In this document: positions 1-64,000 of the stretch, piece after piece | Position numbering within the stretch: the stretch's first letter is position 1 | Layout of the letters: each line of letters opens with the position of its first letter | NCBI GenBank assembly: GCA_943330855.2 | Contig: CALQJI020000020.1 | Coordinates: 1 to 64,000 of the forward strand | Direction of reading: 5' to 3' | From: Klebsiella pneumoniae | GTDB lineage: Bacteria; Verrucomicrobiota; Verrucomicrobiia; Limisphaerales; SXTU01 | DNA length: 64,000 bases | The notes under the pieces: model-generated | Told to the model about the DNA's origin: nothing | The model's input: only the letters and a program-made list of their open reading frames with translations | Databases searched by the model: none | Translations under genes and position numbers: made by a program

Positions 1-52
1 CGTAGCGGCCGTGAATGCGGGCCAGGGCCTCGCGTTTGGCGGAGCGACTCAT
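1..52 (-). CDS. N-terminus of a possible transposase/integrase (runs off left edge)
   Basis: A minus-strand ATG at 52 opens a frame that leaves the window, giving 17 residues beginning MSRSAKREALARIHGRY. The basic start resembles the N-terminus of some DDE integrase-core transposases, which begin with a Lys/Arg-rich helix followed by a dimerisation/HTH region. The non-coding stretch just outside it carries paired 23-bp repeats, as expected for an IS end. Seventeen residues cannot identify a family, so this is a suggestion only; it could be any short basic protein. Confidence 0.3.
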   Translation of the reverse strand, partial: MSRSAKREALARIHGRY

Positions 53-64
53 GTTCGGGGCTTG

Positions 65-144
65 GGTAACCACGAATGTGAGTCAACGTATCGTCGGACT
101 CCTCGTCCAACTCCCCGCCCCGGTAACATTTAATATGAGTCAAC
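65..144. repeat. Pair of 23-bp direct repeats beside the left-edge gene
   Basis: Positions 65-87 and 122-144 share 18 of 23 bases, with GGTAAC at the left and TGAGTCAAC at the right of each copy. They lie between the start of the left-edge minus-strand gene and the parC-like gene. Repeated internal binding sites near a terminus are typical of transposase-bound IS ends, so this is probably the end of an insertion sequence whose body lies left of the window. No target-site duplication can be checked. Confidence 0.5.
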
Positions 145-215
145 TCGGGGTGATTCGCGGGCGCGGGGACTCCTTGCCTCAGCGCGACGCGTTCTGCTCA
201 AATACCGCGTGACGC

Positions 216-2366
216 ATGAGCGTAGCGCAGCCACAACCCGATTCCGATCAGCCTGAATTCCCGATGGACGACACCACGCCGAAGCCCGCCGAGACCCAGC
301 CCGCAGAAGCACCAGCCTGCCTGCCAAAACCCACACCCGCGAACGGAGACGGCAACGGTGGCACTCACATCGTCGCCGAGGAGGCACCGAGCCTGACGCA
401 TCGGCCCTTTTCGCCGGATAATATCGAGCTGCCGCTCCACCGCCGCGTGGATAAGAGCTTCCTGGAATACGCCAGCTACGTCATCCGCGACCGCGCGATC
501 CCGAATCTCGATGACGGCCTCAAGCCCGTGCAGCGGCGCATCCTCTGGGCGTTGCACCGTGCGGACGACGGGCGCTTCACGAAGGTCGCCAACGTCACTG
601 GCGACACGATGAAGTTCCACCCTCACGGCAACGCGTCCATCGACGACGCGATCGTGGTGATCGCTAACAAACGCTACCTCATCGAGGGGCAGGGCAATTA
701 CGGCAACATCTTCACCGGCGACCCCGCCGCCGCGTCGCGTTACATCGAGTGCCGACTCACGCAGCTCGCGCGCGAGGAATTGTTCAACGACGAGATCACA
801 CAGCTCGTCCCCAGCTACGACGGGCGCAATCAAGAGCCGGTCACGCTCCCCTCCAAGCTGCCACTCACGCTGATGCTCGGCGCGGAAGGCATCGCGGTCG
901 GTCTCTCGTGCCGCATCCTGCCGCACAATTTTCCGGAGCTGCTCGAAGCGCAAATCGCGATCCTGCGGAAGCAGCCCTTCAAGTGCGTGCCAGACTTCCC
1001 GACCGGCGGACAGATGGACGCGCGCGATTATCAGGACGGCAAAGGCAGCGTGAAGGTGCGCGCCAAAATTAAGGAGAAGGACGAGCAGACCGTCGTCATC
1101 AAGGAGTTGCCACCGGGCACCACCACCGAGTCGCTCACCAACTCCATCGAGGACGCCGTGGCCAAGGGCAAAATCAAGGTGAAGTCCATCAACGACTTCA
1201 CTTCCGAAGAAGTTGAGATCGAGATCAAGGCCCCCGCCGGCGTCAGTGCGCAGCAGTTAATCGACGCACTGTTCGCCTTCACGAGCTGCGAGGTCACCAT
1301 CAACAGCCGTATCACGGTCATCAAAAATAACCGACCCGTGGAGCTGACCGTGAGCGAGGTGTTGCGCGAGAACACCGACCAACTCGTGCGGATCCTCCAG
1401 CAGGAGTTGGAGCTCAAACAGCGGAAGCTCGAAAACGAACTCCACTTCCGCACGCTGGAACGCATCTTCATCGAGGAGCGCATCTACAAGGAAATTGAAA
1501 AATGCAAAACGAACGAGGCCGTGCTGACCGCCGTGCACGAGGGCTTCAAACCGTTCCGCAAACAACTGCTCCGTGACCTCGCGGACACCGATGTGGAACG
1601 CCTCCTGCAAGTTCGCATCCGCCGCATCTCCCTCTTCGATATCAGCCAGCACCGCGAGGAAATGGCGAAGACGAAGGGGGAGTTGGCCGAGACGTTGAAG
1701 CACCTGAAGAATGTGGTGAAGTTCGCCATTGGCCACCTGGAGAGACTGCTGGAGAAATACCGGCCCATCTATCCGCGCCTCACCACCAAAGGCAGCCGTC
1801 ACGAGGAGGTGGACGTGAAAGCGGTCGCGTTCAAGGCCTTCAAGGTGTCCTACGACCGCGAGACGGGCTATGTCGGCTGCAAGGTCAACGGCGACGAGTT
1901 TAAACTGGAGTGCACCAGATTCGACAAGCTGCTGCTGGTCTTCAGGGATGGGACTTACAAGGTCACGGACTTGGAGGACAAACTCTTCGTCGGGCCGGAT
2001 CTGTTCTTCTGCGGCCTGCCGGACCGCGAGCGGGTGTTCACCTGCGCCTACACAGACCGAAAGGCCAGCTACCTCAAACGCTTCACGTTCGGCGGGAGCA
2101 TCATGAACAAGACGTATCTCTGCATCCCGGACAAGTCGCGCATCCTCTACTTCGCGCCCGACTCGCCCAAGCTCCTCTACGTTCGCTACAAGCCCGCACC
2201 GAACCAAAAAATCCATCAACAGACCTGCGACCCTGCGAAGGTGGACGTGAAAAGCCCCAAGACACAGGGACGGATGCTCTCAATCAAGGACATCAGCAGC
2301 GTGACGGCAGAGCCAACGCGAGGTTGGGACGAGAAAGCCGCGACGACGGCGATTGTGTTTGTGTAG
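216..2366 (+). CDS. parC: Type IIA DNA topoisomerase subunit A (ParC-like)
   Basis: This 716-residue protein is the breakage-reunion subunit of a type IIA topoisomerase. The catalytic tyrosine is Tyr176 in AAASRYIEC, preceded by the gyrase/topo IV signature around residues 95-110 (DGLKPVQRR) and the HPHG motif near 135. It lacks the long C-terminal beta-pinwheel with a GyrA box and is shorter than GyrA (about 850), fitting the Bacteroidetes/Chlamydiae ParC type. About 65 Pro/Ala-rich residues precede the conserved region, so a later start is possible. The matching ATPase subunit is encoded separately at 25454-27289 on the other strand. No good Shine-Dalgarno is seen. Whether it acts as topo IV or as a second gyrase is not decided by sequence. 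Confidence 0.93.
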   Translation: MSVAQPQPDSDQPEFPMDDTTPKPAETQPAEAPACLPKPTPANGDGNGGTHIVAEEAPSLTHRPFSPDNIELPLHRRVDKSFLEYASYVIRDRAIPNLDDGLKPVQRRILWALHRADDGRFTKVANVTGDTMKFHPHGNASIDDAIVVIANKRYLIEGQGNYGNIFTGDPAAASRYIECRLTQLAREELFNDEITQLVPSYDGRNQEPVTLPSKLPLTLMLGAEGIAVGLSCRILPHNFPELLEAQIAILRKQPFKCVPDFPTGGQMDARDYQDGKGSVKVRAKIKEKDEQTVVIKELPPGTTTESLTNSIEDAVAKGKIKVKSINDFTSEEVEIEIKAPAGVSAQQLIDALFAFTSCEVTINSRITVIKNNRPVELTVSEVLRENTDQLVRILQQELELKQRKLENELHFRTLERIFIEERIYKEIEKCKTNEAVLTAVHEGFKPFRKQLLRDLADTDVERLLQVRIRRISLFDISQHREEMAKTKGELAETLKHLKNVVKFAIGHLERLLEKYRPIYPRLTTKGSRHEEVDVKAVAFKAFKVSYDRETGYVGCKVNGDEFKLECTRFDKLLLVFRDGTYKVTDLEDKLFVGPDLFFCGLPDRERVFTCAYTDRKASYLKRFTFGGSIMNKTYLCIPDKSRILYFAPDSPKLLYVRYKPAPNQKIHQQTCDPAKVDVKSPKTQGRMLSIKDISSVTAEPTRGWDEKAATTAIVFV

Positions 2367-2392
2367 GGGAAGTGGCGGACAAGATCGCGCGT

Positions 2393-2469
2393 TGGAGCGC
2401 GAACGCCCACGTCCGCAGCACCTACCAATCGCTGGGGGCCGAACTGCGGACGTGGGTGTCCGCGCTCCA
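2393..2469. terminator. Long hairpin between convergent genes (bidirectional terminator/palindromic repeat)
   Basis: Arms 2393-2418 and 2444-2469 are 26 nt each with only two mismatches, separated by a 25-nt loop. The hairpin fills the gap between the parC-like stop (2366) and the minus-strand giant gene stop (2474). It lacks a U-tract, and its length suggests a mobile palindromic repeat that also separates converging transcripts. Confidence 0.75.
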
Positions 2470-2473
2470 GAAC

Positions 2474-5400
2474 TTAAGGCTCAATCAGGCGGACGCGGTA
2501 GAATCGCGGCCCGGCGGTCGGCGGGGTTTGGAACTCGATGTCGCGCCCGCTGCCCAGAACGTTGGTCGCGATAGCTGACCAATTCGTGCTACCCAGCGCG
2601 GAGGAAACTTCCAGAACGTAGGACTTGCCAGTTGCCGTGGGCCAGCGCAAGCGCGGGCCGCCGCTGATGAGCCCGGGCGCGCGCAGGTGCAGGCCGGATG
2701 TGGCGTCGTTCGGATCGGTGCCCGCGCGGAACTCCGCCCAGTTCGGGATGCCGTCACCATCGGCGTCGGCGCTGGCGGCGGAGAGCAAGTTGTTCAATGC
2801 GCCAAAGTGCTTCAACCGCCACCCATCGGAGATCCCATCACTCCACGAGGAGAAGTGGCGGGCGCGCATCGTAATAAGGCCGCCCTCGCGATGAGCGCGG
2901 ACGACGTCAATACCGGCGGGCGAAGCGGAGACGTGGTCGAAGCGGACGGCGTAGGCCGCGTCCGCGTCAGCACCCGCTGGCAGCGTGAAGAGCAATGTGC
3001 CGACGGCGGCATCGCCACTGAGGCCCGCAACGGAGTTGTTCAACCACGCGGCGGAGTAATTACCCACGCCGCGCGAGTGGCTGAGGCCCGGCGCGCCGAG
3101 CGCCGCCCCGGGGATGAACTGCACAGGCGCGGTGAGAACGGGTGAGCCATCGAGGGGGACGACCGTCAGATTCAGCATGAGCACGCGCAGCGGTTCGGTG
3201 CCGGAGACGCGGGCGGTAATAGGGATGCTCACCTGCTGGCCTGCGGTGCCGATGATCTCCCCGGCGCTGAAGTTGACGGACGGTTCGTCGGTCGGCGTGC
3301 CGAGTGACTGGGTGACACGGGTGGTTCGTGGCGCGGGCACGGGAGCAGCGGCCACTGTCTGCCCGACCACGCCACGGAAGTTGTTCGCGTTCGTTGTGGC
3401 GTAATGGATGCCGTTGGAACGGAAGCGGATGAAATTCGTGAGCGAGGCGTCCAACGAGCGGCGGAAGGTGACGAAGATGTCCGCCACGTTGAGCGTGCCG
3501 TCCCCGAAGGCGATGTTGTTGATGGTCAAAGTCGTGCCGGAGGAGACGGAGCCGGCAAACTGACCGCTCAGACGCAGCAGCGAAGTGCCCGGCACATTCG
3601 TGGCCAATCCGCAACACGAGTCCATCGCGTCAAACATGTCGCTGCCGATGGGCGGGCGGTTGAGCCCATAGACGGCGGACTGGAAAAGTTGCGTGAGGTC
3701 GTTGGCTAGTAGGTTCGTGTCGCCAAAGTCCGGCGCGTTGAACCAACGGAATGGGGCGACGTCACCCACGAGATAAGCGGGCGAGCCAATGGTCAACGTC
3801 TTCAGAGACGAGAGAGCGCCATTGGTGGGAGCCGCGATGAACACGTCCTCGCGGATGCCATCGGAGGTGGCCGAAGGACGCGTCAGCGAAACGCTGTAAG
3901 TCTGCCCGACCGTCGCATTGGTCGGGACGACGAAGCCGAAGGCGCCGACGACGACGCGCCCGGCTGAACCAAGGAAGGTTGTGTCGTGCGCTTGTGAAAA
4001 GGCGACGAGGTCCTGCGCCGTGGTGTCGTAGAGGTTGGTCCTGCCGAGTCGCTCGATCCAGCCAACGGAGAGCAGGTTGTTATTCGTTACCAACAGATTG
4101 GTAAAACCGGAACCAACGAAGATGGAGGGCGGGATGCGAATCCTGATGGTCGGGTCAATGGGGTCGGGCTTCATGAGCAAGGATTCGAAGCCCAGCACGG
4201 CGTTGCCGCCAGCCACGTTGGTGAGGTTCGGCCCAGTGAGGTTTGTGACGAACGTGGCGAACTGGAGGGAGTATATCTTCTGCCCAGCCACCAGTGTCAG
4301 CGTGATGGGGGAGTAGTTGGTCTGCCCGGCGGAAGCGATGAACTGGCTCGACGCCTCGCCGCTCTCGAAGCCGAACGAGAAAGTGTTGGCGACGAAGTTC
4401 GTGGGAGAGAACTCACGTGTGATCGTCGTGCTGTCGGCGAAGCTCCCCTTGAACGCCTTGATCTTGAAAGTCATGTTGCTCGCTCCCAATTGAAACGAGA
4501 AGTTCGTCCCGGGAAAGGCCACGGGGCCGAAGTTTGTTGCCGAAACCGTGGAGGTTGGCTCCACCCCGTTGGTGGTGTAAAACATCTGCGAATTCGTGGT
4601 GGCCACGCTCACGGTGAACAGTGCTGCGTTGTCTCCGGTAACGATCGGGCTGGCGGCCTGAAACTGGAAGCGGGCCTTGACCACACTGCTAGAGATGCGC
4701 CCGGATTTCACACTTTGAACTTTCACCGTTAGGTCAGCCAGCGGGCCCACCAGCGTGGCCGGCACGGGGAGTGTGTCGAGGATGTAGGTCGTGACCGAGC
4801 CGGAAGGCGCCGGGACGGTGTCGTTGAAAGGATCTGTCGGTGAGGCGCCAGAACTGAGAAGGGTGGTGACGTTGGCCTCGGCGGTGACGGCGATGACCGC
4901 GTCATTGATGAACACACCATCGGTGACAGGGGTGAAGATCGGGGTAACGCCAGTGGTGGCGTTGGTGGTGAGGGTGATGACGCCCACGACGGGATTGGCT
5001 ATTGCGGGCTGCGTTGCGGATTGCTGGATGCGGCGGATGGCCAAGTTGCCCGCGTCGGCGAAGAGGAACGCGCCGTTGAACACATCGGCGACGAGGCCGA
5101 TAGGGGAGTTGAGCCGCGCCACGTTGGTGGCCCCGTTCACGAAGCCGGCCTGGCCGGCCCCGCCCGCCGAGGTCTCCATGGTGTAGGTTCCGATGCTGGC
5201 ATTGGTAGCGAGTCGGCGGAGGGTGTGGTTGCCAGAATCGGAGATCAACAGCCCCGCCGTGCCCATCCAGTGCACTCCCCGCGGTTTGGCTAGCAGCCCG
5301 CTCAATGCAACGGAGCCGTTGGCGCTTCCTGCGGTGCCGAGTGAGCCGGCGCGGAGGGTGACAGTCCCGCCGGCGGAGACGGTCTTGATGACATGGTTCA

Positions 5401-6085
5401 ACGTGTCCGCCACCCACAGGTCGCCGCCATCTCCGACGCTGACGCCATTGGGTTGGCTGAAGCCGGTGGCGTAGGTGGTGACGGCGTTGGCCGTGTCAAT
5501 CTTTCGGATGACGTTGTTCTTCGAGTCGGCCACGTAAATGTTGCCGAGGGAATCCACCGCGAGGCCGATGGGGGTATTGAAACGTGCGACAGCACCTGTG
5601 CCGTTCGCCGATCCGGCGATGGTCGGTGCGCCCGCGATATTCGACACCACGCCGTCAAAGCCGACGTAGCGAATGGTGTGGTTACCGGAGTCGGCGACGA
5701 CGAGGCCGCCGCGGGTGGCGACGATGCCAGCGGGGTTGAAGAAGCGTGCGTTGAAGCCCGCGCTGGCCGTGGGATTGTCGTTGGTCCCGTTGCTGCCGGA
5801 CTGGTCATCGCCCGCGAGCACGGAGAGCACTGCAGTGCTCGGGACGAACTTCATGATCCGATTGGCGGAGACTTGCCCAAAGAAGGAGATGCCACCCTGA
5901 TCAGTTATGTAAAGTGTGCCTGCGGAATCCACGGCCACGCTGTGCGGCTCCACCAGCCCAGTGGCAACCACGCTATCCACGGACTGCGCGGTGGCGGTGG
6001 CCGCCCAACCTGCGATGAAGGCGGTGAGGCCGAGTCGGCAAGCGCGGGCGAAGGCCGTGGCGCGGGAGGCAGGAGAAGTTCTCAT
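2474..6085 (-). CDS. Giant secreted NHL-repeat / cohesin-like protein (paralogue 1)
   Basis: The start at 6085 (MRTSPASRA) is chosen because it gives a signal peptide ending ATATAQ and lies 14 nt after the upstream stop; the open frame itself extends further up. In the 1,203-residue product the first ~400 residues are NHL/beta-propeller repeats (recurring GNIYVADSKNN-like and SDSGNHT-like strands). A chitobiase C-terminal-like segment (FYTTNGVEPTS) follows, then a cohesin-like beta domain, two dockerin-like stretches with Asp/Asn ladders (FGDTNLLANDL; FGDGTLNVADI), a second cohesin-like domain, a Ca-binding DADGDGIPNWAEF linker and a short tail ending FYRVRLIEP. It is presumably extracellular. 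It is paralogous to its upstream neighbour and co-directional with the PilM-secretin genes. The molecular function is unknown. Confidence 0.85.
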   Translation of the reverse strand: MRTSPASRATAFARACRLGLTAFIAGWAATATAQSVDSVVATGLVEPHSVAVDSAGTLYITDQGGISFFGQVSANRIMKFVPSTAVLSVLAGDDQSGSNGTNDNPTASAGFNARFFNPAGIVATRGGLVVADSGNHTIRYVGFDGVVSNIAGAPTIAGSANGTGAVARFNTPIGLAVDSLGNIYVADSKNNVIRKIDTANAVTTYATGFSQPNGVSVGDGGDLWVADTLNHVIKTVSAGGTVTLRAGSLGTAGSANGSVALSGLLAKPRGVHWMGTAGLLISDSGNHTLRRLATNASIGTYTMETSAGGAGQAGFVNGATNVARLNSPIGLVADVFNGAFLFADAGNLAIRRIQQSATQPAIANPVVGVITLTTNATTGVTPIFTPVTDGVFINDAVIAVTAEANVTTLLSSGASPTDPFNDTVPAPSGSVTTYILDTLPVPATLVGPLADLTVKVQSVKSGRISSSVVKARFQFQAASPIVTGDNAALFTVSVATTNSQMFYTTNGVEPTSTVSATNFGPVAFPGTNFSFQLGASNMTFKIKAFKGSFADSTTITREFSPTNFVANTFSFGFESGEASSQFIASAGQTNYSPITLTLVAGQKIYSLQFATFVTNLTGPNLTNVAGGNAVLGFESLLMKPDPIDPTIRIRIPPSIFVGSGFTNLLVTNNNLLSVGWIERLGRTNLYDTTAQDLVAFSQAHDTTFLGSAGRVVVGAFGFVVPTNATVGQTYSVSLTRPSATSDGIREDVFIAAPTNGALSSLKTLTIGSPAYLVGDVAPFRWFNAPDFGDTNLLANDLTQLFQSAVYGLNRPPIGSDMFDAMDSCCGLATNVPGTSLLRLSGQFAGSVSSGTTLTINNIAFGDGTLNVADIFVTFRRSLDASLTNFIRFRSNGIHYATTNANNFRGVVGQTVAAAPVPAPRTTRVTQSLGTPTDEPSVNFSAGEIIGTAGQQVSIPITARVSGTEPLRVLMLNLTVVPLDGSPVLTAPVQFIPGAALGAPGLSHSRGVGNYSAAWLNNSVAGLSGDAAVGTLLFTLPAGADADAAYAVRFDHVSASPAGIDVVRAHREGGLITMRARHFSSWSDGISDGWRLKHFGALNNLLSAASADADGDGIPNWAEFRAGTDPNDATSGLHLRAPGLISGGPRLRWPTATGKSYVLEVSSALGSTNWSAIATNVLGSGRDIEFQTPPTAGPRFYRVRLIEP

Positions 6086-6099
6086 GCAGTTCGCAGTGT

Positions 6100-9000
6100 T
6101 CAAGGCAGCACCTTCAGACGGAAGTAGCGCGGCCCGCCCGGGGTCACGGTCTGGATGAATTCCCTCAAGTTGCCGTCGCCGAGGTTCGTGACCACCGGCG
6201 TCCAGTTCGGGCTGATCAAGTCCGTGTTGCTCTCCAGCACGTAGAGTTTGCCGGGCGCGCTCAGGAGCTGGAAGGCGAGGTCGCGCGCGCCGTTGCGCCA
6301 ACCGCCGGGGGTGAGCTGCAAGCGGGAGTTGGCCCGTGTCGGGTCCGTGCCGGCGAGGTATTCGAGCGCGTTCACCACGCCGTCATTGTCGGGGTCGGCG
6401 AGGTCGGCGGCGGCCGCGTTGGCCGCGCTGCCGAAGAAGGCGACTTTCCACTCATCGGAGATGATGGAGAGCGGCGCGGGCGCGGGACGAGCAACCCAGA
6501 CGGAGGCAGCGCGCGTCTCGAAGTTGTATTGCGTGAAGAAATTGGGCGCGCCATCCGCGTTGGCAAAGCTCACGGAGTAGCTGGCCCCTGCCGTAGCAGT
6601 AGCCGGGACGGTGAAACGCACGACGCCGAGGAAGTTGCTGCTGCTGGCCGGCATCGCAAGCTGCCCGAGGTTCCACGCGCTCACCACGGCGTTGATCGCG
6701 GCGGGCTGGATGGTTGCGTTGGGCAGTGCGGGGATGAACTGCGCTTGCTGCGCAAGGGCGGGTGAACCATCCGCCGGGCTCACCACCGCGCGGAATTGCA
6801 GACCAGCGAGCTGCGCACCGGGCGCGACACGCGCGAAGACCGGCACGTTGACCGTCGTGCCGGGCAGGACATTTTCCAACGGCAGCGCGCCGAGGGCGGC
6901 TTGGCGGTTCCATACTTCACCGGGCGGCGGAAGCGATGCCGCCTTCAGTGCCGCAGGGACCAAGGTCGTGCCAACCGTGGTGCGAACACCGCCCGACCAG
7001 GTGCGGGACCAGTTCGTGGTGCTCACGCCAAGAGCGGGATTTGTGTTCAGCCGCAGCGAGCGAAGAAGGATGATCTGCCAGTCAAGGAAGCGGATTTGGC
7101 CGTCGCCGCCCACTGTGCCGGCGGTGTCCTCGGGGAAGGCATCCATCGCATCAAAGGCATCGCTGAAGGCGAATGGCAGGCGGGTGCCGGACGCGGCGGC
7201 GAAGGCGTTGTTCACATCGGCGTTGTCGAGGTTGCCGTTGCCGAAATCACCAGCGTTATACCAGCCCCCGGGCGAGGTGTCGCCGACGCGGTAGGAGAGA
7301 TTGGTGACGGTGATGAGGCGGGTGCCAGCAGCCGCGATGGTGACGATGTTCTGCGCAGCATCGGAAGTGGCTGAGGGCTGAAGGATGTCAATGTTGTAGG
7401 TCTGGCCGGAGGCCGCACCCGCCGGGATGGGGACGCTCAGGAGCGCGGCAACAGCGAAGCGGTTGACGAGCAAGTTCGCGTTGGTGCCGACAAATGTGAT
7501 GACCAACCCGCGCGTGGTTCCGGCCGTGTAGGCCAGCGAACTGAAATTGGCCGCAGTGCCGCCGGTGGTGATCGTGATGAAGTCATTCGTGCCGATGGAC
7601 TGCGCGCCGAAACTCGCGCCCACCGTCGGAGCCGCCGCGTTGGGGCTGACTTCGACGCGGAACTGGAGCGTGCGCACGGTGTCGTTGGCGCGGAGGTTGA
7701 GCACGATGGGCACCACCACGCGCGCGCCCACGCCGGCGAAGATGTCGGTGTTCAAACTCGCGGGAACTCCGATGGTGCTGGCCGTGACGGCGGTGCCGGT
7801 GATGTTCGTGCTCGCGCTGTTGGTTCCGCTGACAACAAACGCGGCGACGCGCAGCCCCGTGAGGTCATTCGTCGGGTTTTGCCACTGAATGGTGCCCACG
7901 CCGCCGACGATGCTGACAGGCGTGCTGTTAGTGCTCGGCTCGGTGCCGTCGGTGGTGAAGAAGACGTTCGTGCTGGAGCTGGTGACGGCGATCTTGGTGC
8001 CGAGCGGAAAGTAACCGCTGTTCGGACTCATGCCGAGGGAAGGAGGGTTCAGCGCGCTGCCACTGCCACCACTGCCCACGCCGCTGGGGCCGGCGAGGCC
8101 CGCGCCAGTGACCTTGCGGATGACATGATAGAATTGCTCGGTCACGTAGGTCGTGCCGCTGCCATCCACGATGACCCCTGTGGGAAGCCGGGATTCTGCG
8201 AACGCCGCCGTCCCGTCCGCCCAGCCGGGATAAACGGAGGGATGCACGATGTTCACCCAGAAATTGGACTGGATGCCGTAGAGGATGGTGGTCGCACCCG
8301 TGGTGTCCACGAGCCGGACTTGATGGTTCCCCTGATCGGCGACGACGAGGATGTTGTTGCCGGCCTTGGCCAGATGGCGCGGTGAGTTGAACTGCGCGTT
8401 GGTGCCAACGCCCGTCGTTATGCCGGCTGCATTCGTGCGTCCGGCGAGAAAGCTGACGGCGAGCGTGTTCGGGTCCACGAGGTGAATGGTGTGCCGGGAG
8501 GAATCGCTGACGGCGATCTTGCCGCTGTCGAGCACCTCCACGCCACGCGGGGCGACGAACGTGCCAGCCGGCAGTAGATTCGCGCTGACGGTGAAGTTGG
8601 AGAGGGCCACGCGGCGCAATGCCCCGGCTTCTTCGACGACGTAGAGATTGCCAATGCCGTCGAAGGCGAGCGCATTGGGCGCGGTGAATGTTCCAGCCGG
8701 GGTGATGGGGATGACGGTCGCGCCGAAGGAGAGGTTGATGAGATCCACCCGGTAAATGCGACCATCGCCCGCCGTGAGGATGTAAAGGTTGGTGTTCCCG
8801 TCCATAGCCACGTCCACCGGGGAGCTGAAAATGAGGTTCCCGCCGGAGGAGTTGGTAGCAAGCGTCGTGGTGAGACCGGAGGAGAGGTCAAGGCGGCGGA
8901 CGGTGTTGTTCAGGCTGTCGGCGAGCCAGAGAATGTTGCCGGAAGGCTCGAACGCAAGACCGCCGGGGGTGTTGAACTGCGCCGAGGTGGCGATGCTGCC

Positions 9001-9177
9001 ATCATTGGTGCCAGACGCTGAGTTGGGGTTGAGCGAGCTCGGGCCGCCGCTGAGGGTTGTGACGGTGATTTGCGCGAAGGCGACGCCGGGCACAATCGCG
9101 GCGAGCAGGAGCGCGAGGGCCCAGCGTGTGACACGGCTTGCGCCGTGCGGCTCGCTTGGTGTCGGGGTGGCACTCAT
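6100..9177 (-). CDS. Giant secreted NHL-repeat / cohesin-like protein (paralogue 2)
   Basis: The product is 1,025 residues with a signal peptide ending GVAFAQ near residue 36. The layout matches paralogue 1: NHL-type propeller repeats (GNILWLADSLNN, GNHQVRLVD), a chitobiase-C-like segment (FFTTDGTEPST), cohesin-like domain 1, a dockerin-like stretch (GDFGNGNLDNADV ... GDGQIRFLDW), cohesin-like domain 2, a DPDNDGVVNALEY linker and a C-terminal tail ending YFRLKVLP. The start is 21 nt after the secretin stop, so it is very likely co-transcribed with the pilus/secretin genes. It could be cargo or a surface partner of that system; this is inferred from position only. Confidence 0.87.
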   Translation of the reverse strand: MSATPTPSEPHGASRVTRWALALLLAAIVPGVAFAQITVTTLSGGPSSLNPNSASGTNDGSIATSAQFNTPGGLAFEPSGNILWLADSLNNTVRRLDLSSGLTTTLATNSSGGNLIFSSPVDVAMDGNTNLYILTAGDGRIYRVDLINLSFGATVIPITPAGTFTAPNALAFDGIGNLYVVEEAGALRRVALSNFTVSANLLPAGTFVAPRGVEVLDSGKIAVSDSSRHTIHLVDPNTLAVSFLAGRTNAAGITTGVGTNAQFNSPRHLAKAGNNILVVADQGNHQVRLVDTTGATTILYGIQSNFWVNIVHPSVYPGWADGTAAFAESRLPTGVIVDGSGTTYVTEQFYHVIRKVTGAGLAGPSGVGSGGSGSALNPPSLGMSPNSGYFPLGTKIAVTSSSTNVFFTTDGTEPSTNSTPVSIVGGVGTIQWQNPTNDLTGLRVAAFVVSGTNSASTNITGTAVTASTIGVPASLNTDIFAGVGARVVVPIVLNLRANDTVRTLQFRVEVSPNAAAPTVGASFGAQSIGTNDFITITTGGTAANFSSLAYTAGTTRGLVITFVGTNANLLVNRFAVAALLSVPIPAGAASGQTYNIDILQPSATSDAAQNIVTIAAAGTRLITVTNLSYRVGDTSPGGWYNAGDFGNGNLDNADVNNAFAAASGTRLPFAFSDAFDAMDAFPEDTAGTVGGDGQIRFLDWQIILLRSLRLNTNPALGVSTTNWSRTWSGGVRTTVGTTLVPAALKAASLPPPGEVWNRQAALGALPLENVLPGTTVNVPVFARVAPGAQLAGLQFRAVVSPADGSPALAQQAQFIPALPNATIQPAAINAVVSAWNLGQLAMPASSSNFLGVVRFTVPATATAGASYSVSFANADGAPNFFTQYNFETRAASVWVARPAPAPLSIISDEWKVAFFGSAANAAAADLADPDNDGVVNALEYLAGTDPTRANSRLQLTPGGWRNGARDLAFQLLSAPGKLYVLESNTDLISPNWTPVVTNLGDGNLREFIQTVTPGGPRYFRLKVLP

Positions 9178-9198
9178 GGCGATGATTCTTGTCCAGAC

Positions 9199-10908
9199 TT
9201 ACGGCTTCGCGGGGGCGGCAGGTTTCTTGAACAGATCCACCGGCTTGCCCGAATCCATCAGGGATTCGGGCTTCTCCTGCATCAAAGGGACGCGTTGCTG
9301 GAGGAAGTCGGCGGCCCCGGGCTGAGTCTGGCCTTGCAGGAAATCCGTGCTGGGTGTCTGGAAGTGGTTCACCTCGATGATGGTCGGGGTGACGAAGATC
9401 AACAGGTTCGCCTTGTTGCGGGTCTTGGTCTCTTTGCGGAAGCCCCAGCCGACAAAGGGGAGGTCGCCGAGGATGGGCACCTTGACGAAGCCCTTGTTGA
9501 TGTTGTCCGTGATCAACCCGCCCATGACGAGGGTGTGGCCACTGGGAATCATCACCTGCGTCTCGATGCGGCGGATGGCGTAGACGTTGGCCTCGTTGAC
9601 CTGGCCGTTGATGGTCTGGCGGTCCTTCGAGTCAATGTTCGAAACTTCGGGGATGACGCGCAGGGCGATGTTGCTGTTGGCGGCGATGCGCGGGCTGACC
9701 TCGAGGATGGTGCCGAGGTTCGTGTAGATGACGGTGGAACCGGCGGGGGTGTTGGCGGAACCCGGCGTAATTTGGAAGATGGGGAAGGCGCGGGTGACGG
9801 AAAGCTTGGCGGTCTGGCCATCCATCATCACGGAGCGTGGGGTGGAGATGACCTCGGTCTCCGCGTCGGTGTTCAGGAAGGAGAGCGTGGCGCGAAGACC
9901 ATCGGCATTGAGGAAGCCCACGGTCGGGTTGAGGCCGTCGCGGGTGTTGACGTTGAAGCCCGGAATGATGCCGCCGATGGAGGTGGCGAGGCTCTCGGTG
10001 CTGGTGGAGGGCGTGGTGGTGGAACTAGTGACGGTGCGTCCGCCGGGGAGAGTGGTGGTGCTGCTGGTAGTGGCGCCGGGGCGGGAGGTGGTGGCTGCCC
10101 CGGAGAGTGTGCCGTTGCCAAAGCCGACCTGCTGGTTTTGCAGCGTGCCGCTCCAGTCCACGCCTTTGAGGGACTGGGGGCTGCGGGAGGACTCGAGGAT
10201 TCGCGCTTCGATGAGCACCTGCATGGTGGGCGTGTCGAGCTTTTCGAGGACCTCGGTGAGGAAGTCCCACTCGCGCTCGGTGGCGGAGATGATGAGGCGC
10301 TGGGTGCGGTTATCGGGGATGACCTTGGCGCGGCCGGAGAGGATGCCGGTGCCGGGGGCAAAGACGGCCACGAGGTTTGTGGGGCTGGTGTATTTGAGGT
10401 CAATAATCTTGGTGATGAGCGGCTCCAGACTGACGTTGTCCTTGGGGCTGACGCGGTAGGTGTTGGTCTTGGGGTCGTGGGCCATCAGCAGATTGTTGTT
10501 CGCAAGAATGGCCTCGAGCGCCTGGCGCGCGGTGACGTTCGCCATGCGGAAGGCAGGGACTTTCGGGGAGGGCAGCGGGGTGCCGTCCGGTGCCCTCAGG
10601 ACTTGCGTGAGCTTGGGGTCGAAGAGGACGTTGATCTCGGCTTGCAAGGCGAGGCTCTTGATCAGGTCTACCAAGTCCATGTCGTCATACTTGAGTTCGA
10701 GGATGACTTCATTGTCGAGGGCGACGCGGGCGGTTTCCTTGGCATCGGCGGCAGCCTTAGCTTTGCTCTCGGGGCTGGCGATGGTTTGCACAGGGCGCGG
10801 CGCGGCCGGCGCGGGCGCGGGCGCGGCGGGCGGCGGCGCCTGTGCCAGCAAGGGCGGGGAGGGAAGACAGAATCCCGCAGCCAACAGGAGGACAAGCGTC
10901 GTTTTCAT
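9199..10908 (-). CDS. Secretin (PilQ/GspD family outer-membrane channel)
   Basis: The 569-residue protein has a signal peptide (MKTTLVLLLAAGFCLPS...LLAQ) and an Ala/Pro-rich linker. A secretin N-domain follows near residues 65-130 (ILELKYDDMDLVDLIKSLA), then a second N-domain around 160-230. The C-terminal secretin domain contains the hallmark VPILGDLPFVGW and a closing LLIFVTPTII strand. A Ser/Thr/Gly-rich insertion lies near residues 260-300. It should form the multimeric outer-membrane pore for a type IV pilus or type II-like secretion machine. It is the last machinery gene after PilM, PilN, PilO and PilP-like, which favours a PilQ role over GspD. Confidence 0.93.
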   Translation of the reverse strand: MKTTLVLLLAAGFCLPSPPLLAQAPPPAAPAPAPAAPRPVQTIASPESKAKAAADAKETARVALDNEVILELKYDDMDLVDLIKSLALQAEINVLFDPKLTQVLRAPDGTPLPSPKVPAFRMANVTARQALEAILANNNLLMAHDPKTNTYRVSPKDNVSLEPLITKIIDLKYTSPTNLVAVFAPGTGILSGRAKVIPDNRTQRLIISATEREWDFLTEVLEKLDTPTMQVLIEARILESSRSPQSLKGVDWSGTLQNQQVGFGNGTLSGAATTSRPGATTSSTTTLPGGRTVTSSTTTPSTSTESLATSIGGIIPGFNVNTRDGLNPTVGFLNADGLRATLSFLNTDAETEVISTPRSVMMDGQTAKLSVTRAFPIFQITPGSANTPAGSTVIYTNLGTILEVSPRIAANSNIALRVIPEVSNIDSKDRQTINGQVNEANVYAIRRIETQVMIPSGHTLVMGGLITDNINKGFVKVPILGDLPFVGWGFRKETKTRNKANLLIFVTPTIIEVNHFQTPSTDFLQGQTQPGAADFLQQRVPLMQEKPESLMDSGKPVDLFKKPAAPAKP

Positions 10909-10947
10909 GGCGTGTTCAGTTGAGCGGCAGAGGGGCCGACGGATGGG

Positions 10948-11619
10948 CTAGAAGACTCCCTCTCGTAAAAAGAGTTCTTTGGTTTCACCTTCGGCTTCAA
11001 ATATGGCGGAGCGCTCGCGAATTTCTACGCAGCGGACTTTGAGCTGTTTGTCGTTGGGCAGGCGAATGAGTGTTGAATCGCCTTTCAGGAAGTCGTAGCT
11101 CCGCGCGCCAGTGTGGACCACCGCGACGCGGCGAGCTTTGGTGCCCGAAAGTCCGCGCAAGGTGAGGTTGGCGCTGCCGATGAGGTCGGGCGGTGGAACA
11201 ACCACTGCGGATGTGGCGTTCGTGCTGCCGGCGGGGAGGTTGGTGTTGACGACGACGGCAGCAGGAATGATGTGCGAATTTGTGTTGAGGACTAAAGGCT
11301 GGAGGGGTTTCTTCGGCGGTGCTGGGGTGACGGGCACTCGGCGCCTGCTGCTGGGGAAGAAGGGGTCGTGTCCGGCCTCCAATGCGGTGAGGAAGGTGGC
11401 CTTCGGGAAGGGAACTAAAATCGGGGGTGTTTTGGTGAGGACCGGGGGGGCTTCTTTGGCAGCGGGCTTAGGGTCGCTGGCCTTCTTCTCGGGCGTCGGT
11501 TTCTGCTTATCGTCGGGTTTTTTGTCCGCAGCGAGAGCGAGGCTGGCTCCAAGGCACAACGCCGCTGCCAGCGCCAGCCGGGTGGCGTGCGTGAGCAGGG
11601 ATTGGGAGGGGAGTTTCAC
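10948..11619 (-). CDS. PilP/GspC-like periplasmic protein of the pilus operon
   Basis: The 223-residue protein has an N-terminal signal or membrane anchor (residues 12-30, ending ALAADKK), a Lys/Pro-rich linker, and a conserved C-terminal half (GLSGTKARRVAVVHTGARSY ... LKVRCVEIRERSAIFE). The C-terminal pattern of short beta strands resembles the PilP/GspC homology region, which links the inner-membrane PilN-PilO complex to the secretin. Its place between PilO and the secretin is where PilP is normally encoded. Similarity is visible but weak, so the call leans on gene order. Confidence 0.65.
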   Translation of the reverse strand: MKLPSQSLLTHATRLALAAALCLGASLALAADKKPDDKQKPTPEKKASDPKPAAKEAPPVLTKTPPILVPFPKATFLTALEAGHDPFFPSSRRRVPVTPAPPKKPLQPLVLNTNSHIIPAAVVVNTNLPAGSTNATSAVVVPPPDLIGSANLTLRGLSGTKARRVAVVHTGARSYDFLKGDSTLIRLPNDKQLKVRCVEIRERSAIFEAEGETKELFLREGVF

Positions 11620-11622
11620 AGG

Positions 11623-12246
11623 TCAGTTTTTCTTGGCCGGTTTGACGAGCGCAACCGCTTCGAAAGTGAAGGCCAGCCTTTCCTGATCGTCGCCGGTGGT
11701 CGTCATCGCCGCCGCGGTCCCGCCGGGGCCTTCGGGGCCGAGGCTCAAATTCAAGACACGGAGGTAGGGAAACTGGTTTTCAAAGTCCGCGAGAAATCTG
11801 CCGAGGTCGTGGTAATGGGCCTGGCCGGTGACGCGGTAGGCGGCTGCTTTGTAGGGGAAATCGGGGAACATCACCATGTCGCCCATGCCCGGAGGGGGGA
11901 AGTTGGGAATCTCGACTTTGTAGAGTGCCTGGCTGCGAAATTTTTCGTAGGTGAGTCGTATCCAGAGGTTTGCGTCGCCGGTGACCATGGTGGCTTCCAC
12001 CGCCGCCAACTGTTCTTCGCGACGGGTGAGCTTTTCGCCCTCTGCCTCGGCGCTCTTCACCAACTTGGCCGCTTCCGCGTATTTCTTCTCCGCCTCGGTG
12101 ATGCTCGACTGAACCTTCATCAAGTCGTCCTGCGCCGAACGAATCGGGAACCAGTAGATGAGCGCCAGCACCAGAGCGGTCCCGATGCACACAGCGATGA
12201 GGTGCTGCTTCTTCTCGGGCGAAAGTAGTTTGATGTCGCTGATCAT
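11623..12246 (-). CDS. pilO: PilO-like inner-membrane pilus assembly protein
   Basis: The 207-residue protein has one N-terminal transmembrane helix (LIAVCIGTALVLALIYWF, about residues 16-33), a coiled coil (residues 36-80) and a periplasmic ferredoxin-like domain containing YRVTGQAHYHDLGRFLADFEN, the part conserved in PilO. PilO pairs with PilN to align the cytoplasmic and outer-membrane parts of the pilus machine. Only one base separates it from the PilN stop and three from the PilP-like start, so translation is tightly coupled. Confidence 0.8.
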   Translation of the reverse strand: MISDIKLLSPEKKQHLIAVCIGTALVLALIYWFPIRSAQDDLMKVQSSITEAEKKYAEAAKLVKSAEAEGEKLTRREEQLAAVEATMVTGDANLWIRLTYEKFRSQALYKVEIPNFPPPGMGDMVMFPDFPYKAAAYRVTGQAHYHDLGRFLADFENQFPYLRVLNLSLGPEGPGGTAAAMTTTGDDQERLAFTFEAVALVKPAKKN

Positions 12247-12247
12247 C

Positions 12248-12913
12248 TCAGTTACGGAACTGCTCGGTAAAGGTGCATTCCATCGTGAAGCTGACGAAGA
12301 CCCGGGATGGGTCGTCCTTGTCGGGCGTGGGGTCGGAGAAGCCCTTGAAGGTGACGGCGTTCTCCTTCACCAAGTATTGCTTAAACCACGGGTGCGCCTC
12401 GACCCGTTCCTTGAACTTGATGTAGTTCTGGTCAGCCGCACCGTAGTCGCGCGCGGTGACGACGAGTCTCGTGGTCTCGGTGGAACTGGCGGGTTTACTC
12501 TTGCCGCGCTCCTTCGAAACCAGAGCGGCCTGCAAATTGTAACCCTGTTCCGCCCGGATGCGCGTGACGTGGATGGGCTCCCGGGCAATCTCCTGCAACG
12601 CATTCAAGCAGCCAGCCCACAGCACGCGGTTCGTCACCATCCGGTGCAGTGCGTGGATGTTGCCCTCAATCACCGCCGTGCGCTTCTGGTTGTCAGCGAC
12701 CTCTTTCGCAGACTTTTCAATCCGGATGAACGCCGCCTTTTGGCCCTCCAAGCTCTGGTTGGCAACGCCCTTCGAGTAAAGCAGCCAGCCCCACCAGCCC
12801 AACATCGCCACCGCAAGAAAACCGCCCATGTATGCCGACCGCTTCACCGGATCCCGTCGGCGCATCTCTGCCAGATACTGTTCCTCGGCCAGAAGGTTGA
12901 TGCGGATAGGCAT
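12248..12913 (-). CDS. pilN: PilN-like inner-membrane pilus assembly protein
   Basis: The 221-residue protein opens with MPIRINLLAEEQY, matching the short cytoplasmic INLL peptide through which PilN binds PilM. One transmembrane segment follows (about 30-48), then a coiled coil and a periplasmic domain. The INLL motif plus the position between PilM and PilO makes the assignment firm, although the periplasmic half is divergent. Confidence 0.82.
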   Translation of the reverse strand: MPIRINLLAEEQYLAEMRRRDPVKRSAYMGGFLAVAMLGWWGWLLYSKGVANQSLEGQKAAFIRIEKSAKEVADNQKRTAVIEGNIHALHRMVTNRVLWAGCLNALQEIAREPIHVTRIRAEQGYNLQAALVSKERGKSKPASSTETTRLVVTARDYGAADQNYIKFKERVEAHPWFKQYLVKENAVTFKGFSDPTPDKDDPSRVFVSFTMECTFTEQFRN

Positions 12914-12916
12914 GGG

Positions 12917-13981
12917 CTAAAAGGCCGCCATCCCCGCGCCCACCGCCACGGTGAGCTGCGGGGCGACCGCTTCAATCTCTCCCATCAACTGCGGCGGCAG
13001 CGCCAAAGTCATGAAGCTCGTCGGATTCCATGTCTGACAGGGGACCATCAACTCCACCTGCAACGCCTGAATGATCTGCGGGCTACGCGACGCCCCGCCG
13101 GATAAGAACACCTGCGTTACCGCCCGGTCCCGCTGATGGTCATGAAAATCAATTGAGGCCCGCAGCTCCCGGCCCAATGGCGAAAGGAGTGATTGCACGA
13201 CGGATTCAACCTCCGGCGGCATCGTGATCTTGGCCCCCTCGGCCTCCTCCAAACTCATGCCCAACGCCTCGGAAATGCCCTGCGTGAGCTTGCCCGACCC
13301 GAAAGACACCACCCGGCTCAAGGTGAGCTCTCCATTGTAAAGCACGCAAATCGTCGTGTTTTTGTAGCCCACATCCACCAACGCCACGACCTCCTTCGCA
13401 AACGCATCCGGCTGCGCCATCTCGAACGCATTCGCCGGCCCGATGAAACTGGGGATAATCTGATCCGCCACCAGCCCCGCCGCCGCCGCTGACGCCTGCA
13501 AATCCTCCACCACCTGCCGCTTCGCCGCACCCACCAGCACGCGCGCCTTGGGGTTCCCGACTTTGAGCGCATCCGAGCGCCCCCCCGGCGGCAGCACATA
13601 CACATCAAACACGCAATCCGACAAATCCTGCTGGAGATAATTCTTACTGCTGAACTTCAGCATCTGCCTCATGTCATGTGTCGTGACCAGCGGCATATCC
13701 GCGTGGCGCAGCAACGAGCTATCCACCCCCACGGCCAGGCTCACCGTCTTGATCCGCGCGTTGAGCGCCTGCGTCACCGCCTTGAGATGTCCACCCAACC
13801 CTCCCACGATGCTTCCCTTGTCGATCGTCGGGGCCTCCATCAACGCGAACCCGTTCAACGTAAAGGCATTCCCCTTGTGAGAAATGTGGACCGCCTTGGT
13901 GACCTTTGCCCCCATATCAACGACCATTACTTGGTCACGCTTCTTATCGAAGCTATTGGAGAATGGCAGCGACATCGACAT
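12917..13981 (-). CDS. pilM: PilM-like actin-fold pilus assembly ATPase
   Basis: The start at 13981 (MSMSLPFSNSF) is preferred over an upstream ATG at 14020 because family conservation begins just after it; a second ATG lies at 13975. The 354-residue product has actin/FtsA-type phosphate motifs: VVDMGAKVTKAV near the N-terminus, ALVDVGYKNTTICV in the middle and VFLSGGASRSPQI near the C-terminus. PilM is cytoplasmic, binds ATP and anchors PilN. This is the first gene of the operon running down to the two giant secreted proteins. Confidence 0.88.
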   Translation of the reverse strand: MSMSLPFSNSFDKKRDQVMVVDMGAKVTKAVHISHKGNAFTLNGFALMEAPTIDKGSIVGGLGGHLKAVTQALNARIKTVSLAVGVDSSLLRHADMPLVTTHDMRQMLKFSSKNYLQQDLSDCVFDVYVLPPGGRSDALKVGNPKARVLVGAAKRQVVEDLQASAAAAGLVADQIIPSFIGPANAFEMAQPDAFAKEVVALVDVGYKNTTICVLYNGELTLSRVVSFGSGKLTQGISEALGMSLEEAEGAKITMPPEVESVVQSLLSPLGRELRASIDFHDHQRDRAVTQVFLSGGASRSPQIIQALQVELMVPCQTWNPTSFMTLALPPQLMGEIEAVAPQLTVAVGAGMAAF

Positions 13982-14350
13982 GCTTTGTAAGCGGATCCAC
14001 GCCCAGATGGCAAGCCACAATCTCCGTCCCTATCGCCGCCGGGCGCAGCGATGCGTATCAGTTTTTGAGTAGCTGAGGGGACGCTGGGCTGAAGCCATGT
14101 TCCGCTCCACCTCGAATCAGCGCCCCCCGGCAGGCGGCAAACCGCTTTGCAGCTCGCCTCAAAAACCCACAGCTCCGACAACCGCGCGCTCCTGAAGGAA
14201 GGAACCCTCCTGCTGGCACCGCGCCTACGTCCGCACCTACTTTCGGGCTCGAACAGCGCACACGGAAGTTGTGCCGGAGACAACGCATGAAGGACAGGGC
14301 TTTACATGGCACGGCTGGGAGCGATTCAATCCCATGCTGACTCTACCACC
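13982..14350. other. Divergent intergenic region between pilM and the PPC-domain gene
   Basis: These 369 bases hold the promoters for the minus-strand pilM operon and the plus-strand gene at 14351. I see no convincing -35/-10 pair, no strong palindrome and no conserved peptide in any frame; the short open frames here look like chance. Confidence 0.5.
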
Positions 14351-15163
14351 ATGACCTCTCTTTGCGTTTCTTTGCGGTCTTTCCGGCGACTGCGTTTCGG
14401 AATTTATTTTAAGCTTGGGTCCGTCCTTTGGACGGTGATCGCCCTGACCCAGATGTCGGCTTCAGCCCAAGACAAGAAGGCCGACGACAAGCTTCCCAAA
14501 GTCATCGTGGCCGTCCCACTCGGCATCATCGTGGGTAAGACCAACACGCTGGAAATCCGTGGCCTGAACCTCGATACCGCCGAGACCATCCGCTTCACTA
14601 ACTCCACCCTGCGCGCGACCGTCACCTCGAAGGGCAAAGCAGACGTGCCGCAGAACCAGAAGAAGGAGCGCCTCGGCGACACCCAGGTCAAGGCCACAGT
14701 CTTCGTGCCGGCGGACTTCCAAGGCGACGAAGCCGCCTTCACCGTCGAGACACCCGACGGCAAATCCGCGCTCGCGCGCCTGCCCGTGCTGCGCCCCGGC
14801 ACGTTCATCGAGGAGAGCGAAGAGAACGGCTCCTTCGCCAAGCCTCAGTCCATCACGCTTCCGACAACCGTGCGTGGGGCTATCAAGGCCGCGCAGGACG
14901 TGGATGTGTATGGATTCGAGGGCAAGGCCGGCCAGCGCGTGACCGCCGACATCCTTGCCAGCCGCCTTGGCTCCCCGCTCGACGCCACGCTCACGCTGTG
15001 GAACGCCAGCAACACGCTGCTCGCCTCCGCCGATGACGCCGCCAGCGACCGCGACCCGCGCCTCGCCTTCACGCTCCCCGCCACCGGCCGTTATTTCCTC
15101 GTGGTGCAGGACGCGCACGACGCGGGGAGCGCGTTGCACAACTACCTCTTGAGTTTGAAGTGA
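14351..15163 (+). CDS. Secreted PPC-domain (pre-peptidase C-terminal) protein
   Basis: The start at 14351 (MTSLCVSLRSF) gives a 270-residue protein with a signal peptide ending QMSASAQ. Residues ~40-150 form an Ig-like/IPT-like region (LGIIVGKTNTLEIRGLNL), and residues ~170-268 a pre-peptidase C-terminal beta domain (DVDVYGFEGKAGQRVTADI ... GRYFLVVQDAHDAG). PPC domains fold secreted enzymes or bind surfaces; no catalytic domain is present, so this is an accessory protein or a relative of longer verrucomicrobial PPC proteins. Confidence 0.75.
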   Translation: MTSLCVSLRSFRRLRFGIYFKLGSVLWTVIALTQMSASAQDKKADDKLPKVIVAVPLGIIVGKTNTLEIRGLNLDTAETIRFTNSTLRATVTSKGKADVPQNQKKERLGDTQVKATVFVPADFQGDEAAFTVETPDGKSALARLPVLRPGTFIEESEENGSFAKPQSITLPTTVRGAIKAAQDVDVYGFEGKAGQRVTADILASRLGSPLDATLTLWNASNTLLASADDAASDRDPRLAFTLPATGRYFLVVQDAHDAGSALHNYLLSLK

Positions 15164-15280
15164 AGCGCCCCAGCGCCGCTTGTCCCGAAGTAGCCTTTTC
15201 CGACCGCGTCCACCGGCGTGTCCCTCACTTCCCCTCTCCGAGGTTGACACCTCCACGCGGCCCGGCAAACGATAGGCCCC

Positions 15281-16708
15281 ATGCATGACTCTCCTGTTGT
15301 CCCTCCGGCTTCCCGTCGTGATTTCATCAAAACCTCCGGCCTCGTCGTCGGCGCTTCGGCGCTCTCCGGCGTCGTCCTGCCGCACGTCCACGCGGCGGGC
15401 AGTGACCAAATCTCCGTCGCCCTCGTCGGCTGCGGCGGGCGCGGCGGTGGCGCGGCAGCCAATGCCCTGTCGCAGAGCGGCCCACCCAAGATTGTCGCGA
15501 TGGCGGATGTCTTCCAGCACCGGCTGGACGGCGCGTTCAACTCGCTCAAGAACAAGTTCAAAGACCAGGTGGATGTGCCGGACAACCGCAAGTTCATCGG
15601 CTTCGATGCCTACAAGGGCGCGATCGACGCGCTGAAGAAGGGCGACGTCGCCATCTTCACCACGCCGCTAGCCTTCCGCTGGGTGCATTTCAAATACGCC
15701 ATCGAGAAGGGCATCAACGTGTTCATGGAGAAACCCGTGACCGCCGACGGCCCGACCTCTCGCCGGATGCTCGAACTCAACAAACTCGCCAAGGCCAAGA
15801 ACCTCAAGGTCGGCGTCGGCCTGATGTCCCGCCACAAGAAATGCCTCCAACAGCTCCACGCGCGCATCCATCAGGACAACGAGATTGGCGACGTGATGCT
15901 GCTGCGCGGCTACCGCATGCAGGGGTTGCTCGGCTCGGCCTTCTCCGAGAAATACCCCGGCAAGGACAACAACCTACCCGGCAAACCCAGCGAGTTGATG
16001 TGGCAAATCTCCCGCTTCCACAGCTTCCTCTGGGCGTCTGGCGGCGGCTACAGCGACTTCAATGTCCATCACATTGACCACCTCTGCTGGCTCAAGAGCC
16101 CGCCCGGAAAAGAGCTCTGGCCCATCAAGGCACAGGGCGTCGGTGGCCGCACGTATCGCACCAGCCCGGACGGCAAGCCCTACGTGGACCAGAACTTCGA
16201 CTCCTACGCGGTGGAATACACTTTCGAGGACGGCGCGAAGCTTTACATGAACGGTCGCACCATGCTCGGCGCGGTGCCCATGTATCACAGCTTCGTCCAC
16301 GGCACGAAGGGCATGGCGGTCGCGGCCAATTCCGGCGACTGCAACGGACCGTCCAGCACCTTCAAGGGCCAAGTCAGGTCGCGCGAAAACCAACTGTGGA
16401 CCTCCGACGCCAAGATGGTGGACGACCCCTATTTCACCGAGTGGCAGGTGCTCACCGAGGCAATCCGCAACGACAAGCCGCACAACGAAGTGGACCGCGG
16501 CGTGATGGCCAGCCTCACGACCTCGCTGGGTCGCTACGCGGCGCACACCGGGCAAGAAGTCACGCTCGACGAACTGCTCAACCACACTCACGAATTCGCG
16601 CCCGACGCGGACAAGCTCACGTTCGATTCGCCCGCGCCCGTGCAGGCGGACGCGAATGGCCTCTACCCCGTCCCCGAGCCGGGCAAGAAGACCAAGCGCG
16701 AGTATTGA
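15281..16708 (+). CDS. Tat-exported Gfo/Idh/MocA-family oxidoreductase
   Basis: The 475-residue protein has a twin-arginine signal (SRRDFIKTSG, followed by a hydrophobic stretch to HVHAAG). The NAD(P)-binding Rossmann motif is VALVGCGGRGGG near residue 47, and the EKP motif with the typical catalytic lysine is MEKPVTADG around residue 150. Such proteins are abundant in Planctomycetes and Verrucomicrobia and act on sugars or inositols in the periplasm. A strong hairpin follows the gene, so it is probably monocistronic. The substrate is unknown. Confidence 0.9.
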   Translation: MHDSPVVPPASRRDFIKTSGLVVGASALSGVVLPHVHAAGSDQISVALVGCGGRGGGAAANALSQSGPPKIVAMADVFQHRLDGAFNSLKNKFKDQVDVPDNRKFIGFDAYKGAIDALKKGDVAIFTTPLAFRWVHFKYAIEKGINVFMEKPVTADGPTSRRMLELNKLAKAKNLKVGVGLMSRHKKCLQQLHARIHQDNEIGDVMLLRGYRMQGLLGSAFSEKYPGKDNNLPGKPSELMWQISRFHSFLWASGGGYSDFNVHHIDHLCWLKSPPGKELWPIKAQGVGGRTYRTSPDGKPYVDQNFDSYAVEYTFEDGAKLYMNGRTMLGAVPMYHSFVHGTKGMAVAANSGDCNGPSSTFKGQVRSRENQLWTSDAKMVDDPYFTEWQVLTEAIRNDKPHNEVDRGVMASLTTSLGRYAAHTGQEVTLDELLNHTHEFAPDADKLTFDSPAPVQADANGLYPVPEPGKKTKREY

Positions 16709-16735
16709 GGCGCGGCGCAAGCTGCGGACGATTCG

Positions 16736-16772
16736 ACCGGCCAACTGCGCAAGCGGTTGGCCGGTTTGCTTT
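16736..16772 (+). terminator. Rho-independent terminator after the Gfo/Idh/MocA gene
   Basis: A perfect 10-bp stem (ACCGGCCAAC at 16736 with GTTGGCCGGT ending 16765) has a 10-nt loop and is followed by TTGCTTT. It lies 28 bases after the stop at 16708. Confidence 0.75.
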
Positions 16773-16857
16773 GGAAGAAGTGGAGTTTCAAAATGAACTC
16801 GCCAGCCGGGCGGCTTCCCGCACACTCACCGGCAATCACAGCCGAAGGCGAAGCCGC

Positions 16858-18462
16858 ATGGATACCACCGCCGCAACCAACCTTGACACCCACGCGCGGT
16901 GGCCTGCCCCGCGCCTGCTCGTGGTGGATGACGAGCCGGACAATTTGGAGCTCCTCTGCCGCCTCTTCCAGCGCCACGGCTGCGAAGTGCATTCCGCCAT
17001 CAACGGCACGGACGCGCTGCGCCTGGCGGCCAAGTTGAAGCCGGATTTGCTTCTACTGGACGTGATGCTCCCCGATTTAAACGGACGGGAGGTCTGCCGC
17101 GCCATCAAGGCCAATCCCGATTTGGTGGATGTCTTCGTCGCGCTCATCTCCAGCATCGAGATCTCCTCGGAGAGCAAGGTCGAGGGGCTGTCGTGCGGCG
17201 CGGACGAATACATCGCCCGCCCCCTCGCCAACCAAGAGCTCGTGGCCCGCGTGGACGCACTCATCCGCATCCAGCGCGCCCTCACCGCCCGGCGAGTTGC
17301 GGAGGCGGGACTTGAGCAGCTCAACCACACCCTCGAAGAACGCGTGTTGGAACGCACGGCGGAGTTGGCCTGGGCGAATGAAAAACTGCGGGATGAAATG
17401 GCCGCGCGCCGGGCCAGCGACGAGCGATTTGCCGCGTTCATGGAGCACGCCCCCGTCTTCGCGTGGATCAAGGACGAGCGCTTCCGCTACGTGTATATGA
17501 ACCCGCGCGCGCGGAGCTTTCTCAAATCCTCTGCGGAAGGCACGCAGTCGCAGACCGACTTCAACCTCTTCCCCCGGCGGCACGCGCGGCAAATCCGCGT
17601 CCACGATGAAGCCGCGCTGAAGCAGGGCAACAGCGCTGAGGTGATGGAGGATTTGACGGTGACAGCCAAGGAGCCGCGCCACATCTGGGTGCTACGCTTT
17701 CCGTTGAAGGACGCGGCGGGCCGGCGCTTCCTCGGCGGCATCGCGGTGGATGTCACCGAGAAGGTCCGCGCCGAAGAGGCCCTGCGCGCGCTGCCACACC
17801 ACATCATCGAGGCGCAGGAAGGTGAGCGCCGCCGCGTGGCGCGCGAGTTGCACGATGGTGTGAGCCAGTTGCTGGCGTCCGTGCGCTTCCGCCTGCTATC
17901 GGTCGAAGGCTGGCTGCACGATCTCGCGGACGACACGCTGCGCCGCGACGTGACGCGGGCAAAGAGTTACCTCGATGCCGCCCTCCGCGAGGTCCGCGCC
18001 ATCTCGCACAACCTCCGCCCGCGTGAGCTCGACGACTTCGGGCTAGTCGCGGCCGTGCACAGTGCGGGAGAGGAAATCGCGGAGCACTCGGGCCTGCGCG
18101 TCGTGTGCCGGCTGGCGCCGCTGCGCAAGCGGCTTCCCCCCGAAGTGGAGCTGGCGCTCTACCGCATCTTTCAGGAAGCGGTGGCGAACATCCTCAAGCA
18201 CGCAAAGGCGAAACACATCACGGTGGAACTGCTGCGCGCGGATGGCGGCGTCGCCCTGCGCGTCACCGACGACGGCCTTGGCTTCACCACCGCACGGACG
18301 CGGCGACGGTCCGCGCGCACCAGTCTGGGCCTGGTCAATATGCGCGAGCGGGCGGAGTTCATCAGCGGCACCCTCACCATCAAGTCAATCCCCCGCGAGG
18401 GCACCGTCATCGAAGTCTGGGTGCCATTGGCGCGGAAGCCGGCCAGAAAGAAGACCTCATGA
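16858..18462 (+). CDS. Hybrid sensor: receiver-PAS-histidine kinase (NarX/DegS type)
   Basis: The start at 16858 (MDTTAATNLD) gives 534 residues. Residues ~15-140 are a receiver domain with acidic pair VVDDE and phospho-acceptor Asp68 (LLLLDVMLPDLNG). A coiled coil spans ~150-185, a PAS domain ~190-305 (FAAFMEHAPVFAWIKDE), and a HisKA_3 dimerisation domain carries His332 in ARELHDGVSQLL. A HATPase follows with RIFQEAVANILKHAKA and DDGLGFT motifs. There is no transmembrane segment, so it is a soluble sensor. The stop overlaps the next start as ATGA, coupling it to the LuxR-type regulator it presumably phosphorylates. An N-terminal receiver suggests input from another kinase. Confidence 0.92.
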   Translation: MDTTAATNLDTHARWPAPRLLVVDDEPDNLELLCRLFQRHGCEVHSAINGTDALRLAAKLKPDLLLLDVMLPDLNGREVCRAIKANPDLVDVFVALISSIEISSESKVEGLSCGADEYIARPLANQELVARVDALIRIQRALTARRVAEAGLEQLNHTLEERVLERTAELAWANEKLRDEMAARRASDERFAAFMEHAPVFAWIKDERFRYVYMNPRARSFLKSSAEGTQSQTDFNLFPRRHARQIRVHDEAALKQGNSAEVMEDLTVTAKEPRHIWVLRFPLKDAAGRRFLGGIAVDVTEKVRAEEALRALPHHIIEAQEGERRRVARELHDGVSQLLASVRFRLLSVEGWLHDLADDTLRRDVTRAKSYLDAALREVRAISHNLRPRELDDFGLVAAVHSAGEEIAEHSGLRVVCRLAPLRKRLPPEVELALYRIFQEAVANILKHAKAKHITVELLRADGGVALRVTDDGLGFTTARTRRRSARTSLGLVNMRERAEFISGTLTIKSIPREGTVIEVWVPLARKPARKKTS

Positions 18463-19178
18463 GCAAACGCCCACCCCGCCCCACAACGCGGAAGCCCGCC
18501 GCTGCCGCTGCCCTCATCCGGATCCTGCTGGTGGACGATCATCCCGTGGTGCGCGAGGGGCTGCGCTCCTGTTTCTCACGACTCCCACAACTATCCGTCG
18601 TCGGCGAAGCGGCCAGCGGCGAAGAAGCGCTGCGCAAGGTCCGCCGCCTCAAGCCCGACGTGGTGCTGATGGACATCAATATGCCCGGCCTCAACGGCCT
18701 GGCCGCAGCCACCCAGATGCGCAAACTCGCCCCGAGCGCGAAGGTGCTGATCCTGAGCGTCCACGAAAACCGCGAGTATGTGGCGGAGGTGGCGCGCAGC
18801 GGCGCCAGCGGCTACATCCTGAAGGACGCCGCGCCCGCCGAGCTGGTGCACGCGATCGAGTCCGTCCATCGCGGCGAAGGCTTCTTCAGCCCATCCGTGG
18901 CCGCTGCGATGTTGAAAAACCTCGGCGGACTATCTGTCGCGTCCGACCAACCGGACCTCGCGTGGTTGAGCGCGCGCGAACAGGACGTGCTTGCGCTGAT
19001 CGCCTGCGGCGCAAGCAGCAAGCAGATCAGCGAACGGTTCGGCGTGGCGATGTCCACAGTGAAAACCCTCCGCGAACGGCTCATGCGCAAGCTCGGCTTG
19101 CACGGCGTGGCCACCCTCACCCAGTTCGCAATGGAGCAAGGTTTGTCCGTTTCCACCGCCAGATCGCGAGCCAAGTAA
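18459..19178 (+). CDS. NarL/FixJ-family LuxR-type response regulator
   Basis: The start is fixed by the ATGA overlap with the kinase stop. In 239 residues a receiver domain (LLVDDHPVVREGL; phospho-acceptor Asp72 in VVLMDINMPG; conserved Lys in YILKDAAPAEL) is followed by a LuxR HTH (LSAREQDVLALIACGASSK ... STVKTLRERLMRKLG). It should bind DNA as a dimer when phosphorylated by the upstream kinase. The perfect palindrome at 19189-19210 just downstream is a candidate site, though an unproven one. Confidence 0.94.
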   Translation: MSKRPPRPTTRKPAAAAALIRILLVDDHPVVREGLRSCFSRLPQLSVVGEAASGEEALRKVRRLKPDVVLMDINMPGLNGLAAATQMRKLAPSAKVLILSVHENREYVAEVARSGASGYILKDAAPAELVHAIESVHRGEGFFSPSVAAAMLKNLGGLSVASDQPDLAWLSAREQDVLALIACGASSKQISERFGVAMSTVKTLRERLMRKLGLHGVATLTQFAMEQGLSVSTARSRAK

Positions 19179-19188
19179 GGTTCGGGGC

Positions 19189-19222
19189 TTGTCAGGTGAT
19201 CACCTGACAACGCTTGTCAGGT
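19189..19222. promoter_or_regulatory. Perfect 22-bp palindrome plus a third half-site
   Basis: Positions 19189-19210 form an 11+11 perfect palindrome (half-site TTGTCAGGTGA), and TTGTCAGGT is repeated at 19214-19222. A symmetrical dimer site plus an extra half-site in the gap before the next gene is typical of an operator; alternatively the hairpin could end the kinase/regulator transcript, but no U-tract follows. Confidence 0.6.
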
Positions 19223-19339
19223 ATCATCCGTGTTGTTTCGGCGGCGGATGTGCCCATCCTTGAGGTTCGCTCATATCACCGGTGCCCGAGCAGACAAGGA
19301 CCGGCAGGGCACCTATGAGACCTGCGCAACGATGCCGTT

Positions 19340-19415
19340 GGCCGGAGCTACCTCCGGCCTCGACACGAGGCCACCTCCCGGTGGCGGCGAGCGCCTTCGT
19401 AACGTGCGAAGGCGC
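19340..19415 (+). ncRNA. Four tandem perfect hairpins in a leader region
   Basis: Back to back are GGCCGGAG/CTCCGGCC (19340-19359), CCTCG/CGAGG (19358-19370), CCACC/GGTGG (19371-19384) and GCGCCTTCG/CGAAGGCGC (19391-19415), all without mismatches. They lie 44 bases before the ATG at 19459. The cluster suggests a structured 5' leader or small RNA, but it matches no riboswitch class I recognise, and G+C-rich sequence makes short stems common. Confidence 0.35.
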
Positions 19416-19458
19416 CCGCCAGCGCGGCGCAGCCAGCAACCCGAAACCCCTCCCGCTT

Positions 19459-19908
19459 ATGACCGCCAGCCTCACCCAACCTCGTTTACGCATCCTGCTC
19501 GTGGACACAGACCGAGACATCTTCACCCACCTCACGCTGTTGCTCGCTGAGATCGCCCCGCGCCGGTTCACCTTGGGATGGGCGCAAACGTATGCCTTTG
19601 CTGAGACGAAGATGCGTCGCCAGCCCTATGAACTGTGTCTCGTCAGCACCCGCATCGGCCATCGCAGCGGGAATGAATTGGCGAGACATCTCCGGACAAC
19701 CTATCCGAGGACGGCGGTCATCATGCTCGCGGGCAGTGAGGAACTGCTGGAGCCGGGGGAATTCGAGCGACTCGATTGCCTCGATCGCCACCACCTCACC
19801 GCCACGATGCTGCGGCAGACTCTCCGGGACTCACTGTTCCGCGCGGCCGGCGCTCCCCTGCCAGCCAACCAAGCGCAGCAGCGTCAAGCATGGGGTGCAA
19901 CGCGGTGA
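19459..19908 (+). CDS. Degenerate receiver-domain protein
   Basis: The 149-residue protein has the N-terminal strand of a response regulator (RLRILLVDTDRDIF), but the phospho-acceptor position is Ser (ELCLVSTRIG), the Thr strand reads IMLAGSEE and the usual Lys is missing. It is therefore an atypical receiver that cannot be phosphorylated in the normal way. It follows the kinase/regulator pair and may be a partner for them. The start at 19459 is the first ATG directly before the conserved strand. No output domain is present. Confidence 0.7.
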   Translation: MTASLTQPRLRILLVDTDRDIFTHLTLLLAEIAPRRFTLGWAQTYAFAETKMRRQPYELCLVSTRIGHRSGNELARHLRTTYPRTAVIMLAGSEELLEPGEFERLDCLDRHHLTATMLRQTLRDSLFRAAGAPLPANQAQQRQAWGATR

Positions 19909-19988
19909 CGCGGTCCCCTCCGCCACTCCGCGCCGGGGCTGTTCGAGGACTTTTTTTTGCGGATAATCCGTTTCGGATTTCGCACAAA

Positions 19989-21140
19989 TCACGTCCCTTC
20001 GGACGCGCGAAAATCCCGGAAAACCGTGGTCGCCAACAACGTCAGCAGCGCGCCTGTGACCAGGCTGGCCGCGCCCACGAGCACGTGCAGCGTGGCGATG
20101 TCCGCCGCCTTGGTGCTCAACACCGTCCAGATACCGAGGCCGAACTGAACACAAATCAGCGCGAACCAACCGCCCGCGCCGCGCGCCAGCGGGTGCGCCC
20201 CGCCCACTGCACGGCGCAGCTTCAGCAGGCAGCCCAGCACATGACCGAACACCACCAGCGCGCCGATCCGATGCGCCATGTGGAGGTAAATTTGCCCAGC
20301 GCTGATGGCCTTAAACTCGCGGTGGTCGTGGCGCGCGCGGTTGTAAGCGTCGAGTGAAACCGCGTCCGTCGCGGGCCAGACCTTGCCGTGTGCCAGCGGA
20401 AAATCCGGCACCGCCAAACCCGCGTGCTGGTGGCGCATCGAAGCCCCAAGCGCAAGCTGACCGAGAATCAGGAGCGTCGTCAGCAGCAGAAAATTCCGCA
20501 CCGACGCCGGGACAGTCACTGGCTGAGATTCCATCTTCAACCGCTGCCACCAACCGCTCGTCACCAGCGCGACCGCGCACATCAGCACGAGGAAACATTG
20601 CGCCAGCGTGCCGTGGAAAATCCCGAGCCAGTCCGCCAGCGCCGTCACTCGCAGCCCGCCGAGGATGCCTTGCACGATGACCAGCACCAACGCGAGCAAC
20701 CCGTAGCGCGCCAGTCGCGGGCTGATGGGTTCATGCTTCGGCCAGACGAAACTGAGGCCAAAACCCACCGCGCCCGTGCCAACGAGGAAGAGCACGTTGT
20801 CGAGCTTCACCCGGGCGCTCGTGGAGCCCGCCACGCCCAGCGCCAACACCACGAGACTGCCCCACCGCAACCACTTCGACGCCGGCCGACCATTCAGCCA
20901 GAGCGCCAGCACGAGCGTGAGGAACCCCACCACCGACCCCGCCAGCCGGTGCGAGTGTTCGTAGAGGATGCCGCCCACCCACATGGACACCGGGAACGTG
21001 AACATGTTGTAGCCGTAGCTGTTCGGCCAATCGGGCACGGCCATGCCCGCGCCGTGGCTCGTCACCAGCCCACCGATGCCGATGAGCACCAACGTCGCGA
21101 GTGCCGTGAACACGGCGAAGCGGTGAAGCCAGGGGGTCAT
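19989..21140 (-). CDS. ctaA: Heme A synthase (COX15/CtaA family)
   Basis: The product is an integral membrane enzyme converting heme O to heme A for cytochrome c oxidase. The start at 21140 (MTPWLHRFAVF) is preferred; an in-frame ATG at 21185 would add 15 residues. Eight hydrophobic helices are visible. Conserved heme-ligand regions are GGLVTSHGAGMAVPDWP, YEHSHRLAGSVVG, MRHQHAGLAVPDFP and HMAHRIGALVVFGH. The two-fold repeat of His-containing helices is typical. No other oxidase gene is in the window. A T8 run at 19951-19958 lies downstream, but not in the right order for a minus-strand terminator. Confidence 0.93.
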   Translation of the reverse strand: MTPWLHRFAVFTALATLVLIGIGGLVTSHGAGMAVPDWPNSYGYNMFTFPVSMWVGGILYEHSHRLAGSVVGFLTLVLALWLNGRPASKWLRWGSLVVLALGVAGSTSARVKLDNVLFLVGTGAVGFGLSFVWPKHEPISPRLARYGLLALVLVIVQGILGGLRVTALADWLGIFHGTLAQCFLVLMCAVALVTSGWWQRLKMESQPVTVPASVRNFLLLTTLLILGQLALGASMRHQHAGLAVPDFPLAHGKVWPATDAVSLDAYNRARHDHREFKAISAGQIYLHMAHRIGALVVFGHVLGCLLKLRRAVGGAHPLARGAGGWFALICVQFGLGIWTVLSTKAADIATLHVLVGAASLVTGALLTLLATTVFRDFRASEGT

Positions 21141-21258
21141 GCGCGGAATGACCAAGCGCTGAGGAAGCCCAAGTGACCGGGCCACTTCAGTCGCACCACG
21201 CCATTGGGGATTAGGAATCGGTCATTCATTGGGCATCGCGAAATTGGACCGGGGTGGC

Positions 21259-21614
21259 TCACAAATCCGGTGCGCTGAACGGCAGGACTTCGCGCTGGTT
21301 GCGTCGATAGACGGTGAAGTCGCGCGCCGGTCCACGGTGATGACCGTATGGCGGGGATAAAACTCGCTCATCCGCACCACACAGGCGTCCGCCAAATCCA
21401 TCTCCCGGTCCGCGTAGCGCTCCAGTAGTTTCACGACGGGAGCAATCTGCCGCTCCAAGTCGAAGGCGAGTTCCAGTTCCCCCGCGGCCAACACGGCTTC
21501 GCAAACGAGCCAGGGGCGGGGCAGTTGGGCCAGCGTGGTCACCGCCCAATCGTGATGCTGGTCATCCTGATTCATCAGCGCAACCAGCGCGCCCGCATCG
21601 GCAATGTATTTCAC
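21259..21614 (-). pseudogene. PIN-domain (VapC-like) toxin, frameshifted near the C-terminus
   Basis: The GTG start at 21614 overlaps the antitoxin stop as GTGA. The frame reads VKYIADAGALVALMNQDD and holds the PIN acidic set Asp6, Glu39, Asp76 and Asp95. After TVDRR (residue 97) the frame changes to nonsense and runs to 21222. The other frame instead continues DFTVYRRNQREVLPFSAPDL and stops at 21259, exactly the usual family ending. A CGCGCG run at 21321-21326 holds two extra bases that explain the shift. The gene is either inactivated, reversibly slipped, or misassembled. All four acidic residues lie before the shift. Confidence 0.85.
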
Positions 21615-21862
21615 TTGGCGCGCTTCCCCCAAGCTCGACGATGCGCCTTGTTGGTCGAGCGGTCCTTGGGGCCGCGCATAATGCCCGCCAGGCGCATAAT
21701 TCCCTGGGCATCGCGCTGACCGGAGTAGCACGGCTCCAGTTCGGCCAGCACTATCCGGATTTTACTCTGGCCGGTGTTTTGAGCGTCGGCTTCGAGTTTC
21801 TCCCGGAGTGCGTCGGGCAGGCGGATGGAGATCGTCTGGCTCAAGGTATGATAGTGTGGCAC
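21611..21862 (-). CDS. RHH/CopG-like antitoxin of the PIN toxin
   Basis: The 83-residue protein has an N-terminal ribbon-helix-helix pattern (TISIRLPDALREKLEADAQ), as in CopG/VapB-type antitoxins that bind DNA and their toxin. The C-terminal half is basic (RLAGIMRGPKDRSTNKAHRR). Stop and toxin start overlap by GTGA, giving a translationally coupled antitoxin-toxin pair that normally represses itself. The stop at 21611 also appears intact. Confidence 0.8.
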   Translation of the reverse strand: MPHYHTLSQTISIRLPDALREKLEADAQNTGQSKIRIVLAELEPCYSGQRDAQGIMRLAGIMRGPKDRSTNKAHRRAWGKRAK

Positions 21863-21880
21863 GGATGGGTAATTCCGACA

Positions 21881-21915
21881 GCAAAATGCCGCCGCGCCCG
21901 TGTGGGCACGGCGGC
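21881..21915 (-). terminator. Terminator after the cupredoxin-like gene
   Basis: On the minus strand a GCCGCCG/CGGCGGC stem with an inner GCCC/GGGC stem (arms 21888-21899 and 21904-21915) is followed by ATTTTG. It lies just after the stop at 21931 and before the antitoxin start. Confidence 0.65.
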
Positions 21916-21930
21916 TTGTAGAATGCCAAA

Positions 21931-22611
21931 TTACTTAGCGGCCATGCTGAGGTCGGCCTTCGCGCCGCCCTTCACTTCGATGTCCTTCTCGACCTTGCCG
22001 CCCTTGCGGTGCTCGACGACCAGCTTGTATTTGCCGTCCGGCACGCCGGTGATCTTGAACGACCCGTCCTTGCCGCTGACCGCATGGAACGGAGTCTCGA
22101 ACACGCTGACGTAGGAGAACATCCAGGGGTGCACATCGCACTTGAAGCGGAGGAACTTCTCGGCCTTCGCAAAGGTGAAGTTAAGCGGAGCGCCACCGGG
22201 CAACTGGGCCTTGTTCGCCTCGGGGTTACCTTCGACCGTCGGGGTCGGATGGACGTTGTGCATCGCTTTGTCGGAATTCAACACGCGGATGGTCTGGCCG
22301 ACCTGCGCGGAGTTGATGTAGGGCTGGTATTCGCATCCCACTTGGTCGATGATGACGGGCTTGTCCGCCGCGGCGCCGCCCTTGGCACCTTCGATATACA
22401 CCACGCAGTCCGCCAGGCCGCCGGTGGCGTCTGCCACGTAAAAGCGCGTCGTCATCTTCTTGCCGGCACGCAGCCCGCCGCAGGTGGGGTCAATAACGAT
22501 TTCGCTCTCCGGTTTCGGCGTTCCCGTGAGGGTAATCTTACCGGTGACATCGCCTGCCAAGGCGGTGCTGACAATGGCGAGGGCAGTGAGGGTCAGTAAC
22601 AGTGATTTCAT
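21931..22611 (-). CDS. Secreted cupredoxin-like protein with C-terminal carboxypeptidase-regulatory-like fold
   Basis: The 226-residue protein has a clear signal peptide (cleavage near TALAG). The central domain carries residues expected for a copper site: Cys93 (GCEYQPY), His118 and His121 (MHNVH), Cys158, His161 and Met164 (KCDVHPWM). The C-terminal ~60 residues (GSFKITGVPDGKYKLVVEH) resemble a carboxypeptidase-regulatory beta sandwich. It may carry electrons in the periplasm. The same two-part domain, without the ligands, is fused into the M56 gene at 55891. The gene is monocistronic. Confidence 0.8.
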   Translation of the reverse strand: MKSLLLTLTALAIVSTALAGDVTGKITLTGTPKPESEIVIDPTCGGLRAGKKMTTRFYVADATGGLADCVVYIEGAKGGAAADKPVIIDQVGCEYQPYINSAQVGQTIRVLNSDKAMHNVHPTPTVEGNPEANKAQLPGGAPLNFTFAKAEKFLRFKCDVHPWMFSYVSVFETPFHAVSGKDGSFKITGVPDGKYKLVVEHRKGGKVEKDIEVKGGAKADLSMAAK

Positions 22612-22765
22612 GTTCGTGTTTGAGTTTGGTCCAAATTGACGCCGAACCAGAGACCGGCCCGGACGCCAAAGTGGACGGAGCCTAGCGATCCGCCATTCGC
22701 GGTCAAGGGGCAGGCTGCGTTTTCACAGGCCCTGTTCGGGGGGAGTCGGAAGACTTATGGTATGC

Positions 22766-22843
22766 CGTAGCCGCCTAGGTGAGCAGGCGGAACCAGCGTT
22801 GTGGATGGACCAAGAAATCCGCCTCTTGACCTCGGCGGCTACG
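22766..22843. repeat. Palindromic repeat, GTAGCCGCC subfamily (copy 1)
   Basis: Arms 22766-22791 and 22818-22843 match at 22 of 26 positions and start with CGTAGCCGCC. The copy at 47711-47782 has the same arms. It sits just past the ribH stop and may terminate its transcript. The rest of the 238-base gap up to 22612 shows no gene. Confidence 0.8.
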
Positions 22844-22849
22844 ACCACC

Positions 22850-23347
22850 TCAAAACGGGCAATCGTCCTCCACCGGTCGGATTTCCTCCATCACCCGCGC
22901 CATCTTCATGGCCGTCTGCGCCGCCTCGGTGCCGCGATTGAAGTCCTTGCTTAGGCACCGCACGCGCGCCTGCTCCTCGTTCGTGAACACCAGCACTTCG
23001 TGGATCATCGGCACCCCGGTTTGCACCGCGAGGTGCGACAATGCCTGCGTGACCGCCTCGCCGACGTGCTCCGCGTGCGAGGTCTGCCCTTGCAAGATGA
23101 CGCCCAAGCAAATCACCGCGGCCCAAGCCGGATGCTGCTGCGCCAGCGCTCCCGCCACGACGGGCACCTCAAACGCGCCCGGCACCCGCACCACGCGCAC
23201 CTCGGTGGCCCCGGCACCCTTCAGTTCCGCCTTCGCCGCGCGCAGCATCCCATCCACGTAACGAGCGTTGTATTGGGAGGCGACGATGGCGAACCGCCCG
23301 GCGACGGGTTGGGCTTTTTGGCGGCGGCGGTGGACTGGTTTCAACAT
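22850..23347 (-). CDS. ribH: 6,7-dimethyl-8-ribityllumazine synthase
   Basis: The start at 23347 (MLKPVHRRRQK) gives 165 residues; the open frame extends upstream, but family similarity begins here. Motifs are VASQYNARYVDGML near the N-terminus, VPGAFEVPVVA, the substrate-binding GVILQGQTSHAEHV and the C-terminal NRGTEAAQTAMKMA. The enzyme makes the lumazine precursor of riboflavin in an icosahedral or pentameric assembly. No other rib gene is nearby. The start is 87 bases after the ACT-protein stop on the same strand, so co-transcription is possible. Confidence 0.95.
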   Translation of the reverse strand: MLKPVHRRRQKAQPVAGRFAIVASQYNARYVDGMLRAAKAELKGAGATEVRVVRVPGAFEVPVVAGALAQQHPAWAAVICLGVILQGQTSHAEHVGEAVTQALSHLAVQTGVPMIHEVLVFTNEEQARVRCLSKDFNRGTEAAQTAMKMARVMEEIRPVEDDCPF

Positions 23348-23434
23348 GGTGGTGATTTCGGGTTCCGTCCGCCAGTGAGTCAATCCGAATTCCTCCGAAA
23401 ACTTCAGCCTGCCAGGCCGCAACGGTTCACGCGT

Positions 23435-23893
23435 TCAGCGCGAAATGTCCGCCTGGCCCAGCACCTTGAACTGCTGTTTTTGCAACGCTTCCTCAGCCAC
23501 CTCGCGGTCCTCCAAGTTCAGCGCCAGCGCGGTCTTGTCCTGCGAGCGCGTCATGAAGGAGTAGATGTAGTGGATGTTGATCTCCGCCTGGAGCAGCGCG
23601 GCGAGCACATCCTTGAGCTGCGTCTCGGCGGCGATTTCCACCACCAGCAACTCGCTCTCGCTGAAGGGAAAGCCGTGCTCGTTCAGCAGCGCGCGCGCGG
23701 CCTCGGGATCGTCCACCACGAGCCGGATGATGGCGCTGTCCGTGGTGTCTAGAACGGTGAGGGCGAGGATGTGGACGTTGCGCGAGGCGAGGAGCGTGGT
23801 GAGCGTGTGCAGTCGGCCGAGGCGGTTCGGCGTGAAGACGGAAAACTGTTTCACCGGCCCGGTGGGCTGCTTGCGCATCGTGGCGACGCTCAT
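23435..23893 (-). CDS. Tandem ACT-domain protein
   Basis: The start at 23893 (MSVATMRKQP) gives 152 residues. Two ACT-type beta-alpha-beta-beta-alpha-beta units are seen: residues ~16-75 (FSVFTPNRLGRLHTLTTLL) and ~84-145 (VVEIAAETQLKDVLAALLQ). Stand-alone double ACT proteins bind amino acids as regulators; the ligand is unknown. The frame upstream of 23893 is non-coding, since the divergent membrane gene starts at 24017. Confidence 0.8.
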   Translation of the reverse strand: MSVATMRKQPTGPVKQFSVFTPNRLGRLHTLTTLLASRNVHILALTVLDTTDSAIIRLVVDDPEAARALLNEHGFPFSESELLVVEIAAETQLKDVLAALLQAEINIHYIYSFMTRSQDKTALALNLEDREVAEEALQKQQFKVLGQADISR

Positions 23894-24016
23894 AATCGGA
23901 GGGAACTGTCCGCCCTTCCCGCGGGCCGCGCAAGGCGCTTCCCAAAACAGCCACTGGGCACCCTCGGGTTCAATCTGAACTCGACGGAACCTCGCCATGC
24001 CAACAGCCTCTCCACC

Positions 24017-24463
24017 ATGAGCGATCCGGACAGAATACCTGCCTCCTCCGCCCCGCCCCCACCTCCGCGCGAGAACTGGCGCGCGTTGCTCGGCCTCGTG
24101 CTGTCCAGCGCAGTCATCGCCAGCCTGTGCTGCCTCCCCAGCGTCGTGCTCGTGCTCTTCGGTCTGGCCTCTGTCAGCACTGCGGCAGCGCTCTCGGACC
24201 GCCTTTACTGGGGGCCGATGCGTTATGTGCTCTACGCGGTGAGTGGCGCACTCGCGGTCGGCGGCTTGGTCATTTACTTCCGCCGCCGGGGCATCTGCAC
24301 GCTCGACGCAGCCCGCCGCGAGCGGAACCGGATTCGCAACACCGCGTTGCTCGTCCTCATCAGCGGGGTCTTCACGTATCTCGTCTGGAACTACGTCATC
24401 CTCGATCTCATCGGCATCGCGCTCGGCCTGCCGTGGCAACCGCCCAAGTGGCCGTGGCTCTAA
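24017..24463 (+). CDS. Small membrane protein, MerT-like
   Basis: The 148-residue protein has three or four hydrophobic helices. The first contains a vicinal cysteine pair followed by Pro (SLCCLPSVVLVLFGLASVS), and a further Cys lies after the second/third helix (RRRGICTLDA). Paired cysteines in helix 1 plus a loop Cys resemble mercuric transporters of the MerT type. No MerP, MerA or MerR is nearby, so substrate and function are open. The start at 24017 is the ATG just before the Pro-rich cytoplasmic tail. Confidence 0.55.
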   Translation: MSDPDRIPASSAPPPPPRENWRALLGLVLSSAVIASLCCLPSVVLVLFGLASVSTAAALSDRLYWGPMRYVLYAVSGALAVGGLVIYFRRRGICTLDAARRERNRIRNTALLVLISGVFTYLVWNYVILDLIGIALGLPWQPPKWPWL

Positions 24464-24687
24464 GCCAGAAGCATTTTAAAGCCACAGCTAAAACACAGAT
24501 GGGGACAAGCCAAACGCATCCTGCGAGAGAGCTGAACGCGGCCCCCAAAGGGTGATGACGAATACAGAAGCGCAGCCGCAAGATTTTCACCTACTGTTCC
24601 GCGTTCCATCCGTGACTCAACTGCATGGTCGCACGAAACAGAAAGTTGAGCGTTGAAGGCCGCCCCGTTCGTTCCCTAGGCTCCGCC
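24464..24687. other. Intergenic region with decayed repeat words
   Basis: There is no gene here. The stretch holds fragments such as AGCCACAGCTAAAACACAGATGG (first 20 bases at 24480) and a loosely complementary CCATCCGTGACT near 24609. These resemble the intergenic word TTCATCTGTGTTCCATCCG at 47963 and look like remnants of a dispersed inverted repeat. Confidence 0.4.
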
Positions 24688-25371
24688 ATGCATCACCCGC
24701 AACACAACGGCTTCGTCAAAGAAGACCCCTGGCGCATCTTCCGCATCATGGCCGAGTTCGTGGACTCCTTCGAAACGCTCTCCCACCTTGGCCCCGCCGT
24801 GACCGTCTTTGGCTCCGCGCGCACGAAACCGAGCGACCCCTACTACAAGGCGGCGGTGGAAATCTCGCGCGGCCTCGCCAAGCACCACCTCGCCGTCATC
24901 ACCGGTGGTGGGCCCGGTATCATGGAGGCGGCGAACCGCGGTGCGGCGGAGGCGAAGGGCAAGTCCGTGGGCCTCAACATCGAGCTGCCCTTCGAGCAAA
25001 AGGGCAACCGCTACACGAACGTCCCCGTCAACTTCCACTACTTCTTCTCGCGCAAGGTCTGCTTCGTAAAATACAGCATGGGCTTCGTCTTCATGCCCGG
25101 CGGCTTCGGCACGCTCGACGAATTTTTCGAGGTCGTCACGCTCGTGCAGACCGAGCGCATCTCGCACTTCCCCCTCATCTGCTACGGCACGGACTACTGG
25201 AACGGCCTGCTCAAGTGGGCCAAGACTTCCCTTGGGAAAAACGGCTACATCAGCCCCGGCGACCTCGACCTCATCACCGTCACCGACGATCCCGCCGAAG
25301 TGGTGAAACTCATCCTCGACTACAAGCGTCGCATCGGCCCGCCGGAGTCCGTGCCGCAAGGGTTCGCGTGA
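24688..25371 (+). CDS. LOG-family protein (TIGR00730-type nucleotide phosphoribohydrolase fold)
   Basis: The start at 24688 (MHHPQHNGFVK) gives 227 residues; an in-frame ATG at 24625 is less likely. The Rossmann-like fold has the two family motifs GGGPGIMEAANRG and PGGFGTLDEFFE. Family members cleave cytokinin ribotides or other purine nucleotide N-glycosidic bonds. The gene stands alone and converges with the parE-like gene. Confidence 0.92.
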   Translation: MHHPQHNGFVKEDPWRIFRIMAEFVDSFETLSHLGPAVTVFGSARTKPSDPYYKAAVEISRGLAKHHLAVITGGGPGIMEAANRGAAEAKGKSVGLNIELPFEQKGNRYTNVPVNFHYFFSRKVCFVKYSMGFVFMPGGFGTLDEFFEVVTLVQTERISHFPLICYGTDYWNGLLKWAKTSLGKNGYISPGDLDLITVTDDPAEVVKLILDYKRRIGPPESVPQGFA

Positions 25372-25453
25372 CATTCGCTCCCGCTCGCAATCCTAATCTT
25401 GCTCCGCTACTCGGGGGTGAGCTGGAAGATTGGAGCCGGCTGTCCAGCCTTGC

Positions 25454-27289
25454 TCACTCCTCCACCGCCACCACGAGATTCCCCATGATGTAGTCCTTCC
25501 GCTCGGGCGTATTCTTGCCCATGTAGAAGGTCAGGATGCTCGCGGTGTCGGTCTTGGAGGCGTATTCCACCTGGCTCACTTTCATGCCCTTCCCGATGAA
25601 TTGCTTGAACTCGTTGGGTGAAATCTCCCCGAGCCCCTTGAAGCGCGTGATCTCGCAACTCTTGCCTAGCTTCGCGGACGCCGTGTCGCGCTCGGCCTCA
25701 CTGTAGCAGTAGATCGTCTCGTGCTTGTTGCGCACGCGGAAGAGCGGGGTCTCCAGCACGTAGAGGTGGCCGTCGTGGACCACCTGCTCGAAGAACTTCA
25801 TGAAGTAGGTGATCATCAGGTTGCGGATGTGCATCCCGTCCACGTCGGCATCGGTCGCGAGGATGACCTTCTCGTAACGCAGCCGGTCGAGATTGTCCTC
25901 AATGTCGAGGGAGCGCATCAGGTTGTAGAGCTCGTCGTTCTTGTAAACGATGTCGCGCTTGAGGTCCCACACGTTGAGCGGCTTGCCCTTGAGGGTGAAG
26001 ACCGCCTGCGTGTTCACGTCCCGGCAGCTCGTGATGGAGCCGGCGGCGGACTGGCCTTCGCAGATGAAGACCATCGAGCCGCGACCCTTGTCCTTCTTGC
26101 GGTCGAAGTGGACCTTGCAGTCCTTGAGCTGCGGGATGCGCAGCGTGACGGACTTGGCGCGGTCGCGGGCGAGCTTCTTCACGTCCTGCAACTCTTTGCG
26201 GAGCTGCTTCGTGTCCTCGACCTTCGCCATGATTTGCTCGGCGACGGCTTTGTTGCGGTTGAAGAAGTGGAGCAACTCCTCGCGCACCTTGTTGACCAGC
26301 TCAGTGCGGATTTCCGTGTTGCCCAGCTTGTTCTTCGTCTGCGACTCGAAGAGCGGGTCCTGCATGCGGATGGACACCGCGCCGACCATGCACTCGCGCA
26401 CGTCGTCGCCGTCATAGCCCTTCTTCGTGTATTCGTTCACGGCCTTGAGCAGGCCCTCGCGGAAGGCGCTCAGGTGCGTGCCGCCGTCGCTGGTGTATTG
26501 GCCGTTGACGAAGGAGAAGAAGCTCTCGCCGTAGCGGCTGTTGGTGTGCGTGAAGCAGAACTCCAGCGTCTTGCTGGTGAAGTGCAGCGGCGGGTAAATC
26601 GGCTCCGCGTTGTCGCCGCCGAGGTCTTCCATCACGAGGTCCAGCAGGCCGTGGCGGGAGACGAACTCGGTGCCGTTGTAGATGAGCCGCAGGCCCGAGT
26701 TCAGGTAGCTGTAGTGGCGGAGGCGCTTCTCGATGAACTCGGCCTTGAACTCGCTCTCCTTGAAGATGACCGGGTCCGGCTCGAACTCGATGAACGTGCC
26801 GTTGGTCTCGGTGGTCTTGCCTTTGTTCTCCTGCTTGAGCTTGCCCTGCTTGAAGGTCGCCTCCGCGAAGTCGCCGTCGCGATGGCTGCGGACGGTGAAC
26901 ACCTTGGACAGCGCGTTGACGGCTTTGGTGCCGACGCCGTTGAGGCCGACGCTGAACTGGAAGACGTCGCTGTTGTATTTCGCGCCGGTGTTAATCTGCG
27001 AGACGCAGTCCACGATTTTGCCCAGCGGGATGCCGCGGCCAAAGTCGCGGACACGGACCCGGTTGCCCTCGACCTTGATTTCCACCTGCTTGCCGAAGCC
27101 CATGATGAACTCGTCAATCGCGTTATCAATGACCTCCTTGAGCAGGATGTAACAGCCGTCGTCGTAGTGCGCGCCGCTGCCGATGCGCCCGATATACATA
27201 CCGGTGCGCAGGCGGATGTGGTCGATGCTGGAGAGCGTCTTGACCTTGCTCTCGTCGTAATTGTGCTTCGCGGATTTTTCGTCAGCCAT
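25454..27289 (-). CDS. parE: Type IIA DNA topoisomerase subunit B (ParE-like)
   Basis: The 611-residue ATPase subunit has GHKL motifs EVIDNAIDEF, DFGRGIP and the loop GLNGVGTKAVN, then a transducer domain, then a TOPRIM domain with ICEGQSAAGS and the metal-binding DADVDGMHIRN. Gln in place of the usual Asp in EGDSA and the DVNTQAVFTLKGKPLN stretch are typical of the Bacteroidetes-type ParE. The length lacks the ~170-residue insert of enteric GyrB. The cognate A subunit is at 216-2366, about 25 kb away, not in an operon. Confidence 0.93.
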   Translation of the reverse strand: MADEKSAKHNYDESKVKTLSSIDHIRLRTGMYIGRIGSGAHYDDGCYILLKEVIDNAIDEFIMGFGKQVEIKVEGNRVRVRDFGRGIPLGKIVDCVSQINTGAKYNSDVFQFSVGLNGVGTKAVNALSKVFTVRSHRDGDFAEATFKQGKLKQENKGKTTETNGTFIEFEPDPVIFKESEFKAEFIEKRLRHYSYLNSGLRLIYNGTEFVSRHGLLDLVMEDLGGDNAEPIYPPLHFTSKTLEFCFTHTNSRYGESFFSFVNGQYTSDGGTHLSAFREGLLKAVNEYTKKGYDGDDVRECMVGAVSIRMQDPLFESQTKNKLGNTEIRTELVNKVREELLHFFNRNKAVAEQIMAKVEDTKQLRKELQDVKKLARDRAKSVTLRIPQLKDCKVHFDRKKDKGRGSMVFICEGQSAAGSITSCRDVNTQAVFTLKGKPLNVWDLKRDIVYKNDELYNLMRSLDIEDNLDRLRYEKVILATDADVDGMHIRNLMITYFMKFFEQVVHDGHLYVLETPLFRVRNKHETIYCYSEAERDTASAKLGKSCEITRFKGLGEISPNEFKQFIGKGMKVSQVEYASKTDTASILTFYMGKNTPERKDYIMGNLVVAVEE

Positions 27290-27349
27290 GATTCGCGCGG
27301 GTAGCTACCGGAAAGCGCCGTCGTTGCCAATCGGAATCCCGTCCTAGCG

Positions 27350-28054
27350 TCATTCAGCAGCCGACTCGGCTCGCCTCGTTCGCGCCCCGAACAGCGCCGT
27401 GCCGATGCGCACGAGCGTCGCACCCTCCTCGATGGCCACCTCGAAATCACCGCTCATACCCATGCTCAGTTGCGGCAGCGGCGCGCCGAGGAGTTGCTCA
27501 CACTCGGCCTTCAACTCACGCAGCCGGCGGAAAACAGGGCGCGCTCGTTCCGGTGTCGGCGTGTAGGGAGCAATGGTCATCAAGCCGTGGATTTCGAGGC
27601 GCGGCAGTTTGCTGAGTTCGCTGAACTCGGCGAGCAGGCCGGCGGGCCGGTAGCCGAACTTACTGGCCTCGCCGGCGACGTTGACCTCCAGGAGAATGGG
27701 CATCGTCTTCGCCGCCTTCTCGCACTGCTGGTTCAACTCCTGCGCCAGCGCGAGGCTGTCCACGCTTTGAATCATGCTGAACAGCGCCACCGCGTCGCGG
27801 CACTTGTTCGATTGGAGATGGCCGATCATCTGCCACTGCGCGCGGCCCGGGCAGAGCGGTATCTTCGCCTTCGCCTCCTGCACGCGGCTTTCCCCAAAGC
27901 ACGTCAACCCCGCGTCCAGCACGGCCCGGACGGCCTCGGGCGGCTGGTGTTTACTCACCGCCATCAGCGTGACGGTGCTGGGCTCGCGACCCGCGCGGGC
28001 GCACGCGGCGGCGGTAAGTTCACGGAGGCTGGCAAGGTTGGCGGCGATATCCAC
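27350..28054 (-). CDS. YggS/PROSC-family PLP homeostasis protein
   Basis: The 234-residue TIM-barrel protein has the pyridoxal-phosphate lysine Lys35 in LMAVSKHQP, followed by FGESRVQEAKAKI, WQMIGHLQSNK and SMGMSGDFEVAIEEG for phosphate binding. It buffers PLP and influences amino-acid metabolism. It ends 60 bases before the parE-like start on the same strand and may be transcribed with it. Confidence 0.93.
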   Translation of the reverse strand: MDIAANLASLRELTAAACARAGREPSTVTLMAVSKHQPPEAVRAVLDAGLTCFGESRVQEAKAKIPLCPGRAQWQMIGHLQSNKCRDAVALFSMIQSVDSLALAQELNQQCEKAAKTMPILLEVNVAGEASKFGYRPAGLLAEFSELSKLPRLEIHGLMTIAPYTPTPERARPVFRRLRELKAECEQLLGAPLPQLSMGMSGDFEVAIEEGATLVRIGTALFGARTRRAESAAE

Positions 28055-28148
28055 GGCGAAAGAGTAGCGGAGTAGTTGAGGGCTGAGAAGTGGAACGGTT
28101 CAAGGGAGAAGCGTGGAAGCGGGCCAACCCTTCAACTCCCCATTGGCC

Positions 28149-28180
28149 AAAAAAAAGAGCGCGCCTCGCGACGCGCTCTC
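28149..28180 (-). terminator. Rho-independent terminator of the DUF1080 gene
   Basis: On the minus strand a GAGCGCG/CGCGCTC hairpin is followed by eight consecutive T (plus-strand A8 at 28149-28156). It is the clearest intrinsic terminator in the window. Confidence 0.9.
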
Positions 28181-28201
28181 GAAGTGCCAGTTGGCCGGGA
28201 A

Positions 28202-28933
28202 CTATTTCAGCTCCTTGAGGCGGAGGTTCTTGAACTGAACCGTCATCGGCGGGCCGACGTGGATTTGCAGAGCGAGCACGCCTTCCTTCGCCGCCTTCGC
28301 GCCGCCCTCGTCCGTCACGTCCACGGTCAGCTTGCCGTTGATGAAGTGCTGGAGGTGATTGCCCTTGGCGATGACGACGTAGTCATTCCAATCCTCGTTC
28401 TTGATGCTGGCCTGGATGTCCTCGGACTTGCCGGTCGTGCCGGTGACTTCGACCTTGGCCTTGCCTTCCGCGTCCTTGACCGTGGTCTTCTCGCCGCGCT
28501 TGGCGAGGATGCCCCGGCCCTGTTCCTCATAGAGAATGCCGCTGTAAGTCTTGCCGGCCTCGAAGTCCGCCTGATAACCGCCGACGATGGGACCCCACTC
28601 GCCCTGACGGAGCACCTTGCTGCGATACTGGATGCCGGAGTTGCCATTGACGATGCGGTAGCTGAGGCGCAGCTCAAAATCCTTCGTGTTGAGTTCCTTG
28701 TTCACGAGGAAAGTGTTGTGCGTAATGGCCCCCTTCTTCGGGTCCTTCTCACTGGGCGGGGTGATGCCGGTGATAGCCCCGTCCTTCACGGACCAAAGCT
28801 TGGGGTTGCCCTCCCAGCCGGTGAGGTCTTGGCCGTTGAAGATGGGCTTGAAGCCAGCCTCGTCGGCGGCGAGGGCGGAGAGTGAGAACAGCGCGCTGGT
28901 GGCGAGCATGAACAGGCGGGAAGGCAGTTTCAT
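28202..28933 (-). CDS. Secreted DUF1080 (3-keto-disaccharide hydrolase-like) protein
   Basis: The start at 28933 (MKLPSRLFML) gives 243 residues with a signal peptide ending SALAADE. The single DUF1080 concanavalin-like beta domain is recognised by IFNGQDLTGWEG near the N-terminus and by the LRLSYRIVNGNSGIQYRSK strand; it ends in VQFKNLRLKEL. Family members cleave oxidised (3-keto) sugars or bind glycans. Such genes are numerous in Verrucomicrobia and often partner Gfo/Idh/MocA dehydrogenases such as the one at 15281, though not adjacent here. Confidence 0.9.
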   Translation of the reverse strand: MKLPSRLFMLATSALFSLSALAADEAGFKPIFNGQDLTGWEGNPKLWSVKDGAITGITPPSEKDPKKGAITHNTFLVNKELNTKDFELRLSYRIVNGNSGIQYRSKVLRQGEWGPIVGGYQADFEAGKTYSGILYEEQGRGILAKRGEKTTVKDAEGKAKVEVTGTTGKSEDIQASIKNEDWNDYVVIAKGNHLQHFINGKLTVDVTDEGGAKAAKEGVLALQIHVGPPMTVQFKNLRLKELK

Positions 28934-29114
28934 AATGTGAGTTTTGATGACGGCGTTGTGTTTGCGCCGCGCATTCAGCGTGCGGCGACGGCGGCTGTCA
29001 ACGGTGTTCCGGGTGCGAATCCGCTTCTGGCAAGGCAGCGTGTGTGCCGGCAGGGAGAGCAGGTGCCAGCGGTCGTTGCGGCCGTTGCGAGGGGCCATGG
29101 CGAGGGTTTCGCCA

Positions 29115-29864
29115 TCAGCTCGTCACCCAGAACGTCAGCAACGCAGCCCCGGCCAGCCACGCGAGCCACCACCAGGACTTCACGCCGCGCCAAGCCATGC
29201 CGATGAACCCGCCCATCACCCAGAGGAGCCAGAATGTCAGTTGCGTGAAGAACGAAAACTCCGTCGAATCGTGCATCCCAGAACGCGCACTGCTGCGCTC
29301 CGCTTCAATCATCCAGAAATACCAGAACAGCGCCAAGTAAGCGGCTCCCATCATGCTCAACAATCCGACGCGCGTGCGCTGGACGAAGGCTCCCAGTCGG
29401 GTTGACCAACGCGACGCTGCATAACCCAGGCCCAGCAGGGTCGGCGCGCTTCCAAAGGTGAGGAAACATACCAAGACCAGAACCTTGCCCGTCTCGTCGG
29501 TGTCCGTGCTCCCTGCGATGATGAGGCCCCACCAGAGCAAGTTCGTCCAGCAGCCGAAACTCACGAGCACCAGCCCGCGCAGCCAGAGGTGCGCGGCGGG
29601 GTTCCACTCCACGCGCTCGCGGTCCACACGCAGGAACACGCGGACGGCGGGGATGACGAACAGCGCACCCGCCAGCGGCACCAGTGAGAGCCAGCCATGC
29701 GTCAGGCACCGCTGCGAATCCTCAATCAGGGCGATGCGTTGTGCTGGCGTTGCTGGCGGCACCACAACCGCCACCGTGTGCCACGAGTCCGGCACGAACA
29801 TGCTGAAGTCTTCGCCCGCCGGGTCGGCGGGCGACGCGTTCGGATTGGGCGCGACTTCGGCCAT
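29115..29864 (-). CDS. Integral membrane protein at the end of the second pilus/secretion operon
   Basis: The 249-residue protein has about six hydrophobic helices from residue ~58 on (LSLVPLAGALFVIPAV, LVLVSFGCWTNLLWWGLII, VLVLVCFLTFGSAP, MMGAAYLALFWYFWM, FWLLWVMGGFIGMA, LAWLAGAALLTFWV). The N-terminal ~55 residues look soluble. It starts 6 bases after the upstream prepilin-like stop, so it belongs to the operon, but I do not recognise a family. Confidence 0.6.
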   Translation of the reverse strand: MAEVAPNPNASPADPAGEDFSMFVPDSWHTVAVVVPPATPAQRIALIEDSQRCLTHGWLSLVPLAGALFVIPAVRVFLRVDRERVEWNPAAHLWLRGLVLVSFGCWTNLLWWGLIIAGSTDTDETGKVLVLVCFLTFGSAPTLLGLGYAASRWSTRLGAFVQRTRVGLLSMMGAAYLALFWYFWMIEAERSSARSGMHDSTEFSFFTQLTFWLLWVMGGFIGMAWRGVKSWWWLAWLAGAALLTFWVTS

Positions 29865-29870
29865 GTTCGC

Positions 29871-30094
29871 TCAAGGACGGGCGGGCGGGGCGGGCGGCGG
29901 GGCGGGCGGCGGCTGGAACTTCTTCAACTGCTGCTGCTCCACGAGCCGCACCTCGCGCTTGAGGTTGTAGAGCACGCGTTGGTTGGTCGTGAGAAACACC
30001 ATCATGATGGCCACCAGCGCCAGCACGAGAATGGTGGCGGAGCCGCTGGCCGGTTTTGAGTTCCGGATTTTGAGTTCTGAGTTGGGCGTCAGCT

Positions 30095-30098
<4 letters not shown>
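29871..30098 (-). CDS. Small GspK/PilX-like pseudopilin candidate
   Basis: The start at 30098 overlaps the upstream prepilin stop by 4 bases (ATGA). The 75-residue product has a short basic leader, Gly-Ser at the possible cleavage site (SGSATILVLALVAIMMVFL), one hydrophobic helix and a coiled-coil tail ending in a Pro/Ala-rich run. It is far too short for GspK (about 300) and lacks Glu at +5, so it is a minimal pseudopilin or an assembly helper. Its operon position is the main support. Confidence 0.55.
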
Positions 30099-30678
<580 letters not shown>

Positions 30679-30682
<4 letters not shown>

Positions 30683-31071
30683 TTCACCACCGCCTCTCTC
30701 ACCACGTGTCCGCCGCTCGCTCGCTTCTCGGGCTGCCATTCCAGCCGCAGCGTCTGGCCGGTGCGGGTGAGGGTGAACTTGCCGGGCGGCAGGTTCTTCG
30801 CGGCGGCGGACTTGATGGGGTAGGCATGCGTGCCGTCGCGCCAGGCGCGGTGCTCGCCCGCCACGAGGATTTCCATCTCGCCATCCACGAGCTCCATCGC
30901 CACGGCGTGCCAGTAGTGCGAGCGCAGGACGCGCTGCTCCTGCACCCAGCCGTAGCCCAGCGGCAGCATCGCGGTGACGAAGATGGCGAGGGCGACGAGC
31001 ATGTCCACGTTCAGCGCGCCGCGCTCACGACGGCGGCTGCCGGCTACGGAAGTTTGAAAATGCGTTACCAT
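30679..31071 (-). CDS. GspI/PilV-like prepilin
   Basis: The start at 31071 (MVTHFQTSVAG) overlaps the GspF-like stop at 31065 and gives 130 residues. The prepilin-like segment RGALNVDMLVALAIFVTAML has Gly before the mature start and Asp instead of Glu at +5. A short globular region (RSHYWHAVAMELVDGEMEILVAGEHRAW; 28 residues, motif at about 52-79) follows, as in GspI/PilV minor pilins. Its stop forms GTGA with the next start. Confidence 0.65.
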
Positions 31072-32357
31072 GTGCCGGCGACGTCGATGAGTTGGATGAA
31101 GCACTGGAAGATGCTCACGGTGAAGAGGCCGAGGAGACAGCCGTTGAACAGCACGCACGCGCTGGTGAGGACGTGCGCGACGGCTTGCTCCTGGCCGAAG
31201 GCTTTGGCGTCCAGCGTGTCGAGCCAGCCGGCGAGCGATTCGCGGAAGTGGCCGCTGGCGCGGGCGGCGTTGGTCATGCGCCAGCGCAGCTCGCCCGCGT
31301 CGTCCATGAACTGCAACGCATCGGGCAGCTTCACGCCGCGTTGCAACTGCTCGACCACGCGCCGGGCGCGCGCGAGGAAGGCGCGGTTCGCCACGCTCTC
31401 GCCGGCCATGAGCACGGCCTTTTCTTCCGGCATCCCGGCGTCAAGCAACAGCGCGAGCATGGAGGAGAAGTCGCGTTCCACCCGACGGCGTTGCCACGGG
31501 AGGATGAGCATCCCCCGGTCGGCGAGGGTCGCGAGCCAGTCGAGTCGGCGGGCGAGGGGCGGGCCGAGCTTCGGTGCGAGCCATTCAATCCAGTAGGCGG
31601 GGCGCGGGCCGAGGATGTAGAGCACGAGGCCGATGAACATGGGCAGGGCGACCAGCACCAAGAACGTCGGCCATGCGGTGTCGAGCAGCTCCACGATGGC
31701 CCACGAGGTCGCGGGAACTTCGCCCAGCATGTCGTTGAAAATCTCTTTGAACTTCGGGAACACGACTACGCGGACCATCCAGTAGAGCAGGAGCTGGACG
31801 GGCAGAATCACCAGCACGAGCGCGACGAGGTAGTTCTGCGCCTTCTGCACGCGCGGCAAGGCGTCGCGCAGGTGCGCGCGGCAGCTCGGCAACACGCGGC
31901 GGATGTCACCGCTCGCTGCGCCGGTGCGGAGCATCGCCAGCACGGTGGGCGGCAGCATCCGGGGAACTTTCTCCAACGCGGCCAGCAGCGACAGGCCTTG
32001 CTCCAGATGCGCCGCGAGCAGGTGGAAGCGCACGCCGAAGCTGCGTTCCCGGCTCTTCGAGAGGCGGATAATGCTCTGCTCGACGCTGTTCCCGTGCTCG
32101 ACGGAGGTCTCGATGAGGTCGAGGAACATCCGCGCCCGCTCGCGGCGACGGAAGGGCAGGCTCAGGACGTAGTGCAGGCCGTAGAGAGCGCAATAAACTA
32201 GGACCAGCGCGATGAGCAAGACCAGCACGACGACGGCCTGCGGCGCGATCAAGCCGGTCTGCTGCGCGATGGAGGCCACCATCGCGCCGAACAGCACCAG
32301 CATCAGTCCGAAGGCCCAGCGCCAGGCTTTGTCGTAGTTCGCTGTGGGTGCGTCCAT
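31065..32357 (-). CDS. GspF/PilC-like inner-membrane platform protein (copy 2)
   Basis: The 430-residue protein has two T2SSF repeats. The first (about residues 77-200) includes FLDLIETSVEHGNSVEQSI and GMPxxxL-type helices, with a membrane helix near 180-205; the second (about 305-425) includes FSSMLALLLDAGMPEEKAV and a C-terminal helix. Two extra N-terminal helices (13-70) are unusual. GspF/PilC carries the pilus-rotor platform driven by the ATPase. It lies 3 bases after the other GspF-like gene; two F proteins in one operon are uncommon and suggest a heteromeric platform. Confidence 0.85.
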   Translation of the reverse strand: MDAPTANYDKAWRWAFGLMLVLFGAMVASIAQQTGLIAPQAVVVLVLLIALVLVYCALYGLHYVLSLPFRRRERARMFLDLIETSVEHGNSVEQSIIRLSKSRERSFGVRFHLLAAHLEQGLSLLAALEKVPRMLPPTVLAMLRTGAASGDIRRVLPSCRAHLRDALPRVQKAQNYLVALVLVILPVQLLLYWMVRVVVFPKFKEIFNDMLGEVPATSWAIVELLDTAWPTFLVLVALPMFIGLVLYILGPRPAYWIEWLAPKLGPPLARRLDWLATLADRGMLILPWQRRRVERDFSSMLALLLDAGMPEEKAVLMAGESVANRAFLARARRVVEQLQRGVKLPDALQFMDDAGELRWRMTNAARASGHFRESLAGWLDTLDAKAFGQEQAVAHVLTSACVLFNGCLLGLFTVSIFQCFIQLIDVAGTW

Positions 32358-32360
32358 GAG

Positions 32361-33365
32361 TCAGTTCGAGCCGCCCAGCGAGTCCATCGTGCGGATGAGC
32401 GTGTGGAAGACCGGCGTGAGTTGCAGCGCGATGATGACGCCGAGCGCGGCGGCGGTGACCGGCAGCGCGGAGTAAAGCAGTGCTTCCGCGCGGGCGGCGG
32501 CGCGGGCTTGGAAGGTGTCGGCCACGCGAGCAAAACCCTTCGCCAAGTCCGGCCCCGACTCGGAGGCGAGCGCCATGAAGAGCGGCGGGAAGATATTTGA
32601 ACCCGTGCTGAGTTCGCGGAGTTCACCTTGGCCGGACGCGAGGCGCTCGCCCCAGGTTTTCAACTCGTCGGCGACGGGCGAGCCTTGTTCGAGGTCGCGG
32701 AGGAGGGCGAGGGATTCACCCAGCGGACAGCCGCCGCGCAGGAGCATCGCGAAGCCAGCGGCGAGTTGGGCCAGCGCGGCTTCGCGGAAGCCGGGCAGAC
32801 GCCAGCGCAGTTTCCGCCGCAAGCTCGGCAGCCCGATGACTGCGAACGAGGCGACCGTGAGGACACACAGCACAACGGTGGGAACGTGCCGGAGCGCATA
32901 CCACGGGCGTGAGGTTGGCGACACTTCTCCCCACATCTCCATGGAGTAGGTATCCGATAGAATCGAGGCGCTGACGGCGTCGAGCAGGAAGCCGAGCACG
33001 ACGGACAGGGCGGTGGCCGTGACGAGCACGATGAGCGGATAGACGAGCAGGCCGCGCAGGCGCGTCCAGAGCGCGTCGAGGCGCTGGTAGTAATCCGCGA
33101 GCAGGAGCAGGACGCCGGGGAGGTTGTTGGCCTGCGCGCCGAGGAGGACCATGCGCTTGTAGAACTCCGGGAGCTGACGCGGTGGCAGGGCGTCGCGCAG
33201 GGGCGTGCCCTTGGCGAGGTCGGCTTCGAGGGCGGTGAGTTCGGCCTTGAGGTCGCCGCGTTCGAGGCTAGCGGAGAGTTGGCGGAGCGAACCTTCGAGC
33301 GGCTGGCCGCTCTGGAGCATCCCCGCGAGCTGCTGATTCACGAAGGCGAATTCGTCGAGTTTCAT
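32361..33365 (-). CDS. GspF/PilC-like inner-membrane platform protein (copy 1)
   Basis: The 334-residue protein has two T2SSF repeats: residues ~5-110 (FAFVNQQLAGMLQSGQPL) and ~195-320 (LAAGFAMLLRGGCPLGESL), each followed by membrane helices (LLVYPLIVLVTATALSVV; ALLYSALPVTAAALGVII). This matches the usual GspF layout of about 400 residues, slightly short. It precedes copy 2 by 3 bases. Confidence 0.87.
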   Translation of the reverse strand: MKLDEFAFVNQQLAGMLQSGQPLEGSLRQLSASLERGDLKAELTALEADLAKGTPLRDALPPRQLPEFYKRMVLLGAQANNLPGVLLLLADYYQRLDALWTRLRGLLVYPLIVLVTATALSVVLGFLLDAVSASILSDTYSMEMWGEVSPTSRPWYALRHVPTVVLCVLTVASFAVIGLPSLRRKLRWRLPGFREAALAQLAAGFAMLLRGGCPLGESLALLRDLEQGSPVADELKTWGERLASGQGELRELSTGSNIFPPLFMALASESGPDLAKGFARVADTFQARAAARAEALLYSALPVTAAALGVIIALQLTPVFHTLIRTMDSLGGSN

Positions 33366-33385
33366 GCGAGGAGGGGCGGCGGGGG

Positions 33386-33532
33386 TTTATAAGGAGAGCA
33401 GGAAGGCACGAAGGGGAAAATCCCAGCCCCGGATTTGCACTCGCCATTCGCCTGGTTCAAACGAGTGGAGAGCTGCACGAGCACCGGGGCACGGCACAGT
33501 CTTCTCTCCTGCTTTCCTGCGTTCCTTATAAA
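33386..33532. repeat. Degenerate inverted repeat inside the second pilus operon
   Basis: TTTATAAGGA at 33386 is answered by TCCTTATAAAA at 33522, and GCAGGAA near 33399 by TTTCCTGC near 33512. It occupies most of the 181-base gap between the ATPase and the first GspF gene, the only sizeable gap in the operon, and may cause partial termination or mRNA processing. No gene is seen here. Confidence 0.6.
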
Positions 33533-33546
33533 AGTCTTCCTGTGCT

Positions 33547-34629
33547 TCATGTGCCGATGGCGCGGTGGAGTTCGGTGGTGGTTGTAAGCTTTTCGGCCAC
33601 GAGTGCAAGGGCGCGGGCGCTCAGGTCTTTGCCGGAGGGGGCGATGGCGGCGGGGCCTTGCTCGCGGAGCGCGACGCGGAGGGCGTCGGTGAGGCGGACG
33701 TGCTCGGCCACGGGGAGACGGCCGCGGTAGCCAGTGCGGAGGCAGGCGTCGCAACCGGCTCCGGCACACGCGGCGCAGACGCGGCGCAGGAGGCGTTGGT
33801 TCAGCACGAGCGAGACACCGGCGGTCACGGCGGAGCGGTCGGGGACCATCGTGAAGAGTCGCTCGAAGACGCCGCGACACGAGCCAGCGTGGAGCGTGGC
33901 GATTACTTGATGCCCGGTGAGCGCGGTGCGGACGGCGAGAGCGGCGGTCTCGTCGTCGCGGATTTCGCCGAGCACGAGGACTTGCGGGTCTTGGCGGAGG
34001 AGGTGGCGCGCAGCCGTGGCGTAACCGAGGCCGCGCGCTTCGTTCACCTCGGTCTGCATGATGCCGGGGAGGATTTGCTCCACGGGGTCCTCGACCGTGA
34101 TGATGTGGCGCCCACCCTGCGCGAGCAGCGCACGGAGGCAGGCGTAGATGGTCGTGGTCTTGCCGCTGCCGGCGGGGCCGGTGAGCAGGAGCAGGCCGGC
34201 GGGTTGGCGGAGGAAGTGTTCCAGCTCGGTGAGAACGTCGGCGGGCAAGCCGAGTTCCGCGAGCGCGGGCGGCGTGGTCTGGGTGAAGAGGCGGAGGACA
34301 ATTTTCTCGCCTGTCACGGTCGGGTAGGTGGCGACGCGCACTTCGTTCTGCGAACCGAGTTCCGCGCGTTCGATGCGGCCATCCTGCGGCAACGAGTTCT
34401 GCCAGGTCTGAAGTTTGGCGAGATACTTGATGCGGCCAAAAACGCGTTCGGCCAAGCCCGCCGGCAGCGTCTCGACCAGCGCGAGCAAGCCATCGAGGCG
34501 GAAGCTCACCTGCGCGCTGCGGTCGGCGGCGGTCTGGAGGTGAATGTCACTCGCGCCCGCCGCCTCGGCCCGGCGCACGAGGCCGGCGACGACGGGCGGG
34601 GCATCGGCGTCTGTGGGCGGCGGCGTCAT
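33547..34629 (-). CDS. GspE/PilB-family secretion/pilus ATPase (short form)
   Basis: The start at 34629 (MTPPPTDADA) gives 360 residues. The N-terminal PAS-like half (ASDIHLQTAADRSAQVSFRLDG) is followed by Walker A GPAGSGKTTT (151-160), Asp box VEDPVEQ, Walker B VLGEIRDDET, His box IATLHAGSC, and the zinc-type cysteine cluster CAACAGAGCDAC typical of GspE/PilB rather than PilT. It lacks the usual N1E domain of ~100-150 residues. It heads the operon that runs down to 29115, and powers pseudopilus or pilus assembly. Confidence 0.93.
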   Translation of the reverse strand: MTPPPTDADAPPVVAGLVRRAEAAGASDIHLQTAADRSAQVSFRLDGLLALVETLPAGLAERVFGRIKYLAKLQTWQNSLPQDGRIERAELGSQNEVRVATYPTVTGEKIVLRLFTQTTPPALAELGLPADVLTELEHFLRQPAGLLLLTGPAGSGKTTTIYACLRALLAQGGRHIITVEDPVEQILPGIMQTEVNEARGLGYATAARHLLRQDPQVLVLGEIRDDETAALAVRTALTGHQVIATLHAGSCRGVFERLFTMVPDRSAVTAGVSLVLNQRLLRRVCAACAGAGCDACLRTGYRGRLPVAEHVRLTDALRVALREQGPAAIAPSGKDLSARALALVAEKLTTTTELHRAIGT

Positions 34630-34757
34630 TGGGTGCGCGGAGAATGGCGTGAAACGGGGTTGGCTGGCAATGCAACAGCACTGGCACTGACGGGCACATC
34701 CGCGCACTACCCCGATACCCTGCGGGCCGGAGTGCCGCGCTCCGGGGCATTGAGCTA

Positions 34758-36740
34758 ATGCGCCCGACAACGACCCAGCAGATGAAGTGGCCTTGCGCAC
34801 ACGCGTGTTCCGTCCCAGCATCCGCACAGTCCGTGAAAACGCTCTCGTTCATCCTGAGTCTCGTGCTGTTCTGCCTCGCCGTGGGCGGCACGCCCACCTT
34901 CGCGGCGACCCCGTCCCTCGAAGTGGGCCGCCAGCACTGGGCGTTTCAACCCTTGCGCCCCACCCAGCTCCCGCCGGTGAAGGACGCGGCCTGGGCGCGC
35001 GATGACGTGGACCGGTTCATCCTCGCCGCGCTCGAGGGCAAGGGCTTGAGGCCGTCGCCGGAAGCGAGCCGGCCGACTTTGATTCGCCGCGTGACCTTCG
35101 ACCTCATCGGCCTGCCGCCGTCGCCCGAGGAAGTCGAGTCCTTCGTGCGCGATACTTCGCCACTCGCCTGGGAGCGCGTCGTGGACCGACTGCTCGCCAG
35201 CCCGCACTACGGTGAGCGTTGGGGCCGGCACTGGCTGGACCTCGCGCGCTACGCGGACAGCAGCGGTTTCCACAACGACCTCGACCGCCCGCACGCGTGG
35301 CGTTACCGCGACTACGTCATCCGCAGCTTCAACGCGGACAAGCCCTACGCGCGGTTCATCGCCGAGCAACTCGCCGGCGACGAGGTGCCGGGCGCGGACG
35401 AGGAGACGCTCGTGGCCACGGGCTTCTGCCGCAACGGCCCGAGCAACGACGACAACATGGGCAACAACAAGGAGCAGTATCGCCTCGACGAGCTGGACGA
35501 TGTCATTGCCACGACCTCGACGGTCTTCCTCGGCCTCACGGTCGGCTGCGCGCGTTGCCACGACCACAAGTATGACCCCGTCACGAGCGCGGATTACTAC
35601 AGCCTGCTCGCCATCTTCAACGGCACGGTGAAGAAGGGCGTGCCCAAGGACCCCGACGCGAAGGACAAGACTAAGGAGCCGGTGAAGCTCCAGGCGCTCA
35701 TCGAGACGAAGGCCAGCGTGCCGCCCACTTACCTGCTCCGCCGTGGCAGCCTGCAAAACAAGGGACCGGAAGTCCCGCCCGCCGCGCCGCTCGTGCTGGT
35801 GTCCAGCCCGCTGCGCTTCCCCGCGCCGGAGCCGGACGCGAAGTCCTCGGGCCGCCGCCGCACGTTCGCGGAGTGGGTGACGTCGCCGGACAACGCGCTG
35901 ACCTGGCGCGTGCTGGCGAACCGCATCTGGCAGCACCACTTCGGGCAGGGCCTGGTCGCGACGCCGAGCAACTTCGGCTTCAACGGCGCGCGCCCCACGC
36001 ACCCGGAGTTGCTCGATTACCTCGCGGCCCGCCTCATCGCCGACGGCGGACGGTGGAAGCCGTTGCACAAGCTGCTCGTGATGTCGGCGACGTATCGGCA
36101 GGCTTCGCAAATTCCGAATTCGACTGACCCCGCCAACACGCTCCAGTGGCGCGCGAACCGCCAACGCCTCTCCGCCGAGGCCCTGCGCGACAGCATCCTC
36201 GCCGTCAGCGGGAAGCTGAACCCGCAGCTCGGCGGGCCGGGAATCAAGCCGCGCCTCCGCGCCGACCTGCTCACCGCCAGCCAACGCAACAAGTGGCCCG
36301 CGCTCACCACCGAGGGGCCGACGCAGTGGCGGCGCAGCGTCTATATCTACGTGAAGCGCCAGTTGCTCATGCCGATGATGGAACTCTTCGACGCGCCCAC
36401 GACCACGGACAGTTGCGCCGAGCGGATGCAGAGCATCGTGCCCACGCAGGCGCTCGTGCTGATGAACGACGAGTTCGTCGAGGACCACGCGGGCTTCCTC
36501 GCGCAGCGCGCCGTGGCAGAGGCGGGGGAAGGTTTACCCCGCATCATCGAGCGGATGCAGTTGCTGGCGCTGGCCAGGCCGCCAGGAGCGGAGCGCTTGA
36601 AGCAAGCGGTGTCCTTCGTGGAGGCACGCGAGACGGTTTACGCAAAGGAAGCGGGGGCCGCAAACTCGCCCCGCCACCGCGCGCTCACGGACCTGGCGCA
36701 CGTGCTCTTCAACAGCAGCGAGTTCATCTACATCGAATGA
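34758..36740 (+). CDS. DUF1549 + DUF1553 secreted cytochrome-type protein
   Basis: The 660-residue protein has an N-terminal signal region (VKTLSFILSLVLFCLAVG..TFAAT); the exact start is uncertain (ATG 34758, ATG 34782 or GTG 34833). DUF1549 spans ~65-280 (VDRFILAALEGKGLRPSPEA, WLDLARYADSSGFHNDLDRP) and contains a CxxCH-type heme site GCARCHDHKYDP. DUF1553 spans ~390-650 (WVTSPDNALTWRVLANRIWQ, QSIVPTQALVLMND). The N-terminal PSCyt1 cytochrome domain is absent. Such proteins pair with DUF1501 proteins, as here with an ATGA overlap. The biochemical role is not established. Confidence 0.9.
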   Translation: MRPTTTQQMKWPCAHACSVPASAQSVKTLSFILSLVLFCLAVGGTPTFAATPSLEVGRQHWAFQPLRPTQLPPVKDAAWARDDVDRFILAALEGKGLRPSPEASRPTLIRRVTFDLIGLPPSPEEVESFVRDTSPLAWERVVDRLLASPHYGERWGRHWLDLARYADSSGFHNDLDRPHAWRYRDYVIRSFNADKPYARFIAEQLAGDEVPGADEETLVATGFCRNGPSNDDNMGNNKEQYRLDELDDVIATTSTVFLGLTVGCARCHDHKYDPVTSADYYSLLAIFNGTVKKGVPKDPDAKDKTKEPVKLQALIETKASVPPTYLLRRGSLQNKGPEVPPAAPLVLVSSPLRFPAPEPDAKSSGRRRTFAEWVTSPDNALTWRVLANRIWQHHFGQGLVATPSNFGFNGARPTHPELLDYLAARLIADGGRWKPLHKLLVMSATYRQASQIPNSTDPANTLQWRANRQRLSAEALRDSILAVSGKLNPQLGGPGIKPRLRADLLTASQRNKWPALTTEGPTQWRRSVYIYVKRQLLMPMMELFDAPTTTDSCAERMQSIVPTQALVLMNDEFVEDHAGFLAQRAVAEAGEGLPRIIERMQLLALARPPGAERLKQAVSFVEARETVYAKEAGAANSPRHRALTDLAHVLFNSSEFIYIE

Positions 36741-38152
36741 ACCTGACCCGCAGACGAATGCTTCAGTTGAGCGGTGGCGGCTTCGGCGCGCTGGCGCTGA
36801 AGTCGCTGCTGCACGCGGAGGGCGCGCGCGCCGCACCGGCCGCCACGAACCCGCTGGCCGCGCACCCGCCGCATTTCGCCCCGCGCGCCAAGTCCGTCAT
36901 CTTCCTCTTCATGTATGGCGGGCCGAGCCATGTGGACCTGTTCGACCCGAAGCCCGAGCTGGAGAAATGGCACGGCAAGGCCATCCCGGTCTGGAAGCCC
37001 GAGGACGCGTTCATGGGCCGTAAGACGCAGAACGTGGCGATGAAGAGCTACTACCAGTTCGCCAAGCACGGCGCGGCGGGCATCGACATTGCGGAGACGT
37101 ATCCGCACCTCGCGCGCCACGCGGACGACCTGTGCGTCATCCGCTCGATGCACACGGAGAGCAACAACCACGGCCCCGCGCTCTTCCAGATGAACAGCGG
37201 CTTCACGCTGCCAGGCCGTCCGAGCATGGGCTCGTGGGTGACTTACGGCCTCGGCTCGGAGAGCGAGAATCTCCCCGCCTACGTGGTGCTGCTCGACCAT
37301 CAGGGCGCGCCGGTGAACGGCGCGTTGAACTGGTCCAACGGCTTCATGCCCGCCTCGTTTCAAGGCGTGCCGTTCCGCTCCAGCGGCGACCCCATCGCCT
37401 ACCTCACGCCGCCGAAGAATGTTTCCGCCAGCCAGCAGCGCGCGCGGCTCGACCTGCTCCGCCAGTGGAACGAGGAATACGCCGCCGCCAACCCCGCCGA
37501 GACCAGCCTCGCCGCGCGCATCGCGTCCTACGAACTCGCGTTCCGCATGCAGATGAGCGCCGCCGAGTGCGTGGATGTCGCCCGCGAACCGGAGTCCATC
37601 CGCAAGCTCTACGGCCTCGACCGTCCGGTCACGCAGCACTTCGGACGCAACTGCCTGCTGGCCCGCCGGCTCGTCGAGCGCGGCGTGCGTTTTGTGCAAC
37701 TCTACAGCGGCGGCAACGAAGGTCCGAAGGCGTGGGACGCGCACGACGATTTGAAGAAAAACCACGACCTCCACTGCGCCGAGACGGACCAACCCATCGC
37801 CGCGTTGCTCGCCGACCTCAAGGCCACCGGGTTGCTCGACACCACGCTCGTCATCTGGGGCGGCGAGTTCGGGCGCTCGCCGGTCGCCGAAAACGGCAAG
37901 GGCCGGGACCATCACCCGAAAGGCTTCACGATGTGGCTGGCCGGCGGCGGCATTCGCGGCGGCATGGTCCACGGCGCGACGGATGAGTTCGGCTACAACG
38001 CGGTGGAGAAGCCCGTGTCCGTCCCCGACCTGCACGCGACCATTCTCCACCAACTCGGCCTGAACCACGAGCAGCTCACCTTCCGCAACACGGGCCGCGA
38101 CTATCGTCTGACCGACGTGAGCGGCGAGGTGGTGCGCGAGCTTTTGGCGTGA
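36737..38152 (+). CDS. DUF1501 (sulfatase-like) Tat-exported protein
   Basis: The start is fixed by the ATGA overlap with the upstream stop. The 471-residue product has a Tat-like signal (LTRRRMLQLSGGGFGALAL). The DUF1501 alkaline-phosphatase-like fold has metal-site regions FLFMYGGPSHVDLFDPKP and WGGEFGRSPVAENGKGRDHHP. It is co-expressed with the DUF1549/DUF1553 protein. The family is very common in Planctomycetes and Verrucomicrobia; its substrate is unknown. Confidence 0.93.
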   Translation: MNLTRRRMLQLSGGGFGALALKSLLHAEGARAAPAATNPLAAHPPHFAPRAKSVIFLFMYGGPSHVDLFDPKPELEKWHGKAIPVWKPEDAFMGRKTQNVAMKSYYQFAKHGAAGIDIAETYPHLARHADDLCVIRSMHTESNNHGPALFQMNSGFTLPGRPSMGSWVTYGLGSESENLPAYVVLLDHQGAPVNGALNWSNGFMPASFQGVPFRSSGDPIAYLTPPKNVSASQQRARLDLLRQWNEEYAAANPAETSLAARIASYELAFRMQMSAAECVDVAREPESIRKLYGLDRPVTQHFGRNCLLARRLVERGVRFVQLYSGGNEGPKAWDAHDDLKKNHDLHCAETDQPIAALLADLKATGLLDTTLVIWGGEFGRSPVAENGKGRDHHPKGFTMWLAGGGIRGGMVHGATDEFGYNAVEKPVSVPDLHATILHQLGLNHEQLTFRNTGRDYRLTDVSGEVVRELLA

Positions 38153-38219
38153 AATTTGTGCACATGCGAACCGCACAACTGCTTTAAGTGAAGCCCCAGC
38201 CAGCGGCGTCGAAAGCGCG

Positions 38220-40604
38220 ATGTTTCAAAGCACAAAGATGAAAGTCCGCCTGGGCACGGCTCCGGTGATGCTGGCAGCGCTCGTGTTCACGAGCCGTTCG
38301 TTTGGAGCTGCAGCTGACCACCAGACCACAGCCTTCATGAAGGAACATTGCCTCCGCTGCCACGGGCCGCAGCAGGCGAAGGGCGACTTGCGGCTCGACC
38401 AGTTGGACACGGATTTTTCCAAGCCGAGCACTTTCGAGCGCTGGCGCGAGGTCGTGACGCGCGTGCAGTCGGGCGAGATGCCGCCGAAGAAGGAGCCGCG
38501 CCCGCAGCCGACACAGGTGCAGACGTTCGTGCGGCAGGTGTCCGCGCGGCTGGAGGAGGCGGGCGCGAAGCAGCGCGCCGAGGGTCGCGTGGTGTTGCGC
38601 CGGCTCAATCGCGTGGAATACGAGAACACGGTGCGCGACCTCTTCGCAGTGAACGTGTCCGTGAAGGAGATGTTGCCGGAGGACGCCATCGCACAGGGGT
38701 TCGATAACGTCGGCGCGGCGTTGAACATCTCGCCGGTGCTGATGGAGCGTTATCTCGAAGCGGCGGACGCGGTCATCACGGCGGCGCTGTTGCCGGTGCA
38801 CAAACTGGAGAGCAAGACGGAGCGGTTCGACCTCTACGACTCGTTGCCGAAGTGGTTCGTCGCGGGCGCGTGGAAGCAGGACGAGGGCGTGATTCTGTTC
38901 CGCAGCAGCGGGGATTCAGCGAGCGACCTGCGGCAGTTCAAGGCCCCGGCCCCGGGCCGTTACCGCTTCCGCGTCGCCGCCTCAACGCACAACTCCGAGA
39001 CGCCGCTGCCGCTGGCGCTGCTGCTGGGCAACTTCGTCGTGAGCGGCAACTACACGCGGCACCTCGGCTACTTCGACGCGTCACCGAGCAAGCCCACGAT
39101 CATCGAGTTCGAGGAGCGGCTCGGCGCCAAGAACGACACCATCAAGGTCACGCCGGTCGCGCTGCCCTTCGTGTATCTCAAGCACGAGACCATGCCGACG
39201 TATCCCGGGCCGGGGCTGAAGATTCACTGGATGGAGGTCGAGGGGCCATTCCCCGAGACGTGGCCGACGGAGAGCTACCGACGCGTGTTCGGCGACGCGG
39301 ACCCGAAGCTCGGCACGCTGGCGGACGCGGAGAAGTTGTTGCGGGCGCTGCTGCCGCGAGCGTTCCGTCGCCCCGTGGCTGAGGGGGAAGTGAAACCGTT
39401 CGTCGCGCTCGTGGCGAAGTCGCTGGAGATGGGGCAGCCGTTCGAGGCCGCGTTGCGCGCGGGTTACAAAGCGGTATTGTCGTCGCCGAAGTTTCTCTTC
39501 CTCCGCGAGCCGACGGGGCCGCTCGATGACCACGCGCTGGCATCGCGGTTGTCCTATTTCCTCTGGAGCACGACGCCCGACGAAACGCTCGCCACGCTGG
39601 CGGAGCGGGGTGAGTTACGCCAGCCGGAGGTGCTGCGCGCGCAGGTGGAGCGGCTGCTGAAGCATCCGAAGGCGCGGGCGTTCACGGAGAATTTCACTGG
39701 CCAGTGGTTGAGCCTGCGGGACATCGCCGCGACCACGCCAGACAAGGCGCTTTATCCCGAGTGGGAAGAACTGCTCCAGTGGTCGGCCGTGCGCGAGACG
39801 CATCTGTTCTTCGACGAGTTGCTGAAGCAAAACCTGAGCGTGAAGAACTTCGTGGACTCGGACTTCGCGATGCTGAACGGCCGGCTCGCGCAGCACTACG
39901 GCATCCCGGACGTGCACGGCGTGGCGTTCCGCAAGGTCACGCTGAAGCCCGAGCAGCATCGCGGCGGCGTGCTCACCCACGCGAGCGTGTTGAAGGTCAC
40001 GGCGAACGGCACGACCACCTCGCCGGTCTTGCGTGGCGTGTGGGTGCTGGACCGCATCCTGGGCCGACCCGTGCCGCCGCCGCCGCCGAACGTCCCCGCC
40101 GTCGAACCGGACATTCGCGGCGCGACGACCATCCGCGACCAACTCGCGAAGCATCGCGCGACGGAGAACTGCGCTGGCTGCCACGCGCGCATCGACCCGC
40201 CGGGCTTCGCGTTGGAGAGCTACGATGTCATCGGCGGCTGGCGCGAGCGCTACCGCATCGTGACGGAGCAGAAGAACCGGGTGAACAACCGCACCGGCCC
40301 GCTCGGGAAGTATCTAAAGGCCTACGAATTCGGTCTCGGCTTGGCCGTGGACGCAGGCGACGTGCTGCCGGACGGACGCAAGTTCGCGGACATGACGGAG
40401 TTCAAGAAGCTACTGCTCACGGACCCGGAACAAATCGCCCGCTGCCTGACGGAAAAGCTCGTGACCTACGCGACCGGGCAGCCAGTTGGCTTCAGCGACC
40501 ACGCGGCGGTGGGCCGCATCCTCGCCGAGGCGAAGGGGGCGGACTACGGCTTGCGCTCGCTGGTCCACGCGGTCGTCGGGAGCGAGTTATTTCGGAGCAA
40601 GTGA
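38220..40604 (+). CDS. DUF1587/DUF1592/DUF1588/DUF1585 cytochrome-type protein
   Basis: The 794-residue protein has a probable alternative start at 38238 (MKVRLGTAPV) that gives a better signal peptide. The first domain carries a heme-type CxxCH (MKEHCLRCHGPQ) as in PSCyt3. DUF1587 follows (VLRRLNRVEYENTVRDLF), then DUF1595/1592 (YKAVLSSPKFLFLREP, LASRLSYFLWSTTPDETL), DUF1588 (HRGGVLTHASVLKVTANG) with a second CAGCHARIDPPGF motif, and C-terminal DUF1585 (LTEKLVTYATGQPVGF). It is probably periplasmic and follows the DUF1549 and DUF1501 genes by 67 bases. Confidence 0.92.
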   Translation: MFQSTKMKVRLGTAPVMLAALVFTSRSFGAAADHQTTAFMKEHCLRCHGPQQAKGDLRLDQLDTDFSKPSTFERWREVVTRVQSGEMPPKKEPRPQPTQVQTFVRQVSARLEEAGAKQRAEGRVVLRRLNRVEYENTVRDLFAVNVSVKEMLPEDAIAQGFDNVGAALNISPVLMERYLEAADAVITAALLPVHKLESKTERFDLYDSLPKWFVAGAWKQDEGVILFRSSGDSASDLRQFKAPAPGRYRFRVAASTHNSETPLPLALLLGNFVVSGNYTRHLGYFDASPSKPTIIEFEERLGAKNDTIKVTPVALPFVYLKHETMPTYPGPGLKIHWMEVEGPFPETWPTESYRRVFGDADPKLGTLADAEKLLRALLPRAFRRPVAEGEVKPFVALVAKSLEMGQPFEAALRAGYKAVLSSPKFLFLREPTGPLDDHALASRLSYFLWSTTPDETLATLAERGELRQPEVLRAQVERLLKHPKARAFTENFTGQWLSLRDIAATTPDKALYPEWEELLQWSAVRETHLFFDELLKQNLSVKNFVDSDFAMLNGRLAQHYGIPDVHGVAFRKVTLKPEQHRGGVLTHASVLKVTANGTTTSPVLRGVWVLDRILGRPVPPPPPNVPAVEPDIRGATTIRDQLAKHRATENCAGCHARIDPPGFALESYDVIGGWRERYRIVTEQKNRVNNRTGPLGKYLKAYEFGLGLAVDAGDVLPDGRKFADMTEFKKLLLTDPEQIARCLTEKLVTYATGQPVGFSDHAAVGRILAEAKGADYGLRSLVHAVVGSELFRSK

Positions 40605-40724
40605 GAATCGCCCGCCCGTTGAACCGGAACGGTGCGGTCGGAGTTATCCACCCCACGGCGCTCACCTGGAGCGCTGCTTTGACAATGCACGCGTCACGGG
40701 CAGACTCGCCGCATCGCCACCGGC

Positions 40725-41873
40725 ATGGAACTCGCACTTAAAATTCTGGAATGGACCGTCGGGCTGGCGGCGTTCGGGTGGTTCATCTGGTGGCGATTGC
40801 AGAAGGACGAGGCGGGGCCGTGGGGTTTCATCATCAAAGCCCTGGCCAGTGTGCTCATCGCCTACTGGTTCATCCGATACGGCATAGGCTGGTTTCGGGA
40901 GGGGGGCATGGCCGCAATCCTGGGGCTGGGGGCTGTGATGTCGTGCTCACTAGCACTGGGTGTGATCTGGCGGGACGACCTGCTGGGTGCGATCGCTCAC
41001 CCATTCGCGAGTCTTTACGAAGACCAAACCCCAATCAAACCCAAGCCCTACTACGCCCATGCCGAGGCCAAGCGCATGGCCGGCGACATCCCCGGAGCCA
41101 TCGCCGCCGTGCGCGGGGAGTTGGAGAAGTTCCCCGACGACTTCGATGGACGGATGCGGCTGGCGACCTTGCTGGCCGAACACTCGGAGGATTTGCCGGG
41201 CGCACTCGCGGTCATCGAGGAGGCGCTATTGCTGAAGGGCCTTGCGCCTGGGCAAATCGCCTACGCGCTGAACACCGCCGCCGACTGGCATCTCAAGTTC
41301 GGAAGAGACAGCGAGTCGGCCCGGCTCGCACTCGAACGCATCACCACCCTGCTCGCCGGCACCAACGCGTCGCTCCACGCGGAACAGCGCCTCGCCAATC
41401 ACGCGACGCCCGAAATGCTCGCGCACGAGGACGATCACCGCCCCATCGCCATCCCGGAGTTCGACCGCAAGCTCGGCTTGCGGAGAAAGAAATTCGTCGC
41501 ACCGGAGAAGCCCGACATCAACGCGGAGGAACGCCGGCTGCATGATCGGTTGGCAAAAAATGCGAATGACTGGAGCGCTCGCGAGGAGTTGGCGCGGCTT
41601 TACGTGGAGCAGTTCGAGTTCTTCGAGCGCGGCTTGCAGGAGCTGGAAATCCTCATCACCCGGCCCGGCCAGCCGCCGCGCGAGGTGGTGCGCTGGCTGC
41701 ACCAGAAGGCGGACTGGCAGGTGAAAATGTTCAACGACGTGGAGGGCGGGCGGGCGACGCTCAAGCGCATCCAAGAGCTCTTCCCCAACAGTGCAGCTGC
41801 GCACCGCGCCGCCACGGCGATGCTTTACCTCCAGCCCATCAGCAAGTTTGAAAAAAAGAAGGCCGAGGAGTGA
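40725..41873 (+). CDS. TPR-like membrane-anchored protein
   Basis: The 382-residue protein has two or three N-terminal hydrophobic helices (residues ~8-25, 34-52, 62-82). The remainder is alpha-helical with TPR-like pairs (AKRMAGDIPGAIAAVRGELE, LRLATLLAEHSEDLPGALAVIE). It probably forms a scaffold facing the cytoplasm or periplasm. The last 11 residues overlap a hairpin that terminates the opposite-strand gene. Confidence 0.6.
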   Translation: MELALKILEWTVGLAAFGWFIWWRLQKDEAGPWGFIIKALASVLIAYWFIRYGIGWFREGGMAAILGLGAVMSCSLALGVIWRDDLLGAIAHPFASLYEDQTPIKPKPYYAHAEAKRMAGDIPGAIAAVRGELEKFPDDFDGRMRLATLLAEHSEDLPGALAVIEEALLLKGLAPGQIAYALNTAADWHLKFGRDSESARLALERITTLLAGTNASLHAEQRLANHATPEMLAHEDDHRPIAIPEFDRKLGLRRKKFVAPEKPDINAEERRLHDRLAKNANDWSAREELARLYVEQFEFFERGLQELEILITRPGQPPREVVRWLHQKADWQVKMFNDVEGGRATLKRIQELFPNSAAAHRAATAMLYLQPISKFEKKKAEE

Positions 41874-41884
41874 TCCTCGGCCTT
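41850..41884 (-). terminator. Terminator of the minus-strand lipoprotein, overlapping the TPR gene end
   Basis: A perfect 11-bp stem (AAGGCCGAGGA at 41859 with TCCTCGGCCTT ending 41884) has a 4-nt loop that includes the TGA stop of the plus-strand gene. On the minus strand it is followed by TTCTTTTTTT. Confidence 0.85.
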
Positions 41885-41910
41885 CGGCTTGGAAAGAATA
41901 TCGCCGCCGC

Positions 41911-42300
41911 TTACGGACGCAGACGTAGGGCGATTTGCTTGTCGATCTCCGCCGCCCAATCCACGTCCGGCCAGCCGGCGTCGTTGCGCACCTGCACGAC
42001 GATTTCGGAGATGTTCGGCTCCACCTCGGTGACCTTCAGATAGACCATGCGGGTGTTGACCTTGGCGACGAGGGAGTTGTTGACGCGGTTCTCGGACTGA
42101 AGCACGCCCAGCCCGCCCTTTTCGCCGGCGAGCACTTCCTTGGCGGCATCAATGATCTGCGCGACGGGAATCTGGTAGCGGCTGACGATCCGGTCCTTAC
42201 GGAAGGGCACGCCCCCCGACCTGTGGCCGTCCACCGTGGAGATGCAGCCCGTGCTGCCAACGGCCAGCACTGCTAGGAGACTGAAAAGCAATTTCTTCAT
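41911..42300 (-). CDS. Small lipoprotein
   Basis: The 129-residue protein has a lipoprotein signal (MKKLLFSLLAVLAVGSTGC) with Cys19 for lipidation. The mature part is an alpha/beta domain (QIPVAQIIDAAKEVLAGEKGG ... MVYLKVTEVEPNISEIVVQVR) that looks like a small DUF3568-type fold. Function is unknown. It has its own strong terminator. Confidence 0.65.
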   Translation of the reverse strand: MKKLLFSLLAVLAVGSTGCISTVDGHRSGGVPFRKDRIVSRYQIPVAQIIDAAKEVLAGEKGGLGVLQSENRVNNSLVAKVNTRMVYLKVTEVEPNISEIVVQVRNDAGWPDVDWAAEIDKQIALRLRP

Positions 42301-42513
42301 GGGCGCGTATGCAATGCGGAAGGTCGGGAAGCGTCAAGCAATTGTTGGCCCAACAGGGCGCTGCGAGCGCATTCGCGCACTGCCCCGAACGCGGCACTCC
42401 GGGCCGCTGTGGGTGGTTCGCGCGAGGGCTTGAGAAGTTCATGACCCGCAGGCTTCGCGCGGCTACTGGGGGCGGGACGCCCGCGCTCCGGGGGCAGCGA
42501 GTGCGTGCCTCGT
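42301..42513. other. Intergenic region with decayed inverted repeat
   Basis: No gene is seen. GCACTGCCCC at 42376 and GGGGGCAGCGAGTGC at 42489 are loosely complementary over ~120 bases, with CGGCACTCCGGG and CCCGCGCTCCGG inside. Similar words (GGAGTGCCGCGCTCCGGGGC) occur at 34728, suggesting one dispersed repeat family. Confidence 0.4.
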
Positions 42514-45500
42514 TCAGCGCGGGGCTGGGGCTTCGTCCTCCACGCTGGGGCGGGTCTCCACGCGGATTTCGTTGGGCACGCCTTGGCGGAGGAGGTCGGT
42601 GGCGGCGAGCTTGCGGCCTTTGCCATCCACGATGCCGGGCTGGCGGTTGCGGAAGGTGATTTCGGCCACGGTCACTTCGTTGCTGCCACGGTCCAGGAAG
42701 CGCGCACGCAGCGGCCCCCAGCGCAGGAGCGGAGCTTGACCGCCGCCGGAGAGGAGGTTCGCACCGTTAATGGCCTTCACCACGTAGGCGGCGGCGAGGC
42801 GGTTCGTGTCCACGAAGGCCAACGGAATCACCCGGGTCATCAGTGGCGTGCTGGGGGTGTCGCCGGGATCGTAAGTCAGCGGGGTGCGGTAAATCTCCCG
42901 CCGCTCCGCAAAGACCATGTAACCCACAATGCCGGACTCCGGGTCTTCGGCCGGCTTCCATTTGAGATGGTGCCCATCCGCGAGGATTTCCAGCACCAGG
43001 CCCGGCACGGCGGTAGGCGGGGTGCCGTCGAGCGGTTGGACGCCGGCTTGGAGGGAAATGCTCTCGGGTTGGCTGGCCTCGCGCACGAGCATCGCACCTT
43101 TTTTCACGTCGGCGTTCTTGAAGGTCGAGGTCGTGACGTAGCTGCCGTAGGGCAGCTCAAAGGTGCCGCTCGCCGCGTCCACGTGGTCCATCAACAGCGG
43201 CGTGCGCGCCACCAGCGCGCGCTGGGCACCGGCGATTTTGCAGTGCGAAATACTCACCTGCCCGCCCACGAGAATGCCCACCGGACTGCCGGGGAAATCT
43301 TGGTTCTGAATGTCGAGATGGCTCAAGGCCACCGCGCCGTGGCCGAAAACCTCGACGACGGCGTTGGTGGAAGTCTCCTTGCCCACGCGGCGGAAGACGC
43401 AGTTCTGCACGAGGTGCGCTTCACCGCCGAAGATGCGCACCGCCGTGTCCGCGATGTCCTCGAAGGCGCAGTTGTGGATGCCCACCACGCCGGTCTGCGC
43501 TTGGCCGGGCCGCAGGTCAATCGCCCGCTCGCTGAGGTTGCGGAACGTGCAGTTGGCGAGGTTCAGCCGCGTGATGGCTGGGCCGCCGGCCTGCCCGCGC
43601 TCGCCCATAAAAACCCCGCGCGTCCGGTCGTGCCCGTGGGTGAAGCCGACACGGCCATTCACGAACTCACAATCTTGATAGGTCTGGTCCTGCGCCGCGT
43701 GGAAGGTGACGCCCGCGTGGGCCTGACCATCGAAGCGCACGCGCAGCAAGAGCGCGTTGGCGGTGTTCGTCGCGCCGCCCGTGCCGGCCTGCGAGTTGTG
43801 CCCGTAACGCCCGCCGCGCACGGTGAGGTTCACCAGCCCTTTGCAGTCACGCTGCGAGCAATCCACGTTCGTGGCCCAACTCACGATGGTCCGGTCCATG
43901 CCCGCGCCGAAGAGCAGGCCATTCGTGATGGGCTGCGAGAGCGCGTAATCGCCCGTGCCGAGGAAGACATTTTCCCCCGCGCCCAACGCGCGTTCGATGG
44001 CGGCGGCGGGCTTGCCGGTGAAGTCCGTGAAGCGCTTGCCTAGGAGCAGCGGCGGCGGTGCGCGCAAATCGCCCAACGCCACCAGCACCGGACGGGCGAG
44101 GTTCACGCCCAGCATCGGGTAGCGCACGCGCAGGTCGCGCGAAGTGGAATTGTAGGCTGGCCCGCCCGCGCGCGGCAGCACGCGAAAGATATTCTTCGGC
44201 TCGGCGAAGTTTGCATTCAGCCCACCCTGCTCGACGGACCACTCCTGCAAAAACGGGTCGCGCGCCACGAGCCCGTCCGCGTAGTGCAGGCCCGGCAGCG
44301 CCGCGCGCCGACCGATGCTCCACGGCTTGAAATCTCCGTGGCCGAAGAGACGGTTGCGCTGACCACCGATCTGGATGGCCGCGCCGCGGAAGGGCGCGTT
44401 GGCGTGGTTGTGGCCCCACTCCTCGTGGTCGTGATACTTGAGCTTGTCCGGCAACCGGAAATAACCCGCGTTCGCCGCCTCGCCCCGCCCGGCCAGCGCC
44501 GACGCGATCACTGCGCAGTCGATGCCGTAGTCCACTTCCAAAATCGGGTCCGCCCAAGTCCCGCCCTCCGAGGTCAACTGCGCGAAGGTCAGCCCCGTGG
44601 CGCGCACGACATGAAACGGCGTCCACGCCGTCTGCCCGCGCACCACCGGGCTGAGGATGTAGCTGTTGTGCCCGTGGGCCTCGAGATTCTCCGCCTGCAC
44701 GCGCACGACGGGCGGCCAGTCCATGTCCCACCGCCGCTCGCCCTCGGGCGGCGCGACGGTGAGCTTGTGGACGGTCACGCCCCGCACGAAGCCGCGCAGC
44801 CACAACTGCGCCTCGTCCAGCGGCGCCTTGAAATCCCCCGCCAGCACCGTGGTCCCCGCGTGGTAAAACGAAACCGCGTCCGCGTGGGTCAAGTGCGTGG
44901 CCGGCCCGTGCGATTGGTAAAACGCGCACCGCTCCATCCGCGCCGCGCCTTGCGTCATCCGCACGGGCGTGTGCCAGAAGAACTGGCAGTCCGTTAGGTC
45001 CGCACGCAGTTCCCACGAGGCGCTGCCACCGATAAATTGCACGTCCTTCAGCGGCCGCCGCACGACGATGTTCGCGAGCGGTCCATCGAACACCACCGCG
45101 TCGCCCTCGGCCGCCGCGTCCACCGCCGCCTGCGCACCGATTTGCGAGGTGAAGTAAATCTTCGCGCCGTCGCGCGGCGAGGATTTGGCCGCGCCGACGG
45201 GCAGCGAGTAGGGTAACGGGGGCGGCTCGCTCGCGAGGCTAAAGCCCGGCGGGAGCGTGGGCTCCGGCTCGACGGGCACGGTGGGTTGCGCGGAGGCAGC
45301 CGCCGTGCTGGGCGCGGGCGCTCCCAGCACGGCGACGCCTTGGGCGCTCCGCGCCTTGCCCTTCTTTTTGACCGGCGGCGGCTTCGGATTAAACGCGGCC
45401 CAGATGCCGGCGACGGCCAGTGCCACCATCGCGCCCCACACGAGGATCGGCCCCAGCTCGATGTCGAAGATGACTTTTTTCTTGAGCGTCTTCTGTTCAC

Positions 45501-45885
45501 GCAGCACTTCCTCGAAGCGCGGCCCCTCGCGCTTGACCCGCGCGGCGTGGCCGCCGGGCGTGGGCTTGGGAGTCTGGCCAGCGGGCGGGCGGGGGATGGG
45601 GGTGCCGAATTCGTAGCGCAGCTCCACGACGCCGATGCGCAGCACATCCCCTTCGTTGAGCGCTGCGGTCGTGACGTGGGCTCCGTTGACCGCCGTGCCG
45701 CCGCCGCTGCGGTCCTTCACGCGGCAGCCCTCCGGGTCCACGGAGAGGAGCAGGTGCTGGGGCGCGACGGATTCGTCCGCGACGACGAGGGTGTTTCCGA
45801 CCTGCCTGCCGATGGTAACGATGCCGGGGGACAGCTCAAAGCGCTGGCCCCGGCGCGCGCCAGTCAAGATGATGAGTCGAGCCAT
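42514..45885 (-). CDS. FHA domain + membrane helix + large beta-helix protein
   Basis: The start at 45885 (MARLIILTGARRG) gives 1,123 residues. Residues 1-95 are an FHA phosphothreonine-binding domain (IVTIGRQVGNTLVV, SVAPQHLLLSVD, NGAHV). A Pro/Lys-rich linker precedes one transmembrane helix (about 145-165, LGPILVWGAMVALAVAGIW). Beyond ~260 is a right-handed parallel beta-helix (repeated NCTFRNLSERAIDL-type turns), and residues ~1000-1085 resemble a fibronectin-like domain (PPTAVPGLVLEILADGHHLKW). It therefore looks like a signalling protein with a cytoplasmic FHA and an external carbohydrate-binding or pectate-lyase-like part. No Ser/Thr kinase is adjacent. Confidence 0.8.
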   Translation of the reverse strand: MARLIILTGARRGQRFELSPGIVTIGRQVGNTLVVADESVAPQHLLLSVDPEGCRVKDRSGGGTAVNGAHVTTAALNEGDVLRIGVVELRYEFGTPIPRPPAGQTPKPTPGGHAARVKREGPRFEEVLREQKTLKKKVIFDIELGPILVWGAMVALAVAGIWAAFNPKPPPVKKKGKARSAQGVAVLGAPAPSTAAASAQPTVPVEPEPTLPPGFSLASEPPPLPYSLPVGAAKSSPRDGAKIYFTSQIGAQAAVDAAAEGDAVVFDGPLANIVVRRPLKDVQFIGGSASWELRADLTDCQFFWHTPVRMTQGAARMERCAFYQSHGPATHLTHADAVSFYHAGTTVLAGDFKAPLDEAQLWLRGFVRGVTVHKLTVAPPEGERRWDMDWPPVVRVQAENLEAHGHNSYILSPVVRGQTAWTPFHVVRATGLTFAQLTSEGGTWADPILEVDYGIDCAVIASALAGRGEAANAGYFRLPDKLKYHDHEEWGHNHANAPFRGAAIQIGGQRNRLFGHGDFKPWSIGRRAALPGLHYADGLVARDPFLQEWSVEQGGLNANFAEPKNIFRVLPRAGGPAYNSTSRDLRVRYPMLGVNLARPVLVALGDLRAPPPLLLGKRFTDFTGKPAAAIERALGAGENVFLGTGDYALSQPITNGLLFGAGMDRTIVSWATNVDCSQRDCKGLVNLTVRGGRYGHNSQAGTGGATNTANALLLRVRFDGQAHAGVTFHAAQDQTYQDCEFVNGRVGFTHGHDRTRGVFMGERGQAGGPAITRLNLANCTFRNLSERAIDLRPGQAQTGVVGIHNCAFEDIADTAVRIFGGEAHLVQNCVFRRVGKETSTNAVVEVFGHGAVALSHLDIQNQDFPGSPVGILVGGQVSISHCKIAGAQRALVARTPLLMDHVDAASGTFELPYGSYVTTSTFKNADVKKGAMLVREASQPESISLQAGVQPLDGTPPTAVPGLVLEILADGHHLKWKPAEDPESGIVGYMVFAERREIYRTPLTYDPGDTPSTPLMTRVIPLAFVDTNRLAAAYVVKAINGANLLSGGGQAPLLRWGPLRARFLDRGSNEVTVAEITFRNRQPGIVDGKGRKLAATDLLRQGVPNEIRVETRPSVEDEAPAPR

Positions 45886-46040
45886 GTGCAGCAGCGGATG
45901 ACGGGGGCGGAGGCTAGCAAGCCGGGCGGTCGTGTCAAAGAACCTCGCCGATCGCAGTTCCAAATCGTAATCTCAAACTCCTCCGGTTGGAGCACAGCAA
46001 CGGGCATTCAGCTTACGATTCAGCACAGCAGAAGATCGCA

Positions 46041-46844
46041 ATGGGAAAATACTGGCACGTCCTCAACATCGGCCTCCAGAGCGCACTGGTGTATCGGGTG
46101 AACTTTCTCTTTCGGGCCAGCTTCGGGATCATCCCGCTCCTAGCCATCATCCACGTCTGGCGCGCCATCTACGAGGGCAAGGGCGGTGGGCAGGTCGCCA
46201 GCTACGGGCTGTCGCAGATGATTTCCTACTACCTCGTCATCACCATCGTGGACGCGCTCACCGCGGTGACGGAGGACGACTGGCAGATCGCCGCCGACAT
46301 CAAGGACGGCAACATCAGCCAGTTCCTGCTCAAGCCGATGGACTACCTCACCTACCGCTTCTGCCTCTTCGCCTCGGGTAGGCTCGTGTTTGCGGCCGTC
46401 GCGGTAGTGCCCACCTGCGGCTTCATCTGGCTGCTGCGGGACAATTTCGTCCTGCCGCCCGACGCCGCGACTGCGGGCTGGTTCGCGCTGTCGGTCGCGC
46501 TCACGGCGCTGCTGCAATTCCTCTTCAGCTTCACGCTGGCGCTGCTCGCCTTTTGGGTGCTGGAGGTTGCGACGTTTATCTTCATCGCCTTCGCCTTCGA
46601 ATACCTCGCGGGCGGACACCTCTTCCCGCTGGACCTCCTGCCGCCCGCCGTGGCGGGGGTGCTGGACTACACGCCGTTCCCCTACATGCTTTATTTCCCC
46701 GTGACCATCTGGCTGGGCCGCGTGACGGGCGACGCCCTCTGGCTGGGCGTGCTCGTGCAACTGCTCTGGGTCGCAGCCACCTACGCGCTGGCGCGGCTGG
46801 TCTGGAGCCGGGGCATCCAGAAATACTCGGCGATGGGAGGCTGA
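46041..46844 (+). CDS. ABC-2 family permease (DUF990-like), subunit 1
   Basis: The start at 46041 (MGKYWHVLNIG) gives 267 residues with six predicted helices. The N-terminal LQSALVYRVNFLFRASFGI and central DGNISQFLLKPMDYLTYRF are typical of DUF990-type ABC-2 permeases. These usually work as heterodimeric permeases with an ATPase encoded upstream; here the upstream gene is the divergent FHA giant, so no ATPase is present. It is one base from the next permease gene. Confidence 0.85.
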   Translation: MGKYWHVLNIGLQSALVYRVNFLFRASFGIIPLLAIIHVWRAIYEGKGGGQVASYGLSQMISYYLVITIVDALTAVTEDDWQIAADIKDGNISQFLLKPMDYLTYRFCLFASGRLVFAAVAVVPTCGFIWLLRDNFVLPPDAATAGWFALSVALTALLQFLFSFTLALLAFWVLEVATFIFIAFAFEYLAGGHLFPLDLLPPAVAGVLDYTPFPYMLYFPVTIWLGRVTGDALWLGVLVQLLWVAATYALARLVWSRGIQKYSAMGG

Positions 46845-46845
46845 T

Positions 46846-47715
46846 ATGAATCCCGAACGGCGCATTGCGAATAACGAATCTCCGGCAGCGCGCGCTGGGA
46901 GGATTCCAAAATCTCCCTTCCCAATTCTCCATTACCTCTCTCTCTACGCCGCCCTCTGGCGCAACTCCGTCATCCGCGAGATGAGCTTCAAGGTGAACTT
47001 CCTGATGTGGCTCGTCGTGGAGACGCTGTGGTTCGCCCTGCAACTCAGCTTCATCAGCGTGCTCTACCTGCACACCGAGAGCATCGGCACCTGGACGAAG
47101 TGGCAGGTCGTCGCGCTCGCGGGCACGAGCCATCTCATCCAGCAGCTCTTCACCGCGCTGTTCCTCACGAACCTCACCGCGCTCTCCGAGCACATCCGCA
47201 CGGGCAAGCTCGACTTCATGCTGCTGCTGCCCGTCAACACCCGCTTCCTCGTCAGCTTCCGCCAGGTGGACCTCGGCGGTTTCGTCAGCGCGGCGGGCGC
47301 GCTCGGGGTCATCGGCTACGCGCTGCACCGGCTCGGCCACACGCCCAGCGTGGCACAAGCCGTGGGCTTCCTCCTGCTCGTCCTCGTCGGCATCCTCATC
47401 CATTACTCCCTCATGCTGATCCTCTCCGCGACGAGCTTCTGGACTGTGCGCGCGCAAGGCATCGTCTGGGGTTACTACAACCTCTTTAACATCGCCCGCC
47501 TGCCCGACGAAGCCTTTCGCGGCCCGTTCAAGGCCGTCTTCACCTATGCCCTGCCCATGCTGCTCGTCTCCAACGTCCCGGTGAAACTCCTCGTGGACAA
47601 ACTCGCTTCCCCGCTCGAAATCCTCCTGCTCGTCACCCTCGCCGCGCTCATCTTCGCCGCGTCGGAACTACTCTGGCGTTTCGCCCTCAAGCGCTACACC
47701 AGCGCCAGCTCGTAG
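46846..47715 (+). CDS. ABC-2 family permease (DUF990-like), subunit 2
   Basis: The 289-residue membrane protein has six helices. The characteristic stretch is ALWRNSVIREMSFKVNFLMW near the N-terminus, then HIRTGKLDFMLLLPVNTRFLVSF. It pairs with subunit 1. Its TAG stop (47713-47715) is part of the left arm of a palindromic repeat. About 30 non-conserved residues precede the first conserved stretch, so the ATG at 46846 may not be the true start. Confidence 0.85.
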   Translation: MNPERRIANNESPAARAGRIPKSPFPILHYLSLYAALWRNSVIREMSFKVNFLMWLVVETLWFALQLSFISVLYLHTESIGTWTKWQVVALAGTSHLIQQLFTALFLTNLTALSEHIRTGKLDFMLLLPVNTRFLVSFRQVDLGGFVSAAGALGVIGYALHRLGHTPSVAQAVGFLLLVLVGILIHYSLMLILSATSFWTVRAQGIVWGYYNLFNIARLPDEAFRGPFKAVFTYALPMLLVSNVPVKLLVDKLASPLEILLLVTLAALIFAASELLWRFALKRYTSASS

Positions 47716-47782
47716 CCGCCGAGGTGAGGAGGCGGATTGGCTGTCAGTCTGGAAATTCCGCCGCCTCCCCTCGACGGCTACG
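47711..47782. repeat. Palindromic repeat, GTAGCCGCC subfamily (copy 2)
   Basis: Arms 47711-47736 and 47757-47782 match at 23 of 26 positions and contain the permease stop codon. The remaining bases to 48001 have no gene; TGTTTCATCTGTGTTCCATC at 47960 is a shared intergenic word. It probably acts as the permease terminator. Confidence 0.85.
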
Positions 47783-48001
47783 GGGCGAAGGTTCAAACGT
47801 CGCCACTGCGGGCCGAGAAATCATGCTTACCCTGGACCATGCGGTTGGAACACGGAACAGCCGCTGGAAAGCTAGCCGCTGCGCTTCGGTGTTCGTCACC
47901 ACCCGTTGGAGGCCGCATTCAACGCGCTCGCAAGCTGCATTCGTCTCCTCCCCAGCCGTGTTTCATCTGTGTTCCATCCGTGGCTGAAGAAGGTTTCCAG
48001 C

Positions 48002-48871
48002 TTACTTCAACACCGCGTTGTCAATCAGCCGCGTCCGCCCGATGAAGACGGCCAGCGCTAGGTGCGCACCGCGTGTGACAGCGGTGGTGGGTTCCAGCGT
48101 CTCGCTGTCGAAGAATTCCAGATAGTCCAGCCGTGCCGCCGGCTGCGTGGCAATGAGGGCGGCGAGCTCCGATTTCAGCGCGTCGGCGTAATTGGGGGCG
48201 CGCGATCCGAGGACGACTTCCTTCGCCAGCTTCAACGCCCGCCAGAGGATCGTCGCCTGGGCTCGCTCCTCGGCAGAGAGGTATTTGTTCCGTGAACTCA
48301 TGGCCAATCCGTCCTGCTCGCGGAGCGTCGGGGCCACGACAAATTTTACCGGGAAATTCAGGTCGCGCGTCATGCGACGCAGCACCGCAGCCTGCTGCCA
48401 GTCCTTCGCGCCAAACACGGCCACGTCCGGCAGCACGAGGTTGAAAAGCTTGGCGACGATGGTGGTGACACCGCGAAAGTGCGTCGGGCGGGCACCGCCC
48501 TCCATGCCCTGCGCGAGCTGCTCCTCGACGACGTAGGTGCTGTAGCCGCCCGCATCGCGGCCCGGATACATCTCGGCATCCGAGGGGAGGAACAGCACGT
48601 CCACCCCGGCCTTGCGGCAAAGCGCCTTGTCCCGATCCAAGTCGCGCGGATAGGCGGACAGGTCCTCGGTCGGCGCGAACTGCGTCGGGTTCACGTAGAT
48701 GCTCGCGACGACGAGGCCCGCCTGGCCGACGCGCCGACGCGCTTGCTGCACGAGGCTGAGGTGGCCGTCGTGCAAGTAACCCATCGTGGGCACGAACCCG
48801 ATGCGTGCCCCCGTGCGCCGCCAGCGCAAGGCAAGGCGTTGCATCGCTGCGGCGGAGGTGACGATGCGCAT
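48002..48871 (-). CDS. panC: Pantothenate synthetase
   Basis: The start at 48871 (MRIVTSAAAMQ) gives 289 residues. The ATP-binding motif PTMGYLHDGHLSLV, substrate residues IYVNPTQFAPTEDLSAYPRD, the GAKDWQQAAVLRRM stretch and the KMSKS-like DGLAMSSRNKYLS are all present. The enzyme joins pantoate and beta-alanine with ATP. It follows a RelE-like gene by 13 bases. Confidence 0.95.
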   Translation of the reverse strand: MRIVTSAAAMQRLALRWRRTGARIGFVPTMGYLHDGHLSLVQQARRRVGQAGLVVASIYVNPTQFAPTEDLSAYPRDLDRDKALCRKAGVDVLFLPSDAEMYPGRDAGGYSTYVVEEQLAQGMEGGARPTHFRGVTTIVAKLFNLVLPDVAVFGAKDWQQAAVLRRMTRDLNFPVKFVVAPTLREQDGLAMSSRNKYLSAEERAQATILWRALKLAKEVVLGSRAPNYADALKSELAALIATQPAARLDYLEFFDSETLEPTTAVTRGAHLALAVFIGRTRLIDNAVLK

Positions 48872-48884
48872 GGCTAGCGACGGG

Positions 48885-49244
48885 TTACTTTCCCTGCGCT
48901 GCACCCATCAGCTCCCAAAACTTCGGGTTGTCCTGCAACGCCTCGTCCTCACCCAGCGGCAGGCTGGAGCGGAACAGAAAATCCTTCAGCGAGTTGCGGC
49001 TCAGGATGCGTTGCACGAGCACGCCCAGCTCGTGGCGCTCGAAGTAAATCCGGTAGTCACCCACGCGGAAGCGGTGCAGCACATGGCCGTCCCGCTCCAG
49101 CTTGCCGTAGCGCTCCAGCTCCGTGCTGATGACTTCCTGCGGCAGCCCGCGGAACTCGCCGAGGATCTGGAGCTGCAGCTCCTTGGGCATCTTGGATAAC
49201 TCGGCCGCCCCGGTGGGGGTGAAGATGATTTGAAACGGTCGCAT
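48885..49244 (-). CDS. RelE/ParE-fold protein without adjacent antitoxin
   Basis: The start at 49244 (MRPFQIIFTPT) gives 119 residues. The first ~85 show a RelE/ParE fold (FQIIFTPTGAAELSKMPKEL, GDYRIYFERHELGVLVQRILSR), but a 30-residue C-terminal extension (DEALQDNPKFWELMGAAQG) is not usual for RelE toxins. No antitoxin gene lies on either side. It is tightly linked to panC, so it may not be a toxin. Confidence 0.7.
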   Translation of the reverse strand: MRPFQIIFTPTGAAELSKMPKELQLQILGEFRGLPQEVISTELERYGKLERDGHVLHRFRVGDYRIYFERHELGVLVQRILSRNSLKDFLFRSSLPLGEDEALQDNPKFWELMGAAQGK

Positions 49245-49299
49245 TGCCGAAGTGTCCGCATTCCCACGCGGACTGCAAGCTGCCACACTCCGAGGCGAG

Positions 49300-50385
49300 A
49301 TGACTGTCGTTGCCGCTGACTCCACCGCACCCCGCTCGCTCCTCGACCTCACGTTCTCGGAATTGGAACGGGAGCTCGTCGCGTCCGCGTTGTCGCCACT
49401 GCACGCCCGGCCCCTGTGGCGCACGTTGCATCATGGCTTGGAGAATGAGTTGGCCGGGGAAACGGATTTTCCGCCCCCGCTGCGGCGTTGGGTGGCGGAC
49501 CAAGTGGGCGAGACGAGACGCTTCTACATTGAGGTGCCGGCACAAACCGCCGACATCGCCAGCGCCGACGGGTTGACTCGCAAATTCTTGCTGCGCTTGG
49601 CGGACGGTCAGGTGATCGAGACGGTGCTGATGGGCTTCAAGGGACGACACACCGCTTGCCTGAGCACCCAAGCCGGCTGCGCGATGGGCTGTGTCTTCTG
49701 CGCCACCGGGCAGATGGGTTTCGTGCGGCATCTGCAGCCCGGTGAGATCGTGGCGCAAGTCCGCCATGCGCAACTCGCTTTGCGCGCCGCCGGTGGTGAG
49801 GGCCTGCGGAATCTCGTGCTCATGGGCATGGGCGAGCCCTTGCACAACTACGACGCCGTGATGACCGCGCTAGAAACCATCTCCGACCGCCGCGGCCTGA
49901 ACATCGGCCCCAGCCGCATCACCATCAGCACCGTGGGCGTGGTGCCGGGCATCCTGCGGCTCGCGGCGGAACAGCGCCCGTATCACCTCGCCGTGAGCTT
50001 GCACGGCGCGACGGAGGAGGAGCGTTCCGCGCTGGTGCCCGCCAGCCGACGCTGGCCGCTCGCGGAACTGATGGGCGCTTGCCGCACCTACTTTGCCCAA
50101 ACCGGTCGGCGCATCTTCTTCGAGTGGACACTGATCGCCGGGGCGAACGATTCACCGGCTCAGGCCGAACGGTTGGCCACGCTGCTCGCTGGGCTGGACG
50201 CCCATGTGAATCTCATTCCGCTCAACCCCACCGGCGGCTTCCTCGGCACCGCCACCCCCTCGGCCGGGGCCAAGTTGTTTCAGCAGGCTCTGCAAGTGGC
50301 CTCGATTCCGAGCACGATCCGTCAACGCCGAGGCATTGATGTCGCCGCAGGTTGCGGCCAACTGCGCGCAGAAAAGCTGCGCTAA
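49300..50385 (+). CDS. rlmN: 23S rRNA (adenine-C2)-methyltransferase RlmN
   Basis: The start at 49300 (MTVVAADSTA) gives 361 residues. The radical-SAM cluster is CAMGCVFC (Cys127, Cys131, Cys134); Cys120 corresponds to the first methyl-carrier cysteine and the C-terminal Cys in AAGCGQL to the second. GMGEPLHNYDAV and SLHGATEEERS are SAM-binding strands. The enzyme methylates A2503 of 23S rRNA and also tRNA. Confidence 0.95.
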   Translation: MTVVAADSTAPRSLLDLTFSELERELVASALSPLHARPLWRTLHHGLENELAGETDFPPPLRRWVADQVGETRRFYIEVPAQTADIASADGLTRKFLLRLADGQVIETVLMGFKGRHTACLSTQAGCAMGCVFCATGQMGFVRHLQPGEIVAQVRHAQLALRAAGGEGLRNLVLMGMGEPLHNYDAVMTALETISDRRGLNIGPSRITISTVGVVPGILRLAAEQRPYHLAVSLHGATEEERSALVPASRRWPLAELMGACRTYFAQTGRRIFFEWTLIAGANDSPAQAERLATLLAGLDAHVNLIPLNPTGGFLGTATPSAGAKLFQQALQVASIPSTIRQRRGIDVAAGCGQLRAEKLR

Positions 50386-50391
50386 CGGCGC

Positions 50392-50429
50392 AGCCGCCCG
50401 TGCTCGCCCAAGCGCGGTGCTGGGCGGCT
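50392..50429. terminator. Hairpin between convergent rlmN and esterase genes
   Basis: AGCCGCCC at 50392 pairs with GGGCGGCT at 50422; the 42-base gap between the converging stops is filled by it. The esterase stop codon at 50428 lies in the right arm. No T run, so its strength is uncertain. Confidence 0.55.
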
Positions 50430-51759
50430 ACTTCGACTTGAGCCCGACGGTGTTGACCGCGATCACGCGATACTGATGCGTTTTGCCCGTCTCGACTTTG
50501 GTGTCGGTGAAGCGCATCTGGACCAGTGGCTGGCTGGGCGTGTCGCTGTATTGCAGGTTTTGGAAGACCGGGCGACCGAACGGGTTCTTGCCTTGCTCGG
50601 GGAGATTAGCGAGGAACTGACCGTCGCGCTCGATGATGAAGCTGGCGAGGCCGCTTTCGAGATCGGCGTCGGCTTCCCAAGTGATCTCATTGCCTTTCAC
50701 CCGGACGTTTGTGGGCGCTGGTGGAGGCGTGAGGTCGGCCACTTCGGTGTTTTTGACATACTGCGCCCAGGCTTTGGCGATGGCTTCATTGGGCAGCCAC
50801 ACGGATTTTTCCTTCGCTCCGGTGAACTTCGCGGCCGGCACGGGGGCGGGGACCTCCGCCTCCCCGGCGTGCAGCGGGGCAAGCCATGAATCCGAGGCGA
50901 GCATGGGCTTCAGCGGCTCGCCGGGCTTGGCCGGCAAACGCGCGGTGAGGCAGGCGTCAAGCCACGGCATCGCGAGGTAGCGTTGATTGCCGCACTCATG
51001 ACTCGTCAACGGATCGGCGGAGACGCAGATGAGCGCGCCCTTGGCTCGCATCGCGTGGAAGAAGGTTTCCACCCCCGGCCACACACCGGCGAAGCGTCCT
51101 TCCTTGAGGGTGACGCCTTCCTTCGTGCCGAGATTGCACATGACCGGCACTTGGCACGCAGCCTCCGAGATGGTGTAGGGCGCGGGTCTGCCTTCCGCCG
51201 CTTTGACCGGTGGCACGCCCGAGCGCAGCCACGCAGCCACGATGCGTTGCGGGTGCAGCAGCACCATGCCACCCGCCCAGTGTCCGCCCCCACTGTGGCC
51301 CCAAAGCGCCCACGGCACCGTGGCCAGTTCAGGATGGCCGCTCGCCGTGCCAAGTTGGGTGAGGGACTTTTGAAACATCGCATCCGAGCCGTTGCGCGGA
51401 TCGCACCAGAGTTGGCAATTGGCTTTATCGGGCTGCTCATACGAAGGGGCCATCAGCGCGCAGCCGTGTTTCTTGGCGAGCGCCTGCCAGTGCAGGTCGA
51501 AGGCCCCCGTGAGGCCGGATTTGCACGACCCTTCGCCGCAGCCGTGTTGGTGAACGATGAGGCCGCGCAGCGTTTTTACTCCCGGCGGCACCCACACGGT
51601 GTAGTTCACGGGGAACACCAGCTCGCCGGGTTTGGTCGAGGCCTCGTAGCGCACGCGATAGTAAGGCGGCTCGGCTGGAGGAAACACGTCATACGGCGGC
51701 TGCTGGGCCAGCAGCGAGCTTGCGAGGGCGAAGAACAGCAGAGCGATTTGGCGCATCAT
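50428..51759 (-). CDS. Secreted serine hydrolase (alpha/beta fold) with C-terminal Fn3-like domain
   Basis: The start at 51759 ([10 protein letters not shown]) gives 443 residues with a signal peptide ending LLAQ. The nucleophile elbow is WGHSGGGHW, in a GxSxG context; an oxyanion-type [11 protein letters not shown] lies near residue 75. The C-terminal ~85 residues ([18 protein letters not shown] ... [13 protein letters not shown]) are fibronectin-III-like. Many cysteines suggest disulfides. The substrate is unknown, possibly a polysaccharide ester or polyhydroxy compound. Confidence 0.78.
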
Positions 51760-51819
51760 CCAGAGACGCTGCCGACGGGGGCTGAAAGTTGCAAGCAAGG
51801 TGGCCGAAGCTAGCGGCGC

Positions 51820-51912
51820 AATTTCAACCACGAAGGGCACGAAGCACACGAAGGCAAACCAATGAAGGTGCCGGTATCAAACGCCTTCTCCTTTGTGCCT
51901 TCGTGGTTAATT
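51820..51912. repeat. Inverted repeat CCACGAAGG-type
   Basis: AACCACGAAGGGCAC (51826-51840) faces GTGCCTTCGTGGTT (51895-51908) with one base difference. It lies between the divergent esterase and DUF1501 genes, upstream of both. The same word pattern occurs in the inverted repeat at 55796. Confidence 0.75.
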
Positions 51913-51987
51913 CCAAACTGAGCCCCTTCCGCGCCTGGCGAATAACACCTGCTCCGTCCCGTCCACTTGGAGCAAATTTCCAACGCC

Positions 51988-53313
51988 ATGCTCGACATCC
52001 GCCTGAATCCAAATTCGCACCGCTTCTGCAACGGCTGGGCCCGCCGCGACTTCCTCCGCGTCGGCGCGCTCGCGCCGCTCGGCCTTTCGCTACCCTCGCT
52101 GCTCGCGGCGGAGAAGGCCGCCGGCAACGACAAGAAAGCCCGCGCCAAGTCCGTCGTGCTCGTCTATCTCGGTGGCGGCCTCTCGCATCACGACAGCTTC
52201 GACCTCAAGCCCGACGCCTCCTCGGAGATTCGCGGCAAATACACCGAGATTCCCACCAACGTCCCCGGCCTGCACATCGGCGAGCTGCTGCCCAAGATGG
52301 CCAAGACCATGGACAAGCTCACGCTCGTCCGCTCCGGCGCGCACAACAACGACCACCACGAGACCGCCACGAACTGGGTGCTCTCCGGCCGCTTCGGCTC
52401 GGCCTTCGGCGACTATCCCGCGATGGGCGCAGTGGTCGCGGAGCGCACGGGCTTCCGGGGCGTGATGCCGCCTTACGTGGCCGTGCCGCGCAACCCGTCC
52501 TTCACCTGGGAGTTGGGGAAAAGCGCCTTCCTCGGTGGCCGCTGCGAGTCCTTCAAGGCCGGCGACCCGAACGCGGAGAACTTCAAAGTCCGCGACCTCT
52601 CGCTGCCCGCCGACGTGAAGCGCGAGCACGCCGAGCGCCGCAAGTCCCTCCTCGGAGCCGTGGACAACTTGGCCAAGCGCATCGAAGGCAACGACCAGCT
52701 CGCGACCTACGGCGAGTTCCAGCAACGCGCCGCCGAGATGGTCCTCTCGCGTGAGGCCCAGAACGCCTTCGCACTCGAACAGGAGACGGAGAAGCTGCGC
52801 GACGACTACGGGCGGAACACCTTTGGCCAGAGCGTCCTGCTCGCGCGCCGCCTCGTGCAGCACGGCGTGCGCTTCGTGACGGTGAACTACGGCGGCTGGG
52901 ACCATCACGCGAAGATTTTCCCCGGCCTCGAAAAGAAGCTCCCCGAGTTCGACCAAGGCTTCTCTACCTTCCTCCACGACATGGACGCGCACGGCTTGCT
53001 CAAAGACACGTTGGTCGTGTGCATGGGCGAGTTCGGGCGCTCGCCGAAAATCAACAAGGACATCGGCCGCGATCACTGGGGCCAAGCGGCGAGCCTGCTC
53101 TTCGCCGGCGCGGGCGTGGCGCGCGGCAAGGTCGTGGGCGCGACCGACCGCACCGGAGCCTTCGTGACCGACACGCCGGTAAAACCCGCCGACGTGGCGT
53201 GGACCATCTACGACAGCCTCGGCCTCGACCCGCGCGGCGAAATCCACACGCCGGATGGGCGGCCCGTGGGCATCCTCGATGAAGGCCGCTTGGTCACGGA
53301 GCTGTTTGGCTGA
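51988..53313 (+). CDS. DUF1501 Tat-exported protein (orphan copy)
   Basis: The start at 51988 (MLDIRLNPNSH) gives 441 residues; an in-frame ATG exists at 51967. A Tat signal (ARRDFLRVGALAPLG) precedes the sulfatase-like DUF1501 fold with LVYLGGGLSHHDSFDLKP and CMGEFGRSPKINKDIGRDHW. Unlike the copy at 36737, no DUF1549/DUF1553 partner is adjacent: the upstream gene is divergent and the downstream one convergent. The two DUF1501 proteins are only distantly similar, so this is not a recent duplicate. Confidence 0.92.
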   Translation: MLDIRLNPNSHRFCNGWARRDFLRVGALAPLGLSLPSLLAAEKAAGNDKKARAKSVVLVYLGGGLSHHDSFDLKPDASSEIRGKYTEIPTNVPGLHIGELLPKMAKTMDKLTLVRSGAHNNDHHETATNWVLSGRFGSAFGDYPAMGAVVAERTGFRGVMPPYVAVPRNPSFTWELGKSAFLGGRCESFKAGDPNAENFKVRDLSLPADVKREHAERRKSLLGAVDNLAKRIEGNDQLATYGEFQQRAAEMVLSREAQNAFALEQETEKLRDDYGRNTFGQSVLLARRLVQHGVRFVTVNYGGWDHHAKIFPGLEKKLPEFDQGFSTFLHDMDAHGLLKDTLVVCMGEFGRSPKINKDIGRDHWGQAASLLFAGAGVARGKVVGATDRTGAFVTDTPVKPADVAWTIYDSLGLDPRGEIHTPDGRPVGILDEGRLVTELFG

Positions 53314-53374
53314 TTGAAATCGGCGGGTGGCAACACAGGCAGCGAGCATCACCGGATGCGCTCGCCGGGGACCG

Positions 53375-53890
53375 TCACGTCAGGAGCACACCTTCCAGTG
53401 CGAGGAGCCGGCGCTTCCAATCCACCCCGCCGGAGAAGCCACCTAGTCCGCCTTTCGAAGTCAGCACGCGGTGGCAGGGGATGAGCACGGGGATTGGATT
53501 CGCACCGCACGCGCCGCCAACGGCCCGGGCCGCCCGGGGCTTACCGAGACCATCAGCAAGTTCGCCGTAGCTACGCGTCTCGCCGCGCGGGATGCGCAAC
53601 AGCTCCGGCCAGACGCGGAGGCGGAACTTGGTTCCCTGCGAAAGGTCAAGCGGCGGGAGATCGGCCGGGCGACGCGGCGTGATGGACAAAGCGGTTTGCA
53701 ATGCGGCCTGCGTTTGGTCCGCCCAGGCACGGAAAGGAGCGGGGAGTTCATTCGCAGGCTTAGCCTCGTTGCTGGCGCGCTTCACAGGGAAGTCGATCCG
53801 GGCCAACCCTGCGGCCGAGAAGTGCGCGATGAAATCACCGAGCGGCGTCGCGAGGAGCGCTGTCTGGAGGATTTCGGGCGGGCGCGGCAT
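53375..53890 (-). CDS. ogt: Methylated-DNA-[protein]-cysteine S-methyltransferase
   Basis: The 171-residue protein contains the suicide cysteine Cys139 in IPCHRV, preceded by RAVGGACGANP and followed by GGFSGGVDWKRRLLALEG. It removes alkyl groups from O6-alkylguanine. Its HTH-like segment (IPRGETRSYGELADGLG) is seen before the active site. It has no DNA glycosylase or Ada domain. Confidence 0.94.
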   Translation of the reverse strand: MPRPPEILQTALLATPLGDFIAHFSAAGLARIDFPVKRASNEAKPANELPAPFRAWADQTQAALQTALSITPRRPADLPPLDLSQGTKFRLRVWPELLRIPRGETRSYGELADGLGKPRAARAVGGACGANPIPVLIPCHRVLTSKGGLGGFSGGVDWKRRLLALEGVLLT

Positions 53891-53955
53891 GGGGGAAGAT
53901 TAGTGAGCGAGGGAGGTTCGGTTCTTAATCTGAATCACAACCCCGGCCGCCACTT

Positions 53956-54459
53956 TCAACGCCCGCCCACGATGATTTTGAACACTCCGTAAAGCACCGC
54001 CAGCAGCACTGCGGACAGGAGAAAGAAGCGGTTGCGCGCAACGCGGCGCTCGTAACGAAGCGGGCGCAGACCTTGAATCTGACCGGAGTCGAGGAGCTTC
54101 ACGAGTTTAGGATTGCTGGACGCCGTGAGACCGAATCGCCGCTTGAGGTGTTGGAGGGCCGAAGCAAAGCCGGGCGGACGTGGACCGAGTCCGGTGTGCT
54201 CTGCCGCAGGCGGCGTGAAGTGCGCGGATGCCTTGAGCCGCGTCTGGTTCGCGTCCTCGAAGACCGGCACGATCGGCGCGGAGACGGAGTGGGCCTTCTC
54301 ACCACCGGGCAGCGCGGTGGAACGGAGCTTGGGCGTGCCGGGCCACAGCGGCTGGCCGGACTCGGCCTGTTTAATCTGAACTTGGAGCGCCGCGATCTCG
54401 GCCTCCAGAGCGCGCGCGCGATCCGAAAGGGGGTCGGGCTTTTTGCGGAACAAGGACAT
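53956..54459 (-). CDS. Small protein with C-terminal membrane anchor
   Basis: The start at 54459 (MSLFRKKPDPL) gives 167 residues: a short N-terminal coiled coil (ARALEAEIAALQVQIKQ), a low-complexity middle with Pro, and one C-terminal helix (FFLLSAVLLAVLYGVFKII) ending in a basic tail. It is 11 bases after the related coiled-coil gene at 54471 and probably belongs with it in a two-gene operon. No family recognised. Confidence 0.6.
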   Translation of the reverse strand: MSLFRKKPDPLSDRARALEAEIAALQVQIKQAESGQPLWPGTPKLRSTALPGGEKAHSVSAPIVPVFEDANQTRLKASAHFTPPAAEHTGLGPRPPGFASALQHLKRRFGLTASSNPKLVKLLDSGQIQGLRPLRYERRVARNRFFLLSAVLLAVLYGVFKIIVGGR

Positions 54460-54470
54460 GGCCGGAGCCC

Positions 54471-55154
54471 TCAACGGCGGAGCAGCACCAGCACCGCCAC
54501 GCCCAACAGCACCGCCACCGCCACGGGCCAGGTGAGCGCGAAGCCGATCCGGCAGAGCTCGCCGAAACTTTGGGCACCGAAGAAATGGCCCTGAATTTTC
54601 GCAGGGCCGGTGGGCGCGGCGGCACCCGTGGCTGACAGCAGAGCCCCATCGAGCAACGGCCACTTGAGGCGCGCGCCATTCCACTCCATGCGGGCATTCT
54701 CGATGGCGGTAAGGGCGCGGGTCAGTTCCACATTGTAAGTTTCCGCGCTCCAAGTTTCCTCATTCACGGCCTCCACCTTCGCGAGCGATTCGCGGAGGTC
54801 GCTCAGGCTCCGAGCCATTTGTTCGGCATCGCGGCGGGACTTGAGCTCCGCCTCCTCCAACAGCACGACGCCGCGCACGAGGTGCTGGAGCATCTCCGTG
54901 CGGCCCGTCTGTAACTCGATGCGGCGGCGGCGCGCCTCCTCCAGCCCGGCGCGCTCGCGCTCCAACTCGTCCTGCTTGCGCTTCAACTCGGCGAGCTGCT
55001 GCTGTGCGGTGGAGACCCGGTGGTCAAGTTCCTCGCGGCTGGGCGGCCGGCTCGTCGGAGTGGATTCGCTCATGGTAGTGGCGCGGGCAGCGGGCCGGGT
55101 GGTGGTCTGGACATCGCTGTCCACAAACTCGGATTGGTCAAAGTCCGAAGGCAT
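54471..55154 (-). CDS. Coiled-coil protein with C-terminal membrane anchor
   Basis: The start at 55154 (MPSDFDQSEFV) gives 227 residues. Residues ~38-105 are a long charged coiled coil (QQQLAELKRKQDELERERAG), followed by a second helix pair and a C-terminal transmembrane segment (FALTWPVAVAVLLGVAVLVLL). Like its downstream partner it is tail-anchored. Function is unknown; both have short acidic/basic cytoplasmic parts and could form one complex. Confidence 0.6.
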   Translation of the reverse strand: MPSDFDQSEFVDSDVQTTTRPAARATTMSESTPTSRPPSREELDHRVSTAQQQLAELKRKQDELERERAGLEEARRRRIELQTGRTEMLQHLVRGVVLLEEAELKSRRDAEQMARSLSDLRESLAKVEAVNEETWSAETYNVELTRALTAIENARMEWNGARLKWPLLDGALLSATGAAAPTGPAKIQGHFFGAQSFGELCRIGFALTWPVAVAVLLGVAVLVLLRR

Positions 55155-55317
55155 GGCGGACTCTAATCCCGGCCCACGGAGTGGAAAGGGAAAATTGGAA
55201 CGGTGAGGAGGGAAGTGGAGGTGAAGAATGATTTTCCGTGGGGCAATTTCCTTGCCCTCAATTTCTTTGCCCTGCACTCAGCCGTGGGTGGACGAATCCC
55301 GCGCCCCAAACTCACGC

Positions 55318-55347
55318 TTGACCTAACAACTACCCAGGTAGTATTAA
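55318..55347 (+). promoter_or_regulatory. BlaI-type promoter with operator in the spacer
   Basis: The -35 box TTGACC (55318-55323) and -10 box TATTAA (55342-55347) are 18 bp apart. A perfect palindrome ACTACCCAGGTAGT (55329-55342) fills the spacer and touches the -10 box, like the dyads bound by BlaI/MecI repressors. It is 44 bases before the BlaI-type gene, so the repressor should control its own transcription and that of the downstream M56 gene. The rest of the 237-base gap shows no gene. Confidence 0.8.
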
Positions 55348-55391
55348 CTCGGTCGTCGCCACTGCCAACCCAGAACCCAGCACCCCCTCCC

Positions 55392-55778
55392 ATGCCAAAA
55401 CCACCCACCCATCGCCTTGGCGAACTCCAGCTCCGCATCCTCGAAGTCCTCTGGCAGCAGGAACAAGCCCCCGTCTCCGCCGTCCACGAGGCCCTCGGTG
55501 GCAGCGCTGAGTTCGCCTACACCACCATCGCCACCATGCTGCGCAAGATGGAGGACCGCCGCCTGGTCCGGCATCGCACCGAAGGCCGCAGCTTCATCTA
55601 CCGCGCCGCCGTCGCTGCCGACGATGTCACTCGGAACGTCGCCGACCATCTCGTGGACCGCTTCTTCTCCGGCTCCCTCGCCGAAGCCGTCAGCCACCTC
55701 CTCGACACACGCGCCGTCAACAAAGCCGAGTTGAGCGAACTGGAAAAACTCATCGCCGACCGCAAGAAACGCCTGTGA
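55392..55778 (+). CDS. blaI: BlaI/MecI-family transcriptional repressor
   Basis: The start at 55392 (MPKPPTHRLGE) gives 128 residues. A winged-helix (LGELQLRILEVLWQ, TIATMLRKMEDRRLVRH) and a C-terminal dimerisation helix (VADHLVDRFFSGSLAEAVS) fit the family. Repressors of this type are cleaved through a BlaR1 metallopeptidase, and the M56 gene 112 bases downstream is the expected partner. It likely represses itself via the palindrome at 55329. Confidence 0.92.
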   Translation: MPKPPTHRLGELQLRILEVLWQQEQAPVSAVHEALGGSAEFAYTTIATMLRKMEDRRLVRHRTEGRSFIYRAAVAADDVTRNVADHLVDRFFSGSLAEAVSHLLDTRAVNKAELSELEKLIADRKKRL

Positions 55779-55795
55779 ATCCCAGCCCTAGACCC

Positions 55796-55875
55796 GCCAC
55801 AAAAGGCCCAGAAGGCACAAAAAAACACCCCTACAAACCCACCTCCATTTTGCGACTTCTGCGCCTCTTTGTGGC
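55796..55875. repeat. Inverted repeat between the repressor and M56 genes
   Basis: GCCACAAAAGGCCCAGAAGG at 55796 (27-nt arm to 55822) faces a 28-nt arm at 55848-55875 ending TTTGTGGC, with several mismatches. It belongs with the intergenic CCACGAAGG-type repeats and may attenuate read-through from the repressor into the M56 gene. Confidence 0.65.
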
Positions 55876-55890
55876 TAAACCGCCTTCCCC

Positions 55891-58800
55891 ATGAACTCAC
55901 CTCACCTCCTCGCCCCGTGGCTCGCGCCACTCGGCTGGCTCGCCCTTGAAGCCACCGTGGTCATCCTCGCCGCACTCGCGCTCCAGCCCCTCCTGCGCAC
56001 CGCCGCCGCCCGCCGCACCCTGTGGCGTGCCGCGCTACTCGCCCTCGTTGCCGTGCTCGCCGCCGAACTCACCGGCACCGGCAGCCAGCTCCCCGCGCAA
56101 CTCCGCCTCGCGTGGCAAACCACCTTCCCCAAACCCGCCCCGCCGTTGTTGACGTCCTCATCCACGCCCGAACTCTCCTTCACCCCCGCGCCTGTCTTCC
56201 CCCTCGCCCCCATCGGGGGAGAGGGCCGGGGCGAGGGGGCGTTCACTGCGCCCGAACCGCTGCAATTCGAACCCGCAGCGTCCCTCCCACCGTCGCCTCG
56301 CTCACTTTCCCACTCACCCACTTTCTCACCCACTTTCTCACCCGCTCCGGCCCTCCTCTGGCTCACCGGCATCGTCGCCCTGCTCGCGCGCTCCGCGTGG
56401 ACCCACGCCGGCTTCGCGTGGCTGCGGCTGCGACACTTCATCCCCGCCGCCGAGGCGTTGCGCGAACGCGTCGCCGCCCTCGCCGCGCGACTCGGCCTGC
56501 GCCGCCGCGTGCGTGTGCTCGCCAGCGAACGCCTCCGCACCCCCGCCGCCTTCGGTTGGCTGCGACCCGGCGTAGTTGTGCCCGGCGACTTCACCGCCCG
56601 CTTCGCCCCCGCGCAACAGGACGTGATGCTCGCCCACGAGCTGGCGCACCTCGCCGCGCGCGATCCGCTCTGGCAACTCCTCGCCGACCTCGCCGCCGCC
56701 GCGCTCTGGTGGCATCCGCTCGTGTGGGTCGCGCGCCGCCAGCATCGCCTCGCCGGCGAACTCGCGGCCGACGACGCCAGCCTCGCGCTGCCCGACGGCC
56801 CCGTTGTCCTCGCGGAATGTCTCCTCGCCCTCGGCCACGAAGCCGCCGACTGCCCGCGCGCCGCGCTGGGCATGGCCGGCTTCCGCTCGCAACTCGGCCG
56901 CCGCGTCGAGCGCCTCGTGGCCCTTCCGCCGGGCGATTGGCAACCCGCAGGCAAACTCCGCTCCTTCGCGCAAACCGCCTCCGCCCTCGTCCTCCTCGCC
57001 GCCCTCGCCCTCCTGCCCGGTTGCGCTGCGAACCGCACGGCCACCGAAGCGCCCACTCGCACCGTCGCCAAGTGGTGGCAGGCGAAGAAATCCCCCGCAG
57101 GAGACGACGTGAGGAGTCTCACTTCAGCGGACAGCGGACAGCGAACAGCCGTCAGCAAGAAACTCCTCACCTCGTTACCCACCAATGACCAACCCGTGCT
57201 CATTCAAGGCCGCGTTCTCTTCAGCGGCACCCCACCGGCGGAGCACAACATCCCACTGCCGCCAACCGTTCTCGTTGCCCGCACGAACGCCCCGATGAAA
57301 ACCCGGTTCTACCGCGTTGCGACCGATGGCGGACTGGCCGATGTGGTGGTTTACGTGAAGGCCGGTCTGCCCAAGCAGGATTACCACCCCCTCTCCGAAG
57401 CGGTGGTCGTGCATGCACAAAACTACGAGTTTCAGCCTTACATCAGTGCCGTGCAGGTCGGCCAGCCGGTCATTTGGGACAGTGTTCGGACCGGCACCGT
57501 GGGAGTTCAGGTGATGCCCACGAACTATCCAAACCGGCAATTCAGCCGGGTGGTGAGCGAGGAACACTACGTGGAAAACACCTTCCCCGCGCCTGAGTTG
57601 TTCATCCGAGGCACTGTGTATGTTTATCCGTGGATGATGCACTACCTCAGCGTCTTCGATCATCCCTACTTCGCAGTGACGGACGCCGAGGGCCGCTTCC
57701 GCTTCCCGCAAGCGCTGCCGCCCGGCAAATACACCCTCGCCGCCGTCCACCGGCAAACGGATGAGAGCCTTCAGGAACTCGACCTGACCCAGCCATTGCC
57801 CGCCGGGCAGCCACTCGACGTGCCATTCGTCATGGCAGCGAAAGTTTTCCCGCCCTATCGCTTCGCTGTCGGAGATGTGCTGAAGGTCGATATCTACCAG
57901 CGCAGCGACTTGCGGAAGGAAACGCGCGTGCTGCCCTCCGGGGACATTGAGTTGCCGTTGATTGGTGCCATCCCCGTGGCCGGAAAAACTATTTCCGAAG
58001 TGCGGGCCGCCATCAAGAAGGCCTACGAACCGGCGCACGTCGAGACCGCGCACGTCAATGTGGTAGCTGTTCAAACGGACCGACCGTTCGCCCCAGGACC
58101 GCTGTTGTTCACTCCGAAGCGGGCAGCTGATTTTGCCGCCTCCGCCCCGCTCCCGCGCGCGGAGTTCCTCGAACGCAAAGCCCGCGTGGAAGCCGAAATC
58201 AAGGAGGCCGAGAAGACCTTCCCACCCGCGCACCCGAAGATGCTCGGCCTGCGGAACCAACTGGAGTCGGTGGAGGAGGCGTTGAAGCAGCTTAGGCTTG
58301 CCCCACAGGAACTGGCCTCCGTCCGGTTTCAACTAGGGCGGTTCATCTCGGTCGGAACAAGGCTGCAAACCGCAAACTTCTCCACCTTGGAACGGCTGGC
58401 TCTACTCGCAACGTGCAGCGGCATGATTCAAGGCACGGCGTCGTCTCGGGGGATTAATACTTGGGAGGATCTGGAGCGCCAGAAGCTATCATTGGAGCGC
58501 ACCATCAAAGAGCAGCTACGGACATATCCGGCCGGGCACCTCAAGATGAAGGAGCTCTTCAGCCAGCGGGAAGCCCTTGAAGTCGCGTTGGTGGCGGAGT
58601 TGAAGCAGGCCCTCGCGCGTTTTGAAACCGTCAAACAGGACCTCATCCGGCGCGAAGAACAGCTTTCCCGGTTGATGGGAGAGTCGCAGACTAAACCACC
58701 CGCCCCAGCCAAACCCGGCGCGAGTCTGCCCGCCCCCGTAGGTGCCGACGTGAGGAGGCTCACTTCTCCCCAGCCGCCAAACGCCATCCCCCAGACCCCG

Positions 58801-59709
58801 CCGGCCAGTCAGAGACTCGTCACCTCGTCACCTACCAACGCCTTGGACATCAGCGTGGGTCGGCAGTTGTTCGTGGACGACTTCCTCATCGCGAGCAACT
58901 CGCTCCAACGCATGTGGCATCAGCCCATCGTCAGTGACTTGCCACAACGAACGGTGATGACCACCGGGGCATTGCGGGGGGAGTTTCCATTCCCGGCCGA
59001 CGTCTGGTATGACACCGCCATCCAAGAGTTCCGGCTGCGGATTGCCTTCCGCACCAACAGCGCAGAATTTCGCTCCCCCAGCGGCACCAACTGGCCCGCC
59101 CATCCCCGTTTACTTGCTATTGCACCGCCAACCGGTTTGACGGAACGGCCCAAGTGGGCCAGCACGGATTACGAATCGCACCGCGTCACGTTGCATCGCG
59201 TCTATCCGCGTGCGGATGAGCCTTCTTCGTCGGGACTGTATCTGTCGGTGGGTTGGCGCGGCGTTCCGGCCAGTAGCTTTTCGCCGGAGCGCGTCTTCAT
59301 CCCAGCACCACGACCTGCCGACGGCTCGCAGTGGAGCGACCTGCATCCGCTGACCAACGGCTTCCTCGTCGTAGGGCGGAACCTGCACTTCTACTTTGGT
59401 GGCAGGGTGCAAAAGCCCGGTGAGACGCACGCGAACGCAGCCGTCGGCCTCGCCACGCTGCGCCGCGACGGCTTCGCCTCGCTGGACGCCGGGCCGGAAG
59501 GCGGCGTGATGACCACCAAGCCCGTGACCTTCACCGGCAATTTCATGTTCGTGAACCTGAAGACCAATGCGCCCGACGGCGAACTGCGCATCGAGATTGT
59601 GCATCCCGACGGACGACCCATCGTGGTGACCCATAAAACGACACCAAGCAGCAGTCCCAACCGTTCGCGCTCGCGAACGCGGTGCGGCTCGCCGCTGACC
59701 AAACGCTGA
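55891..59709 (+). CDS. Chimeric M56 (BlaR1-like) peptidase + cupredoxin-like + polysaccharide-export + glycosidase-like protein
   Basis: The 1,272-residue frame reads as modules. Residues 1-~385 are a BlaR1/M56 membrane metallopeptidase with helices and zinc motif HELAH (His249, Glu250, His253). Residues ~404-432 are a repeat-encoded linker. Residues ~435-645 are homologous to the gene at 21931 but without copper ligands (NYEFQPYI, VYVYPWMM). Residues ~653-725 are a polysaccharide-export domain (YRFAVGDVLKVDIY ... LIGAIPVAGKTISEVR). A coiled coil spans ~755-945, a second repeat linker ~950-985, and a GH32/43-like module ~985-1260 begins ISVGRQLFVDDFLIASN. It ends out of frame with a probable single-base loss in AAAA at 59635-59638; with one more A it would join the next frame as one ~2,095-residue protein. 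Confidence 0.8.
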   Translation: MNSPHLLAPWLAPLGWLALEATVVILAALALQPLLRTAAARRTLWRAALLALVAVLAAELTGTGSQLPAQLRLAWQTTFPKPAPPLLTSSSTPELSFTPAPVFPLAPIGGEGRGEGAFTAPEPLQFEPAASLPPSPRSLSHSPTFSPTFSPAPALLWLTGIVALLARSAWTHAGFAWLRLRHFIPAAEALRERVAALAARLGLRRRVRVLASERLRTPAAFGWLRPGVVVPGDFTARFAPAQQDVMLAHELAHLAARDPLWQLLADLAAAALWWHPLVWVARRQHRLAGELAADDASLALPDGPVVLAECLLALGHEAADCPRAALGMAGFRSQLGRRVERLVALPPGDWQPAGKLRSFAQTASALVLLAALALLPGCAANRTATEAPTRTVAKWWQAKKSPAGDDVRSLTSADSGQRTAVSKKLLTSLPTNDQPVLIQGRVLFSGTPPAEHNIPLPPTVLVARTNAPMKTRFYRVATDGGLADVVVYVKAGLPKQDYHPLSEAVVVHAQNYEFQPYISAVQVGQPVIWDSVRTGTVGVQVMPTNYPNRQFSRVVSEEHYVENTFPAPELFIRGTVYVYPWMMHYLSVFDHPYFAVTDAEGRFRFPQALPPGKYTLAAVHRQTDESLQELDLTQPLPAGQPLDVPFVMAAKVFPPYRFAVGDVLKVDIYQRSDLRKETRVLPSGDIELPLIGAIPVAGKTISEVRAAIKKAYEPAHVETAHVNVVAVQTDRPFAPGPLLFTPKRAADFAASAPLPRAEFLERKARVEAEIKEAEKTFPPAHPKMLGLRNQLESVEEALKQLRLAPQELASVRFQLGRFISVGTRLQTANFSTLERLALLATCSGMIQGTASSRGINTWEDLERQKLSLERTIKEQLRTYPAGHLKMKELFSQREALEVALVAELKQALARFETVKQDLIRREEQLSRLMGESQTKPPAPAKPGASLPAPVGADVRRLTSPQPPNAIPQTPPASQRLVTSSPTNALDISVGRQLFVDDFLIASNSLQRMWHQPIVSDLPQRTVMTTGALRGEFPFPADVWYDTAIQEFRLRIAFRTNSAEFRSPSGTNWPAHPRLLAIAPPTGLTERPKWASTDYESHRVTLHRVYPRADEPSSSGLYLSVGWRGVPASSFSPERVFIPAPRPADGSQWSDLHPLTNGFLVVGRNLHFYFGGRVQKPGETHANAAVGLATLRRDGFASLDAGPEGGVMTTKPVTFTGNFMFVNLKTNAPDGELRIEIVHPDGRPIVVTHKTTPSSSPNRSRSRTRCGSPLTKR
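57103..57176. repeat. Palindromic repeat, in-frame copy A
   Basis: Arms 57103-57120 and 57159-57176 match at 15 of 18 positions, with core GACGTGAGGAG. In the M56 gene it encodes the linker between the peptidase and the cupredoxin-like domain (DDVRSLTS ... LLTSLPTN). The centre is a CGGACAG tandem run. Confidence 0.8.
58738..58835. repeat. Palindromic repeat, in-frame copy B
   Basis: Arms 58738-58761 and 58812-58835 match at 20 of 24 positions. Together with copy C it forms a ~110-bp direct repeat (58731-58842 and 59970-60081) that differs at only a few positions. It encodes ADVRRLTSP ... QRLVTSSPTN between the coiled coil and the glycosidase-like module. Confidence 0.9.
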
Positions 59710-62177
59710 TGACCGTGAATTGGCAGAACGGGACACAAGACCTCGCCATGCTCATCGGTCGCCCCGTGTGCTTCCGCTTCCACCTGAAGAACGCCAGCCT
59801 CTACTCATTCTGGGTCAGTCCCTCGCGCTTTGGTCGCAGCCTCGGCCGCGTGGCCGGTGGCGGCCCACACTTCACGAACGACGTGGACACGATTGGTAAC
59901 CGCTCCTACCAGCCGTTTCCCGTCGTCCGCACGAACACGCCTGCGCCCAAGCCTGGCGCGAGCCTTCAGCCCGCCCCCGTAGGAGCCGACGTGAGGAGGC
60001 TCACTTCTCCCCAGACGCCAGACGCCATCCTCCAGACCCCGCCCGCCAGTCAGAGACTCGTCACCTCGTCACCTACCAACGCAGCGACAGTGCTGCGCGA
60101 TCCCGCCGACGTGGCGGAGGCGGAAGCCTTGCGTCGGCAGGAGCCGAGGCTGGTGCTGGACAACCTGCTGGGCGAGGCTCGGCAGTTTCAGAAAGCCAAG
60201 GCGTGGACCAATGCGGTGGTGCGTTACGAGGAGGCCAGCGGACACGCCAAGCTGCTGGGCAGCGTCTCAAACGTGGACAAGAGTTACCGAGATGCGCTGG
60301 TCGGGCTGACCCACTGCCGCATCCAGCTCGCGACGGAGCTACAGGAGAAATACCAATTCAAGGCCGCTGCTGCCGAGGTGGAGAAGGTGCTGCTATTCGA
60401 GCCGAACAGCCCGAAGGTCGCGGAGTTCAAGAAGTTCAATGAGCATGTGGAAGCTGCGCATGACGGGAGGTCATCACGCCAGCAGGCTCCTGCGGGACCG
60501 AACGAATTGAGAGAAGCCCGCTCCAAAATCATGAGCCTCGTCCGCGACGGGAAACTCTACTACGAGGTGGGCGAGTATCTCGAAGCGCGGAAGCGGTTGG
60601 AGGAAGCCATCGTCTTGGACCCGGAGAACGACGCAGCGTTCTTCTATCTCCGGCCCGTGCTGGAGGCGCAGTTTGAGGAGGCGAGCCGCAAGCGATTCCG
60701 TGAAGACCGCGAGCGCGTCGTCGCCGTGACTAAAAACTGGAACGAGCGGCCCCGCAACAACTCCCAAGTCCTCTTCCCCACGCACAGCAGCAAGGGAGCG
60801 CAGATCATCAACCGCAAGCTGGACGAAATCACTCTGCCGGAAGTCCGCTTCGACAGCGTCACGTTGCCGGAAGTCGTGAAGTGGCTTAAGGCTGCCGCGG
60901 AGCAGTCGGACCCAGAGCCAGACCCGAAGAAGAAGGGGCTTAACTTTCTCATCGACAATGTGGTGGTTGATTACATCTCGGCGAACGTGCAAGCGGGTGC
61001 CCCGGGCAGGGCAGTCGCCGCTCCCGGTCCATCGGTGTTGGACCCGGTCACGGGCCAACCCCTCCCGGCCAGAGGCAAGGCCCTCCCAACGCCCGCCCTC
61101 GCCACCGCGCTGGTCAAGGTGACGACCACCCTGACGAACCTCACCTTGCGCCAGACGCTGGATGTCATCTGCAAGACCGCCGAGGTGAAGCTGCCGGACG
61201 GAGGGAGTGTTGGACTGAAATACTCCATCGAGGAATACGCCATCGTCTTCACGCCCAAGCTGCCGGAGCAGGCGGCGCTCTTCGCGCGGATGTTCAAGGT
61301 GGACCCGGACCGTTTTGAGGGCGGGCTGCGGAGCATCGAGTTGCCCTCCAACCCCACCAACAACGCCACTTTCAACAGCCACCGCCCGGTGCCGGGGAAA
61401 GCCGCAGGGCACCCCGCTCAAGGCAATGTCAGCGGCGTAGTGGGCACGAACCAAACGGATGGGTTCAACATCCTCTTGCGCGATTACTTCCGCGCGGCAG
61501 GCGTTGGAAACCTCGGCCCGACCAACAGCCCGGACGCGACGCAGGTCTTCTTCAACGACCGCAACGGCCTGCTCCTCGTCCGCGCGTCGGTGCAGGACTT
61601 GGACATCATCCAGATGGCGATTGAGCTGCTGAACGTGGAGCCGCCGCAGGTTTTGATTGAGGCGAAGTTTGCCACGCTGAACCAGAACGACCTCAAGGCG
61701 CTGGGCTTTGACTGGGCGCGCACCAATGCCGGCATTCTCACCGCACCTCAGTTCGCGGTGCTCGTGCGCGCCTTGGAGCAGCGCGATGGCAACGAGGTGG
61801 CGTCGCTACCCAAGGTGACGACGACTTCGGGCAAGCAGGCCGTGATCGAACTCCCGGCGGATGCGAAGGCCAAAGGCGGGGTGGCGCAGGGCGTGCAGTT
61901 GGAGTTGATGCCGACCGTGGCTGCTGATGGATATACCATCAATCTCTCGGTAATCATGTCGCGTGAGGGCAAAGCGATCTCGATGTCGCAATGCGTCGTG
62001 TGGGATGGGCAGACGGTGATGCTGGGATTCCCCGACGCACCCGTCGCCGGCCAGCCGGGGGCGAAGCCTCCGCGCCTCCTGCTCTTCCTGACGCCCACGA
62101 TCGTGGGCCCCACCGGCCAGCGCGTGCATACAGACGCGGAAATGCCCTTCATACCCGCCGCACCCGCGAAGAAGTAG
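59682..62177 (+). CDS. Continuation: TPR-like region and secretin-type C-terminus
   Basis: The track begins at GTG 59682, but the same frame is open from 59637 and finishes the glycosidase-like module (GRPVCFRFHLKNASLYSFW). ATG 59709 overlaps the upstream stop as TGATG, so re-initiation is also possible. Residues 100-132 are the third linker (copy C); ~140-330 are TPR-like with AKAWTNAVVRYEEASGHA; ~375-520 secretin N-domain-like (EVRFDSVTLPEVVKWLKAAA); ~555-660 a second N-domain; ~660-820 a secretin core with LPKVTTTSGKQAVIEL, GVQLELMPTVAADGYTINL and PRLLLFLTPTIV. Its TAG stop lies next to a palindromic repeat. In the restored protein a BlaR1-type sensor would be joined to a secretin. Confidence 0.78.
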   Translation: MRLAADQTLMTVNWQNGTQDLAMLIGRPVCFRFHLKNASLYSFWVSPSRFGRSLGRVAGGGPHFTNDVDTIGNRSYQPFPVVRTNTPAPKPGASLQPAPVGADVRRLTSPQTPDAILQTPPASQRLVTSSPTNAATVLRDPADVAEAEALRRQEPRLVLDNLLGEARQFQKAKAWTNAVVRYEEASGHAKLLGSVSNVDKSYRDALVGLTHCRIQLATELQEKYQFKAAAAEVEKVLLFEPNSPKVAEFKKFNEHVEAAHDGRSSRQQAPAGPNELREARSKIMSLVRDGKLYYEVGEYLEARKRLEEAIVLDPENDAAFFYLRPVLEAQFEEASRKRFREDRERVVAVTKNWNERPRNNSQVLFPTHSSKGAQIINRKLDEITLPEVRFDSVTLPEVVKWLKAAAEQSDPEPDPKKKGLNFLIDNVVVDYISANVQAGAPGRAVAAPGPSVLDPVTGQPLPARGKALPTPALATALVKVTTTLTNLTLRQTLDVICKTAEVKLPDGGSVGLKYSIEEYAIVFTPKLPEQAALFARMFKVDPDRFEGGLRSIELPSNPTNNATFNSHRPVPGKAAGHPAQGNVSGVVGTNQTDGFNILLRDYFRAAGVGNLGPTNSPDATQVFFNDRNGLLLVRASVQDLDIIQMAIELLNVEPPQVLIEAKFATLNQNDLKALGFDWARTNAGILTAPQFAVLVRALEQRDGNEVASLPKVTTTSGKQAVIELPADAKAKGGVAQGVQLELMPTVAADGYTINLSVIMSREGKAISMSQCVVWDGQTVMLGFPDAPVAGQPGAKPPRLLLFLTPTIVGPTGQRVHTDAEMPFIPAAPAKK
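59979..60076. repeat. Palindromic repeat, in-frame copy C
   Basis: Arms 59979-60002 and 60053-60076 are near-identical to copy B and share its centre. It encodes the linker between the end of the glycosidase-like module and the TPR region. Confidence 0.9.
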
Positions 62178-62185
62178 CCCGGCAG

Positions 62186-62280
62186 GGTGACGACGTGAGG
62201 AGTCGCTGACTTCCACTCCGCACTCCGCACTCCGCATTCCGCATTCCGCATTTCAGATGGAGACTCCTCACGTCGTCACC
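62186..62280. repeat. Palindromic repeat between convergent stops (terminator)
   Basis: A perfect 19-bp inverted repeat (62186-62204 and 62262-62280; GGTGACGACGTGAGGAGTC and its complement) has its ends at the TAG stop of the secretin frame (62175-62177) and the TAG stop of yacG (62280-62282). The centre is an ATTCCGC/ACTCCGC tandem run. It is the intergenic member of the same family as copies A-C. Confidence 0.9.
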
Positions 62281-62495
62281 TACTCGGGCTTGTCCAGATA
62301 TTCGCCGGGGGGAAGCTCCTCGTAGCCGGCGAAGTGCTCCGGGCGCAGCGGCTCGGAGACGACGTGCTCCTCGCTGAACCACTGGCCCAAGTCCACGAGC
62401 TTGCACCGCTTCGAGCAGAAGGGACTGAACGGCGTGGCGAGCCAGTCGCCGGTTTGCTTGCAGGCGGGGCACTTAATGTCCGTGGGGCGGCTCAT
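62280..62495 (-). CDS. yacG: DNA gyrase inhibitor YacG-like zinc protein
   Basis: The 71-residue protein has the Cys4 zinc motif CPACKQTGDW ... PFCSKRCKLVDLGQWFSEE. YacG proteins bind GyrB and block its DNA binding. The length and motif spacing match the family. It is distant from the parE-like gene, and its stop sits in the palindrome at 62280. Confidence 0.92.
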   Translation of the reverse strand: MSRPTDIKCPACKQTGDWLATPFSPFCSKRCKLVDLGQWFSEEHVVSEPLRPEHFAGYEELPPGEYLDKPE

Positions 62496-62693
62496 AGGAG
62501 GTCAGTGCGTCTCGCCTGACTTTGATTTGAAAACCAACCGCTTGAGCGGTTACTCGAAGTGAGCGGGACAGGCGGGACGCGCTGTCCTACTTGAGAGCAA
62601 CGACTGCCTCGTGCGATCCGTTCTGGCGTGAGCAGTGGTTTCATCGCGTAGCCGCCGAGGTTCGTGGCGGCAGGGCGAAGCTCATCTGGCCGC
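62496..62693. other. Intergenic region with a half palindromic repeat
   Basis: No gene is seen. A small AACCGCT/AGCGGTT hairpin lies near 62534. CGTAGCCGCCGAGG at 62646 matches the left arm of the copy at 47711, but its partner arm is missing; it looks like a remnant. Confidence 0.5.
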
Positions 62694-64000
62694 TCACTTC
62701 GTGTCGGTCTGAATCTCGATCCACAGGTCGCCGATCTGGAGTTTGTTCCCGCTGGCCAGCGTGTGCGTGGAGTTGGACAGCTTGTTTTCCATCTGCACCC
62801 GGCCCTCGCGGAAGGTCACGATGGCGGTGATGAGCGGGAAGCCTTTGTGTTTCGGCAAGTAGAGGTGCGCCTCCGGTGAGCTGCCGAGGATGACGGGTTC
62901 CGCGCCGAGGTTGATGACGGTGCGCTCGTTCTCGTGCCAGTGGACGATGAGCGCGGCCTCGCGCGCGAGCCGCTCCACGAGCGCGACGACGAGGCCGATG
63001 GTCAGGCCGAGGATGGCCGCGCCCACGAGGCGTCCGGTGACTTCGCCGGACTTCGCGAGCGCGAGGAGAAAAGCGAGCGCGCCCAGCCCGCCGCCGATTA
63101 AGCCTGCGAAGCCCGCGCGGAACTTGGGCAGGTTCGGGATGAAGAACGCGAGACCGAAACCGAGCAGCGCGCCCAGCAGCGACCAGCCCGCGACTTGCCC
63201 AGTCTTGAAGATGAGCGGCAACACGCGCTCCGCCTCGGTCTCGGTGAGTTGAGCGGCGAAGCTGTTCGCGCCGAGGGCGAAGAGATGTTGGCTCACCGCG
63301 CCGGAGATGAGTCCGGCCAGCACGCCGCCGCCCAGCACGAGCGAGGCTTCCTTCAAGCTGAACAGTGCGCGACGGAGGAGGAAGTTTTGCGTCGCCACGA
63401 TGAGCGCGGCCATGCCCACGGCCAGCAGCGAAGTCCATAAGCCGACGACGAGGGTGGTCTTCAGCGCAGGAGGCTGGCGCTGGTTGAGTTTGGCGAGGTC
63501 GGAGGCGGAGGGGATCGGGGCCTTCTTCATCTCGAAGGTGTGGACCAAATTACTCTGCCCGTGGCGGATGACGCCGCGGAATTCCTGCGCCTTGCCGCCC
63601 TGTTTGATGGCAATGGTGAAGGGCGTGTCGTTGACCGGCGCGTGCAGCGAATAGTGGACGACGGAAACCTGATAGCGGCCCTCCGGCGCGCCGTTCGTGG
63701 GCCAGTAGATGTTCTCGACGGGCTGGGCGGAGTAAGGCGTGCGGGCGTTCATGTCCACGTCCAGCTCACCCGCCGAGGCCGAGCGTTTGTGGCCGTAGAA
63801 GATGCGCTCGCCACCGGGGTCCACGCAGTGGAGGTCGAGGTCGTTGAAGTTGTCCCACATCAGCGAAATCTGCACGTCGCCAGTCTTGGCCTCCTCGCGT
63901 TGCAGGCGCTTTTGCAGCTCGTTGCTGAAGACGAGGACGGGCGCGGCGGGTTGGCCCATTGCGTCGTCGCCAGCCTTCGCAGCGGGTGGCTTGATAACCT
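62694..64000 (-). CDS. Membrane protein: DUF2135-like domain, membrane helices and FHA-like C-terminus (5'-truncated)
   Basis: The frame is open to the window edge, so the start may lie beyond 64000; the first in-window ATG at 63959 gives 421 residues. Residues ~28-100 (VQISLMWDNFNDLDLHCVDPGG, ENIYWPTNGAPEGRYQVSVVHY) are DUF2135-like, a beta domain. About seven hydrophobic helices follow (~165-335), and the C-terminal ~80 residues (VINLGAEPVILGSSPEAHLYL ... NSTHTLASGNKLQIGDLWI) resemble an FHA domain. It is a second FHA-containing membrane protein beside the one at 42514. Confidence 0.75.
   Translation of the reverse strand, partial: VIKPPAAKAGDDAMGQPAAPVLVFSNELQKRLQREEAKTGDVQISLMWDNFNDLDLHCVDPGGERIFYGHKRSASAGELDVDMNARTPYSAQPVENIYWPTNGAPEGRYQVSVVHYSLHAPVNDTPFTIAIKQGGKAQEFRGVIRHGQSNLVHTFEMKKAPIPSASDLAKLNQRQPPALKTTLVVGLWTSLLAVGMAALIVATQNFLLRRALFSLKEASLVLGGGVLAGLISGAVSQHLFALGANSFAAQLTETEAERVLPLIFKTGQVAGWSLLGALLGFGLAFFIPNLPKFRAGFAGLIGGGLGALAFLLALAKSGEVTGRLVGAAILGLTIGLVVALVERLAREAALIVHWHENERTVINLGAEPVILGSSPEAHLYLPKHKGFPLITAIVTFREGRVQMENKLSNSTHTLASGNKLQIGDLWIEIQTDTK

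Follow-up and report, generated by a model that had tools for sequence, protein, structure and literature searches.

GTAG-tagged REP dimers at exchanged module boundaries of a BlaR1-like gene family: possible phase-matched recombination adaptors

The locus and its four repeat copies

The window, the whole stretch of DNA analysed here, comprises 64,000 nucleotides (contig CALQJI020000020.1, assembly GCA_943330855.2). Near its 3' end a BlaI-type repressor gene adjoins a long chimeric coding region, in and just behind which lie four copies of one palindromic element. Each palindrome is an inverted dimer of two GTAG-tagged REPs, with the tags facing outward and a variable spacer between the arms. 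The features are:

55392-55778, + strand: BlaI-type repressor gene (Penicillinase_R, PF03965), upstream of the chimeric gene and adjoining it
55891-59709, + strand: ORF 1, with an M56 (BlaR1-type) peptidase, cupredoxin-like and CarboxypepD_reg-like parts, Poly_export, a coil and the first part of a glycosidase-like module
56200-56240, + strand: G+C-rich palindrome inside the N-terminal linker of the M56 module, unrelated to the REP
57097-57182: REP dimer copy 1 (arms 57097-57120 and 57159-57182), in frame at the M56/cupredoxin-like joint; outer tags degenerate
58738-58835: REP dimer copy 2 (arms 58738-58761 and 58812-58835), in frame at the coil/glycosidase-like joint; spacer type II
59637-59645, + strand: frame change from ORF 1 to ORF 2, within the module between copies 2 and 3
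59682-62177, + strand, open from 59637: ORF 2, with the remainder of the glycosidase-like module, TPR and an Amuc_1098-like secretin
59979-60076: REP dimer copy 3 (arms 59979-60002 and 60053-60076), in frame at the glycosidase-like/TPR-secretin joint; spacer type II
62183-62283: REP dimer copy 4, outside the gene, 3' of the stop codon at 62175-62177

The initial annotation had described the four copies as one element that keeps the frame and codes for Ser/Thr-rich linkers in copies 1 to 3 and stands outside genes near 62186, and all of this was borne out. The reading frame stays open through copies 1 to 3, in phase with the neighbouring codons, and gives a Ser/Thr/Pro-rich product (VGxDVRxL...LVTSSPTN). 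Copies 2 and 3 share 95% identity over 117 nt, flanking codons included (PKPGAS upstream), and thus represent one duplication rather than two independent events.

The proposed joint positions held for the modules that could be placed by family. The chimeric gene starts with a BlaR1-type M56 peptidase (Peptidase_M56, PF05569), which ends ahead of copy 1. Copies 1 and 2 enclose Poly_export and a coiled-coil-like stretch, and the TPR-secretin part 3' of copy 3 resembles the Amuc_1098 secretin family. The names of the two other modules fared less well. Their predicted structures are of low confidence (pLDDT 45 and 55) and the top folds fit the GH43-like and cupredoxin names with no match at E <0.001, so that 'cupredoxin-like' and 'glycosidase-like' are used here as provisional names with weak, non-significant fold support. 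The reading as a single giant gene did not stand for the window, where ORF 1 and ORF 2 lie in different frames and homology to intact relatives carries on in the other frame past ~59,640; the frame change is either a mutation or an assembly error. Orthologues with an uninterrupted frame exist in two congeneric genomes, G008 and G006.

A dispersed family of GTAG-tagged REPs

The 24-nt REP arm consists of GTAG, a 5-bp stem and the loop GA-[C/G]-GTGA-[G/C]-GA, followed by the stem again. The stem and the loop-closing pair covary in a compensatory manner (GAGAC/GTCTC, GAGCC/GGCTC, CCGCC/GGCGG). Among 74 arms gathered with GTAG or a near match at one unit end, all five stem positions pair in 36 and four in 26; the tag is degenerate in a few copies, for example at 57097. 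The arms fall into three classes, A (GTAGGWGAC), B (GTAGCAGCC) and C (GTAGCCGCC), and class C arms also occur elsewhere in the window, at 22767-22842 and 47712-47781. The arm-to-arm spacer is 38-50 nt in the dimers of the M56-secretin gene and ~20-60 nt in dimers generally.

A genome search with the 20-base half-arm, as the initial annotation had proposed, found 71 matches with up to two mismatches in the 5.4-Mb assembly (153 contigs, 86% complete) compared with none for the reversed control pattern. The half-arm is present in 38 of 58 genomes searched, with 1 to 220 matches per genome, and the family occurs across the order, a group of uncultured Verrucomicrobiota. Within the window, a 14-base core pattern has 11 matches against a mean of 2.4 in shuffled sequences. 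The copies are dispersed, about three quarters of them outside genes, and often form inverted dimers with variable spacers. The repeat is real, and it is one among dozens of GTAG-tagged REP dimers. The only copy of the four that folds far beyond shuffled sequences is copy 4, which forms the strongest hairpin (z = -7.6, compared with -2.9, -2.5 and 0.0 for copies 1 to 3).

A linked RAYT gene (REP-associated tyrosine transposase) is frequent, though not universal, for REPs of the GTAG type. Among ~50 Y1_Tnp loci in relatives, mostly from REP-bearing genomes, no association with this REP was found, with one possible exception in G006 (contig C27), where a REP copy lies 0.6 kb away. The two RAYT-like genes of the window's own genome carry other REP families.

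In-frame copies in other genes

Around the listed matches, on which the census is based, 15 of the 56 copies whose surroundings were examined in the window's genome sit in frame with coding sequence on both sides, three of the 15 being those of the window; in G006 the corresponding figure is 5 of 22. The other targets in the own genome include IspG, UvrA, a PSD1/DUF1553 protein, a molybdopterin oxidoreductase, a TPR-CHAT protein, a DNA glycosylase, a HEAT/cytochrome protein, a transglutaminase-DUF2126 protein and a class-III aminotransferase. Among the targets in relatives are RsmH, an FtsX-type permease and an ABC exporter whose membrane and ATPase domains flank the REP. Two of the three possible codon phases are in use; the remaining one, in which the REP would yield TAG and TGA codons, was never seen.

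It had been suggested that each copy marks a domain joint. This is so for the three copies in the chimeric gene, but elsewhere in the genome copies are often inside a domain: around the listed matches, about half of the in-gene copies are at a Pfam boundary and about half inside a domain, where they often occupy a loop whose two flanks are the same in relatives. Orthologues with an empty site were found in relatives for IspG, the aminotransferase, the oxidoreductase and others, the sites in the glycosylase and PSD1 genes are shared by some relatives, and the UvrA site is older and common to them. In view of the varied targets, the intradomain half and the empty sites, in-frame entry of this REP is a general process that is not tied to domain joints.

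Module order and breakpoints in orthologues

Orthologues of the chimeric gene within the genus differ strongly in what they contain between M56 and secretin. The window has the order M56/REP/cupredoxin-like, Poly_export, coil/REP/glycosidase-like/REP/TPR-secretin. The G008 gene (2238 codons) reads M56/REP/cupredoxin-like, Poly_export and part of the coil/REP/further coil, then secretin. The G006 gene, of at least 2911 codons and ending at a contig edge, begins with M56/REP/coil, REP arm/glycosidase-like and two Poly_export/REP/three secretin-N-like domains and a coil, and continues with REP arm/Poly_export-SLBB/REP/TPR-secretin. In G004 (M56 tail/REP/secretin part) and G007 (M56 N-terminus/REP/secretin part) the REP links M56 remnants straight to secretin. 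The joint after the M56 tail therefore holds three different downstream modules: cupredoxin in the window and G008, coil-glycosidase in G006, and secretin directly in G004.

Homology between these genes tends to change at the repeats. Window 56642-57179 and G006 1-544 share 83% DNA identity across M56 and the REP, and G008 2563-3110 and G006 1-548 share 90% across the same parts; both alignments stop at the 3' edge of the REP. Homology restarts inside the REP 3' arm ahead of the glycosidase-like module (window 58804-58925 and G006 843-964, 93%) and again inside the 3' arm ahead of the TPR module (window 60046-60963 and G006 5302-6252). Between window 55308-58290 and G008 it ends 4 nt before a G008 REP. 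Counted over informative comparisons among five congeners, with the two window ORFs treated as one, flanks are non-collinear in 25 of 27 cases at REPs and in 205 of 507 controls (Fisher p = 4e-8, the comparisons not being independent); part of this is expected, because linkers align poorly. A breakpoint permutation test with the REPs masked (P 0.08-0.23) was dropped in favour of the collinearity test, because masking makes breakpoints at REPs and divergence makes many more.

The dimers themselves are mosaic. Spacer type I is found in G008a, G006a and G006e (84-86% identity) and type II in window copies 2 and 3, G006c, G008b and G004 (72-92%), against a background median of ~49%. The type is independent of the joint: on the M56 side it is I in G008 and G006 and II in G004, and ahead of TPR it is I in G006 and II in the window. 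Most dimers have both arms of one class; in G006, 456-547 is a B..A hybrid and 5241-5332 an A..B hybrid, a weak enrichment of hybrids in this gene (p ~0.04, by hand count against the listed dimers). All REP units of the chimeric gene are in phase 0, compared with phases 0 and 1 both common elsewhere.

Module exchange also takes place where this REP is absent. In other families of the order, genes of the types M56-secretin, M56-TPR-secretin and M56-LysM-secretin contain no REPs, and an M56-cupredoxin fusion with a distant M56 occurs in a genome of another family that lacks this REP. Within the genus, the G006 glycosidase/Poly_export and the G008 coil/secretin joints changed without a REP. Given these REP-free fusions and changed joints, REPs are not required for module turnover in the gene family; they may accelerate or guide it. 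The orthologue comparison is two-sided for the initial proposal of repeat-mediated domain gain: the breakpoints, non-collinear flanks and mosaic spacers at the REPs of this gene support a role in module exchange here, but the fusion and module changes in other families proceeded without the repeat.

A model for REP-guided module exchange

REP dimers are spread through the genomes of the order; those in genes would be retained where they land in a translatable phase and in a loop or linker, being read there as Ser/Thr/Pro-rich stretches of ~30 residues. Within this genus, the dimers in the BlaR1-like M56-secretin gene came to stand between modules, in one common codon phase. Because sequence and phase are shared, recombination between two REPs would then join different modules with the frame kept, and over time such events could have swapped, duplicated and deleted modules. 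That REP dimers first entered linkers in this fast-evolving, receptor-like gene and later became phase-matched recombination sites is the most likely reading from sequence comparison, at about even odds. From the breakpoints and mosaics we infer that the joins were made by recombination at the REPs themselves and not otherwise at linkers. The modules may form the periplasmic part of a sensor, as the BlaI/BlaR1-like arrangement suggests. Taken as a whole, the proposal is that the dimers, translated and matched in phase, act as adaptors for recombination through which the periplasmic part of a BlaR1-like receptor was rebuilt again and again, a REP-driven bacterial equivalent of exon shuffling; it is tentative and falls slightly short of an even chance. 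In eukaryotic exon shuffling, phase-compatible boundaries join modules without loss of frame; unlike there, the boundary DNA here is itself translated and remains part of the protein.

The closest competing explanation is that REPs survive in tolerant linkers where other recombination occurs: illegitimate recombination at linkers would swap the modules, and REPs would accumulate there as tolerated passengers. This is credible, if on the doubtful side. It agrees with the REP-free turnover in other families, with in-frame copies in loops whose flanks are collinear, and with the roughly half of in-gene copies elsewhere that occupy domain boundaries and show no trace of exchange. Against it speak homology that ends at or within REPs to a few nucleotides, spacer types and arm classes that are mosaic between joints, and one phase common to all units. 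It appears improbable that the dimers spread in the gene only by gene conversion or transposition, homogenising linkers between modules that were inherited and differentially lost. Both arms did change in concert at one UvrA site, copies 2 and 3 are a duplicated unit and spacers are alike between joints; yet such a history needs one very large ancestor with all modules in an order fitting all species, and the glycosidase-like module lies on opposite sides of Poly_export in the window and G006. That the long ORF reflects decay or misassembly of the locus, with joints that are not those of real proteins, as the broken frame in the window genome and the M56 remnants of G004 and G007 might indicate, is highly improbable in view of the uninterrupted frames in the independently assembled G008 and G006 and of the frame kept by every REP.

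With regard to the donors that REP-guided exchange would draw on, the 20 loci examined with free-standing glycosidase-like and secretin genes showed no flanking copy of this REP, apart from one single B-type arm each at loci L145 and L150.

Relation to known repeats

Di Nocera et al. 2013 (PMC3733652) described REP dimers that lie in frame within genes, among them uvrA of the verrucomicrobium O. terrae, and suggested that such copies are neutral in linkers or loops. In-frame use in itself is therefore not new. The present element resembles the GTAG-tagged REPs and BIMEs of that report in its tag, its short palindromic stem with alternative complementary stems, its dispersal, its inverted dimers with variable spacers and its in-frame intragenic copies. 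It differs as a new family with the stem GAGAC/GTCTC, a GTGA loop and no cognate RAYT among the Y1_Tnp loci, and in that in-frame units of one gene stand at exchanged module boundaries. The literature searched, which covered few subscription papers, contained in-frame REPs, Rickettsia palindromic elements (RPEs) and PARCELs and no report of module exchange at REPs. In-frame REPs have so far been regarded as tolerated selfish DNA; if it is true that they give frame-safe crossover points, a widespread class of bacterial repeats would be a mechanism for building multidomain proteins.

The likeness to RPEs noted initially holds for behaviour. As in the RPEs of Ogata et al. (2000, 2002, cited in PMC10969869), palindromes are inserted in frame into the ORFs of unrelated protein genes; the portions of the literature examined report no module exchange by RPEs. 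By tag class the two differ, since RPE-4 and RPE-6 are CGTC-tagged (PMC3733652) and the unit here is GTAG-tagged. The element works like an RPE and is not classed as one. PARCELs (Roske et al. 2010, PMC2996958) are likewise palindromes that encode parts of proteins and have been shuffled from gene to gene, but they form tandem 25-residue amphipathic domains, whereas the REP dimers here give single, disordered-looking linkers.

Composition and Possible Turnover of REP Sites

In the UvrA gene (loci L005, L255 and L263), a single in-frame site of the REP, the GTAG-tagged palindromic unit, is common to three species. At this site in the congener genome G006, both arms have changed from class A to class B, and this concerted change suggests that whole REP dimers were converted or replaced.

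The sites of own-genome REPs in IspG and in the aminotransferase were compared with REP-free relatives at the following loci:

IspG: L238, L242, L243
Aminotransferase: L237, L259, L261

Short tandem repeats with a unit of about 7 bases (for example GGCAAAA and ACGAATC) are often present in these relatives in the very linker where the own genome has its REP, and REP spacers are likewise filled with similar 7-base units.

Other Repeats and Related Genes

The window holds two class-C REP dimers (GTAGCCGCCGAGGTGAGGAGGCGG):

22767-22842, extragenic
47712-47781, extragenic

Two RAYT-like genes with a Y1_Tnp domain are encoded in the own genome, at L159 (contig G000:C18) and L180 (contig G000:C91), and their flanks hold two other REP families, GGAGCGCGGCNTTCANGCCGC and GTAGTCGCAACCTTCAGGTTGCGA.

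The linkers of the chimeric M56 to TPR-secretin gene contain a further G+C-rich palindromic repeat of the CCCTCGCCCC...GGGGCGAGGG type, also translated in frame:

Window 56200-56240
Locus L126, about 5170-5235

The cupredoxin-like module of this gene has a stand-alone relative (32% identity):

Window 21934-22548, minus strand
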